This document shows positions 1 to 64,000 of a stretch of DNA of 64,000 nt, piece by piece. Numbering within the stretch: position 1 is the first letter of the stretch; each line of letters starts with the position of its first letter. The notes beneath the pieces were generated by a model. It saw nothing but the letters and a program-made list of their open reading frames with translations, ran no database searches and was not told where the DNA came from. This DNA is from Chitinophagales bacterium (lineage in GTDB: Bacteria > Bacteroidota > Bacteroidia > Chitinophagales > UBA10324), in NCBI GenBank assembly GCA_019694975.1, contig JAIBAY010000002.1, positions 385,252-449,251 of the forward strand, in the 5' to 3' direction. The position numbers and the translations under genes are program-made.

Positions 1-150
1 AGAAGCTATACCTATATCGGACTCAATGTGCTTGGTGCGGCTATTGCCTGCTATGCTTCCTGGCTGATAGAATTTATGCCCTTTGTTATTCTGGAAGGTA
101 CGTGGGGTGCTGTAGCAATAGGCGGACTGGTGAAGAAACTGCGTAGTTAA
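1..150 (+). CDS. C-terminal fragment of a small integral membrane protein (CBU_0592-like)
   Basis: The reading frame is open from base 1 and stops at TAA 148-150, giving the last 49 residues of a protein whose start lies outside the window. It shows two hydrophobic segments, one around NVLGAAIACYASW and one around FMPFVILEGTWGAVAIGGL, then a basic KKLRS tail. The pattern resembles the C-terminal helix pair of short CBU_0592-type membrane proteins, where a conserved Trp sits near the start of the last helix. The family has no established function. The family call is tentative; the membrane nature and the partial status are seen directly. Confidence 0.55.
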   Translation, partial: RSYTYIGLNVLGAAIACYASWLIEFMPFVILEGTWGAVAIGGLVKKLRS

Positions 151-244
151 GGTATTCTTTCGAACAACAATGCCAGTTGTTTCATGCTGCACCTTTTGGG
201 CTTCATTTTCCCGGGTGATTTAGTTGAAGACTGTTGCAAACAAA

Positions 245-2017
245 CTATTGAATTTCCGGAACGAAAAGCAGACGGGCCTGTGTGCCCTTCATGTCGGAAA
301 TTAACTGAAGCTGTTCGTAAACCGAATAAAAAGCCCCGAGTTTCGATTTTAGCGCACTTTGCTCTTTGCCTTCTCTGAACATACTGATCAGTTCAAACAT
401 ATCCTTATCCACCTCCGGATATTCCACAAGCCGGTAGGTGGTTGATTTTGCAAGATGAGTGGCAACGCTGATTGCATCTTCCAGTCCACCCAGCGTATCC
501 ACCAACCCGAAAGCCAATGCCTGGCTGCCTGTCCATACCCGGCCTTGTGCAATGGTATCTACGAGGGACGGATCTAATTTCCTGCCCTTTGCCACAGTTG
601 ATTTAAAGTCGCGATAGATGCTGTCAACGCCTCTTTGCACAATCACTTTTTCATCCTCACGCATCGGGCGGGAGACATCGCCAAAATCAGAATATCTGCC
701 TGTGTTAACACCGTCGAAGTTTATACCGAGTTTGTCCTCCAGCAATTTCTGCATATTGGGATAGATGCCAAATACACCAATAGACCCCGTGAGTGTATTC
801 GGCTGTGCAACAATTTTAGTTGCATAAGCTGAAACGTAATAACCGCCGGACGCAGCATAATCACCCATCGAAACCACCACCGGTTTTTTTGCAGCCGTGA
901 GTTGCACTTCACGTGCAATGATATCGGAAGCCAGTGCGCTGCCGCCAGGTGAATTCACCCTGAACACAACAGCCTTCACTTTATCATCGTCGCGCAATTT
1001 CCTGAGTTGCTTCACAAATTTCTCTGAACCGATATTATCATCGCCTCCTTTACCATCCACAATATCACCGGAGGCAAAGAGTATGGCGATCTTATCCGTT
1101 TCGAGGCTGACTTCTTCTTTTTTGCCCGGTACGGTAAGATACTTCGTCAGTGAAACCATTTGAATCTTATCATCTTCGCCAAGTTTGAGCTGTGCTCTCA
1201 GGTAATCGCGCACCTGGTCATCGAACCATGTCTCGTCGACAAGGCCATAACTTTTGGCATCACGTGCATTTTGCACCAGCAGGTTATTGTTGATGCTGTC
1301 AAGCTGCAGTATGCCGATCTTTCTGCTTTCGGCAATATTTCTCATCACCTTGTCATACACATCCTTCAGGAGCGTCATCGTCATTAATTCATTTTCCCTG
1401 CTCATAGAATCGAGGCGGAAGGGCTCTGTGGCGGATTTGAATTTGCCATCATAAAAAACCTGTGCCTGAATGCCGACTTTGTCAAGCAGTCCTTTGAAAA
1501 AAGGATATTGTGCACTCATGCCGTTGAATTCAACCACTCCTTTTGGATTCAGTATCACCTTATCGGCCACGCTGCAGAGGTAATAGGCTTTTTCCGTGTA
1601 TAATTCAGCATAGGCAACCACAAATTTTCCCGACTTTTTAAAATCAAGCAAGGCATTCCTGATTTGTTCCGTATTCGCCATGCCGAGGCCTATATATCCG
1701 AAACTCAGATAAATACCTTTGATGGAAGGATCGGTCTTCGCCTTTTCTATATTCTTCATGATGTCATAAACTCCCGGCGCTATGGCAGGTTTAAAATCGG
1801 CAAACGACATACCCTGGAAAGGAATGTAAGTCGTTTGTTCCGGGATCTCATAACTCAGGTTTAGATTCAGTACGCTGTTCGGCTTTACGCTGGCCGTTTC
1901 AATGCTTGAAAATGAAGATGCCAAAGCCGCGATAAAAGCGATGACAATAAACAGAAGCAGCAGGCTGCCAATTATGAAAGCGAGCAAAGAACCAAAAAAT
2001 ATTTTCCAGAAACTCAT
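245..2017 (-). CDS. sppA: Signal peptide peptidase SppA, 67K type
   Basis: A membrane-anchored serine protease of family S49 that digests cleaved signal peptides and other membrane-embedded peptides. The 590-residue protein has one N-terminal transmembrane helix (about residues 6-35) followed by two tandem SppA domains, as in the long E. coli form. The Ser/Lys dyad is visible: Lys194 in GKFKSATEPF from the first domain and Ser390 in AASGGYY from the second. The conserved NSPGGS lies at 355-360. The frame extends upstream to 2104, but a Bacteroidota -7 element at 2051-2058 lies inside that extension and the helix begins right after the ATG at 2017, so 2017 is the start used here. It is convergent with the partial gene at the window edge. 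Confidence 0.93.
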   Translation of the reverse strand: MSFWKIFFGSLLAFIIGSLLLLFIVIAFIAALASSFSSIETASVKPNSVLNLNLSYEIPEQTTYIPFQGMSFADFKPAIAPGVYDIMKNIEKAKTDPSIKGIYLSFGYIGLGMANTEQIRNALLDFKKSGKFVVAYAELYTEKAYYLCSVADKVILNPKGVVEFNGMSAQYPFFKGLLDKVGIQAQVFYDGKFKSATEPFRLDSMSRENELMTMTLLKDVYDKVMRNIAESRKIGILQLDSINNNLLVQNARDAKSYGLVDETWFDDQVRDYLRAQLKLGEDDKIQMVSLTKYLTVPGKKEEVSLETDKIAILFASGDIVDGKGGDDNIGSEKFVKQLRKLRDDDKVKAVVFRVNSPGGSALASDIIAREVQLTAAKKPVVVSMGDYAASGGYYVSAYATKIVAQPNTLTGSIGVFGIYPNMQKLLEDKLGINFDGVNTGRYSDFGDVSRPMREDEKVIVQRGVDSIYRDFKSTVAKGRKLDPSLVDTIAQGRVWTGSQALAFGLVDTLGGLEDAISVATHLAKSTTYRLVEYPEVDKDMFELISMFREGKEQSALKSKLGAFYSVYEQLQLISDMKGTQARLLFVPEIQ

Positions 2018-2050
2018 TGAAGCAGGTTTTATGGGTAGACGAAGAAGGTG

Positions 2051-2058
2051 CAAATTTA
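2051..2058 (-). promoter_or_regulatory. Bacteroidota -7 promoter element for sppA
   Basis: Read on the minus strand this is TAAATTTG followed by C, matching the phylum -7 consensus TAnnTTTG. It ends 33 bases before the chosen sppA ATG. No clean TTTG/TTG is seen at the ideal 19-base distance. It fixes the start of sppA, because the upstream extension of the frame would not be transcribed from here. Confidence 0.6.
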
Positions 2059-2269
2059 TGTTAAATAAGCTGATGGCAGTAAACCACTCCCAAACCTGAT
2101 TCAAGCAGGTTAATGATTAAAAGGAATTGCCATGAATTGCTGATATATGGCTCCCATGTTTTTTATCATTCTGCCGCTCATTATAAAAAGATGTTACTAT
2201 GGATATCCATGTTTTTACTGATGTGCTGCCACACAATGTAACGGACGGAGTATTATCTTCCACACCGGA

Positions 2270-2905
2270 ATGATGCGCTATAATTACATAACGATTGAAG
2301 GCAATATCGGAGCAGGTAAAACATCACTGGCCAACATGCTGGCGAAGGATTACCATGGCAAACTCATACTCGAACAATTTGCAGACAATCCTTTTCTTCC
2401 ATTGTTCTACAAAAACCCGCGCCAATATGCCTTTCCGCTCGAGCTATTTTTTCTTGCCGAAAGATACCAGCAGCTGAAAGATGTGGCAGCCATGCAGGAC
2501 CTGTTCAGTTCTTTTACGGTTTCGGATTATCTTTTTGCGAAATCACACCTTTTCGCAAGTATCAACCTTGTTGAGGAAGAGTTTAAACTCTTCAAACGCC
2601 TGTCACAGATTATCCAGGCTTCACTGCCTGAACCGGAATTGTTACTCTACCTGCACAGTCCCGTGGAGGTGATCTTGTCCAACATCGCCAAACGGGGACG
2701 CCCTTATGAAAAAGATATATCCGCTGAGTACCTGGGCAAGATTCAACAGGTCTATTTCGATTACTTCAAAACGCAGATGCAGCTGCGCATCGTAATACTT
2801 GATGTATCGAAAATTAATTTCATTGAAAATAAACAGGATTACAACCGCATTATTGATTTGCTGCAGCAGGAACATCAGCCCGGAACAAATGTGATTACCC
2901 TGTGA
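2270..2905 (+). CDS. Deoxynucleoside kinase (dAdo/dCyd kinase family)
   Basis: Phosphorylates deoxynucleosides at the 5' position using ATP or GTP, in cytoplasmic nucleotide salvage. The 211-residue protein begins with beta strand YITIEG and the P-loop GNIGAGKT at residues 11-18. The substrate and lid region contains a Glu after the P-loop (ILEQF), an ERYQQ motif near residue 65 and an Arg-rich lid IAKRGRPYEKD near 150. Length matches the bacterial dAK/dGK/dCK family. Two ATG codons are adjacent at 2270 and 2273. Substrate preference cannot be read from sequence. In many Bacteroidota this kinase sits near folK; no folK is here. Confidence 0.85.
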   Translation: MMRYNYITIEGNIGAGKTSLANMLAKDYHGKLILEQFADNPFLPLFYKNPRQYAFPLELFFLAERYQQLKDVAAMQDLFSSFTVSDYLFAKSHLFASINLVEEEFKLFKRLSQIIQASLPEPELLLYLHSPVEVILSNIAKRGRPYEKDISAEYLGKIQQVYFDYFKTQMQLRIVILDVSKINFIENKQDYNRIIDLLQQEHQPGTNVITL

Positions 2906-2948
2906 TGCATGGTGGGAAAAAAAACCATTTTAAAATCAATACAATCCT

Positions 2949-2956
2949 TACTTTTG
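2949..2956 (+). promoter_or_regulatory. Bacteroidota -7 promoter element upstream of the 52-residue protein gene
   Basis: TACTTTTG followed by C fits TAnnTTTG. It ends 23 bases before the ATG at 2980 of a short frame, supporting that frame as a transcribed gene. The -33 position carries only a weak TTTT. Confidence 0.5.
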
Positions 2957-2979
2957 CTCGCTCCTGAAAATCATTCAAC

Positions 2980-3138
2980 ATGGAAGAAACTAAAAGGTCA
3001 TCGAAAAGTCTTTACTGGATACTGTTTTTTATCTCGTTAACGGCAATGGTATTACTGCTCATCTTCCTGCCGGAATGGTTCTGGATAAGCCTTCCCTTCA
3101 CTATCACTTTTCTTGCCGGAGCTATGGATGCACTTTAG
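2980..3138 (+). CDS. Small hydrophobic membrane protein, 52 residues, unrecognised
   Basis: The frame runs from ATG 2980 to TAG 3136-3138. The protein starts with a basic, Ser-rich head (MEETKRSSKS) and then has two hydrophobic stretches: LYWILFFISLTAMVLLLIFL and, after a Pro-Glu-Trp turn, FWISLPFTITFLAGAMDAL. This reads as a helical hairpin in the inner membrane with the N-terminus inside. A -7 promoter element lies just upstream and no other gene competes for the strand. I do not recognise the family and assign no function. Confidence 0.6.
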   Translation: MEETKRSSKSLYWILFFISLTAMVLLLIFLPEWFWISLPFTITFLAGAMDAL

Positions 3139-3319
3139 CATTCGTTCCTTTGCTGCTGCCATCACAGGCTGTTTATTATAGCCTACTCTTGTTTTCTATC
3201 CTCCACGTTCATTGCTGTGGTCTCCTTACTGATTGATTATTGTACGGCTGTAACTAATGATTCTTTTTGCGCAGTAAGAATGGGTTTCACTTTCCCCCGA
3301 AAAGTTTATCCAATCCTTT

Positions 3320-3327
3320 TACATTTG
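3320..3327 (+). promoter_or_regulatory. Possible -7 promoter element abutting the TonB receptor start
   Basis: TACATTTG followed by C matches TAnnTTTG but ends only 5 bases before the ATG at 3333, so a transcript from it would be nearly leaderless. Either this is a leaderless mRNA or a chance match. No -33 TTG is present at about 19 bases. Confidence 0.35.
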
Positions 3328-3332
3328 CCCGT

Positions 3333-6185
3333 ATGGTGCAAAAGGTCTTCATCTTATATGTGTTAGCCGGTTACCTGCTGCTGCCGGCCATCACTTTTGC
3401 ACAAACAGGCACCATATCAGGCAGGATAACCGACAAGGGAGATAACAGCGAACTGATCGGTGTCACCATAATGGTAACGGGCACACGCTACGGTGCAGTA
3501 ACAGATGAAAACGGTCAGTATTCCATCAGCCTCCCTGCCGGCACCTACACCCTGAATGTAAGTTATATCGGTTATGAAAAAACACTTTATACCGGTATTG
3601 TAATACGGCAGGATGAACAAAAAGTACTCGACATTCAGTTAAACGCGACGGCCGTTACCATTGACCAGGAAATTGTGATCATCGGAGAGCGGCCATTGAT
3701 AGATGTGGAAGAATCCAAAAGCTCTTCACAAATCAACAAAGAGGTGATAGAGGCGGCTCCCACCCGTGCCGTGCAGGGCCTGCTGAATACACAAACCGGT
3801 GTGGTGCTTAACCCTGAAGGCATTCACATCCGTGGTGGCAGAACCTATGAAACGGGATTTTATATCGACGATGTTTCGGCTACTGATCCGCTGGCGGGCA
3901 CAGGGTTCGGCATTGATATCGGCACCAATGCCATTGACAATATCGATGTAACCACGAGTGCACCGGGTGTTGAATATGGAGATGCCACATCCGGCATAGT
4001 GAATACGAAAACAAAAAGCGGAGGAGATAAATTTGCACTGGCCTTATCACTGAAGCGGGATAATTTTGGCTTTAACAGTGATCAGCAATCCTGCTTCAAC
4101 CAGTCGACCTATGAAGCTGGCCTCGGAGGACCAATCAGGTTTACCAAAGACCATCCCGCAAAACTTCATTACTTCACTTCTTTCAAATTCAATTTCACTG
4201 ATACTTATATTAAAGCGCCGGCAGAGCAGGTGATCTCTTCTCTTTATCCGGATGTGTTCTGGACACCTTATGAAGACAATCGATGGGCCGGCATGCTCAA
4301 GCTGAATTATGATTTCAGCTCCACCAAAAAACTATCATTCTCCTATCTGCGTTCCATCACTGCCAACCAGGATTACAATATGCTCCGCATCACAGGCAAT
4401 GATGTCGGATTCACGCCCGGTTATCAGTTTAGTTTTGCCCTGCAGCCCGACAATGCAAATACTTATACGCATGATACCAATCTCGAATCGCTGAGTTGGA
4501 GCCACACGCCACAACCAAATATCTCTTACAGGGTTTCGCTGTCGCGACTTTTTGTGCATTTGCGCGCCGATGCAAACGGGCGCGACTGGCGGCCGGCAGA
4601 AGTGAGTACTGAGTTTGATCCGGCATCGATCGTGGAGTTTCCCGCAACCTATTTTAATCCGGATGACTCCATCGTATTTGTGAATCCTGCTCCCGGCCTC
4701 TATAACAACGATGGCATTGCCACGCTGTGGCACGATCATTATGTGGAAGATTACACGGCAAAAGGTTCAGCCACCTTCTATTCCAAGAACACACTCAACA
4801 GGTTTTATTTTGGAACAGAATTCAAAGCAGAGGAACTGCAATGGATTGATATTACCCGGCCATGGATCGGCGCACCGATTGAATTGCCGGACAGCCAGTT
4901 CACACAATCATTCAGGCTCGGTGATGTAAGCGATGTATGGAAGGTGAATCCTATCAAAGGTGCCGTATTTGTATCCGACAAATACAAGTTTCATGGATTG
5001 ATTGCGGAAGTAGGGCTGCGTTTTGAATACTGGATGCCCGGGAAATTTGTAGATGATGCCGTCAGCAATCCTGAAGCTCTGATTGCTGATGAAATCCGGC
5101 AGAGTTACCTCGATCATACCATTAACGTGATGGGTTTACGGACGAAGGCCCGGCTGTTGCCCAAGTTATCCGCCAGTTTTCCCATTAAAGAAAACCAGGT
5201 GATGTATTTCAACTATGGACAAAGCACGATCTCACCGCATCCTTCCTATATCTATGCAGGGCTCGACCCCTACTATGCTGACCGTTCAACGTTAGGTTTC
5301 ATCGGTAATCCTGATCTCAACCCTGAAGTGGATATCTCCTACGAGTTGGGCCTTAAGTCGCAGATCTCGCAGAATGATGCCCTCAATGTTTCCGCCTATT
5401 GGAAAGACAAATATGATTTCATTACCTCCAGCACTATCCTGCTGGAGGATGCAACAGGACGTGAAGTAAGCCGTACCATTCGTATCAATGCAGACTATGC
5501 GCGCGTGCGTGGCGTGGAAGCAACCTATATTAAGCGCATTCAGAAGTGGTTTGAATCGAGTTTATCCATCTCCTACAGCGTGGCCACCGGCCAGAGTTCC
5601 TCCGCTTCGCAGGGACTCGAAGAAATACTGGCCACCGGCAACAGCGTGAGCTCGAAAGAAACCTACCTGGCATGGGACTCACCGCTCGATGCCAAAGGAT
5701 ATGTTTTGTTCACCGTAAATAATACAGATGGGTTGTTTAATAAAAAATGGATCAATCAATTCAGCTTTTATACCGAAGCCATTTACCGCACCGGAAGACG
5801 ATATACGCCTTACCTCTTTGCCGGCACAGAACCTAATTCAGGCAGGCCTATTTATGAAATTGATGCAGATCCCGAACACCGCTACAGCGACCTTTCGGTT
5901 TCATCCTTCTGGCTCAATTCGTCACTGAAAAAATGGTTTACCATCAGCAAGGTGCAAATGGCAATCACCCTCGAACTGACGAATCTGCTGAACAATAAAA
6001 ATACAGCTATCGTCAATCCTGTAACCGGTAAAGCCTATGAATACGGCGATGATGTACCCACAGAATGGCGCGATCCACGTTACCTCGATCCGCGCGATCC
6101 ACGATCTTCCAATATTCCGCCTGATAACCCGGCAAGGTATTATGAACAAAGGCATGTCTTGCTGGGCGTTTCGATTAAACTCTGA
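3333..6185 (+). CDS. TonB-dependent outer-membrane receptor with carboxypeptidase-regulatory-like N-domain
   Basis: An outer-membrane importer energised by TonB-ExbBD. The 950-residue protein has a signal peptide (about 1-24, ending TFAQ) and a carboxypeptidase-regulatory-like beta-sandwich at about 25-110 (GTISGRITDKGDN...YIGYE). A plug domain with HIRGGRTYETGFYIDD follows near 165-180, and then a long beta-barrel ending in the aromatic/hydrophobic strand HVLLGVSIKL. The frame extends upstream to a TTG at 3267, but the signal peptide begins at the ATG at 3333. No SusD-like lipoprotein is adjacent, so it is not a SusCD pair; the substrate (siderophore, oligosaccharide, peptide) cannot be inferred. 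It stands alone between a small membrane protein and a convergent RNA methyltransferase. Confidence 0.88.
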   Translation: MVQKVFILYVLAGYLLLPAITFAQTGTISGRITDKGDNSELIGVTIMVTGTRYGAVTDENGQYSISLPAGTYTLNVSYIGYEKTLYTGIVIRQDEQKVLDIQLNATAVTIDQEIVIIGERPLIDVEESKSSSQINKEVIEAAPTRAVQGLLNTQTGVVLNPEGIHIRGGRTYETGFYIDDVSATDPLAGTGFGIDIGTNAIDNIDVTTSAPGVEYGDATSGIVNTKTKSGGDKFALALSLKRDNFGFNSDQQSCFNQSTYEAGLGGPIRFTKDHPAKLHYFTSFKFNFTDTYIKAPAEQVISSLYPDVFWTPYEDNRWAGMLKLNYDFSSTKKLSFSYLRSITANQDYNMLRITGNDVGFTPGYQFSFALQPDNANTYTHDTNLESLSWSHTPQPNISYRVSLSRLFVHLRADANGRDWRPAEVSTEFDPASIVEFPATYFNPDDSIVFVNPAPGLYNNDGIATLWHDHYVEDYTAKGSATFYSKNTLNRFYFGTEFKAEELQWIDITRPWIGAPIELPDSQFTQSFRLGDVSDVWKVNPIKGAVFVSDKYKFHGLIAEVGLRFEYWMPGKFVDDAVSNPEALIADEIRQSYLDHTINVMGLRTKARLLPKLSASFPIKENQVMYFNYGQSTISPHPSYIYAGLDPYYADRSTLGFIGNPDLNPEVDISYELGLKSQISQNDALNVSAYWKDKYDFITSSTILLEDATGREVSRTIRINADYARVRGVEATYIKRIQKWFESSLSISYSVATGQSSSASQGLEEILATGNSVSSKETYLAWDSPLDAKGYVLFTVNNTDGLFNKKWINQFSFYTEAIYRTGRRYTPYLFAGTEPNSGRPIYEIDADPEHRYSDLSVSSFWLNSSLKKWFTISKVQMAITLELTNLLNNKNTAIVNPVTGKAYEYGDDVPTEWRDPRYLDPRDPRSSNIPPDNPARYYEQRHVLLGVSIKL

Positions 6186-6253
6186 GCTGCGCCCCTGCAT
6201 TCAGTTATCTTTTTGTACTAGTAGATTCTGTGAGCTGCTTTCCTCTTGAGTAT

Positions 6254-6781
6254 TCACCTTAGCTTATTCCACACATCCCACAATACAATTCCGGCTGCCA
6301 CGCTCACATTGAATGAATGCTTGGTTCCGAACTGTGGTATTTCAATCAGGTGATCTGCAAGTGGAAGCAAATTACTTTGCACTCCCTCCACTTCATTGCC
6401 GAATACAATAACATAATTCTTCTCTTTTGAAGGTAAAAAATCCTGTAAGGCAATGCTTCCTGTGGTATGTTCAGCAATCACAATAGTTGATTGCCGGCGT
6501 TTCAGCCCTTCCAATAAACTCTTCGTATCCGGAAAATGCTGCCAGTCCACGGAAGACGTGCTGCCTAAGGCTGTTTTCAGCACTTCCCTGTTCGGAGGTG
6601 CCGGCGTAATTCCACAGAGATATAGCTGCTGAAGCCCAAAAGCATCGCACGTTCTGAACACGGCACCGGTATTATGTCCGCTCCTGACGTTATCGAGTAC
6701 TACCGCCACAGACATACTGCCGGAAGTCTTGTATGCTGCAACGGTTAACCGTTTTAACTCCTCCATCGCTAATTTTCGCAT
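6254..6781 (-). CDS. TrmH-family (SPOUT) RNA 2'-O-methyltransferase
   Basis: A knotted SPOUT enzyme that transfers a methyl group from S-adenosylmethionine to a ribose 2'-OH in tRNA or rRNA. The 175-residue protein shows all three family motifs. Motif 1 is LDNVRSGHNTGAVFRT (about 28-43) with the Asn-Arg pair, motif 2 is IVFGNEVEGV near residue 125, and motif 3 is IEIPQFGTKHSFNVSVAAG near 145-165. It lacks the L30e-like RNA-binding domain present in RlmB, so it is a compact catalytic-domain-only member. It is divergent from mutS. The RNA target is not predictable here. Confidence 0.85.
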   Translation of the reverse strand: MRKLAMEELKRLTVAAYKTSGSMSVAVVLDNVRSGHNTGAVFRTCDAFGLQQLYLCGITPAPPNREVLKTALGSTSSVDWQHFPDTKSLLEGLKRRQSTIVIAEHTTGSIALQDFLPSKEKNYVIVFGNEVEGVQSNLLPLADHLIEIPQFGTKHSFNVSVAAGIVLWDVWNKLR

Positions 6782-7135
6782 CTGAATAGTCTTACCACAA
6801 ATTGAAACAATAAAAATTAAAGGTCGAATCCTATTGAATATAGTTGCCCGTTTTAGTCAGGGTAGTATTTCACAGTATGTTATTTTATTCAACGTAAGGC
6901 TATCATGGCATTGACTGCAAACCACCTGATACAGCACTTAAGCAGGCAAGACTCATTTTTCTTCCCAATTTATTTTGTTGTTCACGCATCATTCCATCTT
7001 CCAGCCGGGCGGCATTACCACCTCGCAAAATACCAACGATTGATTCATTACCTTCGGAAGATTATTCACCAACGATTTGTTTTGTGTCTGCGTTGTAATA
7101 TTAACTTGCAGCTATCATTTTTATCGCCTTTTAAT
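6782..7135. other. Divergent intergenic region, SPOUT methyltransferase / mutS
   Basis: About 350 bases between two divergent genes. A frame in phase with mutS opens at 6905, but its encoded residues do not resemble a MutS N-terminus and I read it as untranslated. No exact TAnnTTTG element was found close to either start. I see no RNA structure or repeat here. Confidence 0.5.
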
Positions 7136-9748
7136 TTGAAGAAAACAACTGAAATAAAAGAAACCCCTCTGATGGGGCAATATAAAAGCATCAAAAAAAA
7201 ATATCCTGATGCCATACTGCTTTTCAGGGTAGGTGATTTTTATGAAACCTTCGACAGCGACGCGGTTACCACCTCACAGGTGCTGGGTATTGTTTTGACC
7301 AAACGCGCCAATGGCGCTGCCAGCTATACCGATCTCGCCGGCTTCCCCTATCATGCGCTCGATACCTATCTGCCGAAACTCGTACGGGCCGGTTACCGCG
7401 TTGCGATCTGTGATCAGCTGGAAGATCCGAAGCTGACAAAGACGATCGTTAAGCGTGGTGTAACAGAACTGATAACACCGGGCGTCACCGACAATGAAAA
7501 AATCCTTGATCACCGGAGCAATAACTTTCTTTGCTCCATTCATTTTGAACAGACATTGCTTGGCATTGCCTTTCTCGATATTTCCACCGGCGAGTTCTAT
7601 GCGGCACAGGGTAATGCCGACTACATTGATAAGTTACTACAGGGTTTTAAACCTTCTGAAATCATTTTCGCCAAATCAAAACAAAAAGACTTCCGTCAGT
7701 CGTTTGGCACAAAATATTACACCTATACCATCGATGACTGGATCTACCAGTTCGATTATTCAAATGAACTCCTGACCAAACATTTTGAAACACAATCGCT
7801 GAAAGGCTCTGGGATCGGTGAAATGAACCTTGCCATTGTTGCCTCAGGCGCGGCCTTGCATTACCTGCAGGTATCAGAACATCCGAATCTCGATCACCTC
7901 AGAGGCATCTCCCGAATTGAAGAGGAACGTTATGTCTGGCTCGACCGATTTACCGTGCGTAACCTCGAAATTCTGCACAGCAATAGTGAAGGCGGAAAAT
8001 CATTGCTGCAGGTTTTGGATCAGACACTATCGCCCATGGGAGCACGCATGCTGCGCAAATGGCTGGTGTTGCCGTTAAAGGAAATAATACCGATTGAAGA
8101 AAGGCTCCAGTTTGTGGAGTTGCTGATTAAAGATCCAGAACTCACGAGGCAACTCTCAGCCTGCATCCGCCAGATTGGAGATCTCGAACGACTGATTGCC
8201 AAAGTAGCGCTCGGAAAGATCAGCCCACGTGAAATAATACAGATCAGGAAAGCTTTAACGGCAACAGGGCAGATCAAGCAATTGCTGGCTGAACGTGCCG
8301 ATGCTCCTTTCCGCAACTGCGCTGATCAGTTGCATCCCTGCGATCTTATTAAAGAGCGGATCGCTAATGAAATCAGGGAAGATGCTCCGCCGGTGGCCGC
8401 TAAAGGTGGTATCATCCGTGATGCGGTATCCGCTGAACTGGATGCACTGCGTGAAATTGCCCACTCCGGGAAGGATTACCTCCTTCGCATTCAGAAGACA
8501 GAGCAGGATCGTACCGGTATCACTTCCCTGAAAATCTCTTTCAACAATGTTTTCGGATACTACCTGGAAGTAACCAATGCCCATAAAAGCAAGGTGCCGG
8601 AAGACTGGATCAGGAAACAGACGCTTGTGAATGCAGAGCGATATATCACGCCCGAACTGAAAACCTATGAAGAAAAAATTCTGGGCGCGGAAGAAAAGAT
8701 ATTACTGCTTGAACTGAAACTGTTCGATGCGTTGGTCACTTCACTGAAAGAGTATGTCGGTCAAATTCAGCTGAATGCGCAGGCCATCGGACGGCTGGAT
8801 TGCCTCATCTCCTTTTCACAACTGGCTATAAAAAACAATTACTGCAGGCCGCAGTTTCATGAAGGTTTTTCGCTGGAAATCAGGGACGGCCGCCACCCGG
8901 TGATCGAACAGCAACTCGGCCACGATCAGTCATATGTACCCAATGATGTTTTACTGGATAACATCACGCAGCAGGTCATCATCATCACCGGACCCAACAT
9001 GGCAGGTAAGTCTGCCTTTATCCGTCAGAATGCACTGATTGTGCTGATGGCGCAGATCGGGAGTTTCGTGCCGGCAGCGTCGGCCAGCATCGGCATCATC
9101 GATAAAATATTTACGCGGGTGGGCGCTTCTGATAACCTGTCGTCCGGCGAATCAACCTTTATGGTGGAGATGACGGAGACAGCGAGCATCCTCAACAACC
9201 TGTCTGACCGTTCCCTCGTGATACTGGATGAAATCGGGCGGGGAACCAGTACCTACGATGGTATTTCCATTGCCTGGGCCATTGCTGAATTTTTGCACGA
9301 CTTCCCGAAAGGAAAAGCCAAGACCTTATTCGCCACGCATTACCATGAATTGAATGAGCTGGAAAACAAATTTGAGCGTATTAAGAACTACAACGTGTCG
9401 GTGAAAGAGGCCGGCAACAAGGTGATTTTTCTCCGGAAGCTGCAGCCGGGCGGCAGCCAGCACAGTTTCGGAATACATGTTGCCAGGATGGCCGGCATTC
9501 CGGCGCAGGTAGTAAACCGGGCGAATGAAATACTGGAAGAACTGGAAGAAAAAAAGATTGCAAAAAACCTGCAGAACAGGATAAAGAAAATACCGGTACG
9601 CGAAGTGCAACTGAGCATCTTTCAACAGGAAGACCCTGCTTTGCGGAAGCTTATACAATGGATGGCGGAAGTGAATCCCAATACACTCACGCCTATAGAG
9701 GCCCTGATGAAACTGCAGGAGATAAAAGATCAGCTACAGGGAAAATGA
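7136..9748 (+). CDS. mutS: DNA mismatch repair protein MutS
   Basis: Recognises mispairs and small loops and starts methyl-independent mismatch repair with MutL. From the TTG at 7136 the protein is 870 residues, the usual MutS1 length. The mismatch-binding motif is intact: Phe35 and Glu37 in GDFYETF. The core, clamp and ATPase domains follow, with Walker A GPNMAGKS at about 619-626, then the STFMVEM signature, Walker B VILDEIGRGTSTYDG and FATHYHELNEL. The C-terminal tail ends after PIEALMKLQEIK. The frame is open for 77 residues upstream, but these are unlike MutS. TTG-AAG-AAA gives the family-typical N-terminus before ETPLMGQYKSIK; the ATG at 7172 would cut into that conserved segment. Confidence 0.95.
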   Translation: MKKTTEIKETPLMGQYKSIKKKYPDAILLFRVGDFYETFDSDAVTTSQVLGIVLTKRANGAASYTDLAGFPYHALDTYLPKLVRAGYRVAICDQLEDPKLTKTIVKRGVTELITPGVTDNEKILDHRSNNFLCSIHFEQTLLGIAFLDISTGEFYAAQGNADYIDKLLQGFKPSEIIFAKSKQKDFRQSFGTKYYTYTIDDWIYQFDYSNELLTKHFETQSLKGSGIGEMNLAIVASGAALHYLQVSEHPNLDHLRGISRIEEERYVWLDRFTVRNLEILHSNSEGGKSLLQVLDQTLSPMGARMLRKWLVLPLKEIIPIEERLQFVELLIKDPELTRQLSACIRQIGDLERLIAKVALGKISPREIIQIRKALTATGQIKQLLAERADAPFRNCADQLHPCDLIKERIANEIREDAPPVAAKGGIIRDAVSAELDALREIAHSGKDYLLRIQKTEQDRTGITSLKISFNNVFGYYLEVTNAHKSKVPEDWIRKQTLVNAERYITPELKTYEEKILGAEEKILLLELKLFDALVTSLKEYVGQIQLNAQAIGRLDCLISFSQLAIKNNYCRPQFHEGFSLEIRDGRHPVIEQQLGHDQSYVPNDVLLDNITQQVIIITGPNMAGKSAFIRQNALIVLMAQIGSFVPAASASIGIIDKIFTRVGASDNLSSGESTFMVEMTETASILNNLSDRSLVILDEIGRGTSTYDGISIAWAIAEFLHDFPKGKAKTLFATHYHELNELENKFERIKNYNVSVKEAGNKVIFLRKLQPGGSQHSFGIHVARMAGIPAQVVNRANEILEELEEKKIAKNLQNRIKKIPVREVQLSIFQQEDPALRKLIQWMAEVNPNTLTPIEALMKLQEIKDQLQGK

Positions 9749-9958
9749 TCAACGGCTTTCACAGCAACAACCTGTTTCCTTCATGCTGCAACAGTAAAAT
9801 GCCGGTTGACCAATTCGCAAAATGAGATGTATATATGTTGGTTCGTGAAAAAATGATCTGTTTACACTCACACAATTTCTCCTCAAAAATATTTTGCAGA
9901 TGAGCTTGAAATTTTCCTTCAGCACAATCAGATAATACCGGATGCTTTCCGGCCACTT

Positions 9959-9996
9959 ATAAAAAAAAACTCCGCAACAAGCGTCGCGGAGTTTTG
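9959..9996 (-). terminator. Rho-independent terminator after the DUF1573 pair
   Basis: Arms ACTCCGC (9969-9975) and GCGGAGT (9986-9992) form a perfect 7-bp GC-rich stem, extendable by A/T pairs, with a 10-base loop. On the minus strand the stem is followed by a run of eight or more T. It lies 20-57 bases past the stop of the DUF1573 gene ending at 10016. On the plus strand only four T follow, so it could also weakly stop read-through from mutS. Confidence 0.85.
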
Positions 9997-10015
9997 CGGT
10001 ATAATAATTCAATGA

Positions 10016-10495
10016 TTAGTTATTGGGTGTTGTCAGCATATTAGGCTGCTTCTCCGGCGTGGTTTGCTCTGTTTGTGTTTCCACGGTTCCTTTGATATAC
10101 AACACCTTGGATGGTGTTTTAGCATTGGAGGTAATGGTTATAGACTTATTGAACCCTCCCGGGTTAGCGGCATTATACTGCACATTGATGGAGGCACTCT
10201 TACCGGGAAGAATCGGTTCTTTAGGCCATTTCGGTGTGGTGCAGCCACAGGAAGCCTGCACATTGCTGATCACGATAGGTTCTTTCCCGTTATTTGTGAA
10301 ATTGAATTCATAGTTTACGGGGGTTCCTTTCGCAATTTTTCCGAAGTCATGTGTTTCTTCAGTGAAAGCGAAATCACCGGCATTGGGATTAGCCACCGGC
10401 GTTGAATTAGGTGCTGCCACAGGTGTTGCATTCTGGGCAAAGCCCTGGAAAGCGATAACAGCAAGCAGTGCAAAAGAGAAAATTACTTTTTTCAT
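10016..10495 (-). CDS. DUF1573 periplasmic protein (copy A)
   Basis: A secreted 159-residue protein with a signal peptide (about 1-20, ending GFAQ), a low-complexity Ala/Pro/Asn linker (21-38) and a single Ig-like DUF1573 domain. That domain begins FAFTEETHDFGKI and carries the hallmark ASCGCTTPKW with two Cys, then GKSASINVQYNAANPGGFNKSITITSNA. DUF1573 proteins are common in Bacteroidota; the fold is MSP/ASH-like and the function is not established. It lies 92 bases downstream of a close paralogue on the same strand and is followed by a strong terminator, so the two are likely one transcript. The acidic, Gln-rich tail after the domain is disordered. Confidence 0.85.
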   Translation of the reverse strand: MKKVIFSFALLAVIAFQGFAQNATPVAAPNSTPVANPNAGDFAFTEETHDFGKIAKGTPVNYEFNFTNNGKEPIVISNVQASCGCTTPKWPKEPILPGKSASINVQYNAANPGGFNKSITITSNAKTPSKVLYIKGTVETQTEQTTPEKQPNMLTTPNN

Positions 10496-10587
10496 GATGA
10501 ATTGGTTTTTAAGTTTATGTTTAGTTTAATTAATGACGATTATGCTTTCTATTGCAGGATCTTCGCTACATTATAGCAACCCACATT

Positions 10588-11070
10588 TTATTTTTCATCT
10601 TTGGCTGGTGTCGCTTCAGGAGCCGCAGCCTTTGGTAATACAGTTCCTTTAATCGTTAGGTATTTGGGATTTCCGGTATTCGATAACAATGTGATTGACT
10701 TATTGAAGCTGCCTTCCTTCACAGCATTGTAGGTCACCTTCACTGTTCCTGATTTGCCGGACAACACCGGTTCTTTCGTCCACTCAGGGGTGGTGCAGCC
10801 ACAGGAAGCAGTGGCCTGACTGACGATAAGTGGTTCTTTCCCGTCATTGGTGTAAGAAAAAACATGGCTTACAGGAATACCTTGTGGTATAGAACCGAAA
10901 TCCCACGTTTCTTCTGTAAACTTGAATATAGGCGCATCAGGCCCTGCCGGAACTGCCGGTGCAGCAGGCGTAGCAACAGCGGCCGGTGTTGCTTTCATTG
11001 GTGTCACTTTCGTGTTTTGTGCCAGCACAATAGCCGGAAGCAGGCAGAAAAGGAATAGAATTTTCTTCAT
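10588..11070 (-). CDS. DUF1573 periplasmic protein (copy B)
   Basis: 160 residues, paralogous to the next gene downstream. It has a signal peptide (1-17, ending VLAQ), an Ala/Pro-rich linker to about residue 48, and one DUF1573 domain starting FKFTEETWDFGSI with TASCGCTTPEW and GTVKVTYNAVKEGSFNKSITLLSNTGNP. The two copies share the same architecture and most motif residues, consistent with a tandem duplication followed by divergence in linker and tail. It carries the only clear promoter element of the pair. Function is not established for the family. Confidence 0.85.
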   Translation of the reverse strand: MKKILFLFCLLPAIVLAQNTKVTPMKATPAAVATPAAPAVPAGPDAPIFKFTEETWDFGSIPQGIPVSHVFSYTNDGKEPLIVSQATASCGCTTPEWTKEPVLSGKSGTVKVTYNAVKEGSFNKSITLLSNTGNPKYLTIKGTVLPKAAAPEATPAKDEK

Positions 11071-11088
11071 GTTATTTTTTTATTTGCC

Positions 11089-11096
11089 CAAAACTA
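11089..11096 (-). promoter_or_regulatory. Bacteroidota -7 promoter element for the DUF1573 pair
   Basis: Minus strand reads TAGTTTTG then G, matching TAnnTTTG, 18 bases before the ATG. TTTG is found at 11118-11121, 21 bases upstream of the element. Confidence 0.6.
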
Positions 11097-11256
11097 TTCA
11101 ATTGTGCAGTTACCTTCCAAATTATTTAAGAGGGCGGTAAGACTTTTAACAACTTTTTAAGAATTAAGTCTGTGCATGTACAACATAGGTAAGGAAAAAT
11201 GACAGCAATGAAATTTTCAGTTTCAGATCACCTCGTGTATTAGCAGCACTTTTTAC

Positions 11257-11264
11257 TATTTTTG
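11257..11264 (+). promoter_or_regulatory. Bacteroidota -7 promoter element for the 810-residue E1 gene
   Basis: TATTTTTG matches TAnnTTTG and ends 14 bases before the ATG at 11279, implying a leader of about 10 bases. No clear -33 TTG at the ideal spacing. Confidence 0.55.
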
Positions 11265-11278
11265 AAAAAAATCAAAAT

Positions 11279-13711
11279 ATGTCGGGAATGAAAATGTCAG
11301 CCGGCTCATCTCCGGGTGAAGGTCAGTTGACTTTTGAAGAATTCAAACTGCAGGTAGCAGGAGATTACCGGCTCGCCATGATCAGCAGGGAAGCAAGTTT
11401 GCTGGGAAGAAAGGAAGTCCTCAGGGGCAAAGCCAAGTTCGGCATCTTTGGCGACGGTAAAGAACTTGCGCAGATCGCATTGGCCAGGGTGTTCCGGGAA
11501 GGTGATATAAGGTCGGGCTATTATCGCGATCAGACAATGGCCTTTGCCACCGGCATGTGCGATGTGAGGCAGTTCTTCGCCCAGCTCTATGCTGATACCG
11601 ATCTGGCTCATGAACCGATGTCGGGCGGCAGGCAGATGAATGGCCATTATATCACCAGAATGCTTGATGAGCAGGGTAACTTTAAGGAATTATCCGCCAT
11701 GAAGATTTCAGCGGCGGATGCCTCTCCGACAGCTACGCAAATGCCTCGCGCATTAGGACTGGCGCTCGCCTCTAAAAAATTCCGTGAGATGGACAGTCTT
11801 AAACATCTTACGCAGTTTTCAGATAACGGCAATGAAGTGGTATTCGCCACCATCGGTGATGCAAGCACTTCAGAAGGACACTTTTGGGAAACGCTGAATG
11901 CCGCAGGCGTGCTGAAGGTACCTTTGGCGATTTCAGTCTGGGACGACGGTTATGGTATTTCCGTGCCGATCACTTTTCAGACTACGAAACAAAGTATCTC
12001 CGATGTGATAGCTGGTTTTGCGGCAGATGAAACAGGCAACGGCATCGACATTTATGTAGTCAACGGATGGGATTATGTTTCACTGATTGAAACGTATGAA
12101 AAAGGTATTGCCAAAGTGCGTGAAACACATATACCGGCATTATTTCACATTAAAGAACTAACACAGCCGCAGGGACATTCCACTTCCGGTTCGCATGAAC
12201 GATATAAAACCAGGGAACGCCTTGAATGGGAACGCACTTTCGACTGTAACAAGAAAATGCGGGAATGGATTATTCAATACGCCATATTATCGGCGGAAGA
12301 ATGTGATGCAATTGAAGCAGAAGCCAAAGCATTTGTAAATGATGAACGCAAAGCCGCGTGGGAAGCGTTTAATAATCCGATTAAAGCCTCCATCTCGGCG
12401 CTGACTGAATTGCTCGGGGAGATCGCACAAACCTCTTCGCATGCATCCGACATTACTGCCATCAGTGATAGGCTCCTGTCGGCCATTGATCCCATAAAGA
12501 AAGATGTGCTCATCGCGGCAAAAAGTGCACTGCGCATCATCAGCAGGGAAAATCATCCGATGCGCGAACAGCTTGCACAATGGAAGACATCGTATGAAGC
12601 AGCGCAACGCACTGCCTACACTTCGCACCTGCACAGCCAGTCATCACAGTCTGCCCTGCTGGTGAATGAAGTAAATCCTGTGTATGATGAAAATGCGCCG
12701 GTGATCAACGGGTTTGAAATCATGAACCACTGCTTTGATGCTGCGCTGGCACGTGAACCCCGCTTATTTGCTTTCGGTGAAGACCTGGGAAAAATTGGTG
12801 ATGTCAACCAGGGGTTTTCCGGACTTGAAAACAAGTATGGCATTGAACGTGTATTTGATGTTGGCATCCGCGAAGCGACCATTATTGGACAAGGCATCGG
12901 AATGGCAATGCGCGGGCTACGCCCCATAGCCGAAATTCAATACCTCGATTACTTATTGTATGCATTGCAGCTCATGAGTGACGACATTGCCACGCTGCAA
13001 TGGCGCACAGCCGGCGGACAAAAAGCACCCGTCATCATCCGTACAAGAGGGCACCGGCTGGAAGGTGTCTGGCATTCCGGTTCTCCCATGGGAATGATAC
13101 TGAATGCAATTCGTGGCATTTACCTGCTGGTTCCGCGAAACATGGTACAGGCGGCCCGTTATTATAACACGATGCTGTTGTCTGATGATCCTGCGTTGAT
13201 TATTGAATGCCTGAACGGATATCGCCTGAAAGAGCAACTGCCTTCCAATATCGGTGAGATGACCTTAACGCCCGGTGTGACCGAAATACTGAAGGAAGGA
13301 ACGGACGTCACACTGGTTACTTACGGTTCTTCATGCCGTGTGGCCATGGAAGCCGCTGAACAGCTGGAGAGCACTGGCATTTCAGTGGAAGTTATTGATG
13401 TGCAGTCATTGCTACCGTTCGATACCCATCATACTATTGTGGATTCCATCCGAAAAACCAACAGGGTAGTGTTTTTAGATGAAGATGTACCCGGTGGAGC
13501 CACTGCCTACATGCTGCAGCAAGTGCTGGAAATACAAAATGGCTACCGATACCTTGATGCAAAACCGGTTACCATCACTGCCACAGCCAATCGCCCGGCA
13601 TATGCGACGGACGGAGATTATTTTTGCAAACCCAATCCGGAAGATATCTTCGAAAAAATCTACGATATCATGCGGGAAGCGTTTCCGGAAGATTACCCGG
13701 CTATCGGTTAA
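11279..13711 (+). CDS. 2-oxoacid dehydrogenase E1, fused alpha-beta subunits (810 residues)
   Basis: Thiamine-diphosphate-dependent decarboxylase component of a 2-oxoacid (probably branched-chain) dehydrogenase complex. Residues about 20-360 form the alpha half and 480-800 the beta half. The beta half shows AFGEDLGKIGDVNQGF, IREATIIGQGIGMAM, IAEIQYLDYLL, GYRLKE and DEDVPGGATAYM. The ThDP motif in the alpha half is unusual: GDASTSEGHFWETLN starting at Gly193, then WDDGYGIS, where typical E1 alpha has GDG and an Asn-Asn or Asn-Gly pair. Because this variant keeps the Glu and surrounding fold residues it may be a lineage-typical form rather than a dead enzyme. No E2 or E3 gene is nearby. Transcribed just ahead of a TMTC-like gene. 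Confidence 0.85.
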   Translation: MSGMKMSAGSSPGEGQLTFEEFKLQVAGDYRLAMISREASLLGRKEVLRGKAKFGIFGDGKELAQIALARVFREGDIRSGYYRDQTMAFATGMCDVRQFFAQLYADTDLAHEPMSGGRQMNGHYITRMLDEQGNFKELSAMKISAADASPTATQMPRALGLALASKKFREMDSLKHLTQFSDNGNEVVFATIGDASTSEGHFWETLNAAGVLKVPLAISVWDDGYGISVPITFQTTKQSISDVIAGFAADETGNGIDIYVVNGWDYVSLIETYEKGIAKVRETHIPALFHIKELTQPQGHSTSGSHERYKTRERLEWERTFDCNKKMREWIIQYAILSAEECDAIEAEAKAFVNDERKAAWEAFNNPIKASISALTELLGEIAQTSSHASDITAISDRLLSAIDPIKKDVLIAAKSALRIISRENHPMREQLAQWKTSYEAAQRTAYTSHLHSQSSQSALLVNEVNPVYDENAPVINGFEIMNHCFDAALAREPRLFAFGEDLGKIGDVNQGFSGLENKYGIERVFDVGIREATIIGQGIGMAMRGLRPIAEIQYLDYLLYALQLMSDDIATLQWRTAGGQKAPVIIRTRGHRLEGVWHSGSPMGMILNAIRGIYLLVPRNMVQAARYYNTMLLSDDPALIIECLNGYRLKEQLPSNIGEMTLTPGVTEILKEGTDVTLVTYGSSCRVAMEAAEQLESTGISVEVIDVQSLLPFDTHHTIVDSIRKTNRVVFLDEDVPGGATAYMLQQVLEIQNGYRYLDAKPVTITATANRPAYATDGDYFCKPNPEDIFEKIYDIMREAFPEDYPAIG

Positions 13712-13771
13712 CAGTTTTTATGGGTAACCGGCAGATGTTGTTGCCGGTGTAATGGCAATGGAATTGAATAA

Positions 13772-15598
13772 ATGACACAGCAGCTTCGTTTTTACGAGCA
13801 ACGGAATATACAGCTAATCATCATTGCATTAGTGGCTTCATTGCTTTATGGCAATACCCTGTTCAACAGCTATGCATTGGATGATGGTATGGTGATCCTT
13901 GAAAACAAATTTGTGCTGAAAGGGGTCAGCGGGATTCCGGATATCCTGGCGCATGACAGTTTTTACGGCGCCATCGGCGACAGCAAAAATCTCAGTGGCG
14001 GACGCTATCGCCCGCTTTCCCTCATTGCCTTCGCAACGGAAATCTCGCTGTTCGGCAATAATGCGGTCATCCATCATCTTTTCAGCATTATTTTTTACCT
14101 GCTGACGGCAATTGTATTGCTGCTGTTTCTCCGCGACTTCATTTTCAGGCAGCATCCTGTTGCAGCATTTACCGCAGCTTTGCTTTTTACGATACATCCA
14201 ATTCATACGGAAGCAGTAGCCAATATCAAAAGCAGAGATGAGATTTTTTCACTGCTTTTCCTGCTGCTGACCTTGTATTTCCTGCTGCACTATGTGACAG
14301 TTTCCAAAAAACAACGTCACGCGCTGCTTGCCGTCTTCTGTTATGGGCTCGCTTTATTGTCAAAAGAAAACGGGATCATTTTTGTTGCCATCATTCCCGT
14401 CACACTTTGGTTTTTTACAGAGAAGCCTCTTGCCTTCATTGTGAAGCAAAGTATTCCCTTTTGGGTGATAGCAGCGCTCTACCTGTTGATGCGCTTCGCC
14501 GTTTTACCGGTTAATCACAAAGAGATTACAGAGGTGATGGATAATCCGTACGTACTTGCTACCACCGGCGAAAAGTATGCTACCATTTTTCTGGTGTTGC
14601 TCCGTTATCTTCAGTTGCTCCTCTGGCCACATCCGCTGACTTATGATTATTCTTTCAGGCAGGTGGCCTATGTAAATTTCTCGTCACCATTAGTTTGGTT
14701 ATCCTGTTGTTTACATCTTTTGATGGTTGCGTGGGTTATATCAGGGCTAAGAAAGAAAGACGTTATAGGCTGGTGCCTGTTATTTTACCTGTTGGGGATT
14801 TTTATCGTCTCCAACCTGCTGATAAACATCGGCGCGCCGATGGCAGAACGATTTTTATTCCAGGCCACTGTACCTTTTTCCATCGTGCTGGCGGAAACCG
14901 GCAGACGAATCTGGTTGCGATGGAAGACCAATGAGGCGATACGGCTTTCAGTCTCAGCTGTGTTGCTGTTACCGGTTTTGGCCTTCAGTTCGTATGCGAC
15001 CATCACGCGCAATGCGGACTGGCAATCAAATGAAACCTTGTTTCTGCATGATGTGAAAATATCATCAAACAGTGCGCGCGCCAACACTTATGCCGGTGTC
15101 TCGCTCATTAAACTTTGCGACTCGGCTGCAAATGATACGGTGAAACGAAAGTATGCACGACAGGCAATAGACTATTTCAAGATTGCTGAATCAATTAAAA
15201 AGAATTACATCACAACACTGCTGAATATGGGTGTGGCCTATAGCCGCCTCGACAGTGCAGATGCGGCGGAAGAAGCATGGAGCCGTGCCCGAATCGTGGA
15301 TCCTTCCAACAGCAACTTTATTGTTTATGATAAATACCTCGGCGAAACATATTACCAACAGGGTATGCAGGCAGCAAATAAAAACGAGCTGGCAAAATGT
15401 ATTATCTACCTGCAAAAAGCAGTGAAGTACACACCGGGAAATGCAAATGCATGGTATAACCTGGGCGGCGCTTTCTATACCACCGGGCAGCTTGATCAGG
15501 CTAAGTTGTGCTGGCAGCAGACATTAAAGCTGAATCCGGGTCATCAGGATGCCGCGAATGGATTAAGGGCATTAAGCATGATGCAACAAAAAAATTAG
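13772..15598 (+). CDS. TMTC-like GT-C membrane protein with C-terminal TPRs
   Basis: A 608-residue polytopic membrane protein with about 10-12 helices over residues 15-425 and a soluble TPR tail (about 440-605; repeats such as ITTLLNMGVAYSRLDSADAA and ANAWYNLGGAFYTTGQLDQA). The first extracytoplasmic loop has YALDDGMVILEN, an acidic pair typical of GT-C glycosyltransferases. HPIHTEAVANIKSRDE near residue 140 is the signature seen in TMTC O-mannosyltransferases. In that family the enzyme uses a polyprenyl-phosphate sugar on the far side of the membrane. Acceptor and sugar are unknown here. It follows the E1 gene by 60 bases on the same strand. Confidence 0.75.
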   Translation: MTQQLRFYEQRNIQLIIIALVASLLYGNTLFNSYALDDGMVILENKFVLKGVSGIPDILAHDSFYGAIGDSKNLSGGRYRPLSLIAFATEISLFGNNAVIHHLFSIIFYLLTAIVLLLFLRDFIFRQHPVAAFTAALLFTIHPIHTEAVANIKSRDEIFSLLFLLLTLYFLLHYVTVSKKQRHALLAVFCYGLALLSKENGIIFVAIIPVTLWFFTEKPLAFIVKQSIPFWVIAALYLLMRFAVLPVNHKEITEVMDNPYVLATTGEKYATIFLVLLRYLQLLLWPHPLTYDYSFRQVAYVNFSSPLVWLSCCLHLLMVAWVISGLRKKDVIGWCLLFYLLGIFIVSNLLINIGAPMAERFLFQATVPFSIVLAETGRRIWLRWKTNEAIRLSVSAVLLLPVLAFSSYATITRNADWQSNETLFLHDVKISSNSARANTYAGVSLIKLCDSAANDTVKRKYARQAIDYFKIAESIKKNYITTLLNMGVAYSRLDSADAAEEAWSRARIVDPSNSNFIVYDKYLGETYYQQGMQAANKNELAKCIIYLQKAVKYTPGNANAWYNLGGAFYTTGQLDQAKLCWQQTLKLNPGHQDAANGLRALSMMQQKN

Positions 15599-15914
15599 CG
15601 ATATACAGCTGCAGCCGGAAACTCATTTTTGTTCAGTGACAAATTGACGATGCTTTTATTACAGGAAAATATCCGGTCACAATACCTTATCCGCTGAATA
15701 CCTTATCATCTTCTGAATATTAATACAGGTTTCTGTCAATAATTTCTGTATTGAAAGCAGTGGCGGGAAAGAATCTGTTAACGGGAAATTTGCTTTCTCC
15801 TGTTACCATTTCTGTATTACAAAATACCTGCAGAACCAATGATCGTATTATTGATTTCAGTGTGGCCGGTTATCAGTGCTATCCTTTGATTACTTTTGCT
15901 TTCTTCAATTTACT
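15599..15914 (+). other. Intergenic region upstream of iaaA
   Basis: About 315 AT-rich bases. The only feature I can support is the iaaA promoter element at 15891-15898. A 61-codon frame at 15751-15936 overlaps the promoter and the iaaA start and is not credible. Confidence 0.5.
15891..15898 (+). promoter_or_regulatory. Bacteroidota -7 promoter element for iaaA
   Basis: TACTTTTG then C matches TAnnTTTG and ends 16 bases before the ATG at 15915. The frame is open 13 codons further upstream, to 15876, but that start would precede the promoter, so 15915 is preferred. Confidence 0.6.
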
Positions 15915-16841
15915 ATGTCAAAAAAATTCGGAATAGCAATACACGGTGGAGCAGGAACGATTCTTCAAAAACTGATGACGCCGGAAAAAGAAAGCATCTA
16001 CAGGGCTGGGCTGGAACAGGCATTGAACATTGGCTATCACCTGCTCGAAAGCGGTGGCAATGCCGTGGATGCTGTGGAAGCTTCTGTGCGCAGCCTGGAA
16101 GATTTTATTTATTTCAATGCCGGGAGAGGTTCCGTCTTCAATCATGAAGGGAAACATGAGATGGATGCTTCTATCATGAATGGAGCTGATCTGCGGGCAG
16201 GTGCTGTTTGTGCAGTCCGGAACATCCGCAACCCTGTATCGCTGGCCAAAGAGATCATGCTGCATTCCGAGCATGTTTTTTTGTGCGGAGAAGGTGCAAG
16301 CGAGTTTGCCGCTGAAAGAAAAATTGCTGTAGCAGAACCGGCTTATTTTTTTAATCAGGAACGGTATGATCAGTGGCAGCAAGCCCTTGCCGCAAATGTG
16401 ATGAAACTGGATCACGGCAGTGAAAAAAAGTTTGGCACCGTTGGCGCTGTCGCACTGGACAAAGATGGCAATCTGGCTGCGGCCACTTCCACCGGTGGAT
16501 TAACCAATAAAAGATTCGGTCGTGTTGGAGATAGTCCGCTGATAGGTGCCGGCACTTATGCCAATAACCAAATCTGTGCTGTTTCGTGCACCGGCCATGG
16601 AGAACACTTTATCCGTGCCGTGGTTGCGTACGATATTGCCGCGCTGATGGAATATAAAGGAATGCTGTTGAAAGAAGCATGCGAATTTGTAGTGCATAAA
16701 AAATTAGTTGATATGGGTGCTGAAGGCGGCCTCATCAGCATCGACCGTTTTGGGAACATCGAGATGCCCTTTAATTCCGAAGGCATGTATCGTGCATGTC
16801 GCAAAAACGATGATGCGGCATTCATTGCCATCTATAAATAG
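15915..16841 (+). CDS. iaaA: Isoaspartyl peptidase / L-asparaginase (Ntn-hydrolase)
   Basis: A plant-type asparaginase that autocleaves into two subunits and hydrolyses beta-aspartyl dipeptides. In cyanophycin-degrading bacteria this activity splits beta-Asp-Arg to Asp and Arg. The 308-residue protein shows the N-terminal IAIHGGAGT, GGNAVDAVEAS, AGRGSVFNHEGKHEMDASIM and the autoproteolysis site with nucleophile Thr175 in FGTVGAVALD. The small-subunit motifs STGGLTNKRFGRVGDSPLIG, GAGTYA and CTGHGEHFIR follow. The residue before Gly-Thr is Phe rather than the common His. There is no signal peptide, so it acts in the cytoplasm. It lies about 3.3 kb from cphB and 4.5 kb from cphA, which supports a role in cyanophycin turnover (inference). 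Confidence 0.92.
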   Translation: MSKKFGIAIHGGAGTILQKLMTPEKESIYRAGLEQALNIGYHLLESGGNAVDAVEASVRSLEDFIYFNAGRGSVFNHEGKHEMDASIMNGADLRAGAVCAVRNIRNPVSLAKEIMLHSEHVFLCGEGASEFAAERKIAVAEPAYFFNQERYDQWQQALAANVMKLDHGSEKKFGTVGAVALDKDGNLAAATSTGGLTNKRFGRVGDSPLIGAGTYANNQICAVSCTGHGEHFIRAVVAYDIAALMEYKGMLLKEACEFVVHKKLVDMGAEGGLISIDRFGNIEMPFNSEGMYRACRKNDDAAFIAIYK

Positions 16842-17090
16842 CGAATGCCGCTCTTTTATTGTATTCCTCCGTTCAGTATGCGTTGCTGTTGCACAAATAC
16901 GGATGGTGCCTGCATAAAAAGTCTTTGTTGCCACTTTCTCGTGTTGCCGGACTTTCCCGATAAATATTCCGGCACTTTTGTAATCTCAGATTTTGAAAGC
17001 AAATTTGCATTTTTCGTCTTGTTCAAATTCTTTTATTAATTCACCTGATCCAACACGTCACGGCAGCTTTTCAAACAGTACTATTTTCAT

Positions 17091-19928
17091 TTGAAAACAC
17101 TATTTACTTCGCTGTTTTTGCTGATTACCACTACCCTCCCAGCTGCCACCGTTGCTGACAACGGAAATCGCAGTGAAGCGGGCGGTTATGGATTTTGGGA
17201 AAACAAAGGACAGGTAGTGGATCAAAATGGTGTTTCCCGCTCCGACATCCTGTACATTTTTGAGCAGGATGGCTTCACCCTGGCCCTTGGCAAAGATTTT
17301 TTTTCATACCAGTTGGTTTCCATCATGCAGGATACTGCGGAAAGCCTGCAAAAAAAATCACCATTGATTCGTGATGAAGATGGTTCGTCCATCGGCCTGA
17401 AACAACAAACATTCCGGTATGAAAGAACTGATATCCGCATGGCAGGCGCTGATAAGAATGCTGTATGCAAAGCGTCAGGCATCTCTGAGGAGATCAGGAA
17501 CTTTTTTTCACCCGCCGGCAGTTTTTCAGGTATCCATCATTTTCAGCGTGTCACCTATGAAAATATCTATCCGGGAATCAATTTGGTTTTCTATGTTAAA
17601 CCGGTTGCAGGTACGGCAAGATCACGGCTGAAGTATGATTTTGTGATTCAGCCCGGAGCAGACATTAACCGCATTCAGTTATCGTATGCAGGTGTTGTAT
17701 TACCTGCTGTCAGCGAGAGTGGTGAATTGATATCCCTTTTCCCTTCATCCGGCAGCATCGTTGAATCAGCGCCACTGAGTTATTATACTGCCGATAAAGA
17801 TTCATTTATCATTCCATACCAGTCAAAAGGATCCATTGTCAGTTTTAAGTATCAGGGGAAATCAAAAAGAGAAACGCTTGTAATTGATCCTGAAATTACC
17901 TGGAGCCGTTACTACGGTGGTGTTAAAGATGAAATTATAGAAATGGTAGAAGCAGATGGTTTGGGAAATATCTATGCATGTGGTCAAACATTTTCACCAT
18001 CCGGTATCGTAACTTCCGGTGCTTACCAGACGGTCAAGAAGGGCATATCCGATTGCTTCATCACTAAATTGACAGCGGACGGCACTATATTATGGAGCAC
18101 CTATTTTGGCGGCGAATCCGATGATTTCGCACTGGGCATGTGTCTCGATGGTTTTGGCGGTTTATTCATCTGCGGCCAGACGAAAAGCCTGCAGGTAATG
18201 TCAACTCCGGGTGCCTACCAGGAAACCAACCAGGGATTCATTGATGCGTTCCTTTCCAGGTTTGATACAACAGGTATGCTGACCTGGAGCACATTCTACG
18301 GAGGATCACAAAAGGATCAGGCTTATTCCTGCATCGCTGATCAGACTGGCGTTTACCTCTGCGGTTATACGGAGAGTGCCGACAATATTGCCACGCCGGG
18401 TGCAGCACAAACTGTGTATGCCGGAGCAGGTGATGCTTTCATCTGCGGTTTCACATTATCCGGCAACATGATATTCTCCACCTATCTCGGAGGATCAGAC
18501 CAGGATCGCGGCCACGACATACACATGGATCACTTTGGTTACCTTCTCATTTCAGGTACAACACCCAGCGCCGATGGCATTGCATTAGGTGATGTGCATC
18601 AGTCGGAAGTGGGTGGTAACAACGATGTGTTTATTGGTAAATACACTAAATCAGGTATAAAGAGATGGTGCACCTATTATGGCGGGTTAAAAACAGAACG
18701 TGGCCGTGAAATTGTACCCGACGGAGACGGCAATATCTATATCACAGGGCCAACCGCCAGCGGATTATACATGACTACTGAAGGTGTTCATCAGACTGAA
18801 CTCAACGGAAGCGGGCCTGCATCGTCCACGGTGTATGAAGATGCCTACCTTGCAAAACTGGACAGTACCGGCAACCTGGTATGGGGCACTTATTTCGGTG
18901 GCAGCGGTGATGAGATCGGTTCCTGCATTAAATTGCTAAATGGCGGCATGATTGTCATTGGCGGAACAACACTCAGCGACAGCCTGATCAGCACATCGGA
19001 CGCAATCCAGCCTTTAATCAGCGGGCAACGCGATGCTTTCATCGCAGTTTTTTCCGATAAAGGCCAGCTGCTGTGGTCAACCTATTACGGTGGCACGGAA
19101 GAAGAAATATTTGACGATGGGTATGGACCTGCCCTGGATGTTTACAATGACAATCAATTGATATTCGGCGTGTCCACCATGAGTCCGGAGCTGGGAACAC
19201 TTAATACGTATACACCTTCCAGCAATTCCACACCCACCACCGATGCATTGTTTGTCAATATCGACCTTGGCTGCCTGGATAGATATGAACCCAACAATAC
19301 ATGGGCAACGGCTTATCCGTTAGGCGTCATCAGTCAGCCGGTGTCACTTGACGCACTGGTGAATTATGCCGGTGATAAAGATTATTTCAGTATCAAAAAA
19401 ACGTCTGATCTTCCTGTAAAGATTACCCTGAGTAATCTCGCCAAGAACTTTGATATCATTTTGTACGATTCTCTTTTTCACCCTGTAAAAGTTTCACATC
19501 ATACAGGTTTAGGCAATGAGGAGATCACCATTAATAAATTAATTAAGGGAACATTTTACGTCGCAGTGCTGAATCCCGGCGGTGAATATTCAGGATCCTG
19601 CTATCACCTTTCCATTAAAAAATTAACCGGCATGATGAAGTCTGCCGGCGAAACCGGAGACGAAGCCGCTCAGCATTCACTATTCATATATCCTAACCCT
19701 GCCTCAACTTCAGTTAATTTAACAATCCATGCCTCCGCAGAAGAACCGGCAACAATTAATATCACGGATATCTCCGGCAGAAAATTGCTGGAACAAATCG
19801 TGATTATTAAAAGCGGTGAGAATACCATTCCGGTAAATATTGCACAATTGCATTCCGGCACTTATTTCATATCGGTCATCAGCAAGAATTTTGCGATTGG
19901 AAAACTGATTGTTGAGGATAATCGCTGA
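17091..19928 (+). CDS. Secreted SBBP beta-propeller protein with T9SS sorting domain
   Basis: A 945-residue exported protein. It starts at TTG 17091 with a signal peptide (about 1-22). Residues 30-270 form the domain that commonly precedes SBBP repeats (GFWENKGQVVDQNG...IDPEITWSRYYGG). Seven SBBP propeller blades follow, each with a W-S/G-T-Y-Y/F-GG plus acidic motif (YYGGVKDE, YFGGESDD, FYGGSQKD, YLGGSDQD, YYGGLKTE, YFGGSGDE, YYGGTEEE). A PPC-like domain follows (RYEPNNTWATAYPLG...DKDYFSI), then a type A T9SS sorting domain from IYPNPASTS to the end. It should be secreted or anchored at the cell surface. It sits between iaaA and cphB but has no obvious enzymatic link to cyanophycin. Confidence 0.85.
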   Translation: MKTLFTSLFLLITTTLPAATVADNGNRSEAGGYGFWENKGQVVDQNGVSRSDILYIFEQDGFTLALGKDFFSYQLVSIMQDTAESLQKKSPLIRDEDGSSIGLKQQTFRYERTDIRMAGADKNAVCKASGISEEIRNFFSPAGSFSGIHHFQRVTYENIYPGINLVFYVKPVAGTARSRLKYDFVIQPGADINRIQLSYAGVVLPAVSESGELISLFPSSGSIVESAPLSYYTADKDSFIIPYQSKGSIVSFKYQGKSKRETLVIDPEITWSRYYGGVKDEIIEMVEADGLGNIYACGQTFSPSGIVTSGAYQTVKKGISDCFITKLTADGTILWSTYFGGESDDFALGMCLDGFGGLFICGQTKSLQVMSTPGAYQETNQGFIDAFLSRFDTTGMLTWSTFYGGSQKDQAYSCIADQTGVYLCGYTESADNIATPGAAQTVYAGAGDAFICGFTLSGNMIFSTYLGGSDQDRGHDIHMDHFGYLLISGTTPSADGIALGDVHQSEVGGNNDVFIGKYTKSGIKRWCTYYGGLKTERGREIVPDGDGNIYITGPTASGLYMTTEGVHQTELNGSGPASSTVYEDAYLAKLDSTGNLVWGTYFGGSGDEIGSCIKLLNGGMIVIGGTTLSDSLISTSDAIQPLISGQRDAFIAVFSDKGQLLWSTYYGGTEEEIFDDGYGPALDVYNDNQLIFGVSTMSPELGTLNTYTPSSNSTPTTDALFVNIDLGCLDRYEPNNTWATAYPLGVISQPVSLDALVNYAGDKDYFSIKKTSDLPVKITLSNLAKNFDIILYDSLFHPVKVSHHTGLGNEEITINKLIKGTFYVAVLNPGGEYSGSCYHLSIKKLTGMMKSAGETGDEAAQHSLFIYPNPASTSVNLTIHASAEEPATINITDISGRKLLEQIVIIKSGENTIPVNIAQLHSGTYFISVISKNFAIGKLIVEDNR

Positions 19929-20112
19929 TCTGCTTCATTACCCGCTGCCATTTTTCCGGCGTTGATTTGATATTGCCTCAAACCGTTTTTTCAACCTTCC
20001 CTTTCAACTCCGGCATTTTCATATAATTGAAAATGCATATAATTTACCAATCAAACGGATGTTATTGCATGGTATAATACTGAATGAGCATTGTATTTGA
20101 TTATTGCCTGAT

Positions 20113-20153
20113 AAAGCAAAACCACCGGAACATGGTGCAGAGATTTTTCCGGT
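20113..20153 (-). terminator. Weak candidate terminator after cphB
   Basis: Arms ACCGGAA (20124-20130) and TTCCGGT (20147-20153) form a 7-bp stem with a 16-base loop starting 14 bases past the cphB stop. On the minus strand it is followed by GGTTTTGC, only a short T run, so termination is uncertain. Confidence 0.35.
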
Positions 20154-20166
20154 AAGCACGACATTA

Positions 20167-21042
20167 TTATTCTTCTACTCTTTCTTCCACCTGCTTCGCC
20201 TCCATTTTACGAAGCTGAATATTGAACCGGTCACCTGATGTGAGGAAGTGAACAATAAGATTTTCAATCGAAATGGGTGTTCCTTCAGGAATATCAGCAA
20301 TGTTTGAATGCCTGATCTGATGCCCGTCGATAATTGTCACCATGCCAGAGCCAATGATCTCGAGATGATTACCTTCCGTAATCAGTGCTCCTGTGTCTTC
20401 GCCAAGTCCTACACCCAGGCAGGAAGGGTTGGCACCAATAGCCTGCACCAGCCTCGCAAAACGGCCGCGTTTGTCGAAGTGAGAATCAAAAATCACATCC
20501 TTATTAAAGCCAAGTCCGGTGGTGATTTTCACTTCCCCCTTCAGGTGGGCCCTCCCGCTGTTGCCTTCATAAATCATGGTATTCGACATGCCCATGGCAC
20601 CGGCGCTTGTGCCTGCCACAATAAAATCTTCATGCTGATAACGGTCATGCAGTATCTGCAGGATTTCAGTGCCGCCGAAGGTAGAGGTAAGCCTGTATTG
20701 ATTGCCGCCTGAAAACATCACTACATGCGCTTTCTTCACGCGCTGAATAAATTCCTTGTCCGCGGCATCATCCCGGTTGCGAATGGATATATGGCCAACA
20801 TTCTGATACCCTATTTTTTCAAATGCATTTTTATAATTGCCGCCTACTTCTTTTGGCGAGGAAGAAGCAGTGGTTATCACTTCAATCCGGGAATCAGGAA
20901 AGCCTGCTTCCGCAGCAATCCTTTTTAAGATGCCGAGTTCAAAAAAATTAAGATTGTTACGATGTATTACACCTAATTCGAGGTCGGTACCCTTGTCTTC
21001 TGCCCCACCAATGGCAATCAGTTTCCCTTTAGGATGATTCAT
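20167..21042 (-). CDS. cphB: Cyanophycinase, cytoplasmic type (peptidase family S51)
   Basis: Serine exopeptidase that degrades cyanophycin (multi-L-arginyl-poly-L-aspartate) to beta-Asp-Arg dipeptides. The 291-residue protein begins GKLIAIGGAEDKG, and has FSGGNQYRL at 110-118, the nucleophile elbow AGTSAGAM with Ser146, and DSHFDKRGRFARL. These are followed by GVGLGEDTGALI and a closing IIGSGMVTIIDG, the order found in CphB. The frame is open 26 codons further upstream, but a TATTTTTG promoter element at 21065-21072 lies inside that extension and the residues there do not form a signal peptide. The ATG at 21042 is therefore used and the enzyme is intracellular. It is divergent from cphA across 346 bases. 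Confidence 0.93.
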   Translation of the reverse strand: MNHPKGKLIAIGGAEDKGTDLELGVIHRNNLNFFELGILKRIAAEAGFPDSRIEVITTASSSPKEVGGNYKNAFEKIGYQNVGHISIRNRDDAADKEFIQRVKKAHVVMFSGGNQYRLTSTFGGTEILQILHDRYQHEDFIVAGTSAGAMGMSNTMIYEGNSGRAHLKGEVKITTGLGFNKDVIFDSHFDKRGRFARLVQAIGANPSCLGVGLGEDTGALITEGNHLEIIGSGMVTIIDGHQIRHSNIADIPEGTPISIENLIVHFLTSGDRFNIQLRKMEAKQVEERVEE

Positions 21043-21388
21043 GAAAAACGTTGGATGATTGTTGCAAAAATAACTGAACTTCATGAATAGAATTGATTGC
21101 GTGAAAAATGATTTCCACATCAGTTGCCCGGAAATGCATTACCTGACAGGTTATTGCCGGTTAAACAAAATGAATGCAAATGCATATGACCGTGGCGCTG
21201 GCCTGCTTTAACAACATCCGGATGCCTGGTTCCATCGATTTCGCCTGCCACGCAGCATCTGATGTTTTTGCATTCATGGATAAAAAATTTCATCCGTATT
21301 TTTTGAAGAAACTTTCAGAAAATTGTACGATTATGCACTACAGGAATTCGTAATAAAAATTAATCACCCTGTAAACAGCAGATAAGCT
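21043..21388. other. Divergent cphB/cphA control region
   Basis: 346 bases separating the divergent cyanophycinase and cyanophycin synthetase starts. The cphB promoter element is clear at 21065-21072. For cphA I see only imperfect matches, TGTTTTTG at 21263-21270 and a TATTTTTTG with one extra T near 21300. No arginine-repressor-like box can be called by eye. This is where shared nitrogen or arginine control would be expected. Confidence 0.45.
21065..21072 (-). promoter_or_regulatory. Bacteroidota -7 promoter element for cphB
   Basis: Minus strand reads TATTTTTG then C, a full match to TAnnTTTG, 22 bases before the ATG at 21042. It lies downstream of the more distal in-frame starts and so decides the cphB start. 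Confidence 0.65.
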
Positions 21389-24019
21389 ATGGAAATACTG
21401 AACATACGTGCCATGAACGGGCCGAATTACTGGTCGATCCGGCGGCATAAACTGATTGTGATGAAACTTGATCTTCAGGAGCTGGAAGATTTTCCGACCA
21501 ATAAAATCCCGGGATTCAAGGAACGGCTCTTTAAATTATTCCCCAGCCTGTTTGAGCATACCTGTTCAGAAGGCAAACGCGGAGGATTCTACGACCGTGT
21601 GGAAGCCGGTACCTGGATGGGCCATGTAATTGAACATATGGCACTCGAGCTGCAAACGCTGGCAGGCATGGATGTAGGTTTCGGCCGTACGCGTGAAACA
21701 GGTACACGCGGTGTCTATAACGTAGTTTTTAATTATATGGAAGCGGAAGCTGGTATTTACACTGCTAAAGCCACCGTTAGAATTGCGCAGGCATTAGTGG
21801 ACGGAAAGGATTATGATCTTGCAGAAGATATTCAGAATCTCCGCGAGATCAGGGAAGAATACCGGCTCGGGCCCAGCACAGGATCCATTGTGGAAGAAGC
21901 CTTCGGACGCGGCATTCCTTTCATTCGCCTCAACCGACATTCACTGGTACAGTTAGGTTATGGTGTCAATCAGAAACGTGTGCAGGCAACCGTTGCCAGC
22001 ACCACCAGCAGCATTGCCGTAGAAATTGCATGCGACAAGGAAGAAACAAAAAACCTGCTGGAGCAGGCTGAAATTCCTGTGCCGAAAGGGATGATCGGTT
22101 ATGATGAAGATGATCTGCGTGATGCCATTAAGAAAATCGGCTATCCCATTGTTACCAAACCAGTCAATGGCAACCATGGGAAAGGTGCCACCACCAACCT
22201 GCGCAACTGGGAAGATGCTGTAAAAGGACTGGCTGCTGCCAAACATTATGGAAGGGCAGTGATTATTGAAAAATATATTACCGGCTATGATCACCGCATT
22301 TTAGTGATCAACTATAAATTTATTGCTGCGGCTAAACGAACGCCTGCTTCCGTGACAGGCAACGGGAAATCCACCATCCGCGAACTGATTGACGAGGTAA
22401 ATGCTGACCCGCGGCGTGGTTATGGACATGAAAAAGTGCTGACAGCAATCAGGGTGGATGATTTCACCATGAGTATTCTGAATGAAAAAAGACTCACACT
22501 CGATTCCGTGTTGCCTGCAGGTGAAGAACTTTGGCTTAAGCCGACGGCTAATATTTCAACCGGTGGTACGGCTACGGATGTAACAGACCTCGTGCATCCT
22601 GACAACGTATTCATGTGTGAAAGAATCGCGCGGATTGTCGGACTCGACATCTGTGGCATTGATATCATGACGCCCGATCTGAGTCAGCCGATCAATGAAG
22701 CGGGCGGAGCGATTCTTGAAGTGAACGCTGCACCCGGCTTTCGCATGCACCTCGCTCCTACGGATGGCTTGCCACGAAACGTTGCAGAACCGGTAATCAA
22801 TATGCTCTATCCGCCGGGAAGTTCTGCGCGCATTCCCATTATCGCTGTCACCGGCACCAATGGCAAAACCACCACCACACGGCTGATCGCTCATATTGTA
22901 AAACAAGTTGGTTACAAAGTGGGCTTTACTACTACGGATGGCATATACATTCAGAACCAGATGATGATGCGCGGCGACTGCACAGGCCCCGTATCAGCTC
23001 AGTTTGTGTTAAAAGATCCTACCGTTGAATTTGCCGTGCTCGAAACGGCACGTGGAGGCATCTTGCGGGCAGGGCTGGGTTTTGATCATTGTGATATCGG
23101 CATTGTCACTAACGTTCAGCCCGATCACCTTGGACTGATGGGAATTGAAACCATCGAACAACTGGCGCGCGTGAAAGGTGTTGTTCCGGAAAGTGTATGG
23201 CCCGACGGCTATGCCATCCTCAATGCCGATGATGAACTCGTGTATAAGATGCGCGAAGCGGTCGCCTGCAAGGTGGCATTCTTCAGCATGGATGAAAATA
23301 ACCCACGCATAAAGGAACATCTTGCCGACGGAGGACTGGCCGCCGTTGCGGAAAACGGGTTTGTAACCATCTGCAAGGGGAGCTGGAAAATACGCGTGGA
23401 AAAAATTAACAGCATCCCGCTGACCTTTGGCGGTAAAGCAGTTTTTAATGTTCAAAATGTGCTGCCGGCCATCCTCGCTGTACACCTCCGTGGATTCAAG
23501 ATTGAAGACATCCGCGCGGCCCTGCATACCTTTATTCCTTCACCTGCCACCACACCCGGCCGCATGAACCTCTTCCAGTTCAAGAATTTCCAGGTGCTGG
23601 TAGATTATGCACATAACTATGCAGGCCTTGAACAACTCGCAAGGTTTGTAGAGAAGATTGACGGAACGCCTAAAGTAGGTGTCATTGCCGGCGTGGGAGA
23701 CCGCCGTGATGAAGATATCATTGAACTGGGACGTGTTGCTGCCCGTACCTTTAACGAAATCGTTATCCGGCAGGATAAGAATCTGCGAGGCCGTTCATCA
23801 GAAGAAATTATCCAACTGATGACATCAGGCATCAGGGATGTGGATCAGGACAAAAAAATCACCACGATACCCAGCGAGTCGGAGGCAATTGACTATGTGA
23901 TTAAAAACGGGCAAAAGGGAGCCTTCATCACCATCTGTTCCGACGTAGTGCCTGATGTGCTCGATATGATCATGCATTATAAAGAACAGGAAGACAGTGT
24001 GGAGATGTATTCGCAATAA
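21389..24019 (+). CDS. cphA: Cyanophycin synthetase (CphA1 type)
   Basis: ATP-dependent ligase that alternately adds Asp to the backbone and Arg to its side chain, without ribosomes, to make cyanophycin. The 876-residue length matches CphA1. The N-terminal domain (1-160) has GTWMGHVIEHMALELQ. The ATP-grasp domain, which adds Asp, has KPVNGNHGKG at 257-266 and ILEVNAAPGFRMH. The Mur-ligase-like domain, which adds Arg, has the P-loop GTNGKTTTT from about 489, ETARGGILR, NVQPDHLG, VDYAHNYAG and GVGDRRDED. Both ATP sites look intact, which separates it from CphA2 forms lacking the second site. Start ATG 21389. An aminotransferase gene follows 98 bases later on the same strand. Confidence 0.95.
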   Translation: MEILNIRAMNGPNYWSIRRHKLIVMKLDLQELEDFPTNKIPGFKERLFKLFPSLFEHTCSEGKRGGFYDRVEAGTWMGHVIEHMALELQTLAGMDVGFGRTRETGTRGVYNVVFNYMEAEAGIYTAKATVRIAQALVDGKDYDLAEDIQNLREIREEYRLGPSTGSIVEEAFGRGIPFIRLNRHSLVQLGYGVNQKRVQATVASTTSSIAVEIACDKEETKNLLEQAEIPVPKGMIGYDEDDLRDAIKKIGYPIVTKPVNGNHGKGATTNLRNWEDAVKGLAAAKHYGRAVIIEKYITGYDHRILVINYKFIAAAKRTPASVTGNGKSTIRELIDEVNADPRRGYGHEKVLTAIRVDDFTMSILNEKRLTLDSVLPAGEELWLKPTANISTGGTATDVTDLVHPDNVFMCERIARIVGLDICGIDIMTPDLSQPINEAGGAILEVNAAPGFRMHLAPTDGLPRNVAEPVINMLYPPGSSARIPIIAVTGTNGKTTTTRLIAHIVKQVGYKVGFTTTDGIYIQNQMMMRGDCTGPVSAQFVLKDPTVEFAVLETARGGILRAGLGFDHCDIGIVTNVQPDHLGLMGIETIEQLARVKGVVPESVWPDGYAILNADDELVYKMREAVACKVAFFSMDENNPRIKEHLADGGLAAVAENGFVTICKGSWKIRVEKINSIPLTFGGKAVFNVQNVLPAILAVHLRGFKIEDIRAALHTFIPSPATTPGRMNLFQFKNFQVLVDYAHNYAGLEQLARFVEKIDGTPKVGVIAGVGDRRDEDIIELGRVAARTFNEIVIRQDKNLRGRSSEEIIQLMTSGIRDVDQDKKITTIPSESEAIDYVIKNGQKGAFITICSDVVPDVLDMIMHYKEQEDSVEMYSQ

Positions 24020-24117
24020 ACCTGTCAGGCTTGTGAATAATTAATTGACCTTGCCTGAATGAGCAGGTCGAAAAATGACTAAGCTTACATCATGAAATTA
24101 CTTTTAATAATAACGCT

Positions 24118-25398
24118 ATGAGCCAGGTAGCTTCCGCAAGAAAACTTATCGTATCTGAAATGGCTGAAACCCTCATCGGCAGTGAGATCATCAAGCTGGC
24201 CGCTGAAGTGAATGAGAAGATAAAGAAGGGTGAGAAAATATTCAATTTTACTATTGGCGATTTCGACCCTAAAGTATTTCCCATCCCTGTTGCCCTGGAA
24301 AATGAAATTATCCGCTCATATCAGGATAAACAGACCAATTATCCGCCAGCGAATGGCATTGCAGAACTGAGAAAAGAAGTGAGCCTTTTTCTTGCCGATG
24401 GCGGCATGCATTATTCTCCGGAAGAAATACTGATAACAAGCGGTGGACGGCCTGCAATCTATACTGCTTATATCACCTTACTTCAGCCGGGCGACGGTGT
24501 GATATTCCCGGTACCTTCCTGGAATAATAACCACTACTGCCACCTTTCCGGTGCGAGGCCTATTATGATAGATGCAAGACCGGAAAATAATTTCATGCCC
24601 ACAGCAGCCGACATCAAACCACATATTAAAGATGCATCGATGATTGCCTTGTGTTCGCCGCAAAATCCTACCGGCACTGCTCTTACAAAATCAGCGCTGG
24701 AAGAAATTTGTGACCTCGTGCTGGAAGAAAATGAACGGCGCGGTGGCGGCCGCAAGCCGTTGTATATCCTGTATGATCAGATGTACTGGATGCTCACATT
24801 CGGAAATACGGTTCATTATAATCCCGTGGCACTGCGGCCGGCATTGCGTGATTATACCATTTTCATGGACGGCCTGTCAAAAGCCTTCGCGGCCACCGGA
24901 TTGCGCGTCGGCTGGGCATTTGGACCTGCTGATCTTATTGATAAAATGAAATCAATTGCATCACATATCGGTGCATGGGCTCCGAAACCGGAGCAGGTGG
25001 CGACGGCCCGTTTCCTGGAGATGCGTGATGATATTCAAACTTATATGTCACATTTCAAATCGCAGATTGATCTGCGGCTGAGGGGTATTTACAATGGACT
25101 GATGTCGCTTAAGCAAGAAGGCCATAATGTAGATGCCATCGCTCCGCAGGCAGCGCTGTATCTCACTGTACAGTTTAACCTGAAGGGCAAACGTACCGCA
25201 AACGGCACCATCCTGCATAATACCGAAGATATCACGGCCTATCTCCTGAATACGTGTGGCATAGCACTCGTGCCATTTTATGCATTCGGTACTTCTCATG
25301 ATTCAACGTGGTATCGCCTTTCCGTGGGTACCTGTAAAGCAAATGAGATCGAAGAATCTATTGCCAAACTCAGAGCCGGATTACAGCAACTGTCATGA
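24118..25398 (+). CDS. PLP-dependent class I aminotransferase (aspartate-aminotransferase-like)
   Basis: Fold-type I aminotransferase of 426 residues. It shows the substrate-side NYPPANGIAELRKEV, GGRPAIYTAY, SPQNPTGT with the PLP-contacting Asn, YDQMYW, the Schiff-base Lys255 in GLSKAFAATGLRVGW and a C-terminal YRLSVG Arg for the alpha-carboxylate. This is the aspartate/aromatic aminotransferase layout. The substrate is not proven; placed 98 bases after cphA, it plausibly links oxaloacetate and aspartate to cyanophycin synthesis or breakdown (inference). Its TGA overlaps the ATG of the next gene by four bases (ATGA at 25395-25398), suggesting translational coupling. Confidence 0.85.
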   Translation: MSQVASARKLIVSEMAETLIGSEIIKLAAEVNEKIKKGEKIFNFTIGDFDPKVFPIPVALENEIIRSYQDKQTNYPPANGIAELRKEVSLFLADGGMHYSPEEILITSGGRPAIYTAYITLLQPGDGVIFPVPSWNNNHYCHLSGARPIMIDARPENNFMPTAADIKPHIKDASMIALCSPQNPTGTALTKSALEEICDLVLEENERRGGGRKPLYILYDQMYWMLTFGNTVHYNPVALRPALRDYTIFMDGLSKAFAATGLRVGWAFGPADLIDKMKSIASHIGAWAPKPEQVATARFLEMRDDIQTYMSHFKSQIDLRLRGIYNGLMSLKQEGHNVDAIAPQAALYLTVQFNLKGKRTANGTILHNTEDITAYLLNTCGIALVPFYAFGTSHDSTWYRLSVGTCKANEIEESIAKLRAGLQQLS

Positions 25399-25865
25399 AA
25401 TATCATTTCCACCTTGTGCTGCCTCTTAATGATCTAAGAAGAAAATCTCTTCATCTGCTGCAGTTCACTCTTCTTGCGATCTGCCTGCAGTTGATGCTTT
25501 CATGTAAACCGCCCGCCAATAGCAATACGGTGCAGCAAAACAATATTGCCAGGGAAGATACGCCCGTAAAAGATGCAAATACCGGAAGCGAAACCACAAC
25601 AGCATTGTCACATACGCTGCCGGCCGGATTCAGCTACCAGGTTATTCCTTCTGAAAGCAATACTTACGGCTATGATATTTATAAAGATGGTAAACTGATA
25701 ATACATCAGGCATCTGTTCCGGCATTGCCGGGCAACAAAGGATTCAAGACACAGGCCCTGGCGGCAGCGGTGGCAGAAGCAGTGATTGAGAAAATCAATA
25801 AGGGTGAAATGCCGCCAACCATCACTACGGAAGAACTGGAAAAGATGGGAGTAAAAACAGAATAA
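25395..25865 (+). CDS. DUF4907-like lipoprotein
   Basis: 156 residues. The N-terminal basic and hydrophobic segment ends in LMLSC at about residue 37, a lipobox predicting lipid modification and export. A polar Asn/Thr-rich spacer follows, then a compact C-terminal domain: YQVIPSESNTYGYDIYKDGK, IIHQASVPALPGNKGF, AEAVIEKINKGEMPPTITTEE. The GYGYDI..KDGK..IHQ..IPA..GNKGF pattern is what I recall of DUF4907, a Bacteroidota family often encoded next to kelch-repeat proteins; such a gene follows 123 bases downstream. Function is unknown. It overlaps the aminotransferase stop by four bases. Confidence 0.65.
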   Translation: MKYHFHLVLPLNDLRRKSLHLLQFTLLAICLQLMLSCKPPANSNTVQQNNIAREDTPVKDANTGSETTTALSHTLPAGFSYQVIPSESNTYGYDIYKDGKLIIHQASVPALPGNKGFKTQALAAAVAEAVIEKINKGEMPPTITTEELEKMGVKTE

Positions 25866-25988
25866 CGTACATTAAATAACAGCCATAAATCCAATATTAA
25901 CATATTAAACATTATCAAAATAATCCGGCTCCTGATTGTTTTTTCCGTAAGTCAAACATTGGCTATCTTACGCGCTTCAAAATAACTA

Positions 25989-28900
25989 ATGAAAACACCA
26001 TTACCCGCTTTACTCCTGCTTGCAGGCATTGCTTGCTATTGTCCATCTGTAAACGCTCAGTCGGCGTGGTCTAGCGCTGCACCGCTTGGCCACGGTGCCA
26101 CGCCTCGCTACAATGCCTGCGCCATGTCAATTGGCAGCAAAGGCTATATCGGAACCGGTTTTTACAACTCCAATTTTTACAGTGATTTTTTTGAGTTTGA
26201 TGGCGCCAACAACATCTGGAGCCAAAAAGCATTTTTTACCGGCGGCAACAGGTCGGGAGCAACGGCATTCTCCATTGGCTTAAAAGGTTATATCGGCTTA
26301 GGGTATGATGGATTGAACTACAAAGATGATTTTTGGGAATATGATCAGGCGGGTGAGACCTGGACGCAAAAAGCCACTTTTCCCGGCACAGCAAGGTCAG
26401 GCGCCGTTGGCTTTGCTATTGGCACCAAGGGTTATGCAGGTACAGGTTATACAGGCACTGTGCGTAAAAATGATTTCTGGGAATATGAACCTGCAACCAA
26501 TACGTGGACGCAAAAAGCAAATTTTGGCGGTGTTGGGAGGTCAGCAGCAGCAGGTTTTGCTATCGGCACCAAAGGTTACTTAGGCACCGGCTATGACGGC
26601 ACCAACAGGAAAACAGATTTCTGGGAATTTGACCAGGCTTCTAATACATGGACGCAAAAGGCGGCCTTCGCAGGCAGTGCAAGATCTAACAGTGTTTCCT
26701 TTGCCATCGGCACCAAAGGTTACATTGGTACGGGGCTTGACGGAACCTATAAGAATGACTTCTGGGAATATAATCCTTCTACGAATACCTGGACTTCTAA
26801 AGCCACATTCGGCGGTGCAGGACGATACAATGCAGCCGGATTTTCCATTGGAACCAAAGGTTATATAGGCACCGGTTTTGACGGGATAACTGCACGTTAT
26901 GATTTTTGGGAATATGACCAAACTACCAACACCTGGTTGCAGAAATCCGCTTTCGGCGGATTTGCCCGTACAGGTGCTGTTTCCTTCACCCTCAACAATA
27001 AGGGATATGTCGGAACAGGTTACGATGGCAACAATTACACCAATGACTTCTGGCTGTTTGATCCATCCAATAATCAATGGACACAGAAAGCCAGTTGCCC
27101 CGGCAGTGGCAGAACGGGTGCCATTGGATTTGCCATCAATTCTAAAGGTTATATGGGCACGGGTTACAACGGTACCTACCTGAATGACTTCTGGGAATAT
27201 GATCCTGTTGCCAACTCCTGGACACCGAAAGCAAATTTTGGCGGAGCAGGCCGCGCTGAAGCAGCAGGCATGGTCATCAATGCCAAAGGTTATATCGGTA
27301 CGGGCACTTCCGGAAACTCAAAATCGGATATGTGGGAATTTGATCCTGTCGCCAATACATGGATGCAAAAGAATGACTTCCCCGGAGGAAACCGGCAGGA
27401 AGCCTGTGCTTTTTCAGTCAATTCAAAGGGATACCTTGCTACAGGTGTAGATAACAGTGAATCCTTTTATGATGACTTATGGGAATTTGATCCAGCCGCA
27501 AATACGTGGCTGCAAATCGCAGATTTTCCGGCTGGCACACGAAAAGGTGCCGCTGCCATTACCTTCAACAATAAAGGATATGTGTGTGCAGGAATTGACC
27601 AGCAGGGACTGAATCAACGTGATTTCTGGGAATTTAATCCAGCCACCGGCGGATGGACAAGGAAAGCCGACTTCATGGGAACAGCGAGAAACAGCAGCAT
27701 CATGTTCACCACTGAATCCACTATTTGGTCCGGATTTGGTGATGACGGCTCTATCTATAAGAATGACCTGTGGAAGTTTAATCCAGCCAATAGTATTACG
27801 CTGCCCGGCCCGGGATTTTGCGCAGGATCTTCATTCATCATCACCTTTACGGATGCTAACTATGCATTTGCCGGTAATGTTTACACGGCGCAACTCTCCA
27901 ATGAATCAGGGAGTTTTAGTGTACCGGCAACCATCGGTACATTAGCTTCCACTGCTTCAGGTACCATGCCGGTAACATTATCACAGGGATTAGTCGCAGG
28001 CACGAATTATAAAATCAGAATTTTGTCCAGCAACCCGGTACAAACGCTCGACACTTCCTCCTCATTTTCTGTTTACACAGCACCAACTATTATTTCCTGT
28101 CCGCCACCGGTAACTGCAAATACTGACTTGAATTTATGCAGTGCAACCGTTTCATTTGGAGCAGGTCAGGCATCAGGAATTCCGGCACCGGTATTCAGTT
28201 TTTCACCAGCGAGTGGTTCTACTTTCGCAACAGGTGCTACCAATGTTACGGCAACAGCAAGCAATACCTGTGGCACAGCCAACTGCAGCTTTATAGTGAC
28301 GATAAACGACAATCAGTCTCCCGGCATAATCTGCCCTTCACCCGTAACAATCAATGCAGGCAGCGGATTATGTTCAGTGACGGGTGTGAACCTGGGAACG
28401 CCAGTCACCACGGATAACTGCGGCATAGCTGGTTTTTTAAATAATGCACCCTCCACATTCCAGGTAGGCACTACCAATGTGGTATGGAAAGTCAATGACA
28501 TCAACGGAAATATGGGCCAATGCCTGCAAACCGTTACGGTGGTCGATAATCAACCGCCGGTAATTTCCAATTGCCCGAATAATATTTCTGGTTGTTCCAG
28601 TATCGTTTCATGGGTTCCACCTGTTGCCGCCGACAATTGCGGAGTTGCCTCACTCACAAGCAACAAGTCTCCAGGTTCCTCCTTCCCGAATGGAATCACC
28701 AATGTAACCTATACAGCAACAGATGTAAACGGCAATTTCTCCACCTGTTCCTTTACGGTAACAGTTGCTGCACCGGTTTATACCGTTACGCCCACCGGGT
28801 CTTCTGCCTTCTGTATTCCCGGAGGCGTGAAGATGACAGTGTCGCCTGCAGGTGATGCATACCAATGGTATAAAAATAATGTTGTCATTTCAGGCGCCAC

Positions 28901-29516
28901 GAAGGCAACTTTTACTTCTAAAGGTACCGGCAGTTACTTTTGTAAGGTAACAAGCAGTACATGCGGCATCAACAATTCCAATACGTTAACAACAACCGGT
29001 ATTGCAAAACCGGCGGCTGTCATCTCTCCATTTGGAAATGTAACCATCTGCAGCGGGCAGACGATTACACTCGCCGCCAATACGGGAACAGGATTGACAT
29101 ATAAATGGAAAAAAGGATCAGCAGTGATTGCCGGTGCTACCAACAGCACCTATACTGCATCACAGGCAGGGACTTACCAGGTAATAGTAACAAACAGTGC
29201 TGGTTGCAGCAATACATCGGTGACAGCCGTGGTGAAAATTGGTTGCAAAGAATTCATCAATGCAGCTGGAAAGATCAACTTAAATGTGTTTCCCAATCCG
29301 AGTGACGGGTATTTCCATGCAGCCATATCAACAGATGCGAGTACGCCATCCACTATACAAGTGGCTGACCTGCTGGGCCGCGTTATATTTCGTGAGGTTG
29401 TGAACGATAGTACTGAAATTGCAATTGACCTCAGGGGAAATCCTTCAGGAATTTATTTTGTAAGCCTCCAATCCAATGAATCAAGGATCGTGAAAAAGAT
29501 AGAAGTCACACATTAA
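25989..29516 (+). CDS. Secreted kelch-repeat / HYR / Ig-like protein with T9SS sorting domain
   Basis: 1175 residues. Signal peptide about 1-23 (ending VNAQ). Residues 45-600 contain about 12 kelch-type repeats of 46-49 residues, each with GTKGYIGTGYDG, DFWEYDP and NTWTQKA-like motifs, probably folding as two propellers. HYR-like modules follow (around 700-940; TDNCG, FPNGITNVTYTATDVNG), two Ig-like modules with YQWYKNN and YKWKKGS, and a type A T9SS domain from VFPNPSDGYF to the end. A surface or secreted adhesin-like or carbohydrate-binding role is typical for such architectures but not shown. It lies downstream of the DUF4907 lipoprotein on the same strand. Confidence 0.85.
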   Translation: MKTPLPALLLLAGIACYCPSVNAQSAWSSAAPLGHGATPRYNACAMSIGSKGYIGTGFYNSNFYSDFFEFDGANNIWSQKAFFTGGNRSGATAFSIGLKGYIGLGYDGLNYKDDFWEYDQAGETWTQKATFPGTARSGAVGFAIGTKGYAGTGYTGTVRKNDFWEYEPATNTWTQKANFGGVGRSAAAGFAIGTKGYLGTGYDGTNRKTDFWEFDQASNTWTQKAAFAGSARSNSVSFAIGTKGYIGTGLDGTYKNDFWEYNPSTNTWTSKATFGGAGRYNAAGFSIGTKGYIGTGFDGITARYDFWEYDQTTNTWLQKSAFGGFARTGAVSFTLNNKGYVGTGYDGNNYTNDFWLFDPSNNQWTQKASCPGSGRTGAIGFAINSKGYMGTGYNGTYLNDFWEYDPVANSWTPKANFGGAGRAEAAGMVINAKGYIGTGTSGNSKSDMWEFDPVANTWMQKNDFPGGNRQEACAFSVNSKGYLATGVDNSESFYDDLWEFDPAANTWLQIADFPAGTRKGAAAITFNNKGYVCAGIDQQGLNQRDFWEFNPATGGWTRKADFMGTARNSSIMFTTESTIWSGFGDDGSIYKNDLWKFNPANSITLPGPGFCAGSSFIITFTDANYAFAGNVYTAQLSNESGSFSVPATIGTLASTASGTMPVTLSQGLVAGTNYKIRILSSNPVQTLDTSSSFSVYTAPTIISCPPPVTANTDLNLCSATVSFGAGQASGIPAPVFSFSPASGSTFATGATNVTATASNTCGTANCSFIVTINDNQSPGIICPSPVTINAGSGLCSVTGVNLGTPVTTDNCGIAGFLNNAPSTFQVGTTNVVWKVNDINGNMGQCLQTVTVVDNQPPVISNCPNNISGCSSIVSWVPPVAADNCGVASLTSNKSPGSSFPNGITNVTYTATDVNGNFSTCSFTVTVAAPVYTVTPTGSSAFCIPGGVKMTVSPAGDAYQWYKNNVVISGATKATFTSKGTGSYFCKVTSSTCGINNSNTLTTTGIAKPAAVISPFGNVTICSGQTITLAANTGTGLTYKWKKGSAVIAGATNSTYTASQAGTYQVIVTNSAGCSNTSVTAVVKIGCKEFINAAGKINLNVFPNPSDGYFHAAISTDASTPSTIQVADLLGRVIFREVVNDSTEIAIDLRGNPSGIYFVSLQSNESRIVKKIEVTH
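26120..27790 (+). repeat. Tandem coding repeats (about 12 kelch units, roughly 140-150 bp each)
   Basis: Within the kelch protein the DNA repeats phrases such as ggcaccaaaggttac, gatttctgggaatatga and tggacgcaaaaagc at a regular spacing of about 140-150 bases. The middle units (roughly 26390-26960) are the most alike and the outer ones more diverged, as expected from unequal recombination within the array. It is in frame throughout. Confidence 0.75.
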
Positions 29517-29602
29517 ATTATTTATTAATTTTTTTTATCAGCAGTAGTAAATGACCGCTGCAATTCACTACGGGAAGTTCAACTAAAAATACAGTATCTA
29601 GC

Positions 29603-30043
29603 ATGACTCATCATCCTGATCCCTTGCTTGCTTCCAAAGTGGTAAACAAAATGCTGGAAAAGGACAGTTATGGCAAATGGCTGAACCCGGTTATCGAAAA
29701 AGTTGACGCCGGATATTGCCTGATGAAAATGAAAGTGAGGCCTGAGTTTCTGAACGGTGTTGGCACCGTGCATGGCGGAATTATTTTTGGCATCGCTGAT
29801 ACGGCTTTCGCCTATGCAAGCAATTCGCACAACAGGATTGCCGTTGCACTTGATGTATCCATTTCTTATCCCAATGCAGGACAACTGAATGACGAATTAA
29901 CCATTGAGGCGAAAGAGGTGTATCTAGGCGGCAGAACAGCGATCTACAATGTGACCGTCACTAATCAGGACCAGCAACTGATCGGCATCTTCAACGGAAC
30001 AGTATTCAGAACACAAAAGAAATATTTTGAAGAGAGTGTGTAA
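29603..30043 (+). CDS. Hotdog-fold acyl-CoA thioesterase (PaaI-like)
   Basis: 146 residues, single hotdog domain. The catalytic helix motif is clear: NGVGTVHGGIIFGIADTAFA (about residues 51-70), with the His-Gly-Gly and the Asp expected in PaaI-type enzymes, followed by ALDVSISYPNAG and TIEAKEV. PaaI-family members hydrolyse aryl- or acyl-CoA esters, with PaaI itself acting in phenylacetate catabolism. No other paa gene is in the window, so the physiological substrate is open. It stands alone between the kelch gene and a convergent membrane-protein gene. Confidence 0.85.
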   Translation: MTHHPDPLLASKVVNKMLEKDSYGKWLNPVIEKVDAGYCLMKMKVRPEFLNGVGTVHGGIIFGIADTAFAYASNSHNRIAVALDVSISYPNAGQLNDELTIEAKEVYLGGRTAIYNVTVTNQDQQLIGIFNGTVFRTQKKYFEESV

Positions 30044-30081
30044 GTGTATCCAAAAACGGAATTGGGAAAACCGGCCACTGT

Positions 30082-30558
30082 TTATTTCAACTGATTGATC
30101 AGCCGATTACACAACCACAACACTATAAATGCACCGGCACCGATTACTGCATCAATCATCGACCAGAAAAATGGTATTTCCCGGAAAGGTTCGGCAATCA
30201 AAGCCATTAAAACGGTGAGTGCTGATGCTATCATACCCCAGATCACTACCCATTGATTTTTCACCGGATCGAGCAGTGGGCCAATAAATGCAATGGCAAT
30301 CAGAACATGCGCAAAACCCAGCCAATCATATCCATACAATACCAAAGGATATTTTTCACTCGTTTCGGTGATTGCCTGATTCACCTGATCAAACCATTCG
30401 GTGAGCATTGATGGCAGTTGTTCACGATAGTGCAATACTAAATTCAATTCCCATTGCAATGGAATAGCTGACAGGCCGCTGGCAATCAAACCGCATATCG
30501 TCAGCAATAATAATAACCGGATTCTTTTACGCCGTATATGGTTCGCGTCATCTTTCAT
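30082..30558 (-). CDS. Four-helix integral membrane protein of unknown function
   Basis: 158 residues with a strongly basic N-terminus (IRRKRIR) and four predicted helices: LLLLLTICGLIASGLSAIPL, YDWLGFAHVLIAIAFIGPLL, WVVIWGMIASALTVLMALIA and MIDAVIGAGAFIVLWLCN. A charged extracytoplasmic segment lies between the first and second. The DWLGFAHVLIA motif suggests a conserved small family in Bacteroidota, but I cannot name it. It is divergent from the VIT1-like transporter and convergent with the thioesterase. Confidence 0.7.
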   Translation of the reverse strand: MKDDANHIRRKRIRLLLLLTICGLIASGLSAIPLQWELNLVLHYREQLPSMLTEWFDQVNQAITETSEKYPLVLYGYDWLGFAHVLIAIAFIGPLLDPVKNQWVVIWGMIASALTVLMALIAEPFREIPFFWSMIDAVIGAGAFIVLWLCNRLINQLK

Positions 30559-30678
30559 GGTTCAGCATATTTAGCCAGTGAAAAATAAAAAAAAAGCGGC
30601 AGTATAGCGGTCATCATTTATTTGCATCAGCACCGATTTAAAAAATTGCATTTCTTTACCGGCTTCAACGCGACAATT

Positions 30679-31365
30679 ATGCATGAAGAAAAGCATTTTG
30701 AAAGTTCGGATGTAGTCAGGGACATTGTGATAGGAATGGCGGACGGACTCACCGTTCCGTTTGCGCTGGCCGCCGGTCTCAGTGGCGCGGTAGACTCCAA
30801 TGCCATCGTGATTACCGCCGGCATTGCTGAAATCATTGCCGGATCAATTGCTATGGGACTCGGAGGATACCTTGCGGGCAAAACCGAAGCCGATCATTAC
30901 GCATCGGAACTGAAACGCGAGTATGATGAAGTGGAAAATCTTCCCGAAAGGGAGAAACAGGAGGTCAGGGAAATTTTAGCAGCGTATGGCGTTTCCGCTT
31001 CCACTCAACAACTGGTAGCCGATGAACTCTCCGGCAAAAAAGATCAATGGGTGGATTTTATGATGAAGTTCGAGCTCGGACTGACGAAGCCACACAGTAA
31101 GCGTGCAAGCAGGAGCGCTTTCAATATTGCCACCTCATATATTGCCGGCGGATTTATACCACTGAGTGCCTATTTCATGACGGCACATCCCGGCGAAGGT
31201 TTGCCGCTATCTGCTGCCATCACCCTGCTGGCGCTGTTGATTTTCGGATACTTTAAAGCGCGTGTAACCGGTCAGCCTGTATGGCGCGGTGCCATAACAA
31301 CAGCCACTGTTGGTGCGCTCGCCGCATCAGCCGCCTTTTTGATTGCCAGGCTGATCAGCGGTTAA
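30679..31365 (+). CDS. VIT1/CCC1-family Fe2+/Mn2+ transporter
   Basis: 228 residues from the ATG at 30679. Predicted to move Fe2+ or Mn2+ across the inner membrane (export or detoxification), by analogy with the VIT1/CCC1 family. The signature first helix DIVIGMADGLTVPFALAAGL and second helix AEIIAGSIAMGLGGYLAGKTE are intact, with the Glu and Met residues that line the metal path. The hydrophilic metal-binding stretch EREKQEVREIL...WVDFMMKFE follows and then three C-terminal helices. The frame extends 19 codons upstream to a TTG at 30622, but those residues are not family-like. Its neighbours give no further clue. Confidence 0.88.
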   Translation: MHEEKHFESSDVVRDIVIGMADGLTVPFALAAGLSGAVDSNAIVITAGIAEIIAGSIAMGLGGYLAGKTEADHYASELKREYDEVENLPEREKQEVREILAAYGVSASTQQLVADELSGKKDQWVDFMMKFELGLTKPHSKRASRSAFNIATSYIAGGFIPLSAYFMTAHPGEGLPLSAAITLLALLIFGYFKARVTGQPVWRGAITTATVGALAASAAFLIARLISG

Positions 31366-31440
31366 ATCAATTATGCTATCAGTATTGTTGCTGCGCTATC
31401 CGCCTTCCATGCAGAAGCTTCAGGGCAGCAGCAGATTGAT

Positions 31441-33966
31441 TTAAGGTGCGGGCGATTGTTTTCTCCTGCTCATGAATTCTTTTCCAATCAATCCGGCAAG
31501 GAATAATAAAATTAATCCCGAACCCGCCATTGCGATTTTTTCACCGGTGTAATAAGATGCCGGTTCAAACCTGAATTCGATGGTGTGATTACCAGCAGGT
31601 ATGCGCATGCCGCGCAAAATATAATTACAGCGGAAATGCGGCGCAGGCTTTCCGTCAATGAAAGCATCCCAACCGGGCTGGTAATAGATTTCGGAAAATA
31701 CAGCCAGCTGTTCTACCTTAGAAGTGGAAGCATAGCTCAGGTAGTTTGGTTCATAGGTCTTCAGTATAATGGATGCGGCAGAATCCATGGAAGGAACAAA
31801 TCCTGTCAACTGATCTGCAAAACGCTTATCGATCAACACCGTTTCCGCGGGCATAAAATCATTCAATGCCTTCATTTCCGCATCAGCATTTTCCACCATC
31901 TGCACTTTGTGAACAAACCATGCATTGTCGAGTGCTGCGGTATTTGGCAATACCTGATCCTTATCGCCCGATTTAAAGACGATATACTTGGTATTAAGCA
32001 TGTCTACCACTTCTTTGTTAAATGGAAAGCCGGTCTGCCTGGTAGTATCACTTTTTGTGAGTTGCTGCTCAATGATATCCTGGTACCTGCGGAGCTTTAC
32101 TGCACTATAACCTCCCAGCGACTTGTGGAAATATGAAGTCCTCGAATCGGCCGTGGGAGAAGCTGCCAGGTTGAATACCCTGTAATCTTTGGATGTTTCC
32201 TTTTGAATAAGCTGATCTGCCTGTGTTGCGGCAAAATAGCTGTTATAGTCGCTCTTTGAAATGAAATCTGAGCTGTCGAGGTATCGCTTTCCAACGGTAA
32301 ACAAATCAAAGAATACCAGCAAGACGATACCTGCCGTCAGTATATTTTTACTGATGCGCTGCTGCAGGTAAAACCAGATGAGGCCTGCCCCGGCCAGAAT
32401 AAACAGCAAAGACCTGATTGCATCAGCCCGCAACAGTGATTTACGGTCTTCCACGATGGCGCCCAGCACTTCCTTCTGTAATTGTTCATCATTTGCTCCA
32501 TGAAAGTTAAAAAGAGAAGGGCCTGCAACAGCAAAAAGAAGACACAGGCCACCCGTAATGTACACGCTGATTTTTAACCTGGAAATCAGGAAGTCTTTTT
32601 CATACTCACCATTCATCACCTTTGACAAGGCCATAAATCCCATAAACGGGAATGTAAAACCAATCAGCACCAGGATCATGGATACAACACGGAACTTATT
32701 GTATCCCGGGAAGTAATAGAAAAACAGATCGGAGAACCATTCGAAGTTTTTGCCCCATGCGAGCAATAAAGCAACTACTGAAGAAGCCAGTATCCACCAC
32801 TTCCAGTGTTCCTTCACCACCAGCATTCCCCATAAAAACAACAGGCAGATGATGGCGCCGACATACACGGGTCCTGATGTAAAAGGCTGATCGCCCCAAT
32901 AGGTTGGAGCATTGTTGAGATAACTGGATATCTGTGCTGCAGGAGCCTGGAACTGCCTCAGCAATTCGGCAAGTTTGGAATCGCTGCCTAACTTGTTGTT
33001 AGATGAACCTCCATTGAAGTCGGGAATCAACAACGTAAAAGACTCCATTTTTCCGTAGCTCCAACCCATGGCATAATCCTTATCCAGTCCGCCGGATGAC
33101 TCTTCATTGGAAGTTAGCTCTGATGGCCCGCGGATAGTGGAAGGCAGGTAATCGTACGTAGACCAAAGGATGGACAGGTTGGATAGCACGGCGAACAAGG
33201 TGCATATAACAGCGAGACCTCCTGCCACCCAAAGATTTTTAAAATTCCGGCTCCTGATAGCGACAACAAGTTCTACCACTCCATAAATAATAATCAGCAT
33301 CATCAGGTAATAAGTAATCTGCAGGTGATTGGCATATATCTGCAGCGACAAGGCGACGGCCGTGACTGCTGTTCCCCAGTAAAACCTGCCCTGTCGCAAC
33401 ATGATGATGCCTGCTGTTGCCAGCGGTAAAATGCCAATTGCATGCAACTTGGAAGTGTGGCCGGCTTCCAGTAAAATCAAATTGTATGATCCCAGCCCGT
33501 AGGCCAAAGCACCGCCAATAGCCAGCCATGGGCTGAGACCCATTAAGATAAGCAGTATGTAAAATCCGAGAAATGCAAAAAGCAATAGTTGTGAAGGATG
33601 CGGAAAACCAAGCGCGGCAACTTTTTCAACGTATTGCACAAGATTTCCTTCATATCGTGCGCCCATCTGGTAAGTGGGCATTCCCCCGAATTGCGAATTG
33701 GTCCACAGTGTGCTCTTACCATGCTGCGTGTAATAATCAGTCAGCTCCTTTGCCACACCTTTGTAATGAATAATATCACTTTGCTCAATCATTTTGTTGT
33801 CGAGCACCATCGGTGAAAAAAACAGGAGATTAACAAACACAAAAACAAGCACGGCAATAATATGCGGCATCACCAACTGAAAAGTGCCTGTCTGCTTTGT
33901 ATCGGTATTTTTTTTATCAGCCGTATTCTTTGCTGGCGCTGATTTTTCTCTGTGTTTCTCTTTCAT
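31441..33966 (-). CDS. YfhO-family polytopic membrane protein
   Basis: 841 residues. A charged cytoplasmic head (1-28) precedes about 13 helices with a large extracytoplasmic loop containing EQSDIIHYKGVAKEL near residue 65. After the last helix-rich block there is a long soluble portion (about 580-800) rich in beta pattern. In Bacteroidota this family has the GT-C-like layout and the conserved loops LWTNSQFGGMPTYQM and YANHLQITYYL. YfhO in Firmicutes is tied to glycosylation of lipoteichoic acid; the function in Bacteroidota is not established. It is divergent from the SDR dehydrogenase gene. Confidence 0.8.
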   Translation of the reverse strand: MKEKHREKSAPAKNTADKKNTDTKQTGTFQLVMPHIIAVLVFVFVNLLFFSPMVLDNKMIEQSDIIHYKGVAKELTDYYTQHGKSTLWTNSQFGGMPTYQMGARYEGNLVQYVEKVAALGFPHPSQLLLFAFLGFYILLILMGLSPWLAIGGALAYGLGSYNLILLEAGHTSKLHAIGILPLATAGIIMLRQGRFYWGTAVTAVALSLQIYANHLQITYYLMMLIIIYGVVELVVAIRSRNFKNLWVAGGLAVICTLFAVLSNLSILWSTYDYLPSTIRGPSELTSNEESSGGLDKDYAMGWSYGKMESFTLLIPDFNGGSSNNKLGSDSKLAELLRQFQAPAAQISSYLNNAPTYWGDQPFTSGPVYVGAIICLLFLWGMLVVKEHWKWWILASSVVALLLAWGKNFEWFSDLFFYYFPGYNKFRVVSMILVLIGFTFPFMGFMALSKVMNGEYEKDFLISRLKISVYITGGLCLLFAVAGPSLFNFHGANDEQLQKEVLGAIVEDRKSLLRADAIRSLLFILAGAGLIWFYLQQRISKNILTAGIVLLVFFDLFTVGKRYLDSSDFISKSDYNSYFAATQADQLIQKETSKDYRVFNLAASPTADSRTSYFHKSLGGYSAVKLRRYQDIIEQQLTKSDTTRQTGFPFNKEVVDMLNTKYIVFKSGDKDQVLPNTAALDNAWFVHKVQMVENADAEMKALNDFMPAETVLIDKRFADQLTGFVPSMDSAASIILKTYEPNYLSYASTSKVEQLAVFSEIYYQPGWDAFIDGKPAPHFRCNYILRGMRIPAGNHTIEFRFEPASYYTGEKIAMAGSGLILLFLAGLIGKEFMSRRKQSPAP

Positions 33967-34323
33967 GGTATGTCAATAATGAAGCGGGTAAAAATAGCCA
34001 AAAACTGTTAAGGTAAAACGCCTTTTATCCGGCCACAGCGTGATGCATCAGTATCAACATTTACATTTTTAGCGGGAGTATCAACTTGCTTCGCCTTATC
34101 TATCATAAGGCACTACTGCGGAAAAGCATTTACAGGTGTCGCAGTGAGAGCCAACTGTTAAAAACGTGCGATGCATACAAACTTCAAACCATGCAGTTCT
34201 CACTTCGGCAAACTATAGATCAAGCGTGTTTGCTCTATTCAGATAAAAAGGAGCATCAATGGATATCAATTGAATCGTTGCTACTGCAAAATATTTACAT
34301 TTGTAAACCACCACACCTTGTTT
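33967..34323. other. Divergent intergenic region, YfhO / SDR dehydrogenase
   Basis: About 357 bases. Contains the SDR promoter element and its overlapping inverted repeat (34294-34307). For yfhO the nearest match is an imperfect TATTTTTA about 25 bases upstream of its ATG. An 81-codon frame from a TTG at 34086 shows no domain and I do not accept it. Confidence 0.45.
34294..34307 (+). promoter_or_regulatory. Promoter -7 element overlapped by a TTTACA-TT-TGTAAA inverted repeat
   Basis: TACATTTG at 34296-34303 matches TAnnTTTG and ends 20 bases before the ATG at 34324. The same bases form an inverted repeat with 6-base arms TTTACA and TGTAAA around a 2-base centre. A dimeric regulator binding here would occlude the promoter, but the repeat is short and could be chance. 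Confidence 0.5.
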
Positions 34324-35262
34324 ATGAATAATGCTGATACAATACTGGTCATTGGTGCCTGCGGGCAAATCGGATCCGAGCTTACTATGGCTTTGCGCAA
34401 AATCTATAAGAATGTTATTGCCGCCGATCTGAAAGAACCGGGCACGGAAGTAAAAGAGTCAGGCATTTTTACCCGGCTTGATGTTTTAAATAAAACCAGT
34501 TTGTATGAAACTGTAAAGAAATACAACGTAACACAGATTTATCACCTCGCGGCAATACTTTCCGCCACGGGTGAAAAAAATCCCGAACTGGCCTGGCGGG
34601 TGAATATGAAAGGACTCCGGCAGGTACTTGATGCCTGCGTAGAGTTGGGTGTGAAAAAATTATTTTGGCCGAGCACTATTGCTGTATTCGGCCCTACGAC
34701 TCCACGGCAAAACACGCCGCAGTGGACCGTGATGGAACCCAATACGATTTACGGCATCTCCAAACAGGCAGGTGAACGCTGGTGTGATTATTACTTTCAG
34801 AAGAAAAAACTGGATGTACGCAGTGTTCGCTATCCCGGCCTTATCAGCTATAAAACACCGGGTGGCGGCGGAACCACTGACTATGCAATCGATATCTATT
34901 TTGAGGCAGTAATAAATAAACTTTACACCTGTTTTCTTGCACCGCAGACGCGATTGCCGATGATGTATATGCCAGATGCTATACGCGGCACCATTGAACT
35001 GATGGAAGCGCCTGCAGAGAAAGTTAAAGTACGGTCGTCATATAATATTTCTGCCATCTCTTTCACACCGGAAGAACAGGCTGCCGCCATTCAGAAAGCA
35101 ATTCCGGAATTCAGGATCAGCTATGCACCTGATTTCCGTCAGCAGATTGCTGAAAGCTGGCCGGAAAGTATTGATGATTCGGTAGCACGGCGTGACTGGG
35201 CTTGGAAGCCTGAGTTTGACCTTGATGGCATGACAGCAGATATGCTGCAGAATGTACGTTGA
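34324..35262 (+). CDS. SDR-family NAD-dependent epimerase/dehydrogenase, L-threonine 3-dehydrogenase-like
   Basis: 312 residues from the ATG at 34324. Extended SDR with the NAD-binding IGACGQIGSEL at the N-terminus, YHLAAILSATGEKNPELAW, the Ser in WPSTIAVFG, the catalytic YGISKQAGERW (Tyr and Lys), VRYPGLISYKTPGGGGTTDY and MYMPDAIRGTIEL. The PGGGGTTDYA and GEKNPELAWRVN motifs are those of the SDR-type L-threonine 3-dehydrogenases, which oxidise threonine to 2-amino-3-ketobutyrate. The partner lyase gene (kbl) is not adjacent, so the assignment rests on motifs only. The frame opens 18 codons upstream, ahead of the promoter element. Confidence 0.85.
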   Translation: MNNADTILVIGACGQIGSELTMALRKIYKNVIAADLKEPGTEVKESGIFTRLDVLNKTSLYETVKKYNVTQIYHLAAILSATGEKNPELAWRVNMKGLRQVLDACVELGVKKLFWPSTIAVFGPTTPRQNTPQWTVMEPNTIYGISKQAGERWCDYYFQKKKLDVRSVRYPGLISYKTPGGGGTTDYAIDIYFEAVINKLYTCFLAPQTRLPMMYMPDAIRGTIELMEAPAEKVKVRSSYNISAISFTPEEQAAAIQKAIPEFRISYAPDFRQQIAESWPESIDDSVARRDWAWKPEFDLDGMTADMLQNVR

Positions 35263-35525
35263 AGAATTTGGCCGATAATAACAGTACAACAATATTCTGC
35301 TTCACACGCTTCGTCAGTCGAGCATGCAGCATATTCCGGTGAGCTTTTATTCCGAGTTCATCTGTTGCATTGCGGGTAAACCGGATCGCTGTTTTCATAG
35401 CCGGGCACATACACATCCCAATTAAATCTGTTCATTCCAAATTGGATTTTTATCATAGAAATGCGCAATACAGGATAAGAGTTACCCTGGCATTTGCAGT
35501 CATCAGCAAAACTGTCGGCAGGATA

Positions 35526-36293
35526 TCATAACCCTTTTGCCATGCGCTGTTTCATGGCTTCGTATAGAATCATACCTGCTGCCACAGATACATTCAGCGA
35601 ATCAAATTTACCTGCCATGGGGATTTTTACAATCTCATCTGCAACGCGGAGTAAATCCGGAGCCACGCCTTCTCCTTCAGAGCCCATAATGATGGCCGTG
35701 GGAATCTTCATATCAACATCAAAAATAAATTTTGAGCCTTTCATGGCTGATGCGATCACCTGTATGCCATGAAGTTTTAACTGTTTTACGAGCTGAACAA
35801 GGTTTTTCTCACGGCATACAGGGATTTTATTGAGGGCTCCGGCTGAAGCTTTCACTGCTTCTGCATTCAATGCAGCGGTTTCCGTTTGCGGAATGATCAA
35901 GGCATGTACGCCGCTGCACAAAGCAGTGCGTGCCATAGCGCCGAAATTACGTACATCGGTTATCCTGTCCGCAATAATTAAAAGCGGCAACTCTCCATCG
36001 TTGTAGGCCTGTGCAAGGATATCGTCAATCTTGAAAAACTGTACGGGAGAAACAACCGCTGCTACGCCCTGGTGATTGCGGTGCATCCTGTTTAGCTTTT
36101 CAATCGGCACAAACAAGACGGGAACATCGTGCTCTCTTGCATCACGCAATATTTGCGATACGCCTTCTTTACTCATTCCCTTCTGAATAAAGATGCGCTC
36201 CATCGTGGTACCGGCATGCAAGGCTTCTTCCACAGGGTGAAACCCATAGATAAACTGGCTGCGTGCGTTTATGGTGCCGGTAGGTTTGCTCAT
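35526..36293 (-). CDS. rlmB: 23S rRNA (guanosine-2'-O-)-methyltransferase RlmB-like
   Basis: 255 residues. Two-domain TrmH-family enzyme: an N-terminal L30e-like substrate-binding domain (FIYGFHPVEEALHAG, MHRNHQGVAAVVSP) and a C-terminal SPOUT knot (IADRITDVRNFGAMARTA, AIIMGSEGEGVAPDLL, KIPMAGKFDSLNVSVAAG). RlmB methylates G2251 (E. coli numbering) of 23S rRNA; the exact position in this organism is inferred. It differs from the compact SPOUT enzyme at 6254-6781, which lacks the first domain. The ATG at 36293 gives the family-like start; a further upstream TTG adds 11 unconserved residues. Confidence 0.9.
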   Translation of the reverse strand: MSKPTGTINARSQFIYGFHPVEEALHAGTTMERIFIQKGMSKEGVSQILRDAREHDVPVLFVPIEKLNRMHRNHQGVAAVVSPVQFFKIDDILAQAYNDGELPLLIIADRITDVRNFGAMARTALCSGVHALIIPQTETAALNAEAVKASAGALNKIPVCREKNLVQLVKQLKLHGIQVIASAMKGSKFIFDVDMKIPTAIIMGSEGEGVAPDLLRVADEIVKIPMAGKFDSLNVSVAAGMILYEAMKQRMAKGL

Positions 36294-36389
36294 GTATGCA
36301 GGCAGCACTGATTTGATGTGCAGCAACTGTTACGTTTCCGTGAAAAATTCAGTTTAGCTGACGGTTAAAAATTCATTATTTACGTCATG

Positions 36390-39300
36390 CTATTTGGACG
36401 GTGGTGTATACAAATTCATGTACCGTTGAAAGGCTTCCGATGCTTTTTTGTTCAGCTCATCCTGTTTATGCTTTTCCGACAGGTCGTTGATTTCATTCAG
36501 CACATAAACACCTTCATTCATATCTGAGGTGAAATACCTGCGTTTCTCCGCCGGCAACGAGGCAAAGTACCTCAGTTTGTCAGCGTACATCGTGAGCAGA
36601 CGGTCGAGCATAGCGGTGCCTTTATCCGGCGCCCCTGCTTCATAATAAGCTTTGGACAAGGCAAGATTCAGAAATGAAACAGGCACATTCGATTCAGGCA
36701 GCACTTCCGCACATTTATCAAGCACCTGAATGGCAGAATCCATTTTGCCTTCGCGTATCAGTCCGCTCGCCAGCCGTGCAAAGTTGCTGCGCAGGTTAGT
36801 GACCATCCGCAAAATATTTTCATCAAGGTACACCGGATATTTGTCAACGCCGCCCCATGCAAACTTATGCATCATGTTATCATACATGAGGTCAGTCTGC
36901 ACACCGCCGGGAAGGCCGTCGTCTCCCTGCACCTGGTACGGTACCACACGATACGTTAATCCTTCCTGCTGTAAATAGTTGTTCAATCCTAGATAAGAGT
37001 CAGGTGAAACAGAGATGGCAAAATAAACAGGCCGCTTCCAGAGGTTATTCCGCAGAATCTCCAGTGTCATCAGGTCATTCTTCAGCAAGGTGCTTTTATT
37101 GAGCTTCCATTCCATTCTCGGAAGTATTTTAGCGGTATCAGCAGTCTGTACCACTTTGTTTTGAATGACCATGTTCTTATCTACAGGTATAAAAATATTT
37201 TTGGCGGGAAGATAATTCATGGGTGCGCCCTGTCCGTAATCGAGCTTACTCTCCGGGGCATCGCTGAACATAAAATCGAGCACGGTATTCAAAGGATAGT
37301 ACTGGTCTTGAGCGATGGATTTATTTTCATAAAAACGAACGTAGTCGCGGTTGGAACCACGGTACTTGATGCTATCCACGTTAATGATCACGGCATCCGA
37401 CTTATTGACTCTTCTGCGGAGGTTATCAATGTACCAGTCTACACCCAGCAGGCTGAGGTTGACAATCCGTACATCTTCCCGTATGCCTTCCACTTCCTGC
37501 GCATACCATAACGGGTAAGTGTCATTATCACCTTGTGTAAATAAAATGGCATTAGGCGCACAGGACTCAAGATAGTCTCGTCCGAAATCACGTGCGGTGG
37601 TACGATGCGACCGGTCATGATCATCCCAGCCCTGCGCACCCATGAGTACCGGTACAAACAGGCAAACTACACTTGCTATAACCGCAGCGTTGCGCGGATT
37701 CATGCGTTTGCGCAAATAGTCAAATAATGCCAGCACACCAATGCCGATCCACATAGTATAAGCATAAAATGATCCGGCATAAGCATAGTCACGTTCACGC
37801 GGTTGCAATGGTGTCTGATTCAGATAGATGACGATAGCGAGGCCGGTAAAGAAGAACAGCAGCATTACTACCCATGCATCCGGTTTGCTTTTCCTGAAAT
37901 GGTAAACAGCACCGGCCAGTCCGAGAAGGAAGGGCAACAGGTAAAACTTATTCTTTCCCTTGTTTTCTTTCATGGGTGACGGAAGGGAAGTCTGATCACC
38001 AAGCATGGTATTATCAATAAACGGAAAACCGGTAATCCAGTTACCATGCTGTATATCGCCATCGCCCTGCACATCATCCTGCCTTCCTGAAAAATTCCAG
38101 AGGAAATAGCGCATGTACATGAAACCAACCTGGTAGGTAAAGAAAAAATTAAGGTTATCGCCCATGGTCAGCTTTTCCCCGTCGCGCATACTGAGCCAGT
38201 TCTTATAGAACTTAACGTGGGACGGATCATCATTATCCCAAACCCGGGGAAACAACATCTCATCTGACGGGGAATACTTCAGGATCGGCTTCCTGTCCTG
38301 GAATTCATACTTATCCTTTCCGCGATAGTATCTTTTCTCGCCGCTTTCCCGGTCAATGGCAATTGGTTCAGCCGTAAAAGTGTGACCGTATGCCAATGGC
38401 CTTTCACCATACTGCTCACGGTTGAGATAGCTCAGCAAGGCAATCGGATCATTTGGCGCACTCATGTTGATGGAAGGATTGGCATTGGCGCGAATCACTA
38501 CCATCAGGTAAGACGAATAACCGATTATGATGTAAAGCGCGGTTAATACGGCAGTGTGCAGGATATGATTGTTCTTTTTCACGGCATACCAGAGTCCGAA
38601 TACAATAAGCGAAACCAGCAAAACAGCCAGGAATATCACACCGGAATTGAATGGCATTCCGAATTCATTTACGAAGAGGATGTCAAACTTGGCAGCCAGT
38701 GTCGGGATGCCGGGAATAATGCCATACTGAATGAATCCGAGAATGGCTACCGCCACACCGGCGGTCTTTATCATGTTCCACCGTGTAGGTTTGAATTTTT
38801 TAAATGCATACACAAATACCATGGCTGGCACAGCAAGCAATCCAAGCAAGTGCACGCCGATGGATAAGCCGATCAGGTATCCGCCAAAGATGATCCACCG
38901 GTCGGCATTAGGTTCATCCGCAACATTTTCCCATTTAAGTATAGACCAGAATACGATAGCAGTGAAGAACGATGACATGGCATATACCTCGCCTTCCACT
39001 GCGGAAAACCAGAATGAATCCGCAAAAGTATAAGAGAGAGCGCCTACAACACCGGCACCGATAACGCCTATTAAGTCAGCCCCGCCGATTTCACTTTCCT
39101 TTTTACCGCTTATTTTCTTGGCAAATGCCGTGATGGTCCAAAATAAAAAGAGAATCGTCAAGCCACTGAATATGCCTGACATATAGTTCACCATCAAAGC
39201 AACCTGTGAAGTATCGCCCGCCAGCAGTGTGAACATATGCGCGATCATGATAAATAATGGTGCTCCGGGTGAATGCGCTACCTGCAATTTATATGCACAT

Positions 39301-39422
39301 CCGATAAATTCACCGCAATCCCAGAAGCTGCCGGTGGGTTCAGCCGTCATCCAGTACACTGCTGTTGCAACAATAAAAATGATCCAGCCTGCAATGTTGT
39401 TAACCTTGTTATAAAAAGTCAT
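36390..39422 (-). CDS. DUF2723-family giant membrane protein (GT-C-like, TPR tail)
   Basis: 1010 residues. About 12 N-terminal helices with the family signature TAEPTGSFWDCGEFIGCAYK and VAHSPGAPLFIM in the first loop, an arrangement typical of DUF2723 proteins of Bacteroidota. A large extracytoplasmic block (about 330-480) and a second helix group follow, with QTPLQPRERDYAYAGSFYAY. The C-terminal region contains ESCAPNAILFTQGDNDTYPLW and helical repeats near 890-960 (ASGLIREGKMDSAIQVLDKC). The acidic first loop and topology suggest a polyprenyl-sugar-dependent glycosyltransferase, but no activity can be assigned from sequence alone. It has its own promoter 24 bases upstream. Confidence 0.85.
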   Translation of the reverse strand: MTFYNKVNNIAGWIIFIVATAVYWMTAEPTGSFWDCGEFIGCAYKLQVAHSPGAPLFIMIAHMFTLLAGDTSQVALMVNYMSGIFSGLTILFLFWTITAFAKKISGKKESEIGGADLIGVIGAGVVGALSYTFADSFWFSAVEGEVYAMSSFFTAIVFWSILKWENVADEPNADRWIIFGGYLIGLSIGVHLLGLLAVPAMVFVYAFKKFKPTRWNMIKTAGVAVAILGFIQYGIIPGIPTLAAKFDILFVNEFGMPFNSGVIFLAVLLVSLIVFGLWYAVKKNNHILHTAVLTALYIIIGYSSYLMVVIRANANPSINMSAPNDPIALLSYLNREQYGERPLAYGHTFTAEPIAIDRESGEKRYYRGKDKYEFQDRKPILKYSPSDEMLFPRVWDNDDPSHVKFYKNWLSMRDGEKLTMGDNLNFFFTYQVGFMYMRYFLWNFSGRQDDVQGDGDIQHGNWITGFPFIDNTMLGDQTSLPSPMKENKGKNKFYLLPFLLGLAGAVYHFRKSKPDAWVVMLLFFFTGLAIVIYLNQTPLQPRERDYAYAGSFYAYTMWIGIGVLALFDYLRKRMNPRNAAVIASVVCLFVPVLMGAQGWDDHDRSHRTTARDFGRDYLESCAPNAILFTQGDNDTYPLWYAQEVEGIREDVRIVNLSLLGVDWYIDNLRRRVNKSDAVIINVDSIKYRGSNRDYVRFYENKSIAQDQYYPLNTVLDFMFSDAPESKLDYGQGAPMNYLPAKNIFIPVDKNMVIQNKVVQTADTAKILPRMEWKLNKSTLLKNDLMTLEILRNNLWKRPVYFAISVSPDSYLGLNNYLQQEGLTYRVVPYQVQGDDGLPGGVQTDLMYDNMMHKFAWGGVDKYPVYLDENILRMVTNLRSNFARLASGLIREGKMDSAIQVLDKCAEVLPESNVPVSFLNLALSKAYYEAGAPDKGTAMLDRLLTMYADKLRYFASLPAEKRRYFTSDMNEGVYVLNEINDLSEKHKQDELNKKASEAFQRYMNLYTPPSK

Positions 39423-39445
39423 GAACCAGTTTTTTTTAAGATGGG

Positions 39446-39475
39446 CAAAAATAGTTTATTTGGTAATAGGCGCAA
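39446..39475 (-). promoter_or_regulatory. Full Bacteroidota promoter for the DUF2723 gene
   Basis: Minus strand: TTG at 39475-39473, a 19-base spacer, then TATTTTTG at 39453-39446. This matches the phylum consensus TTG-N19-TAnnTTTG exactly. The predicted leader is about 17 bases. Confidence 0.75.
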
Positions 39476-39621
39476 GCGTTTTGATTTCCGCATCCGGCTC
39501 CTTGTTCACAGCCTTAAGTAACACTGATGATGTAAAGGTTACACCAGCTGAATGATAAACGGCACTTCATTGTAAGTAACATTCATCTTTCACATTTACA
39601 TGCTTGCTTCTGCAGGGCATG

Positions 39622-39652
39622 TTTGCAAATTCCAACCCATCACTTACCTTTG
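39622..39652 (+). promoter_or_regulatory. Full Bacteroidota promoter for tRNA-Gln
   Basis: TTTG at 39622-39625, a 19-base spacer and TACCTTTG at 39645-39652. The tRNA begins 13 bases after the -7 element. Confidence 0.8.
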
Positions 39653-39664
39653 CCCTCCTTCCAT

Positions 39665-39737
39665 TGACCGATGGTGTAACTGGCAACACGTCTGATTTTG
39701 GTTCAGAAGAGTCTAGGTTCGAGCCCTAGTCGGTCAA
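39665..39737 (+). tRNA. tRNA-Gln (anticodon TTG)
   Basis: Complete cloverleaf. Acceptor arms TGACCGA/TCGGTCA with the T1-A72 pair characteristic of glutamine tRNAs; D-stem GTGT/ACAC; anticodon stem TCTGA/TCAGA with loop TTTTGGT, so anticodon TTG; T-stem CTAGG/CCTAG with loop TTCGAGC; discriminator A. The 3' CCA is not encoded. It is a single-tRNA transcription unit with its own promoter and a strong terminator directly after it. Confidence 0.96.
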
Positions 39738-39744
39738 CAGGTTG

Positions 39745-39775
39745 AGCCGCTTCACATTCATGAAGCGGCTTTTTT
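39745..39775 (+). terminator. Rho-independent terminator of tRNA-Gln
   Basis: Arms AGCCGCTTCA (39745-39754) and TGAAGCGGCT (39761-39770) form a perfect 10-bp stem with a 6-base loop, followed by TTTTT. Confidence 0.92.
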
Positions 39776-40023
39776 ATTCCTTCAGTTTTCTGAACAGACA
39801 GCTGTTCCTGCTGAAATCAGCCATATAGCTTCCTGCCAGCAGCAAAGCCTTACACTTTATGCATGTGTGTATCCGGAAATCATCAAAGTAAGTAAACCGG
39901 CAGGCAATTCAATAAAAGCATGAGATACAAAATACAGGTTGCGTTGACGATGTATAAACAGTCTGCAATTTTGTTTTTCAATAAGACAGAAAACTTCTTC
40001 GAATGCTGCCAGCGATGTTCACA
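39776..40023. other. Intergenic region between tRNA-Gln terminator and formate-THF ligase stop
   Basis: About 250 bases with no supported feature. A plus-strand frame starting at 39920 runs mostly antisense to the ligase gene and is not credible. Confidence 0.45.
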
Positions 40024-41688
40024 TCAGCTTACACCAATGATTTTGCCGTCAACCACATCAATGAAGTTAGCCTGCGGCACTTTGGGTAAACCGGGCATGC
40101 GCATGATTTCACCACAGACGGCCACAATAAATCCTGCTCCCGTACTGATCACCAGGTCTTCCACATCAATACTGAAGTTGCCATCCAGCCCATTCACGGA
40201 AGCATCATCTGTAAAAGAATATTGTGTTTTAGCCATACAGACGGGGAGATTTTCAAGTCCCAGTTTTTTGATTTTTTTAATCATTTCCTGCGCCTTCTTA
40301 TACAATACCACTCCTTTTCCGCCATAGATGGTGGTGACAATCTTGTGCAGTTTGGTTTCAATGTCATCGGATAATTCATACGTATGATTCAATGCCGGTG
40401 AAGGCTCCGCACAGATCTTTACTGCAGCGTTTGCCATTTCCAAAGCACCTTCACCGCCCAGTGCAAAGCCATCATTCACCGCGAAGCCATCTGACCTGCT
40501 GCTGCACCATTCCCGCATAAAATCGATTTCTTCCTTCGTATCGAAATGATAGCGGTTCAGCACCACCAATACTTTCTGGTGAAATGATTTAAGAATGGCA
40601 ATATGCCTTTCCACATTACGCAAACCCTGCGTGAGTGCATGGAGGTCGGGCAGCATCATTTTAGTTTCTGCTATGCCACCGCTGAGTTTTATTGCCTGCG
40701 AAGTAACCACCAATACACTCATCGCCGGTCTGATACCTGCCTTCCTGCATTTGATATTGAAGAATTTCTCTGCACCAAGATCGCTGCCGAAGCCCGCTTC
40801 GGTAACCACATACTCGCCAAACTGCATTGCTGTTTTAGTGGCCATGATTGAATTGCAGCCATGGGCAATATTGGCAAAAGGCCCGCCATGCACCATGGCA
40901 GGTGTTCCTTCCAGCGTTTGTACCAGATTGGGTACGATGGCATCCTTTAAGAGGGCAGTGATGGCGCCTGTTACACCAAGATCTTTTGTGGTGAATGGCT
41001 CATTGGCAAAAGTAAATCCAAGCAACATCTGATCAATTCTTTCCCGCAGTTCATCAATACCTTCCGAAAGGCAGAGCACGGCCATGAATTCACTGGCCGG
41101 CGTGATCACAAATCCTGTTTCAGAAGGAATGCCGTTATTCGGAACATCAAGTGCGGTGACAATCTTCCGCAACACTCTGTCATTCACATCAAGGCAACGT
41201 TTTAACAAAACCGTTTTGATACCTTCCGGTTTTCCACGATTGAAGAAACGGTAGTTATCCAGCAATGCCGCCAGCGTATTATTGGCAGCGGTGATGGCAT
41301 GAAAATCACCGGTGAAGTGGAGATTGATCTCCTCCATCGGCACCACCTGCGAATAGCCTCCGCCTGCAGCGCCGCCTTTCATCCCGAAGCAAGGACCTAA
41401 TGAAGGTTCACGGAGCGCCAGCACTGCCTTTTTGTTCAACTTTCGTAATCCGTCGGAGAGGCCTACTGATGTTGTTGTTTTTCCAATGCCTGCTTTGGTG
41501 GGTGTCATTGCTGTAACCAAGATCAGTTTGCTGGCGGCAATTTTTTCTTCATCAAATTGCCTTATGTTCACCTTCGCCTTATGATAACCGTAAGGAATCA
41601 CCATATCGGGCGGCAAACCCATACTGTCAGCCACTTCGGCAATGAAGCGCATTGGCTTCTCCTGTGCAATCTCATAATCTGATTTCAT
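40024..41688 (-). CDS. fhs: Formate-tetrahydrofolate ligase
   Basis: Joins formate to tetrahydrofolate using ATP, giving 10-formyl-THF for purine synthesis and C1 metabolism. The 554-residue length from the ATG at 41688 matches the family (about 555-560). Visible motifs are KSDYEIAQ at the N-terminus, the P-loop region TPTKAGIGKTTTSVGL, PSLGPCFGMKGGAAGGGYSQ, HFTGDFHAI, GCNSIMATK, VTEAGFGSDLGAEKF and the C-terminal YGGKGVVLYKKAQ. The frame extends 12 codons to 41724; the usual N-terminus MK(S/T)D-EIAQ favours 41688. It is followed by tRNA-Gln on the opposite strand. Confidence 0.93.
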   Translation of the reverse strand: MKSDYEIAQEKPMRFIAEVADSMGLPPDMVIPYGYHKAKVNIRQFDEEKIAASKLILVTAMTPTKAGIGKTTTSVGLSDGLRKLNKKAVLALREPSLGPCFGMKGGAAGGGYSQVVPMEEINLHFTGDFHAITAANNTLAALLDNYRFFNRGKPEGIKTVLLKRCLDVNDRVLRKIVTALDVPNNGIPSETGFVITPASEFMAVLCLSEGIDELRERIDQMLLGFTFANEPFTTKDLGVTGAITALLKDAIVPNLVQTLEGTPAMVHGGPFANIAHGCNSIMATKTAMQFGEYVVTEAGFGSDLGAEKFFNIKCRKAGIRPAMSVLVVTSQAIKLSGGIAETKMMLPDLHALTQGLRNVERHIAILKSFHQKVLVVLNRYHFDTKEEIDFMREWCSSRSDGFAVNDGFALGGEGALEMANAAVKICAEPSPALNHTYELSDDIETKLHKIVTTIYGGKGVVLYKKAQEMIKKIKKLGLENLPVCMAKTQYSFTDDASVNGLDGNFSIDVEDLVISTGAGFIVAVCGEIMRMPGLPKVPQANFIDVVDGKIIGVS

Positions 41689-42018
41689 CTTAAACAAGTT
41701 TTTAACCGGTATTGAATACCCCATGAAATATATTGAGGGAAGTTAAAATCAGCTGATTCCAAATTTTTCATTATGACCTTTATCACATTGCAGCATGATC
41801 GTAATCAGCAGCCATAATCCAAATTTGAATCCGTTGATCGGTTAAGCAATATCTGTAATTCAAATCACCTTTCAAATAATTCCGTCACTTATCTGAAATC
41901 CGGTAATTGATGATAACAGAAGTGCCTGCCATAAAAATACATTGCGCCAAGCCGTTTGTCAGTAAGCTGTTTCAAAAAAAATGAATTTATACTTTGACAG
42001 GTGCTTCGTCATAAAATG

Positions 42019-42060
42019 GCTTCAACAATTTTCAGATCCTGATAAAAGAATTGTTGAAGC
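42019..42060. repeat. Long imperfect hairpin
   Basis: Outer arms GCTTCAACAATT (42019-42030) and AATTGTTGAAGC (42049-42060) pair perfectly over 12 bp, and TCAG/CTGA can pair again inside around an ATC loop. On the plus strand it is followed by AGGCATTTTTGC. It lies about 330 bases upstream of the formate-THF ligase start and about 60 bases before the small-RNA promoter. Confidence 0.6.
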
Positions 42061-42122
42061 AGGCATTTTTGCATAATGCAGGAATCACCAACAAAAGTCA
42101 CAGGGCTGTATGACAAATATCA

Positions 42123-42153
42123 TTTGCAACCGCTACCACCCTATTTACTTTTG
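42123..42153 (+). promoter_or_regulatory. Full Bacteroidota promoter of the candidate small RNA
   Basis: TTTG at 42123-42126 or one base in (TTTG ends at 42126), a 19-base spacer and TACTTTTG at 42146-42153. This is as good a match as the tRNA-Gln promoter in the same window. Confidence 0.75.
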
Positions 42154-42159
42154 GATCAT

Positions 42160-42325
42160 GATAAATCCTGCTACTCAGATTACCATAAAATGCAGGCAAA
42201 CATGGTTCATTTTGTTTTCATGCGCGTGAGATAAAGAGAACTGGTTGCAGTTTAAGAGCAAAAGGGTGTTTGAGTTAGTAGTTTGGATTTGGTTGCGGCG
42301 GATGTCATTCCGCCGCAATTTTTTT
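42160..42325 (+). ncRNA. Candidate small RNA of about 165 nt, unrecognised
   Basis: The unit is delimited by a consensus promoter (TTTG-N19-TACTTTTG) and a strong rho-independent terminator, with no protein gene between them. The start is estimated as about 7 bases after the -7 element. The only frame is 23 codons from ATG 42158 to TGA 42229, whose start would coincide with the RNA start, so a leaderless micropeptide is possible but less likely. I do not recognise a known class (tmRNA, 6S, RNase P, SRP). Direction is plus, toward the T9SS gene at 42639, but the terminator should isolate it. Confidence 0.5.
42293..42325 (+). terminator. Rho-independent terminator of the candidate small RNA
   Basis: Arms TTGCGGCGGA (42293-42302) and TCCGCCGCAA (42309-42318) form a perfect 10-bp GC-rich stem with loop TGTCAT, followed by seven T. 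Confidence 0.92.
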
Positions 42326-42638
42326 GCAGGCATGTCTACAGCCTATGCCACCGGATTTCGGAAATTCAGCAAAACGAGAAAACCGTTCGGTACGCATTTT
42401 TCTGCCTACAGCAATATTTTTCACGTATTCAGCACCAGGTCATAACTCTCCTGTCACAGGTTCATAAGTTTTGCCTTCAGAAGGACCGGCAGTTTATACC
42501 ATCAACTGCCAAACGGAGTATGCTAAAGCAATCAAACGGTTTCTGCAGGAAGGCAACTCAACGCTGGAACACATGCGTTTACATGAATCAGGGTACCCGC
42601 ACTTATTAAACCATTTTCACTGATAAATTAACCAACTT

Positions 42639-44735
42639 ATGAAAACAATTAAACGATCCGTAAATCAATGGAGACTGATTGTGCAGGCTTTATTTATTCT
42701 TCTCCTTACTATTCCAGCATTTGCACAGGCTCAGACCTGGAAATCGCTCGGCTCCGGTGTACCTTACTGGAGCTATTCTGTGGGCACATGGAATAATCAA
42801 TTATTTGCAGGTACCACAGGCGGAATTTATAAATGGGACGGTCAGTCGTGGACCGTTGTGGGTGATGGCCTGAACGGTGAAGTGGATGCCATACTGGAAT
42901 ATAATGGCGAGCTGATTGCTGCGGGAAAATTTACCATGTCAGGCACGAAGACATTGAATTTTATCGCGAAATGGAATGGTACTACCTGGAAAGATATGGC
43001 AGGTGGTATGAACAGCTATGTTACATCACTTGCAGTTTACAATGGAAAACTGATAGCCGGTGGTTATTTCACCAAAGCAGAAGGCACCGCTAAATATATT
43101 GCACAGTGGGATGGTTCGCACTGGACATCGCTTGGCAGCGGCATGGGCGGCACACAAGGCCAGGTAATGGCGCTTACCGTTTATGGCAGCGATCTGATTG
43201 CAACCGGCTTCTTTACCAAGGCTGGTGGCATGAATGTGAACTACATCGCTAAATGGAATGGCACTGCATGGTCTGCATTAGGCAGCGGCCTTGGATATAT
43301 TGGATATGCACTGACGGCATATAATGGCAAACTCGTTGCGGGCGGATTATTTTCATCAGCGGGTGGTGTGAGTGCAAGTGATATTGCCATGTGGAACGGA
43401 TCATCATGGTCAGCTTTGGGCACAGGCATTGGTGGCGGCGTATATGGATATGTATTCGCATTGACCGTTTACGGTTCCGACCTGGTGGCAGCCGGCATAT
43501 TTACAACAGCAGGCGGATTGAGCGCAGCCAACATTGCAAAATGGGATGGTTACGCTTGGTCTCCACTGGCTGGAAGTATGTCAAGCGGAGGCACGGTGCA
43601 AGGCATTTTCGGATTGGTAAATTTTGGCGGTGATGTGGTGGCAGGCGGCATATTCGATGCAATAGAAGCAACCGGCTCCCCCAATGTGGCAGCCGTTAAC
43701 TACACACCTTCCGGCAATTTTATCACTTCAGTCACAGCACCATCATCACCCTACTGCAACAATCAGGTTGTCAATATCGGGTACACTGTAGTGGGTGCAT
43801 TTACCGCCGGGAATGTTTTCACAGCACAACTTTCTGATGCAAACGGCAGTTTTACCGCACCGGTAACTATCGGTACAAAAAATTCCATTGCATCCGGGAT
43901 GATAGTTGCCACCATTCCCAATAATACACTTACCGGCAGCAAATACAGGATCCGTGTCGTGAGTTCCAATCCCGTTGTTTCCGGACCTGACAATGGAACC
44001 GACCTGGTGATCGGTACGCCTATTTCTACCAACGACCCAACCGCCTTTTGCGTTGGAGGAAGTGCAAAATTGACGGTGGTTACGCCTGCCATATCTTATC
44101 AGTGGAAGATGAATGGCGCCATTATTCAGGGTAAAACGGCTCAGACCTATAAAGCTTCTGAAGCCGGAAATTATACTTGCGATGTGACTAACAGTTGTGG
44201 TACTACCACTTCAAATACGATAGCGCTTACCACTAATCCAAAACCAACCTCCACTATCTCCGTCGGAAACTGTGCTGCAGGTATTGTTACACTTACCGAC
44301 ATTGCCAGCCCTGCTACCGGCGTAACTTACAAGTGGACCCTTAATGGAAACAATATCAGCGGCGCAACAAATTCAACATACGCCGCAACAGTGAGCGGCT
44401 CCTACAAATGCAAGGTTACCATTATTGAAACGGGTTGCAGTGCCAATTCAAAATCTTCTTCGGTAACAATTACCTGCAAAATGCATTCATCTGATATGAA
44501 CACTTCCATTAGTGTTTTCCCAAATCCCTCCGGCTATTATTTCACGATCAGCGATCTGGCAACCGGTATCGTGCATAATATTGATGTTTTCGATATCACG
44601 GGACGACACATTGAAAACGCGGCTACGTCGGATAATGAAATTCGAATCGGTGAAAGCTGGTCGCCGGGTATTTATTTTGCAAGAATCTCCGATATCAATG
44701 GTGAAGATGAAGTAATCAAACTTATAAAAGACTAA
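42639..44735 (+). CDS. Secreted propeller-like protein with Ig modules and T9SS sorting domain
   Basis: 698 residues. Signal peptide about 1-32 (ending AFAQAQ). Residues 33-355 hold about seven repeats of roughly 45 residues with the patterns IAKWNGTAWSALGSG and LTVYGSDLVAAGIFTTAGG, expected to form a beta-propeller. An Ig-like region follows (about 370-455), then two short Ig-like modules with YQWKMNGAIIQGKTAQ and YKWTLNGNNISGATNS, and a T9SS sorting domain from VFPNPSGYYF to the end. Secreted or surface role likely, molecular function unknown. Confidence 0.85.
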   Translation: MKTIKRSVNQWRLIVQALFILLLTIPAFAQAQTWKSLGSGVPYWSYSVGTWNNQLFAGTTGGIYKWDGQSWTVVGDGLNGEVDAILEYNGELIAAGKFTMSGTKTLNFIAKWNGTTWKDMAGGMNSYVTSLAVYNGKLIAGGYFTKAEGTAKYIAQWDGSHWTSLGSGMGGTQGQVMALTVYGSDLIATGFFTKAGGMNVNYIAKWNGTAWSALGSGLGYIGYALTAYNGKLVAGGLFSSAGGVSASDIAMWNGSSWSALGTGIGGGVYGYVFALTVYGSDLVAAGIFTTAGGLSAANIAKWDGYAWSPLAGSMSSGGTVQGIFGLVNFGGDVVAGGIFDAIEATGSPNVAAVNYTPSGNFITSVTAPSSPYCNNQVVNIGYTVVGAFTAGNVFTAQLSDANGSFTAPVTIGTKNSIASGMIVATIPNNTLTGSKYRIRVVSSNPVVSGPDNGTDLVIGTPISTNDPTAFCVGGSAKLTVVTPAISYQWKMNGAIIQGKTAQTYKASEAGNYTCDVTNSCGTTTSNTIALTTNPKPTSTISVGNCAAGIVTLTDIASPATGVTYKWTLNGNNISGATNSTYAATVSGSYKCKVTIIETGCSANSKSSSVTITCKMHSSDMNTSISVFPNPSGYYFTISDLATGIVHNIDVFDITGRHIENAATSDNEIRIGESWSPGIYFARISDINGEDEVIKLIKD

Positions 44736-45122
44736 ATAGCAGTAACAGCTGATGCTGGCTCTCCGCATTCTACCTGCCGGAATATTTTCCTTTCCGGCAG
44801 GAAGATTTTGCTGATGATAAAGCTATGTATTTTGCAGGAGTGAGGTCCAACTTGAATATAAAATATAAGTCTGTATATAGCAATAGCTGCTTCTGGAAAA
44901 ATTTACTTCCAATCAACATCCCTCAGGTTTGCAAATTTCTTTTAATGTCGGTTATTCAGGGTTGTGAACGGTTGAATCAACGTTGCAGTTGCGTGTCATC
45001 TGCCTGCCTTCCCTGTTGCCGGTTACCTCAGCTTAATATGTAACAGATTTCCTGTTTCCTGCTGTCAGCAGCTTCCGTTACCTTGTATTGATATTTCTCC
45101 GGGCAATCAAAAATTTTCATCT
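44736..45122. other. Intergenic region with a hairpin after the T9SS gene
   Basis: About 390 bases. A hairpin with perfect 10-bp arms CCTGCCGGAA (44773-44782) and TTCCGGCAGG (44792-44801) lies 38 bases after the T9SS stop and is followed by AAGATTTT, so it may be a weak terminator. Nothing else is supported up to the barrel-protein start. Confidence 0.5.
44773..44805 (+). terminator. Candidate terminator of the T9SS propeller gene
   Basis: Perfect 10-bp GC-rich stem with a 9-base loop; the downstream T run is short (AAGATTTT), so efficiency is doubtful. Confidence 0.45.
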
Positions 45123-46388
45123 ATGAAGTCGATCTATCTGCTGTTATCCATTTTGCTGATTTGTGTAGCCAACAGTTTGTCGCAACCGAAATCAGACAGT
45201 ACCGGCTTTGCAAAACCCGGCATTAACCTGTACCTGGATGGTATTGCTGAATACGATGATTACATCAGGAAGCAAATTGATTTTGTGAACTATGTACGCG
45301 ACCGTCATGAGGCTAATATCCACTTGCTGATAACCACACAGCTTACAGGCGGCGGAGGGAGGGAATATACCATGCTTTATATCGGGCAAATGATGTTTGC
45401 CGGCAAAAACGATACACTGCAATATTATGCCGGCAGCGCTGTGGCTGAAGATGAAATCAGGCAAGGCCTTGTCCAGCTGTTAAAAATGGGGCTGATGCCG
45501 TATCTGGCAAGGTTACCTGATGCCGGTGCAATGGAGATTGAAATTAATTTTACCGAAGGCGAATCTCATCCGTCGGAAGTGAAAAAGCACCAATGGCATG
45601 ATTGGGTCTTTACTATTTCCGGCAACTGCGATTATAGCGGGGAACAATCTTATAAAAATCTTTATGTGAATGGCGGATTATATGCAAAAAAAACAACAGA
45701 GGCGTGGAAGTTCAGTGCCGGCCTTAACGGATCCTATAACTATTCAAGATATGCCTATGACAACACGGAATATGTTAGTAAGACAAGATCAAAAAGTGCT
45801 AACCTGCTTGTCGTAAAAAGTATTACCAATCATTGGTCAGCCGGCGGAACAACTTCCATTAGCGCTTCCTCCTATAGTAACTACGATCTGCAGGCAACAC
45901 TGTCACCTGCCATAGAATGGAATCTGTATCCTTACAGCCAATCCACATCACACCTGTTTACAGTGTTGTATCAGCTGACGCCATCTTATGCGGATTATAC
46001 GGATACCACAATCTATCTCAAAACAGCTGAATGGCTGGCTTCACAATCGCTGACCGCTTCACTGGACCTGATTGAAAAATGGGGTTCGGTAAACATGTCA
46101 TTATATGCTTCCAACTATTTCCATGATTTCTCCAAAAATGCGCTCTACTTGTCCGGTGCGGTCAACTTACGGATCGTTAAAGGACTGGAGTTCAACCTGT
46201 ATGGCAATATTGGTTTCATTCATGATCAGCTAAGCCTGCCGAAAGAAGGAGCCACACCGGAGGAGGTGCTCACGCGCCAGCGCGAGTTAGCCACTGATTT
46301 CAACTACTATGGGTCTGTTGGACTCAGTTACAGTTTTGGCGCCACGTATAACAATGTAGTGAATGCGCGTTTCAGTTTCCTGAACTAA
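45123..46388 (+). CDS. Outer-membrane beta-barrel protein of a conserved Bacteroidota family
   Basis: 421 residues. Signal peptide about 1-20 (ending SLSQ). An N-terminal domain (about 30-155) contains FVNYVRDRHEANIHLLIT, TGGGGREYTMLYIGQ and a KNDTLQYY motif, giving a mixed alpha/beta pattern. From about 165 alternating hydrophobic/polar strands with many aromatic residues form a barrel of perhaps 12-14 strands, ending VNARFSFLN. I recall similar uncharacterised Bacteroidota proteins with the same N-terminal VRDR..A-(D/N)-(V/I)-H motif; no function is established. Confidence 0.65.
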   Translation: MKSIYLLLSILLICVANSLSQPKSDSTGFAKPGINLYLDGIAEYDDYIRKQIDFVNYVRDRHEANIHLLITTQLTGGGGREYTMLYIGQMMFAGKNDTLQYYAGSAVAEDEIRQGLVQLLKMGLMPYLARLPDAGAMEIEINFTEGESHPSEVKKHQWHDWVFTISGNCDYSGEQSYKNLYVNGGLYAKKTTEAWKFSAGLNGSYNYSRYAYDNTEYVSKTRSKSANLLVVKSITNHWSAGGTTSISASSYSNYDLQATLSPAIEWNLYPYSQSTSHLFTVLYQLTPSYADYTDTTIYLKTAEWLASQSLTASLDLIEKWGSVNMSLYASNYFHDFSKNALYLSGAVNLRIVKGLEFNLYGNIGFIHDQLSLPKEGATPEEVLTRQRELATDFNYYGSVGLSYSFGATYNNVVNARFSFLN

Positions 46389-46463
46389 ATAAAAATGAGG
46401 CACATATAAGCAATCCGCGAACGGTTCACCTAACAGTTTTTCACCGGGTTTTTTTGAGTTGTC

Positions 46464-46495
46464 TTGGGCAAATCTTAATTCTTTTTCTATCTTTG
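46464..46495 (+). promoter_or_regulatory. Bacteroidota promoter for prs
   Basis: TATCTTTG at 46488-46495 matches TAnnTTTG; TTG at 46464-46466 lies 21 bases upstream. The -7 element ends 18 bases before the ATG at 46514 and so excludes the longer frame that opens at 46454. Confidence 0.65.
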
Positions 46496-46513
46496 CCGAC
46501 CTCTGAAAAAACG

Positions 46514-47449
46514 ATGGAATCACAAGTCAGATTATTTGCCGGAACAAACACGCGTTACCTCGCCTCATCCATTGCCAAATCCTATGGTGTGGAGCTGGGT
46601 AAGGTGGAAGTTCGCCGGTTCAGCGATGGTGAAATCTGCCCTGTTATTCTTGAGTCCATTCGCGGCGATTATGTTTTTCTCATTCAGTCAACTATTGCAC
46701 CGACAGATAACCTGTTTGAACTGTTACTGCTGATTGACTCTGCACGCCGTGCCTCCGCTGAATATATTACTGCCGTCATCCCCTATTTCGGTTTCGCCCG
46801 CCAGGACAGGAAAGACAAGCCCAGGGTGCCGATTGCGGCCAAACTGATCGCCAACCTGCTCACCGCTGCCGGCGCCAACCGGATCATGACCATGGACCTC
46901 CATGCACCGCAGATTCAGGGTTTTTTTGATATTCCGGTAGATCACCTCGAGAGTTCAACCATCTTTATTCCCTACATCAAATCACTGGATCTGCACGATG
47001 TTACTTTCGCAGCTCCCGATGTAGGCGGCGTTAACCGTGCGCGTTCTTACGCTATTCACTTCAATAAGGAAATGGTTATTTGCGATAAGTACCGCAAGCG
47101 CCCGAATGAAATCTCTTCTATGACAGTCATCGGTGATGTAACAGGACGCAATGTGATTATCTGTGACGATATCATCGATACCGGAAATACGCTGGCCAAT
47201 GCAGCCGACCTTATGCTGGAAAAGGGCGCTAAAAGCGTCCGCGCACTCATCACACATCCGGTGCTTTCAGGTAAAGCTTATGAGAATATTGAAAAATCAA
47301 GCCTTACAGAAGTAGTTGTTTGTGATACCATACCATTGAAACAGACATCCTCTAAAATAAAAGTGTTGAGTGTGGCCGAGTTATTTGCAACATCCATCCG
47401 CAACATGTATGAGCATAAGTCCATTACCTCACTGTTCCTTAACAATTAA
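46514..47449 (+). CDS. prs: Ribose-phosphate pyrophosphokinase
   Basis: Makes PRPP from ribose 5-phosphate and ATP, the precursor for nucleotides, His and Trp. The 311-residue protein carries LFAGTNTRYLASSIA and RFSDGEICPVILESIRG at the N-terminus, the ATP loop FGFARQDRKDKPRVPI, the MDLHAPQIQGFFDIPVDHL motif and the PRPP-binding loop VIICDDIIDTGNTL. Length and motifs are those of class I PRPP synthetase. It starts a three-gene run, prs-rplY-pth, with only 14 bases to rplY, a conserved order in Bacteroidota and other bacteria. Confidence 0.95.
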   Translation: MESQVRLFAGTNTRYLASSIAKSYGVELGKVEVRRFSDGEICPVILESIRGDYVFLIQSTIAPTDNLFELLLLIDSARRASAEYITAVIPYFGFARQDRKDKPRVPIAAKLIANLLTAAGANRIMTMDLHAPQIQGFFDIPVDHLESSTIFIPYIKSLDLHDVTFAAPDVGGVNRARSYAIHFNKEMVICDKYRKRPNEISSMTVIGDVTGRNVIICDDIIDTGNTLANAADLMLEKGAKSVRALITHPVLSGKAYENIEKSSLTEVVVCDTIPLKQTSSKIKVLSVAELFATSIRNMYEHKSITSLFLNN

Positions 47450-47463
47450 ATTTTTTTTCAATC

Positions 47464-48150
47464 ATGCAATCGATCACCATTGAAGGCCAAGTAAGAAAAT
47501 CAGTTGGCAAAAGAGAAACCCGCGAGCTGAGAAAGAGCGGGCAGATTCCCTGCAGCCTGTATGGAGGCAAAGAAACACTTAACTTTTTCGCTCCCGCACC
47601 TTCTTTCAAAGACCTGGTATATACCCCTGAATTCCTCACAGCAAAAATTATGTTGGATGGAAACGAACATATTGCCATCATGCAGGACCTGCAGTTTGAT
47701 CCGGTAACAGATCAGCTCAATCACATCGATTTCCTGGAGCTGAATGAAGATAAAAAAGTAACGGTAGAGCTGCCCATCAGGCTGGAAGGTGTTCCTGCCG
47801 GTGTACGCGCCGGTGGCAAAATCAATCAGCGTATGAAAAAGCTCAAAGTCCGCCTCTATCCCAAAGATCTTATATCGCATATCACGATTAAAATTGATCA
47901 CATCGAACTGGGTAAATCGGTAAAAGTGAGTGATCTCCAGTTCGATGGTATTGAATTTCTTAATCCGGCTAACTTCCCGATTTTGTCGGTATTGATACCA
48001 CGTGTGGTGAAAGAAGAAACGCCTGCTGCTACTGCCGCTGCTACCCCTGCCGCTGCTGCTACTCCAGCCGCCGGTGCTACACCAGCTGCCGGTGCTGCTC
48101 CCGCTGCAGACAAAGGGGCTGCCAAGAAAGACGACAAAAAGAAAAAGTAA
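47464..48150 (+). CDS. rplY: 50S ribosomal protein L25 (CTC form) with Ala/Pro tail
   Basis: Binds 5S rRNA in the large subunit. The 228-residue protein has the L25 domain at about 1-95 (RKSVGKRETRELRKSGQIPC, FDPVTDQLNHIDFLELN) and the TL5/CTC C-terminal beta domain (about 96-185; VPAGVRAGGKINQRMKKLKV, HIELGKSVKVSDL). An unusual low-complexity tail (186-228) of repeated TPAA/GAAPAA units ends in a lysine-rich KKDDKKKK. It is translated from an ATG 14 bases after the prs stop and precedes pth. Confidence 0.93.
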   Translation: MQSITIEGQVRKSVGKRETRELRKSGQIPCSLYGGKETLNFFAPAPSFKDLVYTPEFLTAKIMLDGNEHIAIMQDLQFDPVTDQLNHIDFLELNEDKKVTVELPIRLEGVPAGVRAGGKINQRMKKLKVRLYPKDLISHITIKIDHIELGKSVKVSDLQFDGIEFLNPANFPILSVLIPRVVKEETPAATAAATPAAAATPAAGATPAAGAAPAADKGAAKKDDKKKK

Positions 48151-48237
48151 AACGGCGTTCACTTTCTCCGACCCTGCAAGGATATCACCTACTCAGTTAT
48201 CCGGCTTTGAAAATCAGGCATCAGCAAAATATCAGAC

Positions 48238-48822
48238 GTGAAGTTTCTTATAGCAGGGCTTGGTAACATGGGCGATGAATATGCAGAAACCCGTCACAAC
48301 ATAGGTTTCAGAATTGTAGAGGCACTGGCACAGGAAGCCGGTGCTTCTTTCATTTCAGACCGTCATGCCTTACATGCAGCAATGCGTTATAAAGGTAAAT
48401 CCCTGCATCTCATCAAGCCAACCACCTATATGAACCTGAGTGGTAAAGCCGTAAAATACTGGATGGACAAACTCGAAATCAGCCGTCAGCACCTGATGGT
48501 AGTGGTGGATGACCTGGCTATTCCTTTCGGCAGCCTCAGGATCAGGAGTAAAGGAAGTGATGGCGGTCATAATGGGCTGACTTCGGTGCAGGAATGGCTG
48601 CAAAGCAATGACTATCCGAGGATGCGTTTTGGCATTGAAGGAAATTTCCCGAAAGGCAACCAGGTAAACTATGTGCTGGGGAAGTGGACAGCAGAGGAAC
48701 AGAAATTATTGCCGGAAAAAATTCAGGCTGCGGCGGATGCCGTTAAAAGTTTTGCCACGATTGGTTTGGAGCGAACCATGAATCTGTATAACAAATACCC
48801 AGGCCGGAATACCAACGGATAA
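48238..48822 (+). CDS. pth: Peptidyl-tRNA hydrolase
   Basis: Releases tRNA from prematurely dropped peptidyl-tRNA. The 194-residue protein starts at GTG 48238 with FLIAGLGNMGDEYAETRHNIGF, containing the catalytic His20. It then has KPTTYMNLSGKAV, DDLAIPFGSLRIRSKGSDGG with the conserved Asp, and GHNGLTSVQEWL, all typical of Pth. Placed 87 bases after rplY in the prs-rplY-pth group. Confidence 0.95.
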   Translation: MKFLIAGLGNMGDEYAETRHNIGFRIVEALAQEAGASFISDRHALHAAMRYKGKSLHLIKPTTYMNLSGKAVKYWMDKLEISRQHLMVVVDDLAIPFGSLRIRSKGSDGGHNGLTSVQEWLQSNDYPRMRFGIEGNFPKGNQVNYVLGKWTAEEQKLLPEKIQAAADAVKSFATIGLERTMNLYNKYPGRNTNG

Positions 48823-48941
48823 GGTTCATCACTGAATCCGCATTCAAAAAAACAAAACCATACTTTCAAAATATAATTGGATTAACGGCCGGATTCCGGA
48901 AAACAATTGATAACTAAACATAAAATTAATAACCCCAAACA

Positions 48942-49265
48942 ATGAAAATAGCAATCGCCGGACCTTACTCTGCACCCACGGGCAAAGAGCGTCAACAAAA
49001 TCTTGATGCGTTAAATGAAGCGGCCGCAGCCATCTATGAAATGGGACATATTCCCGTTGTGGGCGTAAACGCTGCGCTGCCCGTACTCGAGAAGTCTGAA
49101 ACAGAGGATGAATACCAATTGATCACGGATATTGCCGTAGCCATCACACAAGATTGTGATGCGCTGTTATTGCTTGCTGCATCCGCTGATGCCGCACCGG
49201 AATTGGAATCTATGGAGTCACAGGGCAAACCCGTATTCAAATCCATCGGTGAAATTCCGGCGTAG
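48942..49265 (+). CDS. DUF4406 protein (nucleoside 2-deoxyribosyltransferase-like)
   Basis: 107 residues. A Rossmann-like fold beginning MKIAIAGPYSAP (phosphate/nucleotide-binding strand and turn). EMGHIPVVGVNAALPVL follows, then DIAVAITQDCDALLLLAASADAAPELESM with a Glu near the position of the nucleophile in 2-deoxyribosyltransferases, and GKPVFKSIGEI. DUF4406 is related to that enzyme clan, but activity is not proven for most members. It lies between pth and a FAH-family gene and may be co-transcribed with the latter (60-base gap). Confidence 0.75.
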   Translation: MKIAIAGPYSAPTGKERQQNLDALNEAAAAIYEMGHIPVVGVNAALPVLEKSETEDEYQLITDIAVAITQDCDALLLLAASADAAPELESMESQGKPVFKSIGEIPA

Positions 49266-49325
49266 TACTCAAACAATCGCTCTTCATAACCCTGCTTCAT
49301 GGCAGGATGTTTATCGCTGACTAAA

Positions 49326-49937
49326 ATGAAAATCATCTGCATCGCACGTAACTACGCTGAACATGCCCGGGAATTAAAAAATGATATTCCCGATAAACCG
49401 GTCATATTTATCAAGCCCGATACTGCCTATAAGCGAAAAAAGCTGCCATTTTTCCTGCCCGATTTTTCCAAAGACATGCATTATGAAACAGAAATTGTCT
49501 TACGCATTTGCAAAAACGGCAAGAACATTTCTGAAAAGTTTGCCGACCGTTATTATGATGCAGTAACAGCCGGTATCGATTTCACGGCACGTGACCTGCA
49601 AAACGAACTCAAGAAAAAGGGATGGCCATGGGAAATTGCCAAGGGCTTTGATGGCTCCGCTTGTGTGGGTGACTTTCTGCCAAAATCTCAATTCGACAAC
49701 CTGAAGCACCTGAATTTCTGCATGTATAAGAATAAAGTGCTGGCGCAAAAAGGCAATACAAAGGATTTGATTTTTTCATTTGAACAAATTATCAGTTATG
49801 CCTCACAATTTTTCACCTTGCTGAAAGGTGATCTTATTTTCACCGGTACACCGGTGGGTGTAGGGGCCGTAACATATAACGACCATATCGAATGTTTTGT
49901 AGAAGATGAAAGTGTGCTGGAGTTCGATGTGATGTGA
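49326..49937 (+). CDS. Fumarylacetoacetate hydrolase (FAH) family protein
   Basis: 203 residues from the ATG at 49326 (MKIICIARNYAEHARELKN). FAH-fold hydrolase with the metal-binding acidic triad region KDMHYETEIVLRI, GIDFTARDLQNEL, the active-site loop KGWPWEIAKGFDGSACVG and the closing KGDLIFTGTPVGVGAV. The family hydrolyses or decarboxylates acylpyruvates and related diketo acids with Mg2+ or Mn2+; short FAH proteins of this kind include acylpyruvases and oxaloacetate decarboxylases. The exact substrate is unknown. The nine upstream in-frame residues are not conserved. Confidence 0.87.
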   Translation: MKIICIARNYAEHARELKNDIPDKPVIFIKPDTAYKRKKLPFFLPDFSKDMHYETEIVLRICKNGKNISEKFADRYYDAVTAGIDFTARDLQNELKKKGWPWEIAKGFDGSACVGDFLPKSQFDNLKHLNFCMYKNKVLAQKGNTKDLIFSFEQIISYASQFFTLLKGDLIFTGTPVGVGAVTYNDHIECFVEDESVLEFDVM

Positions 49938-50121
49938 AGTGAAGTGTTGCGTTGATTTAACTATTGACAGATTATCACATGATCTTCTATAAATTATCCA
50001 ATTTGGCAGCAAGCGATAAGCCGATTACGCATGCTTTCCTTTGAGAGCAGACTGCTAAATACTTACCATATAAAAACCATAAATCCCTTGCACTGAACCA
50101 TTGTTTGAAAAAAAACAATAT

Positions 50122-50712
50122 TCATCCTTTCAGATGCAATCCCTGGTAAAACTCACTCTTCGGCACTTCCACAATATCGCCGGGTACCATTTTATCTATA
50201 TTCAGCCGTTCAATACCATAGCGAATTAAACGCAGGGCAGGATGTCCCACTTTTGCCATCATCTTTCTCACCTGCCTGTTTTTGCCTTCTGTAATAGTAA
50301 GCTCTAACCACGAAGTTTCAGGATGCTTGACATAATTTACCGGTGGTATACGCTCCGGAATTCTGGGCGCCGACATGCCACGGACACCGGCAGGTTGTGT
50401 CTGATGCAAGGTACCCTTCAGATTAATCGTAACTCCTTTACGCAAGGCGTTCAATGCCGCTTCACCCGGTAATCCTTCCACCTGCACCCAATAGGTACGG
50501 CTATGTTTTCTGTCGGGACTCAGCAAACGCATATTTACTGACTTATCATTCGTCAGCAACAGCAATCCTTCTGTGTCATGATCAAGCCGGCCGACCGGGT
50601 AAACATCCTTTTGAAATTCAAACAGGGAAGCCAGCGTATCATGTTCACCCTCTTTTGTAAACTGTGAAAGCATTCCGTATGGCTTGAAAACTTTGTAGTA
50701 GAGGTATTTCAT
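50122..50712 (-). CDS. RluE/RsuA-family rRNA pseudouridine synthase
   Basis: 196 residues from the ATG at 50712. Isomerises a uridine in 23S rRNA to pseudouridine. Catalytic Asp44 lies in VYPVGRLDHDTEGLLLLTND; other family motifs are YYKVFKPYGMLSQFT at the start, RTYWVQVEGLPGEAALNAL, LELTITEGKNRQVRKMMAKVGHPALRL and LIRYGIERL. There is no N-terminal S4 domain, matching RluE rather than RluB or RsuA. The RluE target is U2457 in E. coli; the equivalent here is inferred. The frame extends nine codons upstream. Confidence 0.88.
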   Translation of the reverse strand: MKYLYYKVFKPYGMLSQFTKEGEHDTLASLFEFQKDVYPVGRLDHDTEGLLLLTNDKSVNMRLLSPDRKHSRTYWVQVEGLPGEAALNALRKGVTINLKGTLHQTQPAGVRGMSAPRIPERIPPVNYVKHPETSWLELTITEGKNRQVRKMMAKVGHPALRLIRYGIERLNIDKMVPGDIVEVPKSEFYQGLHLKG

Positions 50713-50879
50713 ATTGATGATAAAGGTAGGGAATTGCAAAATGAGAATCGGGAAACACGTAAGTGTTCATCAGCCGGATGGCGACTGATCAGCAAAAACT
50801 ACGTTAAAATTCACCGGATGTTCTTCCGTTAAGAATACAACAGTAGCCGATACGCAACACACTAACTACCGGTAGTTTC

Positions 50880-50909
50880 TTGTGCAATCCGCATACCTTC
50901 TTATTTTTG
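50880..50909 (+). promoter_or_regulatory. Full Bacteroidota promoter for the 682-residue E1 gene
   Basis: TTG at 50880-50882, a 19-base spacer and TATTTTTG at 50902-50909. It precedes a TTG start at 50932 with a leader of about 18 bases. Confidence 0.75.
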
Positions 50910-50931
50910 CGCCCTATAAAAAATCAACCCC

Positions 50932-52980
50932 TTGGATCTGACTTTATACCTGCGTGCGTTCGAGAAGATGTGTTATGTGAAGTATATGGCTAAAACCTAC
51001 GATGAGCATCGGCAGATCTGCAAGTATGTTCACTCTACTTCACGCGGCCATGAGGCCATCCAGCTTGCAGCCGGCCTGCAATTGAAACCGTATGACTACC
51101 TCGCAGTATATTATCGTGATGAAAGCATCCTGCTGGGCCTTGGTTTCGAACCCTATGAGCTGATGCTGCAGCTCCTGGCAAAGCGTGACGATCCGTTTTC
51201 CGGGGGCCGTGAGTATTATTCTCATCCGTCTTATAAAGACAGCGACAAAGCCACCATCCTGCATCATTCGAGTGCAACAGGCATGCAGGCCATTCCTACC
51301 ACCGGGCTTGCCCAGGGTGTTCAATACCTGGAGAAAAAGAATATGCTGAACGCGCAAGAACCGCCGGTAGTGATATGTTCAATGGGTGATGGCAGCGTTA
51401 CGGAAGGTGAAGTGGCTGAAGCCTGGCAATTTGCCGTGTTGAAGCAGTTACCTATTATTTACCTCGTGCAGGATAATGACTGGAGCATCTCGGCCTCTTC
51501 CGACGAAATGCGCACCATGGATGCTTATGAATATGCAGCAGGATTCAAAGGCATGAAGAGAATGCGCGTAAACGGCAGCGAATTTCATGAAGCTTTCGAA
51601 TGCCTCCGTGAAGCGATTCAGTTTGTGAGGCAGGAACGTAAACCCGTGCTGATTCACGCTAAGGTACCATTGCTTAACCACCACACGTCAGGCGTGCGTA
51701 AGGAAATGTACCGTGGCGCGGAAAATATCGCTTTACATTCAGCGGATGACCCTTTTCCAAAACTGAGAAATTATCTTTTGGAAAATGGAATCGTAGAAGA
51801 GATTCTGGATGAGATTGAAAAACGAGCTGAAGAAAAAATTGCCAGCGACTTTCAGCGGGCCGTTGATGCTCCAGAACCGGATCCCGCAACTATCAGTGAC
51901 CATGAATATGCACCAACGCCTGTTACAACTGAAAAAGGAAACCGGTCGCCGGTTAACGGTCAAAAGGTAGTGATGGTAGATGCCGCGCTGCATGCAGTGG
52001 ATGAAATCCTCCACAAACATCCGGAAGCGATTTTCTTCGGGCAGGATGTCGGTAAAAGGCTGGGAGGCGTTTTTCGTGAAGCATCCACACTGGCCGATAA
52101 ATATGGCGATGACAGGGTATTCAACACTGCTATTCAGGAGGCTTATATCGTTGGATCTACGGCCGGTCTCAGTGCAGCCGGTGTACGGCCGATCGTGGAG
52201 ATTCAGTTTTGTGACTATCAGTTTCCTGCTATCAATCAGTTAATCACCGAACTCTCAAAATCATGCTACCTTACCATGGGTAAGTTTCCCGTAAGTACAG
52301 TGATCAGGATTCCCATTGGTGCTTATGGAGGCGGCGGACCCTATCACAGCGGCTGCCATGAATCGGTGGTGCTGGCACAGCGGGGTATTAAGGTGGTTTA
52401 TCCTTCCAATGCGGCCGACCTGAAAGGATTGCTGAAAGCGGCATATTATGATCCTAATCCTGTCATCGTATATGAACACAAAGGATTATACTGGAGCAAA
52501 AATCCCGGCACAGATGAAGCGAAAACAATTGAACCGGATGAAGAGTACATTATTCCTTTGGGAAAAGCAAGCATCGCGCTTTCCGCCACACAGGAAGAAG
52601 TTGACCTTGGCAACTCTCTATGTATCATCACCTATGGCATGGGCGTATACTGGGCAAAGAATGCAGCTAAACAATTTCATGGCTCCGTAGAAATCATTGA
52701 CCTGCGCACACTCAATCCCTGCGATGATGAAATGGTATTTGAAGCGGTTAAACGACACGGAAAATGTATTGTCTTAACGGAGGAGCAGGTACAAAACACC
52801 TTTGCACAAGCCTTATCAGGAAGAATCTCGGCTGCCTGTTTCCAGTACCTTGATGCGCCGGTGAAAACGATTGGCGCCAAACCGCTGCCCGCTGTAGCGA
52901 TGAACATGATATTGGAGAAGGCAATGTTGCCCGGTGTTGAAAGTGTGGCATCGGAAATTGGTTCGTTGCTGGCCAACTGA
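50932..52980 (+). CDS. 2-oxoacid dehydrogenase E1, fused alpha-beta subunits (682 residues)
   Basis: Second ThDP-dependent E1 in the window. The alpha half (about 1-320) has VHSTSRGHEAIQLAAGL, YYRDESILLGLG and a canonical ThDP motif CSMGDGSVTEGEVAEAWQF...QDNDWSISA. The beta half (about 345-680) has MVDAALHAVDEIL, FFGQDVGKRLGGVFREA, IQEAYIVGSTAGLSAAG, YGGGGPYHSGCHES, VIYEHKGLYW-like and LTEEQVQNTF motifs. This is the branched-chain (2-oxoisovalerate) E1 pattern in one polypeptide. Start is TTG 50932, supported by the promoter. No E2 or E3 is adjacent. It differs from the 810-residue E1 by retaining GDG and an Asn at the ThDP site. Confidence 0.88.
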   Translation: MDLTLYLRAFEKMCYVKYMAKTYDEHRQICKYVHSTSRGHEAIQLAAGLQLKPYDYLAVYYRDESILLGLGFEPYELMLQLLAKRDDPFSGGREYYSHPSYKDSDKATILHHSSATGMQAIPTTGLAQGVQYLEKKNMLNAQEPPVVICSMGDGSVTEGEVAEAWQFAVLKQLPIIYLVQDNDWSISASSDEMRTMDAYEYAAGFKGMKRMRVNGSEFHEAFECLREAIQFVRQERKPVLIHAKVPLLNHHTSGVRKEMYRGAENIALHSADDPFPKLRNYLLENGIVEEILDEIEKRAEEKIASDFQRAVDAPEPDPATISDHEYAPTPVTTEKGNRSPVNGQKVVMVDAALHAVDEILHKHPEAIFFGQDVGKRLGGVFREASTLADKYGDDRVFNTAIQEAYIVGSTAGLSAAGVRPIVEIQFCDYQFPAINQLITELSKSCYLTMGKFPVSTVIRIPIGAYGGGGPYHSGCHESVVLAQRGIKVVYPSNAADLKGLLKAAYYDPNPVIVYEHKGLYWSKNPGTDEAKTIEPDEEYIIPLGKASIALSATQEEVDLGNSLCIITYGMGVYWAKNAAKQFHGSVEIIDLRTLNPCDDEMVFEAVKRHGKCIVLTEEQVQNTFAQALSGRISAACFQYLDAPVKTIGAKPLPAVAMNMILEKAMLPGVESVASEIGSLLAN

Positions 52981-53040
52981 TGCTTACAAAAATTACAGCG
53001 GCCTAACGTATCATTCCCCGCCGGCGCTTATCTTCGTTTC

Positions 53041-54213
53041 ATGCCAACCGGAATTTCTATCGGCAACCTCATTATTCTCGTCGGTGCGGTTCAGGGTGTA
53101 TTCCTTTCCGTTATTCTCTGGAACCTGCGCTCAGGCAATAAGCTCTCCCATCGCCTGCTTGCTGCTTTCCTTTTCGTGTTTGCACTGGAGATGATGTATT
53201 TCGTCATTTGGGACAGTCGCATGATATTAAAAGCTCCTCACTTCTCTATGGTGTTGTCGCCACTGGATTTTGCCATCGGCCCTTTGTTTTATCTATATGC
53301 ACTGACACTTACCAGGAAAAATTTTGCGCTGAAGCGTATACATCTGCTTCATTTCCTGCTGGTATTGGCAGGATTCATTTATTTCCTGAAATTCTACATG
53401 CAGCCGGCAGTTTATAAATATGCATATAACCTGCAGAGCTATTCGCAGATGCCTGATCTGTGGCAGACATTCAGCATCATTAGCACAGTGCAGACCTCAG
53501 TTTATCTTGCACTCACCGTGCTGTTACTTCTGCAACATGTGCGGCGGGTAAAAAAGTATTATTCATCTATCGAAGAAATTGATCTGGGCTGGATCAGGAA
53601 TCTACTGCTGATCATCGCCTTTGGATTCATCAGTTGTTCGGCCATCACGGTTATAGGTTGGAAATGGGCGAACTATTATTCCAATATCGTCTTCTCATTT
53701 TCCATCTACGCCATGGGATATTACGGCATGAGGCAAAAATCCATTTTTGCCGACATCCATGAAGAAATTCAGCCACAGGAGGCAGAGCCTTTAGTGCTGT
53801 TAGCGGAACAACCTGAGGTAATAGCTAAAAAATATGAACGCTCAGGATTAACGGAAGATAAGGCTGCGCAATACCTTACCAGTCTTCACCTGCTGATGGA
53901 GAAGGAAAAACCTTACCTCAATCCTGAACTGACGCTGCAGCAACTTGCCGATCAGATGCAAATTTCGCTGCACCATCTTTCCCAGATTCTCAATCAGCAC
54001 AAACAACAGAACTTTTTCGACTTCATCAATCAGTTGAGGGTGGAGGAATTCAAAGAACGGCTGGCTGACCCTTCCAAACAGCACTATTCACTGCTGGCAC
54101 TTGCTTTCGATTGCGGCTTTAACAGCAAAGCAGCATTCAATGCCGCTTTTAAAAAACATACAGGTACCACTCCTTCGGCTTACCGTAAAAACCTCTCCAT
54201 CTCAACCGCCTGA
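53041..54213 (+). CDS. 7TM membrane-bound AraC-family transcription regulator
   Basis: 390 residues. Residues 1-245 hold about seven helices (ISIGNLIILVGAVQGVFLSV, LDFAIGPLFYLYALTL, LHFLLVLAGFIYFLKFY and others), forming an integral-membrane sensor. A linker and an AraC-type double HTH follow (about 290-385; LTLQQLADQMQISLHHLSQIL, then FDCGFNSKAAFNAAFKKHTGTTPSAYRK). This layout lets a membrane signal reach DNA directly. It is 60 bases after the E1 gene. A TATCTTCG sequence just before the ATG resembles the -7 element with one mismatch. The target genes are unknown; the adjacent desaturase-like gene is a natural candidate (inference). Confidence 0.88.
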   Translation: MPTGISIGNLIILVGAVQGVFLSVILWNLRSGNKLSHRLLAAFLFVFALEMMYFVIWDSRMILKAPHFSMVLSPLDFAIGPLFYLYALTLTRKNFALKRIHLLHFLLVLAGFIYFLKFYMQPAVYKYAYNLQSYSQMPDLWQTFSIISTVQTSVYLALTVLLLLQHVRRVKKYYSSIEEIDLGWIRNLLLIIAFGFISCSAITVIGWKWANYYSNIVFSFSIYAMGYYGMRQKSIFADIHEEIQPQEAEPLVLLAEQPEVIAKKYERSGLTEDKAAQYLTSLHLLMEKEKPYLNPELTLQQLADQMQISLHHLSQILNQHKQQNFFDFINQLRVEEFKERLADPSKQHYSLLALAFDCGFNSKAAFNAAFKKHTGTTPSAYRKNLSISTA

Positions 54214-54333
54214 TAATCAGGTGTTGATTTCTTCCCGAAAAAGTAAGACGTTCAACCTTATCGGTATGAGCGATGCGGCTGTTGCAGTGCAGTTACTTTG
54301 CCTTCATTCTTTTACTCATCAAAAAAGTCCATC

Positions 54334-55137
54334 ATGGAAGACCTTGCAGTAACACTGGGCAACATTCAACCCATCATCATCTTTTCAATGCTGATCAGCT
54401 TATGGGTGATAGAATCTTTCATCCCCTACTTTGCACCTTCACCAGGCAGGAAAAAAATGCGGCGCCGCAACCTGGTTATGGTGTTAATTTCCTTTGCGGT
54501 AAACGCACTTGCCGGACTTTATGTAAATGAAGTGATTCAGTTTACCGCCCGGCATCAGTTCGGACTGCTCAACTTGTTAAATCTGCCAAATGCCGTTTCA
54601 CTGACAGCCGGCATGCTGCTGATCGATATGTGGGACTATGGCTTTCACCTGTTGCAACATCACATTCCGCTCTTCTGGCGTTTTCACCGCGTTCACCACA
54701 GCGATACAGAACTCGATGCATCAAGTTCATTGCGGTTTCATCCGTTTGATATTATACTGCAAACATTTGGCTGGACGTTCATGTTCACCTTACTCGGCAT
54801 CAGCGGGCTTTGCTTCATGATCTACTTCACCTTCTATATCCTGCTCATCTTTTTTCAGCATGCCAACATTAAGATTCCTCATTTCATAGACTATTACGGA
54901 AGTTATGTTTTCTCAACGCCGGGCTGGCATAAAATGCATCATGCCGCAGAGCGGCCACTGACAGATTCACACTATGGTGATGTCTTTACTTTTTGGGACA
55001 GGATCTTTAAAACCGGAGGCCCTGTAGATGTAGAACATATTCAGTTTGGCATTGAATACTTCCGGCACGATGATGATCAGTCGGTGAAGAATATGCTGCT
55101 GATGCCGTTCAAACCGCTCTATCCGGATTCAAAATAA
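54334..55137 (+). CDS. Fatty acid hydroxylase / sterol desaturase superfamily membrane protein
   Basis: 267 residues from the ATG at 54334. Four or more helices and the eight-histidine diiron pattern: FHLLQHH near residue 105, FHRVHHSD near 118, RFHPFD near 132, FFQHANIKIPHF near 172, and HKMHHAAERPLTDSHYGD near 203. This family uses a diiron centre and O2 to hydroxylate or desaturate membrane lipids, including sterols, carotenoids and fatty acids. The substrate is not deducible. It follows the AraC-type regulator by 120 bases; a TACTTTG resembling the -7 element with one base fewer in the spacer lies at 54294-54300. Confidence 0.87.
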   Translation: MEDLAVTLGNIQPIIIFSMLISLWVIESFIPYFAPSPGRKKMRRRNLVMVLISFAVNALAGLYVNEVIQFTARHQFGLLNLLNLPNAVSLTAGMLLIDMWDYGFHLLQHHIPLFWRFHRVHHSDTELDASSSLRFHPFDIILQTFGWTFMFTLLGISGLCFMIYFTFYILLIFFQHANIKIPHFIDYYGSYVFSTPGWHKMHHAAERPLTDSHYGDVFTFWDRIFKTGGPVDVEHIQFGIEYFRHDDDQSVKNMLLMPFKPLYPDSK

Positions 55138-55245
55138 ACAATCATTTCCTGCACCACTACCGAAGCTGCAGGGCTGATAAAAAGATTCTTTCAGGCAGAA
55201 ACACAAATTGAAATATGCACCCGCAAACAGGTAAGCGGTTGCATA

Positions 55246-57999
55246 TTACTTTTGAATGATCAGCCTGCATGTCAATACCTGGCCGCCTGTTCTGACATTG
55301 ACTAAGTAAATCCCATCCGCCAGCAGCGTATCGCCGGTGATTGATTTATGCAACGCATCGCCTTCGATAGTGGCTTCGAAGCGTATCATGAGCTGATTCA
55401 TCATATTCCATATTTCAATCGTTGCACTTACCGGTGTCGCATGCTGCAACTGCAATTCAAGAATAAAACTGCCAGTGGTTGGATTAGGATAACAATTGAT
55501 CCGGCTGCCGGTTTGCAAATCACCGTCAGACGGATCTTCCTTACAGGAATTAACGACTTTTTGTGCGGCAGAAGTTTTGCTGCATCCGGCACCGTTGGTA
55601 ACTGTTACTTTGTAATTGCCCTTTTTTGTTGCGGCATAAACCTGGTCCGTTGCACCTTCAATTGTTGCGTTCCCTTTCAGCCATTGATAAGCAAAAGACA
55701 ATCCATCATTCGCCTGCAATAAAACAAAGCCTGTTGAGCAGATATCCAGATCACCCAATGGAATGATAGTGGCAAGTGGCGCAGCCATTACAGCAACCTT
55801 CGTTTTATCTGAAACAGATGAACAATCATAACTATTCATTTCACTGACCGTATAATTACCTTTCTTGTTCACGGCAAGAGCAGCATTGGTGGCACCGGCT
55901 ATGCTGTTCCCGTTCTTATACCACTGATAGATGAGGTCGCCGTCATTATTAGCAGTAAGTATGATTTCCGCTCCGTCACAGATTGTAATATTCCCTACAG
56001 GATCTACAATCGCTACCATCTGATGATCATCTGTTGCACCATTGCAATTATCATCCATGGTGTTGCAATAGTCAACGGCACCAGGATGAATGGAAGAATT
56101 TGCATCATCACAGTCTGTGCTGTCTGCCACATAGCCTGGCAATGGTTCATTGGATTGTATAAATACATCAGCATCTCCATACCCGTCACCATCGCTGTCA
56201 TAAAAAAATAACTGGTTGCCTGCTGTAAGCAGCACTTTAAGCAGACAACTGTCTTTGTAAATTTTTATGCCGGGCAACACTATCAGGCCACCATTGTAAA
56301 CCTGCTGACCGGATTGAACAACCGTATTATCATGCGTGACTGTCCATGCGTAAACTGCGCCGGGTGAAATGATGCAGTGCTGTAACCGGCGTGGTGTGAT
56401 ATCTGCTGTACAGGAATCAGGATAGTTCACCAGCTGTCCTGATTTAGTATACAGGTTCCTGGCAAATAATTTCACTTCCCATGATGTAGTGCTATCGGCG
56501 ATACTGCTTTCATCCCAATCCAGCGAACCATTCACCGTTCCAAAAGCCGCACCGGTGATATCATCGCCAATGCCATAATCCTCATCATTTGAACAGTGCG
56601 CAAAGGCAGGAAAAGAACGGTTGCTGGCATACCTGAACAAATCAAATGCTGCATCATTCCACGTGGAATTTACACCGGCGTGATTGCGCTGATCCCAGAA
56701 AAAATACCCACCTGTGTGATTTGCTTTTACCGAATCATAAAAAATTGTTTTTTCCGTCCAGCCAACCATCTCATCATGCTTTCCATTTATTGCAAAAATC
56801 ATTGGGAAATTTTTTTCCCTGTAAGCATGAATTATCCAACCTCCGTTCACCGCATTATAAAATGGTATGCCTTTATTCGACATCAGGTTGCTGTTTACAG
56901 TTCCGAATTTGATATCGCCATCAAGCCTGGCCTGATTGCCCTCGTTCAGTGCGCAATCAGGATCATAATCATGCTCAAAACTATAATTGAAACAGGGAAC
57001 GGATAAAAAAACAGCGGCAATTTTTTCAGGATGCGCTATGGCATACATGAACGCACTTCCCGCTCCCATAGAAGTACCTTTCAAATAAATCCGGTTGCTG
57101 TCAGCCGGAAAATGCATCAACGCCCAGTCAATGGTCAGTTTGGTTATTTCCTGCTGATAGTCATAATTGATTCCTGTTACCGGTACTTGATTTTCTGTGT
57201 TGTCTTTGTAAAAGTCATAGTTTTCATTGCTGCCATATCCGAGATCACTCTCTTCATTCGGTAATATGTCTTCCATCCCGATTTGTATCAGGTTACCGGG
57301 AGGCTTTTGCATATTCCATAAAAAATCCTCACCGCCACCATGAAAAAAAACTTCTATGGCATGAAGCCCTTCACCGGAAAAGTGAGGGTTCACCGCGAAA
57401 TCAAGTGATATGTAACCTGCCTTATTCTGCAAAGCTTCACCAACCGCTCTTTTGGTGGAATAGAAAGTTGTATAAATATCCACCGTTTCGCTTCCAATCG
57501 GGAAGTGTTGCTGAAACACTGGCATAACCGTTGCTACTGCTTCTCCGATGGGCAGCACGGTCGCATTGGCCCCGCTGTTAACAGAAATATCTTCCATCTC
57601 ATTCAGCACTGTTGTAACTGCGTAGTAATAACTTCCGTCCTCAAGTGTAGTTGCCACAAAAAGTCCTGTGCCGGAATTTAAGGGTATATCATTGGAGTCA
57701 ATACGGAAGTAGGAAACAACACCGTTATGCGCTGACAGGTTATGATCCTGCGCCGAATTATTGTCTGTATGCCCAAGATATTCACAACCGGCAAGTTGTA
57801 TACTATTGACTATGGGGGAGGTTGAACGGTATACCTTATAATAAACATCCGCAGATAAATTCTTCCAGGTGAGAAAAACCTGGCCGTGTTTATATTTTCC
57901 TTTGAGTTTGGTTACTGTATTTCCATAAACTGCCACATGGAATATTGCCGCCATAAAAAAAAACATCCAACGGAGATTACCATTTATTTGATGAGGCAT
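55246..57999 (-). CDS. Secreted alpha/beta-hydrolase with MopE-like and Ig modules and T9SS sorting domain
   Basis: 917 residues from the ATG at 57999 (signal peptide about 1-26). An Fn3-like module (about 28-150) precedes an alpha/beta-hydrolase domain (about 170-455) with a complete triad: Ser310 in GTSMGAG, Asp409 in INGKHDEMVGW and His440 in DQRNHAGVNSTW. Next is a MopE-like metal-binding motif (YDSDGDGYGDADVF...STDCDDANSSIHPGAVD...DDNCNG), two Ig-like modules (YQWYKNGNSIAGATN; YQWLKGNATIEGATDQ) and a T9SS sorting domain from CYPNPTTGSF. It looks like a secreted esterase or peptidase; the substrate is unknown. Confidence 0.8.
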   Translation of the reverse strand: MPHQINGNLRWMFFFMAAIFHVAVYGNTVTKLKGKYKHGQVFLTWKNLSADVYYKVYRSTSPIVNSIQLAGCEYLGHTDNNSAQDHNLSAHNGVVSYFRIDSNDIPLNSGTGLFVATTLEDGSYYYAVTTVLNEMEDISVNSGANATVLPIGEAVATVMPVFQQHFPIGSETVDIYTTFYSTKRAVGEALQNKAGYISLDFAVNPHFSGEGLHAIEVFFHGGGEDFLWNMQKPPGNLIQIGMEDILPNEESDLGYGSNENYDFYKDNTENQVPVTGINYDYQQEITKLTIDWALMHFPADSNRIYLKGTSMGAGSAFMYAIAHPEKIAAVFLSVPCFNYSFEHDYDPDCALNEGNQARLDGDIKFGTVNSNLMSNKGIPFYNAVNGGWIIHAYREKNFPMIFAINGKHDEMVGWTEKTIFYDSVKANHTGGYFFWDQRNHAGVNSTWNDAAFDLFRYASNRSFPAFAHCSNDEDYGIGDDITGAAFGTVNGSLDWDESSIADSTTSWEVKLFARNLYTKSGQLVNYPDSCTADITPRRLQHCIISPGAVYAWTVTHDNTVVQSGQQVYNGGLIVLPGIKIYKDSCLLKVLLTAGNQLFFYDSDGDGYGDADVFIQSNEPLPGYVADSTDCDDANSSIHPGAVDYCNTMDDNCNGATDDHQMVAIVDPVGNITICDGAEIILTANNDGDLIYQWYKNGNSIAGATNAALAVNKKGNYTVSEMNSYDCSSVSDKTKVAVMAAPLATIIPLGDLDICSTGFVLLQANDGLSFAYQWLKGNATIEGATDQVYAATKKGNYKVTVTNGAGCSKTSAAQKVVNSCKEDPSDGDLQTGSRINCYPNPTTGSFILELQLQHATPVSATIEIWNMMNQLMIRFEATIEGDALHKSITGDTLLADGIYLVNVRTGGQVLTCRLIIQK

Positions 58000-58213
58000 G
58001 GGCAGCAATTTTAAGAGGGTTGTATCAACAAGCTGGGGGCAAAAGGTGCATTGCACCTGGATGCGATAAATGCTAACTTAAAGATACCTTATTCTTTGTT
58101 CTTTTGATTCGATAGTGCCGTATGCTGCCAAAGCAAAGTTGAAACCGTTGATGTGAAATCCGGGCGTACTTCAATACTTCCATGTCTTCAAATATTCTGA
58201 AAACAACTGTTCA

Positions 58214-58250
58214 AAATTGGAAAATCTGCTGATCGCAGATTTTCCAATTT
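58214..58250 (-). terminator. Perfect 16-bp hairpin between two T9SS genes
   Basis: Arms AAATTGGAAAATCTGC (58214-58229) and GCAGATTTTCCAATTT (58235-58250) pair without mismatch around a 5-base loop. It begins about 20 bases after the stop of the minus-strand gene ending at 58271. On that strand the stem runs into TTTTGAAC, so it may act as an A/T-rich terminator or mRNA 3' stabiliser. Confidence 0.6.
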
Positions 58251-58270
58251 CAAAATATCAGCTAAGGCTG

Positions 58271-60541
58271 CTACTGTTGTACCGCAATTTTACCTGCGTA
58301 CACACGATTGCCAGCAATCACTTTAACCAGGTAAATGCCGGCGACCAGCTTTTGATCAGCCACGATTTCCTTGTGCAACAGGCCCTCAATTATGACTACC
58401 TGCTCCATAAGCACTACTTCATTTAACATATTGGATATTTCTATGGTTGCCGTGCCGGCCGTTACATTTTCCAGGTTAAGGTCAATCGTAAAATGACCTT
58501 GTGATGGATTGGGATAGCAGGTAAGAAGAGTGTTTACCTGCTCCGTTTGAAGCATGCCCTCTTTGCATGTCTTCACCACTTTAACCGCCAGTGAATTTTT
58601 ACTGCATCCGGCGCTGTTGGTAACCGAAACCTTATAATTTCCCTTAGCGGTTGCAGTATAAACCTGATTGGTTGCACCAGCAATAATGAGGCTTCCCTTC
58701 ATCCATTGATATTGGTAACCGCTGCCTGCTGTAGCCTGCAAGTCCACAAATCCCGCAATACAAATATCAAGATCGCCCAGCGGTGTGATATAAGCTGTCG
58801 GCAAAGCAGCAACAGAAACTTTAACAGTGTTGGACGTTGCAGTGCAATTGAAACCATTCTTTTCTGTCACAAAATAGTTACCCTTTTTACCGGCAACAAA
58901 GGTGGCATTGGTTGCCCCGGCAACGGCATTTCCGTTTTTATACCATTGATAGGTGATGCCACTCCCTGTATTGGCCTCCAGTGCAATCGTTGTTCCTGAG
59001 CAGATCACGATGCTACCGGCAGGCAGTACAATAGCGCTCAGTGAGTTTTCATCTATTAGTCCATTACAGTTATCATCCAGCCCGTTACAGATATCCTGTG
59101 CATTTGGATGTATGCCTGGATCTGCATCATAACAGTCAGTATTGATAGCAACATATCCGGAAGGCTTATCACAAGATGATTGGGTGATCGCAGCATTTCC
59201 GTATCCGTCATTATCAGCATCCTGATACCACAGTACAGGAATGCAGGATGAACATAACGTGGTTGTTGATGTGCCGGAAGCAGTAACAGAAGCAACTGTA
59301 TTAACGATTAGCACGGACGTGGAATGCGCGACGGGTACTCCCACCAGTATAGACGGCGTAGAAGAGGAAGAATTAACAGTCGTATTGCAGCCACTGTTGC
59401 CATCAGCATCTGTTTTAACAAGGTATAAACTGCCACTTGATCCATATACTTCATCCTTTACACCGGCCAGCACTAATCCACCATCATTCGCTTCCTGGAT
59501 AGCAAAGAATCCGGTCCATCCGGCATCGCCTATTGTCTTGCTCCATACAATACTACCGGTAGCATTGAGCTTCACCATATAACCGGCATGAACAGTTCCA
59601 AAGCTGGAGGTAGTGCCACAGAATACAAATCCTCCATCAGCAGTTGCCGTAACAGCATAAGCATCATCTTCTGCACTTCCGCCGATATTTCTTGTCCATT
59701 CAAGATTACCGCTTGCATCCGTCTTTACTACATTCACTTCAAAAATAAAGGCGCTGAATGTTATGCCGGCAATAATAAATCCACCATCATTAGCAAGGTG
59801 AACCGAATAATTCTGGTCATGACCGACATCACCATAGGACCTGTACCACAAGAGGTTCCCTGCACTGTCTGTCTTTATCAGGCACATATCATCATTGATA
59901 CCTGTGTTAAGGTTCTCCCATCCGCCGATTACGAAACCATGATCCGGTGACTGCAAAAGTGTGTATGCGAAATTTTTCCGCGTGCTGTTGCCAAAGGTTT
60001 TCGACCAAAGTACAGTTCCGGTTGCATCTACCTTCACAAGGTGGGCATAACCATTCAGCCCAGTCTGTTTCTCAGTTCCGGAAAAAACATACCCCCCATC
60101 CGCAGTCTGCAAAATCCCATAGGCCGCATCATTACTGGTGGTGCCATACGTTTTACTCCAGGTCACGTTACCGGCAGCATCCGTTTTTACCAGGTATGCA
60201 TCGGAAGCACCTGCGCCGAAACTCATCGTTGAGCCAGCAATGATGTAACCACCATCTGCAGTAGCTGCCACGGAATTTCCATGATCGACGCTGTTACCTC
60301 CAATGAATCGTGTCCAGAGCGTATCACCATTGGCATCTGTCTTCAACAGAAAAATATCGCCGCCGGCTCCTGCAAAATTGCCGGTGCCGACTATGATATA
60401 TCCGCCATCGGCTGTGAGCTGCACATCGTTTGCATAGTTGTCACCGGCTAAGCCATAAGTCTTTTCAAAAGTGTTCTGCGCCTGTAGTACAGTAGTGAAG
60501 AGAAGGAGGCAGAGCATCAGCATGTTGGTCGTTGCTTTCAT
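58271..60541 (-). CDS. Secreted propeller protein with MopE-like and Ig modules and T9SS sorting domain
   Basis: 756 residues from the ATG at 60541; signal peptide about 1-21 (LLFTTVLQAQ). Residues 25-380 contain about seven repeats with ADGGYIIVGTG, DIFLLKTDANGDTLWT and similar phrases, a propeller of the kind annotated in many Bacteroidota surface proteins. A MopE-like motif (YQDADNDGYGNAA...TDCYDADPGIHPNAQ...LDDNCNG) follows, then two Ig-like modules (YQWYKNGNAVAGATN; YQWMKGSLIIAGATN) and a T9SS domain from CYPNPSQGHF. The last 300 residues are closely paralogous to the C-terminal part of the neighbouring hydrolase. The frame extends 33 codons upstream without a signal peptide. Confidence 0.83.
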   Translation of the reverse strand: MKATTNMLMLCLLLFTTVLQAQNTFEKTYGLAGDNYANDVQLTADGGYIIVGTGNFAGAGGDIFLLKTDANGDTLWTRFIGGNSVDHGNSVAATADGGYIIAGSTMSFGAGASDAYLVKTDAAGNVTWSKTYGTTSNDAAYGILQTADGGYVFSGTEKQTGLNGYAHLVKVDATGTVLWSKTFGNSTRKNFAYTLLQSPDHGFVIGGWENLNTGINDDMCLIKTDSAGNLLWYRSYGDVGHDQNYSVHLANDGGFIIAGITFSAFIFEVNVVKTDASGNLEWTRNIGGSAEDDAYAVTATADGGFVFCGTTSSFGTVHAGYMVKLNATGSIVWSKTIGDAGWTGFFAIQEANDGGLVLAGVKDEVYGSSGSLYLVKTDADGNSGCNTTVNSSSSTPSILVGVPVAHSTSVLIVNTVASVTASGTSTTTLCSSCIPVLWYQDADNDGYGNAAITQSSCDKPSGYVAINTDCYDADPGIHPNAQDICNGLDDNCNGLIDENSLSAIVLPAGSIVICSGTTIALEANTGSGITYQWYKNGNAVAGATNATFVAGKKGNYFVTEKNGFNCTATSNTVKVSVAALPTAYITPLGDLDICIAGFVDLQATAGSGYQYQWMKGSLIIAGATNQVYTATAKGNYKVSVTNSAGCSKNSLAVKVVKTCKEGMLQTEQVNTLLTCYPNPSQGHFTIDLNLENVTAGTATIEISNMLNEVVLMEQVVIIEGLLHKEIVADQKLVAGIYLVKVIAGNRVYAGKIAVQQ

Positions 60542-60767
60542 AAAATTTATTTTTAGATTTCTATTAACTGATTGAATAAAGTGAGTTTGCATATTCACTG
60601 TTACCTTGTCATTATTTATTGTTGCATCTTGTTTTAACATGGATCTAACAGGCGGTTTGTGTTTTTAAAACATGAACGGTAACAAGAGTATCCGCGCACG
60701 GCAGCAATTCGCCCGAATGCAATACCCAAAAATCACTCACTGAGTATGCAGGACAACGGTATCATTT

Positions 60768-62360
60768 TTATTTTACGATCTGAATTTTGTTCGTTGACAC
60801 AACATCGCTCAGTGTCAGCCGCACAAAAAATGCCCCTGCCGCAATGTTTCCCGGCAGCGTTACCATCTGATTATAACTGCCTGTGTTTGTCATGCCATAA
60901 TTGCAACTGTAGATAACCCGGCCATGGAGGTCGAAAACAGTGAGCAATACGTCAGTTGGCTTTGTTAACCGGTAGTTAATCATGAAAGAACTGCCTGTAA
61001 CCGGATTCGGGAAAATTGAAACCGTTGGTTTAATCTCATTCTTTACGATTTCCTTCAATAATGCTGAGTTGCTGAATCTTGCCGTGAAAAAAGAACTTTT
61101 ACCGCCGTTTATATTCCAATATCCACCCACTACTATTTTTCCATCTGTCTGCAGTGCAACATCATTGGTTCCTATATAGCTATTGGTTACCAGCGATGTG
61201 TCCATCCCACCGGAACCGAATGCGTTATCAGGGATCCCCTGATCATTCAGTTTTGAAAGACCGACACCATATAAGGTACCCGTTGATGTCGGGATATATG
61301 CCGGGCCTGCCAGTACAATATCATTATCCGGCTCTATCGCCAAAGCTTCGCAATAGGCCGTGCCTCCGTAGAAGTTCATAAACTTCCAGCCGCCGCTTCC
61401 GAATGACTGGTCTATGGCACCATTTGGCTGCAGGCAAAGTGCAGCCACCTGCGTATTTCCAAAGTAGTTCGACATTCCCCCTAAAACAATCCGGCCGTCA
61501 CTAAGCAACCCGACTGATTCCGCTATATCCGTAGTGCCTTTATCAGCGCGTACAATTCCATTCGTGCCAAACGTATTGTCTGGCGTACCATTAGCGTTTA
61601 ACCTCACTGCAGCAAAATCATATCTGAAAAAAGCAGTTTGCACCAATGTATCAATATAACCTGCCGCTACTATTTTTCCGTCCGGTTGAATAGCAAGCTG
61701 CCTGCATTCAGAATGTTTGCCGGAGAGATACAAAGTGTACATACCATTATTGCCAAACGTATTGTCAAGTTTACCGCCTTTGGTTAATCTCACGATCAGC
61801 ATATTCCCATAGCCGCCGGAACCTCCCTGGTATCCTGCCAAAACAATTTTATCATCCGGCTGAATGGCAACATCAAAGCAAATCATGCCGCTGCCAGCAA
61901 TATTCACTTCAACATTACCTTTATCACCAAAACTTGTATCAGATGACCCGTTTTTATTGAGACGGTACACTATATAATTGTTCACGTTTGTGGGGCCCAC
62001 ACCGCTGCCGGCCACAATAATTTTTCCGGACGACTGTAGTGCCATATCACAGAAAAAACCACCGGTGATCGTAGCAATGCCTCCCGTTCCAAAATTGTTG
62101 TCGTACCCTCCATTCGGTTTAAGCCTGACTATGCCGATATTGGAATAACCGATTGAATTGAAGCTGTTACCTCCCGTCAGGATTTTACCGTTTGGCTGAA
62201 TCAGCACAGAGCGGGCAACATCATCCCTGGAAGGCGCAAGCTTTGTGGTTTTATAACCTGTTCCTGCAAACGACAAATCCAACTCGGGTTGCGCAAATGC
62301 CGGAACAATGATCAACAGCAGTAATACCACCGTTGAAAGAATCTTTGTAAAGCTTTTCAT
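60768..62360 (-). CDS. Secreted delta-60-repeat protein with T9SS sorting domain
   Basis: 530 residues; signal peptide about 1-23 (ending PAFAQ). About seven repeats of 50-60 residues follow the delta-60 pattern, for example IQPNGKILTGG...IVRLKPNGGYDNNFGTGG, VAIQPDDKIVLAGY...KGGKLDNTFGNNG and LQTDGKIVVGGYW. A type A T9SS sorting domain runs from IFPNPVTGSSF to the end. Unlike its two downstream neighbours it lacks MopE and Ig modules. Likely exported to the cell surface; function unknown. Confidence 0.83.
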   Translation of the reverse strand: MKSFTKILSTVVLLLLIIVPAFAQPELDLSFAGTGYKTTKLAPSRDDVARSVLIQPNGKILTGGNSFNSIGYSNIGIVRLKPNGGYDNNFGTGGIATITGGFFCDMALQSSGKIIVAGSGVGPTNVNNYIVYRLNKNGSSDTSFGDKGNVEVNIAGSGMICFDVAIQPDDKIVLAGYQGGSGGYGNMLIVRLTKGGKLDNTFGNNGMYTLYLSGKHSECRQLAIQPDGKIVAAGYIDTLVQTAFFRYDFAAVRLNANGTPDNTFGTNGIVRADKGTTDIAESVGLLSDGRIVLGGMSNYFGNTQVAALCLQPNGAIDQSFGSGGWKFMNFYGGTAYCEALAIEPDNDIVLAGPAYIPTSTGTLYGVGLSKLNDQGIPDNAFGSGGMDTSLVTNSYIGTNDVALQTDGKIVVGGYWNINGGKSSFFTARFSNSALLKEIVKNEIKPTVSIFPNPVTGSSFMINYRLTKPTDVLLTVFDLHGRVIYSCNYGMTNTGSYNQMVTLPGNIAAGAFFVRLTLSDVVSTNKIQIVK

Positions 62361-62806
62361 TTGATAGGTTTTAGAAGAACATGAAAGGTCTCAGGTAGGC
62401 AACAGAGATCCGGTTTCGCGATACCGGCATTTCACAGATTGACGAACCTTCGACGATTGCTTTCTGCGGTGGAGATAACGGACACTGTCTTACTGTTAGT
62501 TATTGAACATTATCCTGCAGACAGCGGGAACAAAATTACGGCATGGCTCAGCGGTCACATGCCAAATGCACCTGAGCGTATGATTATTCATGCTGAGCAG
62601 GTAAAAAGCGATACTGTAGATTCATTTGATGATGCATGTTGTAAATAAGTCCATTTGCCTGGCTCCAAATAAGAATTCTCAATGTTTCATGTTAGTGCAA
62701 CCAGTGAGGCACACCGAACGAACAGAATAAACAGGTAAGCCAATTGCAAAATATAGCTCAGGAATAATTATCATTGTGGCGTCATTCGTAAACAAAAACA
62801 ATCCTT
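62361..62806. other. Divergent intergenic region upstream of the delta-60 and barrel genes
   Basis: About 446 bases. A 69-codon frame from a TTG at 62439 to 62648 has no signal peptide, domain or promoter and I do not call it a gene. No TAnnTTTG element or hairpin with a T run was found. Confidence 0.4.
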
Positions 62807-63451
62807 ATGAAAAAAATTGTTTCTACCCTGCTGTTACTGATACTTCTTGGCGGATTCGCCAATTCACAGAATATCAGGCTGAATCTTTACAGCGCCTATG
62901 TTTTTGAAGACCGGTTTGATTCATATTATGATCAATATAATTATTACGACGGGCAGATACAGGGTGGTTACCAATGGGGCGGTGGTTTGGAATTTATGGC
63001 AAAACCAGCTTACGGCGTAGAACTGCTTTACTACCGTGAAGACACCCACGCACCTACCGAATACTACAATGGCAAAATTGTTTATAGTGATCTTGATTTA
63101 GGCCTTAACTATATTATGCTGGGCGGCGTTCGATATATACAGAAACCGGGCGGTATGGTAGAAGGATTTGGCGGGCTGATGGCAGGAATGCTTGTTGCCA
63201 GCATCACCAATCCGGATACAAACGGAAACACTACACCCACAAAATTTGCATGGGGCATTCGCGGCGGTGCCAATATATGGGCATCAGAGAAAGTAGCCAT
63301 TAAATTGCAGATTCAACTGTTGTCGGCGGTGCAATCCATGGGCGGAGGTCTGTATTTTGGTACGGGTGGTGTGGGTGCAGGCGTAAGCAGTTACTCTTCC
63401 ATCTACCAGTTTGGATTAGGTGGCGGACTTACTTTCGCACTCGGTAAATAA
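62807..63451 (+). CDS. Small outer-membrane beta-barrel protein
   Basis: 214 residues. Signal peptide about 1-20 (GGFANSQ). The mature part alternates hydrophobic and polar residues with many Tyr and Gly and includes GGGLEFMAKPAYGVELLYYR, LNYIMLGGVRYI, EGFGGLMAGML and a final FGLGGGLTFALGK. This fits an 8-10-strand outer-membrane barrel of the OmpW/OmpA-like kind. I do not recognise a specific family and infer only outer-membrane location. It stands between a divergent T9SS gene and a convergent DUF3298 gene. Confidence 0.65.
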   Translation: MKKIVSTLLLLILLGGFANSQNIRLNLYSAYVFEDRFDSYYDQYNYYDGQIQGGYQWGGGLEFMAKPAYGVELLYYREDTHAPTEYYNGKIVYSDLDLGLNYIMLGGVRYIQKPGGMVEGFGGLMAGMLVASITNPDTNGNTTPTKFAWGIRGGANIWASEKVAIKLQIQLLSAVQSMGGGLYFGTGGVGAGVSSYSSIYQFGLGGGLTFALGK

Positions 63452-63488
63452 GCAATATCGAAACAGTCGTTTTGAGTGGTACGCCTGT

Positions 63489-64000
63489 TTACTGGCTGAT
63501 GGCCCAGGCAATGGGTCCGTCCGGGTTAATCAATGACTTTACCTGTTCCCATTGGAGATAAATATTGATCGGGCCGTCAGCGTATGGGGCGATTTCATAC
63601 GGACTATAAGTAAATCCGATGCCACCGTGATCAATGTAAAATGCTTCATTCAGATCCAGCTTGTTTATCAGCAATCCGTTATCTTTTAACGATGCAGATT
63701 CATCTATGTTCCGGTTTATCCTCAGTTGCTTTTCTGCGATAGCAGCCAGTTCCCTTTTTGACGATTTGAGGAAGAGATCATCCAATGTGAGTGTCTCTCC
63801 GGTTTTAAGATCCAAAACCATGTAACTGTAAACAGTATTTCCATGAGCACCACCGGTGTATGTATAACCGGTTACCCTGACCGACATCAGGTAATGCTCG
63901 TTATAGACAACATCATAGGCCTGCTGGTATTCCCAATTATAGATGTAAGGTGATTCATCCATGAATTGCCTGTTCTCAGCCGCAACAGAATCCGGAAATG
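63489..64000 (-). CDS. DUF3298 (RsiV-like) domain protein, N-terminally cut by the window edge
   Basis: The stop is at 63489-63491 and the frame stays open to base 64000, so the start lies beyond the window; the Met at 63962 is probably internal. The visible 170 residues include YLMSVRVTGYTYTGGAHGNT, YMVLDLKTGETLTLDDLF, NRNIDESASLK and a C-terminal FYIDHGGIGFTYSPYEIAPY. The TGGAHG and YSPYEIAPYADGP motifs are typical of DUF3298 as found in RsiV-like and DUF4163-DUF3298 proteins. It is probably exported; the function is not established outside anti-sigma RsiV. Confidence 0.8.
   Translation of the reverse strand, partial: FPDSVAAENRQFMDESPYIYNWEYQQAYDVVYNEHYLMSVRVTGYTYTGGAHGNTVYSYMVLDLKTGETLTLDDLFLKSSKRELAAIAEKQLRINRNIDESASLKDNGLLINKLDLNEAFYIDHGGIGFTYSPYEIAPYADGPINIYLQWEQVKSLINPDGPIAWAISQ

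Follow-up and report, generated by a model that had tools for sequence, protein, structure and literature searches.

The 914-base intergenic stretch between fhs and the gene of a T9SS-sorted protein, in the 4.3-Mb genome of this Chitinophagales bacterium, very probably contains a real RNA gene, about 165 nt long and strongly transcribed, as it joins a rare pair of transcription signals to a promoter box of the kind found at tRNA and tmRNA genes. The transcription unit is strongly indicated by its promoter and terminator, and the candidate is best regarded as an orphan RNA gene that is well supported and of an ordinary kind. The window referred to below is the whole 64,000-nucleotide stretch of DNA that was analysed, which encodes T9SS-sorted proteins and carries Bacteroidota-type promoters. 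The features of the locus, in window coordinates, are as follows.

40024–41724, minus strand: fhs (Pfam FTHFS)
42123–42153, plus strand: Bacteroidota-type promoter with −33 box TTTG(CAA), 19-base spacer and −7 box TACTTTTG (from the sequence)
42158–42325, plus strand: predicted transcript, noncoding and about 165 nt long (from promoter and terminator)
42162–42184, plus strand: closing stem, 5' strand, 21 pairs end to end (fold prediction)
42185–42204, plus strand: central bubble, 5' strand, largely unpaired, with a weak alternative pairing UGCAG/UUGCA across the bubble (fold prediction)
42205–42241, plus strand: apical hairpin, whose 5' strand and loop contain UGUUUUCAUG (fold prediction)
42242–42263, plus strand: central bubble, 3' strand (fold prediction)
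42264–42291, plus strand: closing stem, 3' strand (fold prediction)
42291–42325, plus strand: intrinsic terminator hairpin and seven-T tract (terminator scan)
42639–44735, plus strand: gene of a T9SS-sorted (secreted-type) protein, the next gene 3' of the candidate (Pfam Por_Secre_tail)

Transcription signals and genomic context

The promoter of the candidate (TTTGCAACCGCTACCACCCTATTTACTTTTG; 42123–42153, plus strand) agrees with the consensus TTTG-N19-TACTTTTG that an earlier note on this DNA had reported, and its claimed parity with the tRNA-Gln promoter holds, as the exact pattern TTTG-N19-TANNTTTG occurs in the window only at the candidate and at tRNA-Gln (39622), against 0.38 sites expected. 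The terminator, which heads the terminator-scan list, begins 137 bases past the promoter. The 10-bp GC stem followed by seven T that had been described there is borne out as a strong terminator with seven T (42319–42325), while the hairpin itself (42291–42320) turns out to comprise 12 pairs including G-T, with seven G-C pairs. The start of the transcript is placed 5–7 nt past the −7 box (42158–42160) and its end in the U-tract (about 42325). The enclosed 165 or so bases are free of protein genes, as had been proposed, the longest complete ATG open reading frames being of 23 and 14 codons, and neither Rfam nor Pfam reveals a known RNA or protein family between the two signals; the Rfam covariance-model search gave no match at a useful score, in keeping with the earlier statement that no known RNA class is recognisable.

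A census of the same signals was made in 2.064 Mb of the candidate's genome (about 48%), read in stretches, using the pattern TTTG-N18-20-TANNTTTG with a terminator within 450 nt and 40 dinucleotide-preserving shuffles as control. The promoter pattern alone is found at 43 sites against 39.5 in shuffles, and hence shows no excess, whereas promoter and terminator within 450 nt coincide at five sites against a shuffled mean of 0.075, and promoter and strong terminator at four sites against none in 40 shuffles, so that it is the signal pair, not the promoter alone, that lies far beyond chance. The five paired sites belong to tRNA-Gln, tRNA-Phe, rpsT (S20), an HU-type gene and the candidate, and perfect promoters also precede tRNA-Leu, tRNA-Lys and tRNA-Val. 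A −33 box of the TTTGCAA form, combined with a −7 box, is present at nine sites in the stretches read. Five belong to tRNA-Gln, tRNA-Lys, tRNA-Val, tmRNA and the candidate; the remainder comprise a gene of 457 codons, another structured site between genes and two places within long open reading frames. Since the candidate shares this form with tRNA-Gln, tRNA-Lys, tRNA-Val and tmRNA, its promoter sequence belongs to the class that serves the stable RNAs of this organism.

The same reading yielded another unannotated structured RNA candidate (contig C4, stretch 60001–80000, approximately 10834–10665 of that stretch, minus strand; promoter TTTGCAAAGCGTACAGTGCGTGATGTATGTTTG), which is flanked by the genes of a cation-ATPase and an S41 peptidase, has a fold z of −5.4 over 197 nt and gives no useful Rfam match.

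The candidate had been placed downstream of fhs, which is incorrect because fhs is on the minus strand and points away; the two are divergent, with some 400 bases between the start codon of fhs and the candidate upstream of it. The product of fhs shares 49–50% identity with its counterparts in the same family, where the gene is present in 8 of 16 genomes, but 81–82% with proteins of MAGs labelled Chitinophagaceae, a distribution which suggests that fhs has probably undergone horizontal exchange. Two further elements are seen in the intergenic stretch. A perfect 11-bp inverted repeat (CTTCAACAATT ... AATTGTTGAAG; 42019–42075) followed by ATTTTT is located just 5' of the candidate promoter and may be the terminator of some other unit, and a stop-free, protein-like tail (PAVYTINCQTEYAKAIKRFLQEGNSTLEHMRLHESGYPHLLNHFH; 42440–42625, plus strand) has no Pfam match and is possibly a gene remnant.

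Predicted fold and the 6S hypothesis

The RNA is predicted to form a rod, in which a closing stem, a bubble of about 20 nt per side and an apical hairpin are followed by the terminator; this outline derives from one sequence. With the terminator included, the RNA of 168 nt has a predicted folding energy of −55.3 kcal/mol (z −4.5 against shuffles), while without the terminator its z of −2.1 is only moderately unusual, and the pairing of its ends over 21 bp is equalled by 1 of 1000 shuffles. A rod with a central bubble is the outline of 6S RNA, for which reason 6S was the first hypothesis tested: the bubble would mimic an open promoter and hold RNA polymerase, which would make the candidate either a homologue of 6S that has diverged strongly or an analogue in function. 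Bacteroidales-1 (RF01693), described in Rfam as '6S-Bacteroidales RNA suggested', and 6S-Flavo (RF01685) are similar to the candidate in length and in their strong promoter, and the fold predicted for the candidate would match theirs in the rod outline, the closing stem joining the ends and the central bubble.

The Rfam 6S and 6S-Flavo models have no match in the candidate's genome, and across 148 genomes of the order no match exceeds the cut-off, while Bacteroidales-1 gives full-length sub-threshold matches in three relatives. A structure model (R2) built from two of these Bacteroidales-1 matches and a 6S-Flavo match in a further genome detects 6S-like RNA in 77 of 298 genomes of the order, and with R2 and the broader model R3 this RNA, of the Bacteroidales-1/6S-Flavo kind, is recovered below the Rfam thresholds in at least ten families. 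In an alignment of 42 members, all 28 pairs show changes on both sides, and 86% of cells are paired against 62% in shuffled and 37–48% in slid alignments, values biased in favour of the structure as the alignment was fitted to it. The core is clear: one side carries GGGCGGGCC, the opposite side GGGGAUUACC.

This core (GGGCGGGCC ... GGGGAUUACC) is absent from 42158–42325, and the candidate likewise has no (G)GGCGGGCC...GGGGAUUACC, the form shared by the 6S-like RNA of at least ten families of the order and Bacteroidales-1. It has no match to Rfam, and neither R2 nor R3, the latter even with its filters switched off, gives it any score, while R1, the structure model built from the candidate, matches none of the 42 6S-like RNAs. 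The candidate thus shows none of the sequence features of 6S that were tested for, and its membership of 6S was rejected on model scores and the missing core. In R3 searches, no 6S was found in the candidate's own genome or family, and four matches (L180–L183) were discarded, as they contain no core and resemble coding sequence.

The broader proposal of a 6S-like RNA is judged unlikely. In its favour are the length, the tRNA-class promoter, the paired ends, the central bubble, the apical arm and the terminator directly after the closing stem, as well as the fact that Rfam and our own models, R3 included, find no other 6S in the candidate's genome or family; the failed model searches and the missing core weigh against it, and a paired-end rod is not specific to 6S. 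The lack of any detectable 6S in the whole family gives scope for a heavily modified one. In actinobacteria, Ms1 RNA has a 6S-related shape and binds core polymerase, yet is not a plain 6S (PMC9130861), and the candidate would parallel it if polymerase binding held for this RNA too, although it belongs to another phylum and has no known sequence relation to Ms1. That it is the polymerase-binding 6S-like RNA of a Bacteroidota family which has lost the 6S core of the phylum, a promoter mimic either rewritten or independently arisen, is an improbable reading.

Homologues, function and alternative readings

A DNA search of 99 related genomes returned the candidate itself and chance matches only, and R1 gave only chance matches in 39 related genomes. 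The DNA match in relative G034 was rejected, as it lies inside a kdpA-like gene, as was a 30-bp match on contig C3 of the candidate's own genome, which covers the terminator only and lies inside an AraC-like frame; tblastx of the latter extends to 13 residues only and supplies no pseudogene link beyond that. R1 matches in relatives G008 and G026 fall inside coding frames and were also rejected. No counterpart is found by fhs synteny in relatives, upstream of fhs in five MAGs with fhs 72–82% identical, or in plasmid and phage collections. Consequently, the fold is without covariation support, and DNA search, structure model and fhs neighbourhood give no sign of selection on the candidate.

The earlier note had made conservation in close relatives a test of its proposal, and by that measure the result counts against it, with the limit that both same-genus genomes compared are only partly complete (74% and 86%), all other relatives being distant. 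What it had called a candidate unannotated small RNA is well supported as an RNA gene whose promoter is of tRNA grade and whose terminator is strong, but not as novel in the strong sense. As the same-genus genomes are incomplete, the absence of homologues is evidence for a narrow distribution and not proof of no function, and the RNA appears to be restricted to this species or close kin.

Could the signals have come together by chance in a decaying intergenic region, with no functional RNA? The lack of homologues in relatives, fhs-bearing MAGs, plasmids and phages speaks for this, but as 0.075 signal pairs are expected in 2.06 Mb and five are seen, four of them at real genes, it is very improbable. 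A 5' leader whose terminator controls the T9SS-type gene at 42639 by attenuation is a rather doubtful alternative: this gene is the next downstream on the same strand and both signals lie upstream of it, yet its start codon is 313 bases away from the U-tract, inspection by eye shows no convincing antiterminator pairing, and no Rfam riboswitch or leader matches. The L20 leader (RF00558) was rejected at 18.2 bits against a cut-off of 58.7, as its match rests on the terminator hairpin and the downstream gene encodes a T9SS-sorted protein rather than L20; the S15 leader match is far below cut-off. A very short mRNA, with either a leaderless AUG at 42158 opening a 23-codon frame (MINPATQITIKCRQTWFILFSCA) or an AUG at 42190 opening a 14-codon frame, seems quite improbable, for although AUG 42158 falls at the expected transcription start, frames of such length are expected by chance, neither has a family match, and no homologue was found that would share either frame.

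The candidate has what marks an intergenic sRNA gene, namely its own promoter and terminator without a recognisable protein frame, and base-pairing sRNAs are the commonest fate of such genes. The reading that we moderately favour is a lineage-restricted intergenic sRNA that acts in trans by base pairing. A free-standing gene (plus strand, 42158–42160 to about 42325) would be transcribed by the housekeeping (sigma-ABfA type) RNA polymerase up to the intrinsic terminator, and the resulting noncoding RNA of about 165 nt would regulate by base pairing through a seed in either the open bubble or the apical hairpin, which is itself weak. Of this proposal, the mechanism is the weakly supported part, a guess by analogy with the intergenic sRNAs of Bacteroides, for which base pairing is the most likely choice. 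In Bacteroides thetaiotaomicron, 124 intergenic sRNA candidates have been listed (PMC7366714), which indicates that such RNAs are common in the phylum. The candidate resembles the trans-encoded intergenic sRNAs of Bacteroidota, for example those of B. thetaiotaomicron, in its position, its own housekeeping promoter, its intrinsic terminator and a length within 100–200 nt, but no sequence relation to them was found.

The motif UGUUUUCAUG in the apical hairpin is complementary to AUGAAAACA, which occurs at the start of several genes, including the neighbour at 42639 and a kelch-repeat gene at 25989. The best duplex is formed with the start of the latter (−24.2 kcal/mol, two blocks of pairs being possible), but is not significant, since 10 of 120 shuffles match or beat it, and pairing with gene starts is for this reason suggestive only. 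Complementarity to start regions places the candidate in the top 2% of intergenic segments for 9-mers and the top 8.5% for 10-mers, a weak enrichment.

The test of the 6S hypothesis has brought to light that 6S-like RNA goes undetected at the Rfam thresholds throughout this order, and the census of promoters plus terminators offers a means of locating RNA genes in Bacteroidota that is both simple and very specific. The noncoding RNAs of the candidate's branch of this phylum are little described, and the candidate, if transcribed, would be among the unannotated RNA genes that look strongest in this genome.

Follow-up and report, generated by a model that had tools for sequence, protein, structure and literature searches.

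The window, a stretch of 64,000 nucleotides from a Chitinophagales bacterium, carries on its minus strand a coding frame of 917 aa (55246..57999) with several modules, which raises the question of what kind of enzyme it encodes and how the modules are put together. Residues are numbered here from the ATG at 57999; the open frame extends to 58056, where an in-frame GTG is an alternative start that would give a protein of 936 aa (55246..58056, minus strand, as are all features below). The gene adjoins two delta-60-type T9SS proteins. To judge from its sequence and predicted structure, the protein is most likely an extracellular esterase, whose catalytic unit is a block of about 570 aa made of a beta-sandwich head, a hydrolase domain and a C-terminal beta-sandwich.

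The alpha/beta-hydrolase domain spans approximately aa 155-460 (56620..57537), with a predicted fold of the esterase D/S-formylglutathione hydrolase type, as judged from Pfam, a profile search of the PDB, the structural model and a fold search. The protein scores over the cut-off of the Pfam Esterase model (PF00756; local match at aa 258-336, 23.1 bits versus a cut-off of 22), with a match restricted to the surroundings of the nucleophile, and the model is matched by only 24 of 71 cores of the protein family (E up to 0.01). When the profile of the protein family was compared with the PDB, the best matches were mostly esterases (acetylxylan esterase A, with E 6.4e-7, S-formylglutathione hydrolase and feruloyl esterases). 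The best stretches lie at profile positions 157-348, so that, among the 60 matches listed, all stop short of the Asp/His part. The triad proposed in the first-pass annotation is found at the positions given there: the predicted nucleophile Ser310 in GTSMG (57070..57072), the candidate acid Asp409 in NGKHD (56773..56775) and the probable base His440 in WDQRNH (56680..56682). In an alignment of 82 family members, built without frames under 250 aa, none of the three columns varies once gaps are disregarded (81/81, 80/80 and 81/81, respectively), and the triad is therefore no chance motif. A loop with the motif FFHGGG (aa 218-223, 57331..57348), which varies among subfamilies, may form the oxyanion hole.

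Structure prediction, which had been proposed as a check on the triad, agrees with this assignment. The AlphaFold2 model of the core (head, hydrolase and sandwich) has a pLDDT of 95.8 and a pTM of 0.93. In the numbering of the model, the strand at 276-286 leads into a helix (287-299) that opens with Ser 287; Asp 386 and His 417 come after the strands at 377-383 and 409-413, respectively. The predicted order of elements, together with the invariant columns, corresponds to the canonical Ser-Asp-His order on an alpha/beta-hydrolase fold, with each of the three residues at the strand end expected for it. In VIA-align, the nine entries that score highest against the core model are all esterases of the esterase D/S-formylglutathione hydrolase type (e.g., PDB 3s8y, 3i6y, 3fcx), with Z 21.0-22.1 and rmsd 3.3-3.4 Å over 245-250 aligned residues, the best reaching Z 22.1 over 248 residues. 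Both this fold and the Pfam match thus bear out the alpha/beta-hydrolase call of the first-pass annotation, the fold as a prediction. These enzymes share with our protein the catalytic fold over about 250 residues, and their triad follows the same order, Ser, Asp, His. They differ in sequence (10-14% identity) and architecture: those nine chains are 268-281 residues long, whereas our protein has a beta domain on either side of the enzyme and a tail behind them; against TIGR02821, the model of S-formylglutathione hydrolases, it scores 15.2 with a cut-off of 281.7. Esterases that we take to be of the CE1 type are also similar, the feruloyl esterase BT_4077 (PDB 7xrt) in fold (Z 19.1) and acetylxylan esterase A (PDB 5x6s) in the sequence around the nucleophile, where the family profile matches it at the E-value given above. 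However, the profile matches to CE1-type esterases in the PDB are partial, falling short of the Asp/His part, and no polysaccharide-utilization cluster, nor any other cluster for sugar or polymer degradation, was recognized beside ten paralogs in the genome, with neighbors judged by eye from their sequence ends.

Two beta domains flank the hydrolase. The head (aa 24-150, 57550..57930) is confidently modeled by AlphaFold2 as a domain in which strands predominate, and five of its residues (G39, Q40, Y57, G76 and N145) are invariant in the 71 rows of alignment A1, which comprises 70 of 71 cores plus the 917-aa protein, without L056 (10 of 81 members with a core under 520 aa were dropped). It had been called Fn3-like, and by eye it does look Ig/Fn3-like; the strand-rich domain of the model is in keeping with that description, but the fn3 label itself does not hold, as the 24 Pfam families that 47 heads hit at E up to 1 include no fn3 model (alignment A4: 46 of 74 heads plus the 917-aa protein). 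The RGI_lyase beta-sheet domain PF18370 is weakly matched by 21 of the 47 heads (best E 9.8e-4; for the head of the 917-aa protein E 0.21, with 12.4 bits versus a cut-off of 27.8); a link to pectin drawn from this likeness would be guesswork. A profile of the heads yields no sequence match in the PDB at E up to 1.

Behind the hydrolase lies a second beta-sandwich (aa 461-592, 56224..56619, with DITPRRLQ at aa 533-540), the C-terminal one, which had been left unnamed in the first-pass annotation, as had the multi-copy family to which the protein belongs. Modeled alone it reaches a pLDDT of 95.2. It has no Pfam match of its own, and its profile, from alignment A3 (77 of 78 stretches plus the 917-aa protein, without L080), finds no sequence match in the PDB at E up to 1. 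Among 995 chains aligned with VIA-align, none reaches Z 8; the best has Z 6.3, and glycoside hydrolase domains predominate in the top rows, with some binding modules. So low a Z may reflect a mere common arrangement, and we therefore read no function from these matches. A comparable arrangement is that of Thermoanaerobacter EstA3, in which a beta-sandwich is packed beside an alpha/beta-hydrolase and deletion of this C-terminal sandwich abolished activity on C12-16 substrates (PMC10816834); the likeness meant here is one of arrangement, and the available part of that report mentions no head or T9SS tail. In its own genome the sandwich occurs only in the 11 paralogs described below, and it can be used as a marker of the family.

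The remainder of the protein is concerned with its predicted export. A hydrophobic stretch at aa 1-23 (57931..57999), identified by eye, is a likely signal peptide, and the C terminus (aa 837-917, 55249..55491) is a T9SS type A sorting domain by TIGR04183 (aa 837-916, 37.8 bits versus a cut-off of 23), as the first-pass annotation had it, the corresponding Pfam model PF18962 scoring under its cut-off (24.5 versus 27). The genome encodes SprA of the type IX machinery (TIGR04189, 2545.6 bits, cut-off 200). Between sandwich and sorting domain lie a region with a putative metal-binding motif of the MopE type (aa 593-660, 56020..56223) and two Ig_7 domains (about aa 661-740 and 741-820, 55540..56019, with bounds set by eye). 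The acidic DxDxDG motif and the two Ig-like modules noted before are thus both accounted for: the former is DSDGDGYGD at aa 601-609, followed by a Cu-binding_MopE match (PF11617, aa 629-658, 35.4 bits versus a cut-off of 27), and the latter match PF19081 in two stretches (33.3 bits versus 27.3). Although the MopE match exceeds the curated cut-off, the motif here is a piece of the tail, found in five of the 11 paralogs of the genome and absent from the other six, and its binding of copper or calcium is a prediction; the calcium-stabilized stalk suggested in the first-pass annotation is likewise hypothetical. The combination had been thought uncommon, which does not agree with the genome at large: it holds MopE motifs in at least 18 open frames and at least 150 T9SS tails over the cut-off, and the next gene carries the same MopE-Ig-Ig-T9SS tail (51% identity) on a different head. 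As tail modules, MopE and Ig are both common in this genome.

The body itself, a sandwich-hydrolase-sandwich unit, occurs in 11 copies with differing tails in the same genome, and there are 11 to 14 near-full-length copies per genome in this genome and in two others, G003 and G010. Within the bacterial family of our organism (f1), eight of 16 genomes carry the enzyme family, and the eight matched among 60 genomes, ours included, are all of f1. Among 395 genomes of the phylum, with at most three candidates scored in each, a full-length match was found only in our own, which is a lower bound. Of 396 genomes searched in the order, at least 15 have the C-terminal domain, eight of f1 and seven of a second family, f17 (two of these seven were read); this count is likewise a lower bound, with at most 10 candidates scored per genome. 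In the phylum Eisenbacteria, long matches occur in 13 of 47 genomes, all at E 3.6e-32 or better. We had considered that the enzymes might be confined to a single bacterial family, but this is refuted by an Eisenbacteria contig, by these 13 genomes and by the seven f17 genomes. The named relatives of the family come from metagenome assemblies. The Eisenbacteria sequences read are the 14 loci L113-L126, distinct genes of which 13 have the complete triad; the remaining gene is broken into two frames and shows Arg at the position of the Ser. The family sample leaves out matches on contigs C467, C129, C377 and C525 of G005 and C334 and C292 of G001, and the tree was built without three Eisenbacteria rows, L125, L126 and L104, the last of which is the gene L113 again.

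While the triad is kept, the oxyanion-side loop and the nucleophile motif vary among paralogs. In 82 rows, position 220 of the HGGG loop is occupied by His 33 times and by Glu 18 times, and the loop is thus not conserved; one subfamily has GxSHNG as its nucleophile motif. This pattern suggests differing substrates among the paralogs. Across 14 pairs of orthologs from two relatives, dN is 0.077-0.189, and dN/dS is 0.030-0.038 in the three pairs for which dS could be estimated (11 could not); the family is, by this measure of its sequences, under purifying selection. Alignment A2 consists of 13 members of A1 plus the 917-aa protein.

We consider it probable that the protein is a T9SS-secreted serine hydrolase, most likely acting on carboxylic esters, with a fixed body and an exchangeable spacer, and that its multi-copy family comprises enzymes differing in the esters they cleave. 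Its predicted N-terminal signal peptide would take the protein through the inner membrane, and the type IX system would take it through the outer one. With His440 and Asp409 activating it, Ser310 would then attack the ester carbonyl, the oxyanion hole would be formed by the HGGG loop together with the residue next to Ser310 on its C-terminal side, and the acyl-enzyme would be hydrolyzed. The two flanking beta domains and the hydrolase would constitute the fixed body, and MopE-Ig-Ig the exchangeable spacer between enzyme and sorting domain. Since the triad is kept and the pocket-side loops differ, the copies of the family probably act on different esters. We infer the ester, rather than a peptide, as the target, and likewise the export, the role of the spacer and the substrate differences.

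Among the alternatives, the peptide one ranks first. The protein could be a secreted S9 peptidase of the prolyl oligopeptidase or dipeptidyl peptidase type, with the beta domains in the role of the propeller. Many S9 enzymes appear in the Foldseek list, with VIA-align Z 18.2-19.3, but the leading esterase D entries exceed the best of them by about 3 Z units and need no propeller. By sequence, Peptidase_S9 is matched by five of the 71 family cores (E up to 0.01) and by four of the eight Eisenbacteria members scanned, one of them over the cut-off (28.3 versus 22.6); the Esterase model is matched by three of the same eight, again with one over its cut-off. The 917-aa protein, however, has no match to Peptidase_S9 (PF00326) at E up to 1 and falls outside that family. 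In six Eisenbacteria members the core is indeed preceded by repeats that resemble a propeller and extend over about 420-500 aa or more, yet Pfam names no propeller in them, and the first 500 residues of L114 match none of 367 frames. In full-length f1 members the core starts no later than about residue 110 of the frame, which leaves no space for such repeats. We regard this explanation as unlikely.

An extracellular depolymerase, which the first-pass annotation had allowed for and which we take here as one of polyesters (polyhydroxyalkanoate or PET type), appears less probable still. There are weak local matches to polyhydroxyalkanoate depolymerase models, Esterase_PHB is matched by nine of the 71 cores, and a PHB depolymerase family esterase (8daj) is among the PDB profile matches (E 3.8e-5). 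The scores of the 917-aa protein itself lie far under the cut-offs (NF050058, 22.1 versus 150; TIGR01840, 14.5 versus 107.85) and cover the nucleophile region only, which leaves the protein outside both families, and PET hydrolase chains appear at E 0.025 and above. T9SS-tailed esterases with PET activity do exist in Bacteroidota: PET27 and PET30, PETase/cutinase-like alpha/beta-hydrolases with a sorting domain, resemble our protein as serine hydrolases with a signal peptide and a TIGR04183-type sorting domain, but the available portion of the report mentions no head, C-terminal sandwich, MopE or Ig for them (PMC8767016). It is more doubtful yet that the protein is an acyltransferase, as antigen 85 is, moving acyl groups on the cell surface with the same fold: antigen 85 rows have Z 18.3-18.8 and weak profile matches (E about 0.03-0.055), but they rank under esterase D at 13-14% identity, and we know of no mycolate-like acceptor in these bacteria. 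Finally, a surface adhesin or structural protein with no catalytic use of the fold, as the many modules, the MopE motifs and T9SS tails in which the genome is rich and the two adjoining delta-60-type proteins might suggest, is the least credible of all, because a triad that persists through deeply separated subfamilies, and in 13 of 14 Eisenbacteria genes read, is hardly expected of an unused active site.

The secreted esterase that we favor seemingly represents an undescribed family of a known enzyme type. The literature searched (titles and abstract openings) does not name the family, and no work was found there that combines type IX secretion and an esterase with fibronectin type III or with Chitinophagales. 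We tentatively go further, to a possibility that falls somewhat short of probable: a novel family of secreted serine hydrolases, defined by the sandwich-hydrolase-sandwich body, may have undergone duplication earlier than the divergence of today's genera in one Chitinophagales group, and may be shared with Eisenbacteria; with one triad and a changing oxyanion-side loop and nucleophile motif, it would form an ester-cleaving set of differing specificity on interchangeable surface tails. Genomes with so many near-full-length copies invest heavily in a single type of enzyme. If the copies differ in substrate, they would allow a comparison of a kept triad with a changing pocket, and may possibly include new esterases for polymeric substrates.

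The hydrolase gene lies in a minus-strand open frame of 936 aa at 55246..58056, which gives 917 aa when counted from the ATG at 57999. The best-supported reading of its product is a predicted serine esterase exported by the type IX secretion system (T9SS). The protein exceeds the Pfam cut-offs for MopE, for Ig_7 (two stretches) and for Esterase (a local match), as well as the NCBIfam cut-off for a T9SS type A sorting domain, and judged by eye it likely has an N-terminal signal peptide. A pair of plus-strand genes at 53041-55137, assigned by Pfam to an AraC-type regulator and, after it, a member of the fatty acid hydroxylase family, is convergent to the hydrolase gene, and we saw no sign of a link between the two. 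By eye, we recognized no hint of the substrate in the gene surroundings of ten paralogues.

The first-pass annotation had proposed a catalytic triad, and Ser310, Asp409 and His440 are indeed found where it placed them, numbering from the ATG at 57999. In an alignment of 82 members (the window protein and relatives, drawn from eight genomes of its bacterial family), these residues are present in 81/81, 80/80 and 81/81 rows, respectively, the rest being gaps. Beside Asp409 and His440, Trp414 and Asp436 are invariant too across a core alignment of 71 rows. The triad is retained, as read from alignments, in two members that belong to another Chitinophagales family and in 13 of the 14 distinct Eisenbacteria genes examined. 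The exception (L125:1192-3338) is split into two overlapping frames and has Arg at the Ser position; it may be a gene in decay or an artifact of assembly. Structure prediction, suggested as a check in that same annotation, agrees with this assignment: in an AlphaFold2 model of the core built from the 71-row alignment (pLDDT 95.8, pTM 0.93), Ser310 (model residue 287) is predicted to begin a helix after strand 276-286, Asp409 (model 386) to follow strand 377-383, and His440 (model 417) to follow strand 409-413, which is the canonical order of the fold.

The chief rival explanation is that the protein is an S9-type peptidase. Peptidase_S9 matches five of the 71 family cores and four of the eight Eisenbacteria members scanned, and six Eisenbacteria members (L114, L115, L118, L119, L121 and L122) have propeller-looking repeats ahead of the core, over about 420-500 aa or more. 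These repeats are of the GGAYVAWxDxR type, resemble a propeller by eye in two members (L115 and L121), and had no Pfam match in the five of the six members scanned. However, the window protein itself has no Peptidase_S9 match in Pfam, and its modeled fold ranks closer to esterase D than to S9. The top rows in VIA-align are esterase D/S-formylglutathione hydrolases (Z 22.1 over 248 aligned residues, with an rmsd of 3.4 A and 12% identity), followed by S9 peptidases (best Z 19.3), the feruloyl esterase BT_4077 (19.1) and antigen 85 (18.8); ranked by Foldseek E-value, a lipase, esterases and S9 enzymes are intermixed. A depolymerase, also raised in the first-pass annotation, fares worse, as NCBIfam depolymerase models score far under cut-off on this protein.

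C-terminal to the hydrolase, at aa 461-592, the predicted esterase has a second beta-sandwich that had escaped the first-pass annotation. It contains the motif DITPRRLQ (aa 533-540), of which D533, T535, R537, R538 and Q540 are each conserved in at least 90% of the 71 core rows. Modeled alone, it reached pLDDT 95.2; its profile had no PDB match by sequence, and none of the chains aligned to it was a strong structural neighbor (best Z 6.3). In another esterase, the accessible text of PMC10816834 describes a C-terminal sandwich that affects substrate range. The core matches 11 places in the source genome, and the sandwich profile finds the same 11 proteins and none besides (E up to 0.001); thus, head, hydrolase and sandwich act as one block of ~570 aa.

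Full-length matches occur in eight of 16 genomes of the source genome's bacterial family; in four more of the 16, the matches are short and confined to the region of the nucleophile. Among 395 genomes of the phylum, with at most three candidates scored per genome, only the source genome had a full-length match. Of the 396 genomes searched within the order, at least 15 match the sandwich profile, eight from the source family and seven from one other family; loci from two of these seven span head, hydrolase and sandwich, each truncated at one end of the available stretch. Of the loci found in a collection of named contigs, 15 belong to assemblies labeled Chitinophagales or Bacteroidetes and one to Candidatus Eisenbacteria. 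In the phylum of the latter, long matches (E 3.6e-32 or better) occur in 13 of the 47 genomes. In a quick maximum-likelihood tree of 83 rows, computed without bootstrap, a single branch (SH-aLRT 100) separates the 12 Eisenbacteria rows from all others. The tree also contains several deep subfamilies of the source family, each with several genera, meaning that the duplications are old. None of the 83 rows is a close orthologue of the window protein, whose branch is long (0.56) and whose nearest sequence is 49% identical. At two loci (L069 and L070), in two genomes of one genus, four family genes stand in tandem on the same strand as collinear orthologues.

The tail of the family is modular. MopE motifs are present in five of the 11 copies in the source genome: the window protein has a single stretch, and the other four have 4, 4, 6 and 6. 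One of the five is cut by a contig end, and Pfam finds no motif in the remaining six copies. Where the available DNA includes the C-terminal end (74 family members), a motif pattern detects MopE in at least 13, a lower bound since the pattern is less sensitive than Pfam. The source genome has at least 150 MopE matches (150 of 233 candidates scored), in at least 18 frames, distinguished by contig and length, besides those of L045 and of the neighboring gene, and at least 150 T9SS tails, all above cut-off (150 of 361 candidates scored). This neighbor (58271..60640, minus strand) shares the MopE-Ig-Ig-T9SS tail of the hydrolase, with 51% identity between the two tails (164/323 columns); its head does not match the hydrolase and shows a weak likeness to DUF5122/delta-60, under cut-off. 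The combination of modules, which had been considered uncommon, is thus ordinary tail variety in this organism: the earlier interpretation holds for a likely catalytic, T9SS-tailed hydrolase, but not for its rarity. The gene at 60768-62360 (minus strand) codes for a third consecutive T9SS-tailed protein, with six DUF5122 and seven delta-60 stretches. Elsewhere in the source genome, beyond the window, two very long open frames (contig C2, about 117.7-135.8 kb, 6667 aa; contig C3, about 322.3-338.4 kb, 6397 aa) consist mostly of tandem MopE-type motifs, with periods of ~69 and ~66 aa, respectively.

Between two other genomes (G003 and G010), 14 orthologue pairs gave dN of 0.077-0.189; dN/dS was 0.030-0.038 in three of them, dS being not estimable in the other 11. 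The triad is unchanged throughout the alignment of the source family. Where the window protein has its HGGG loop, other members read HPGG, HAGG, YEG, DDNPF or GGGN. There is also variation in the nucleophile motif, from GxSxG to GxSHNG or GSSNG. Judging from the sequences, pocket residues that vary around a fixed triad would be as expected for copies with different substrates. Bacteroidota esterases with T9SS tails are already known, as the accessible text of PMC8767016 reports, and this family was not named in the literature searched, which covered few subscription papers. The novelty is at the level of the family, within a known kind of enzyme, and what is added to the first-pass annotation is the second sandwich and the existence of a multi-copy family.
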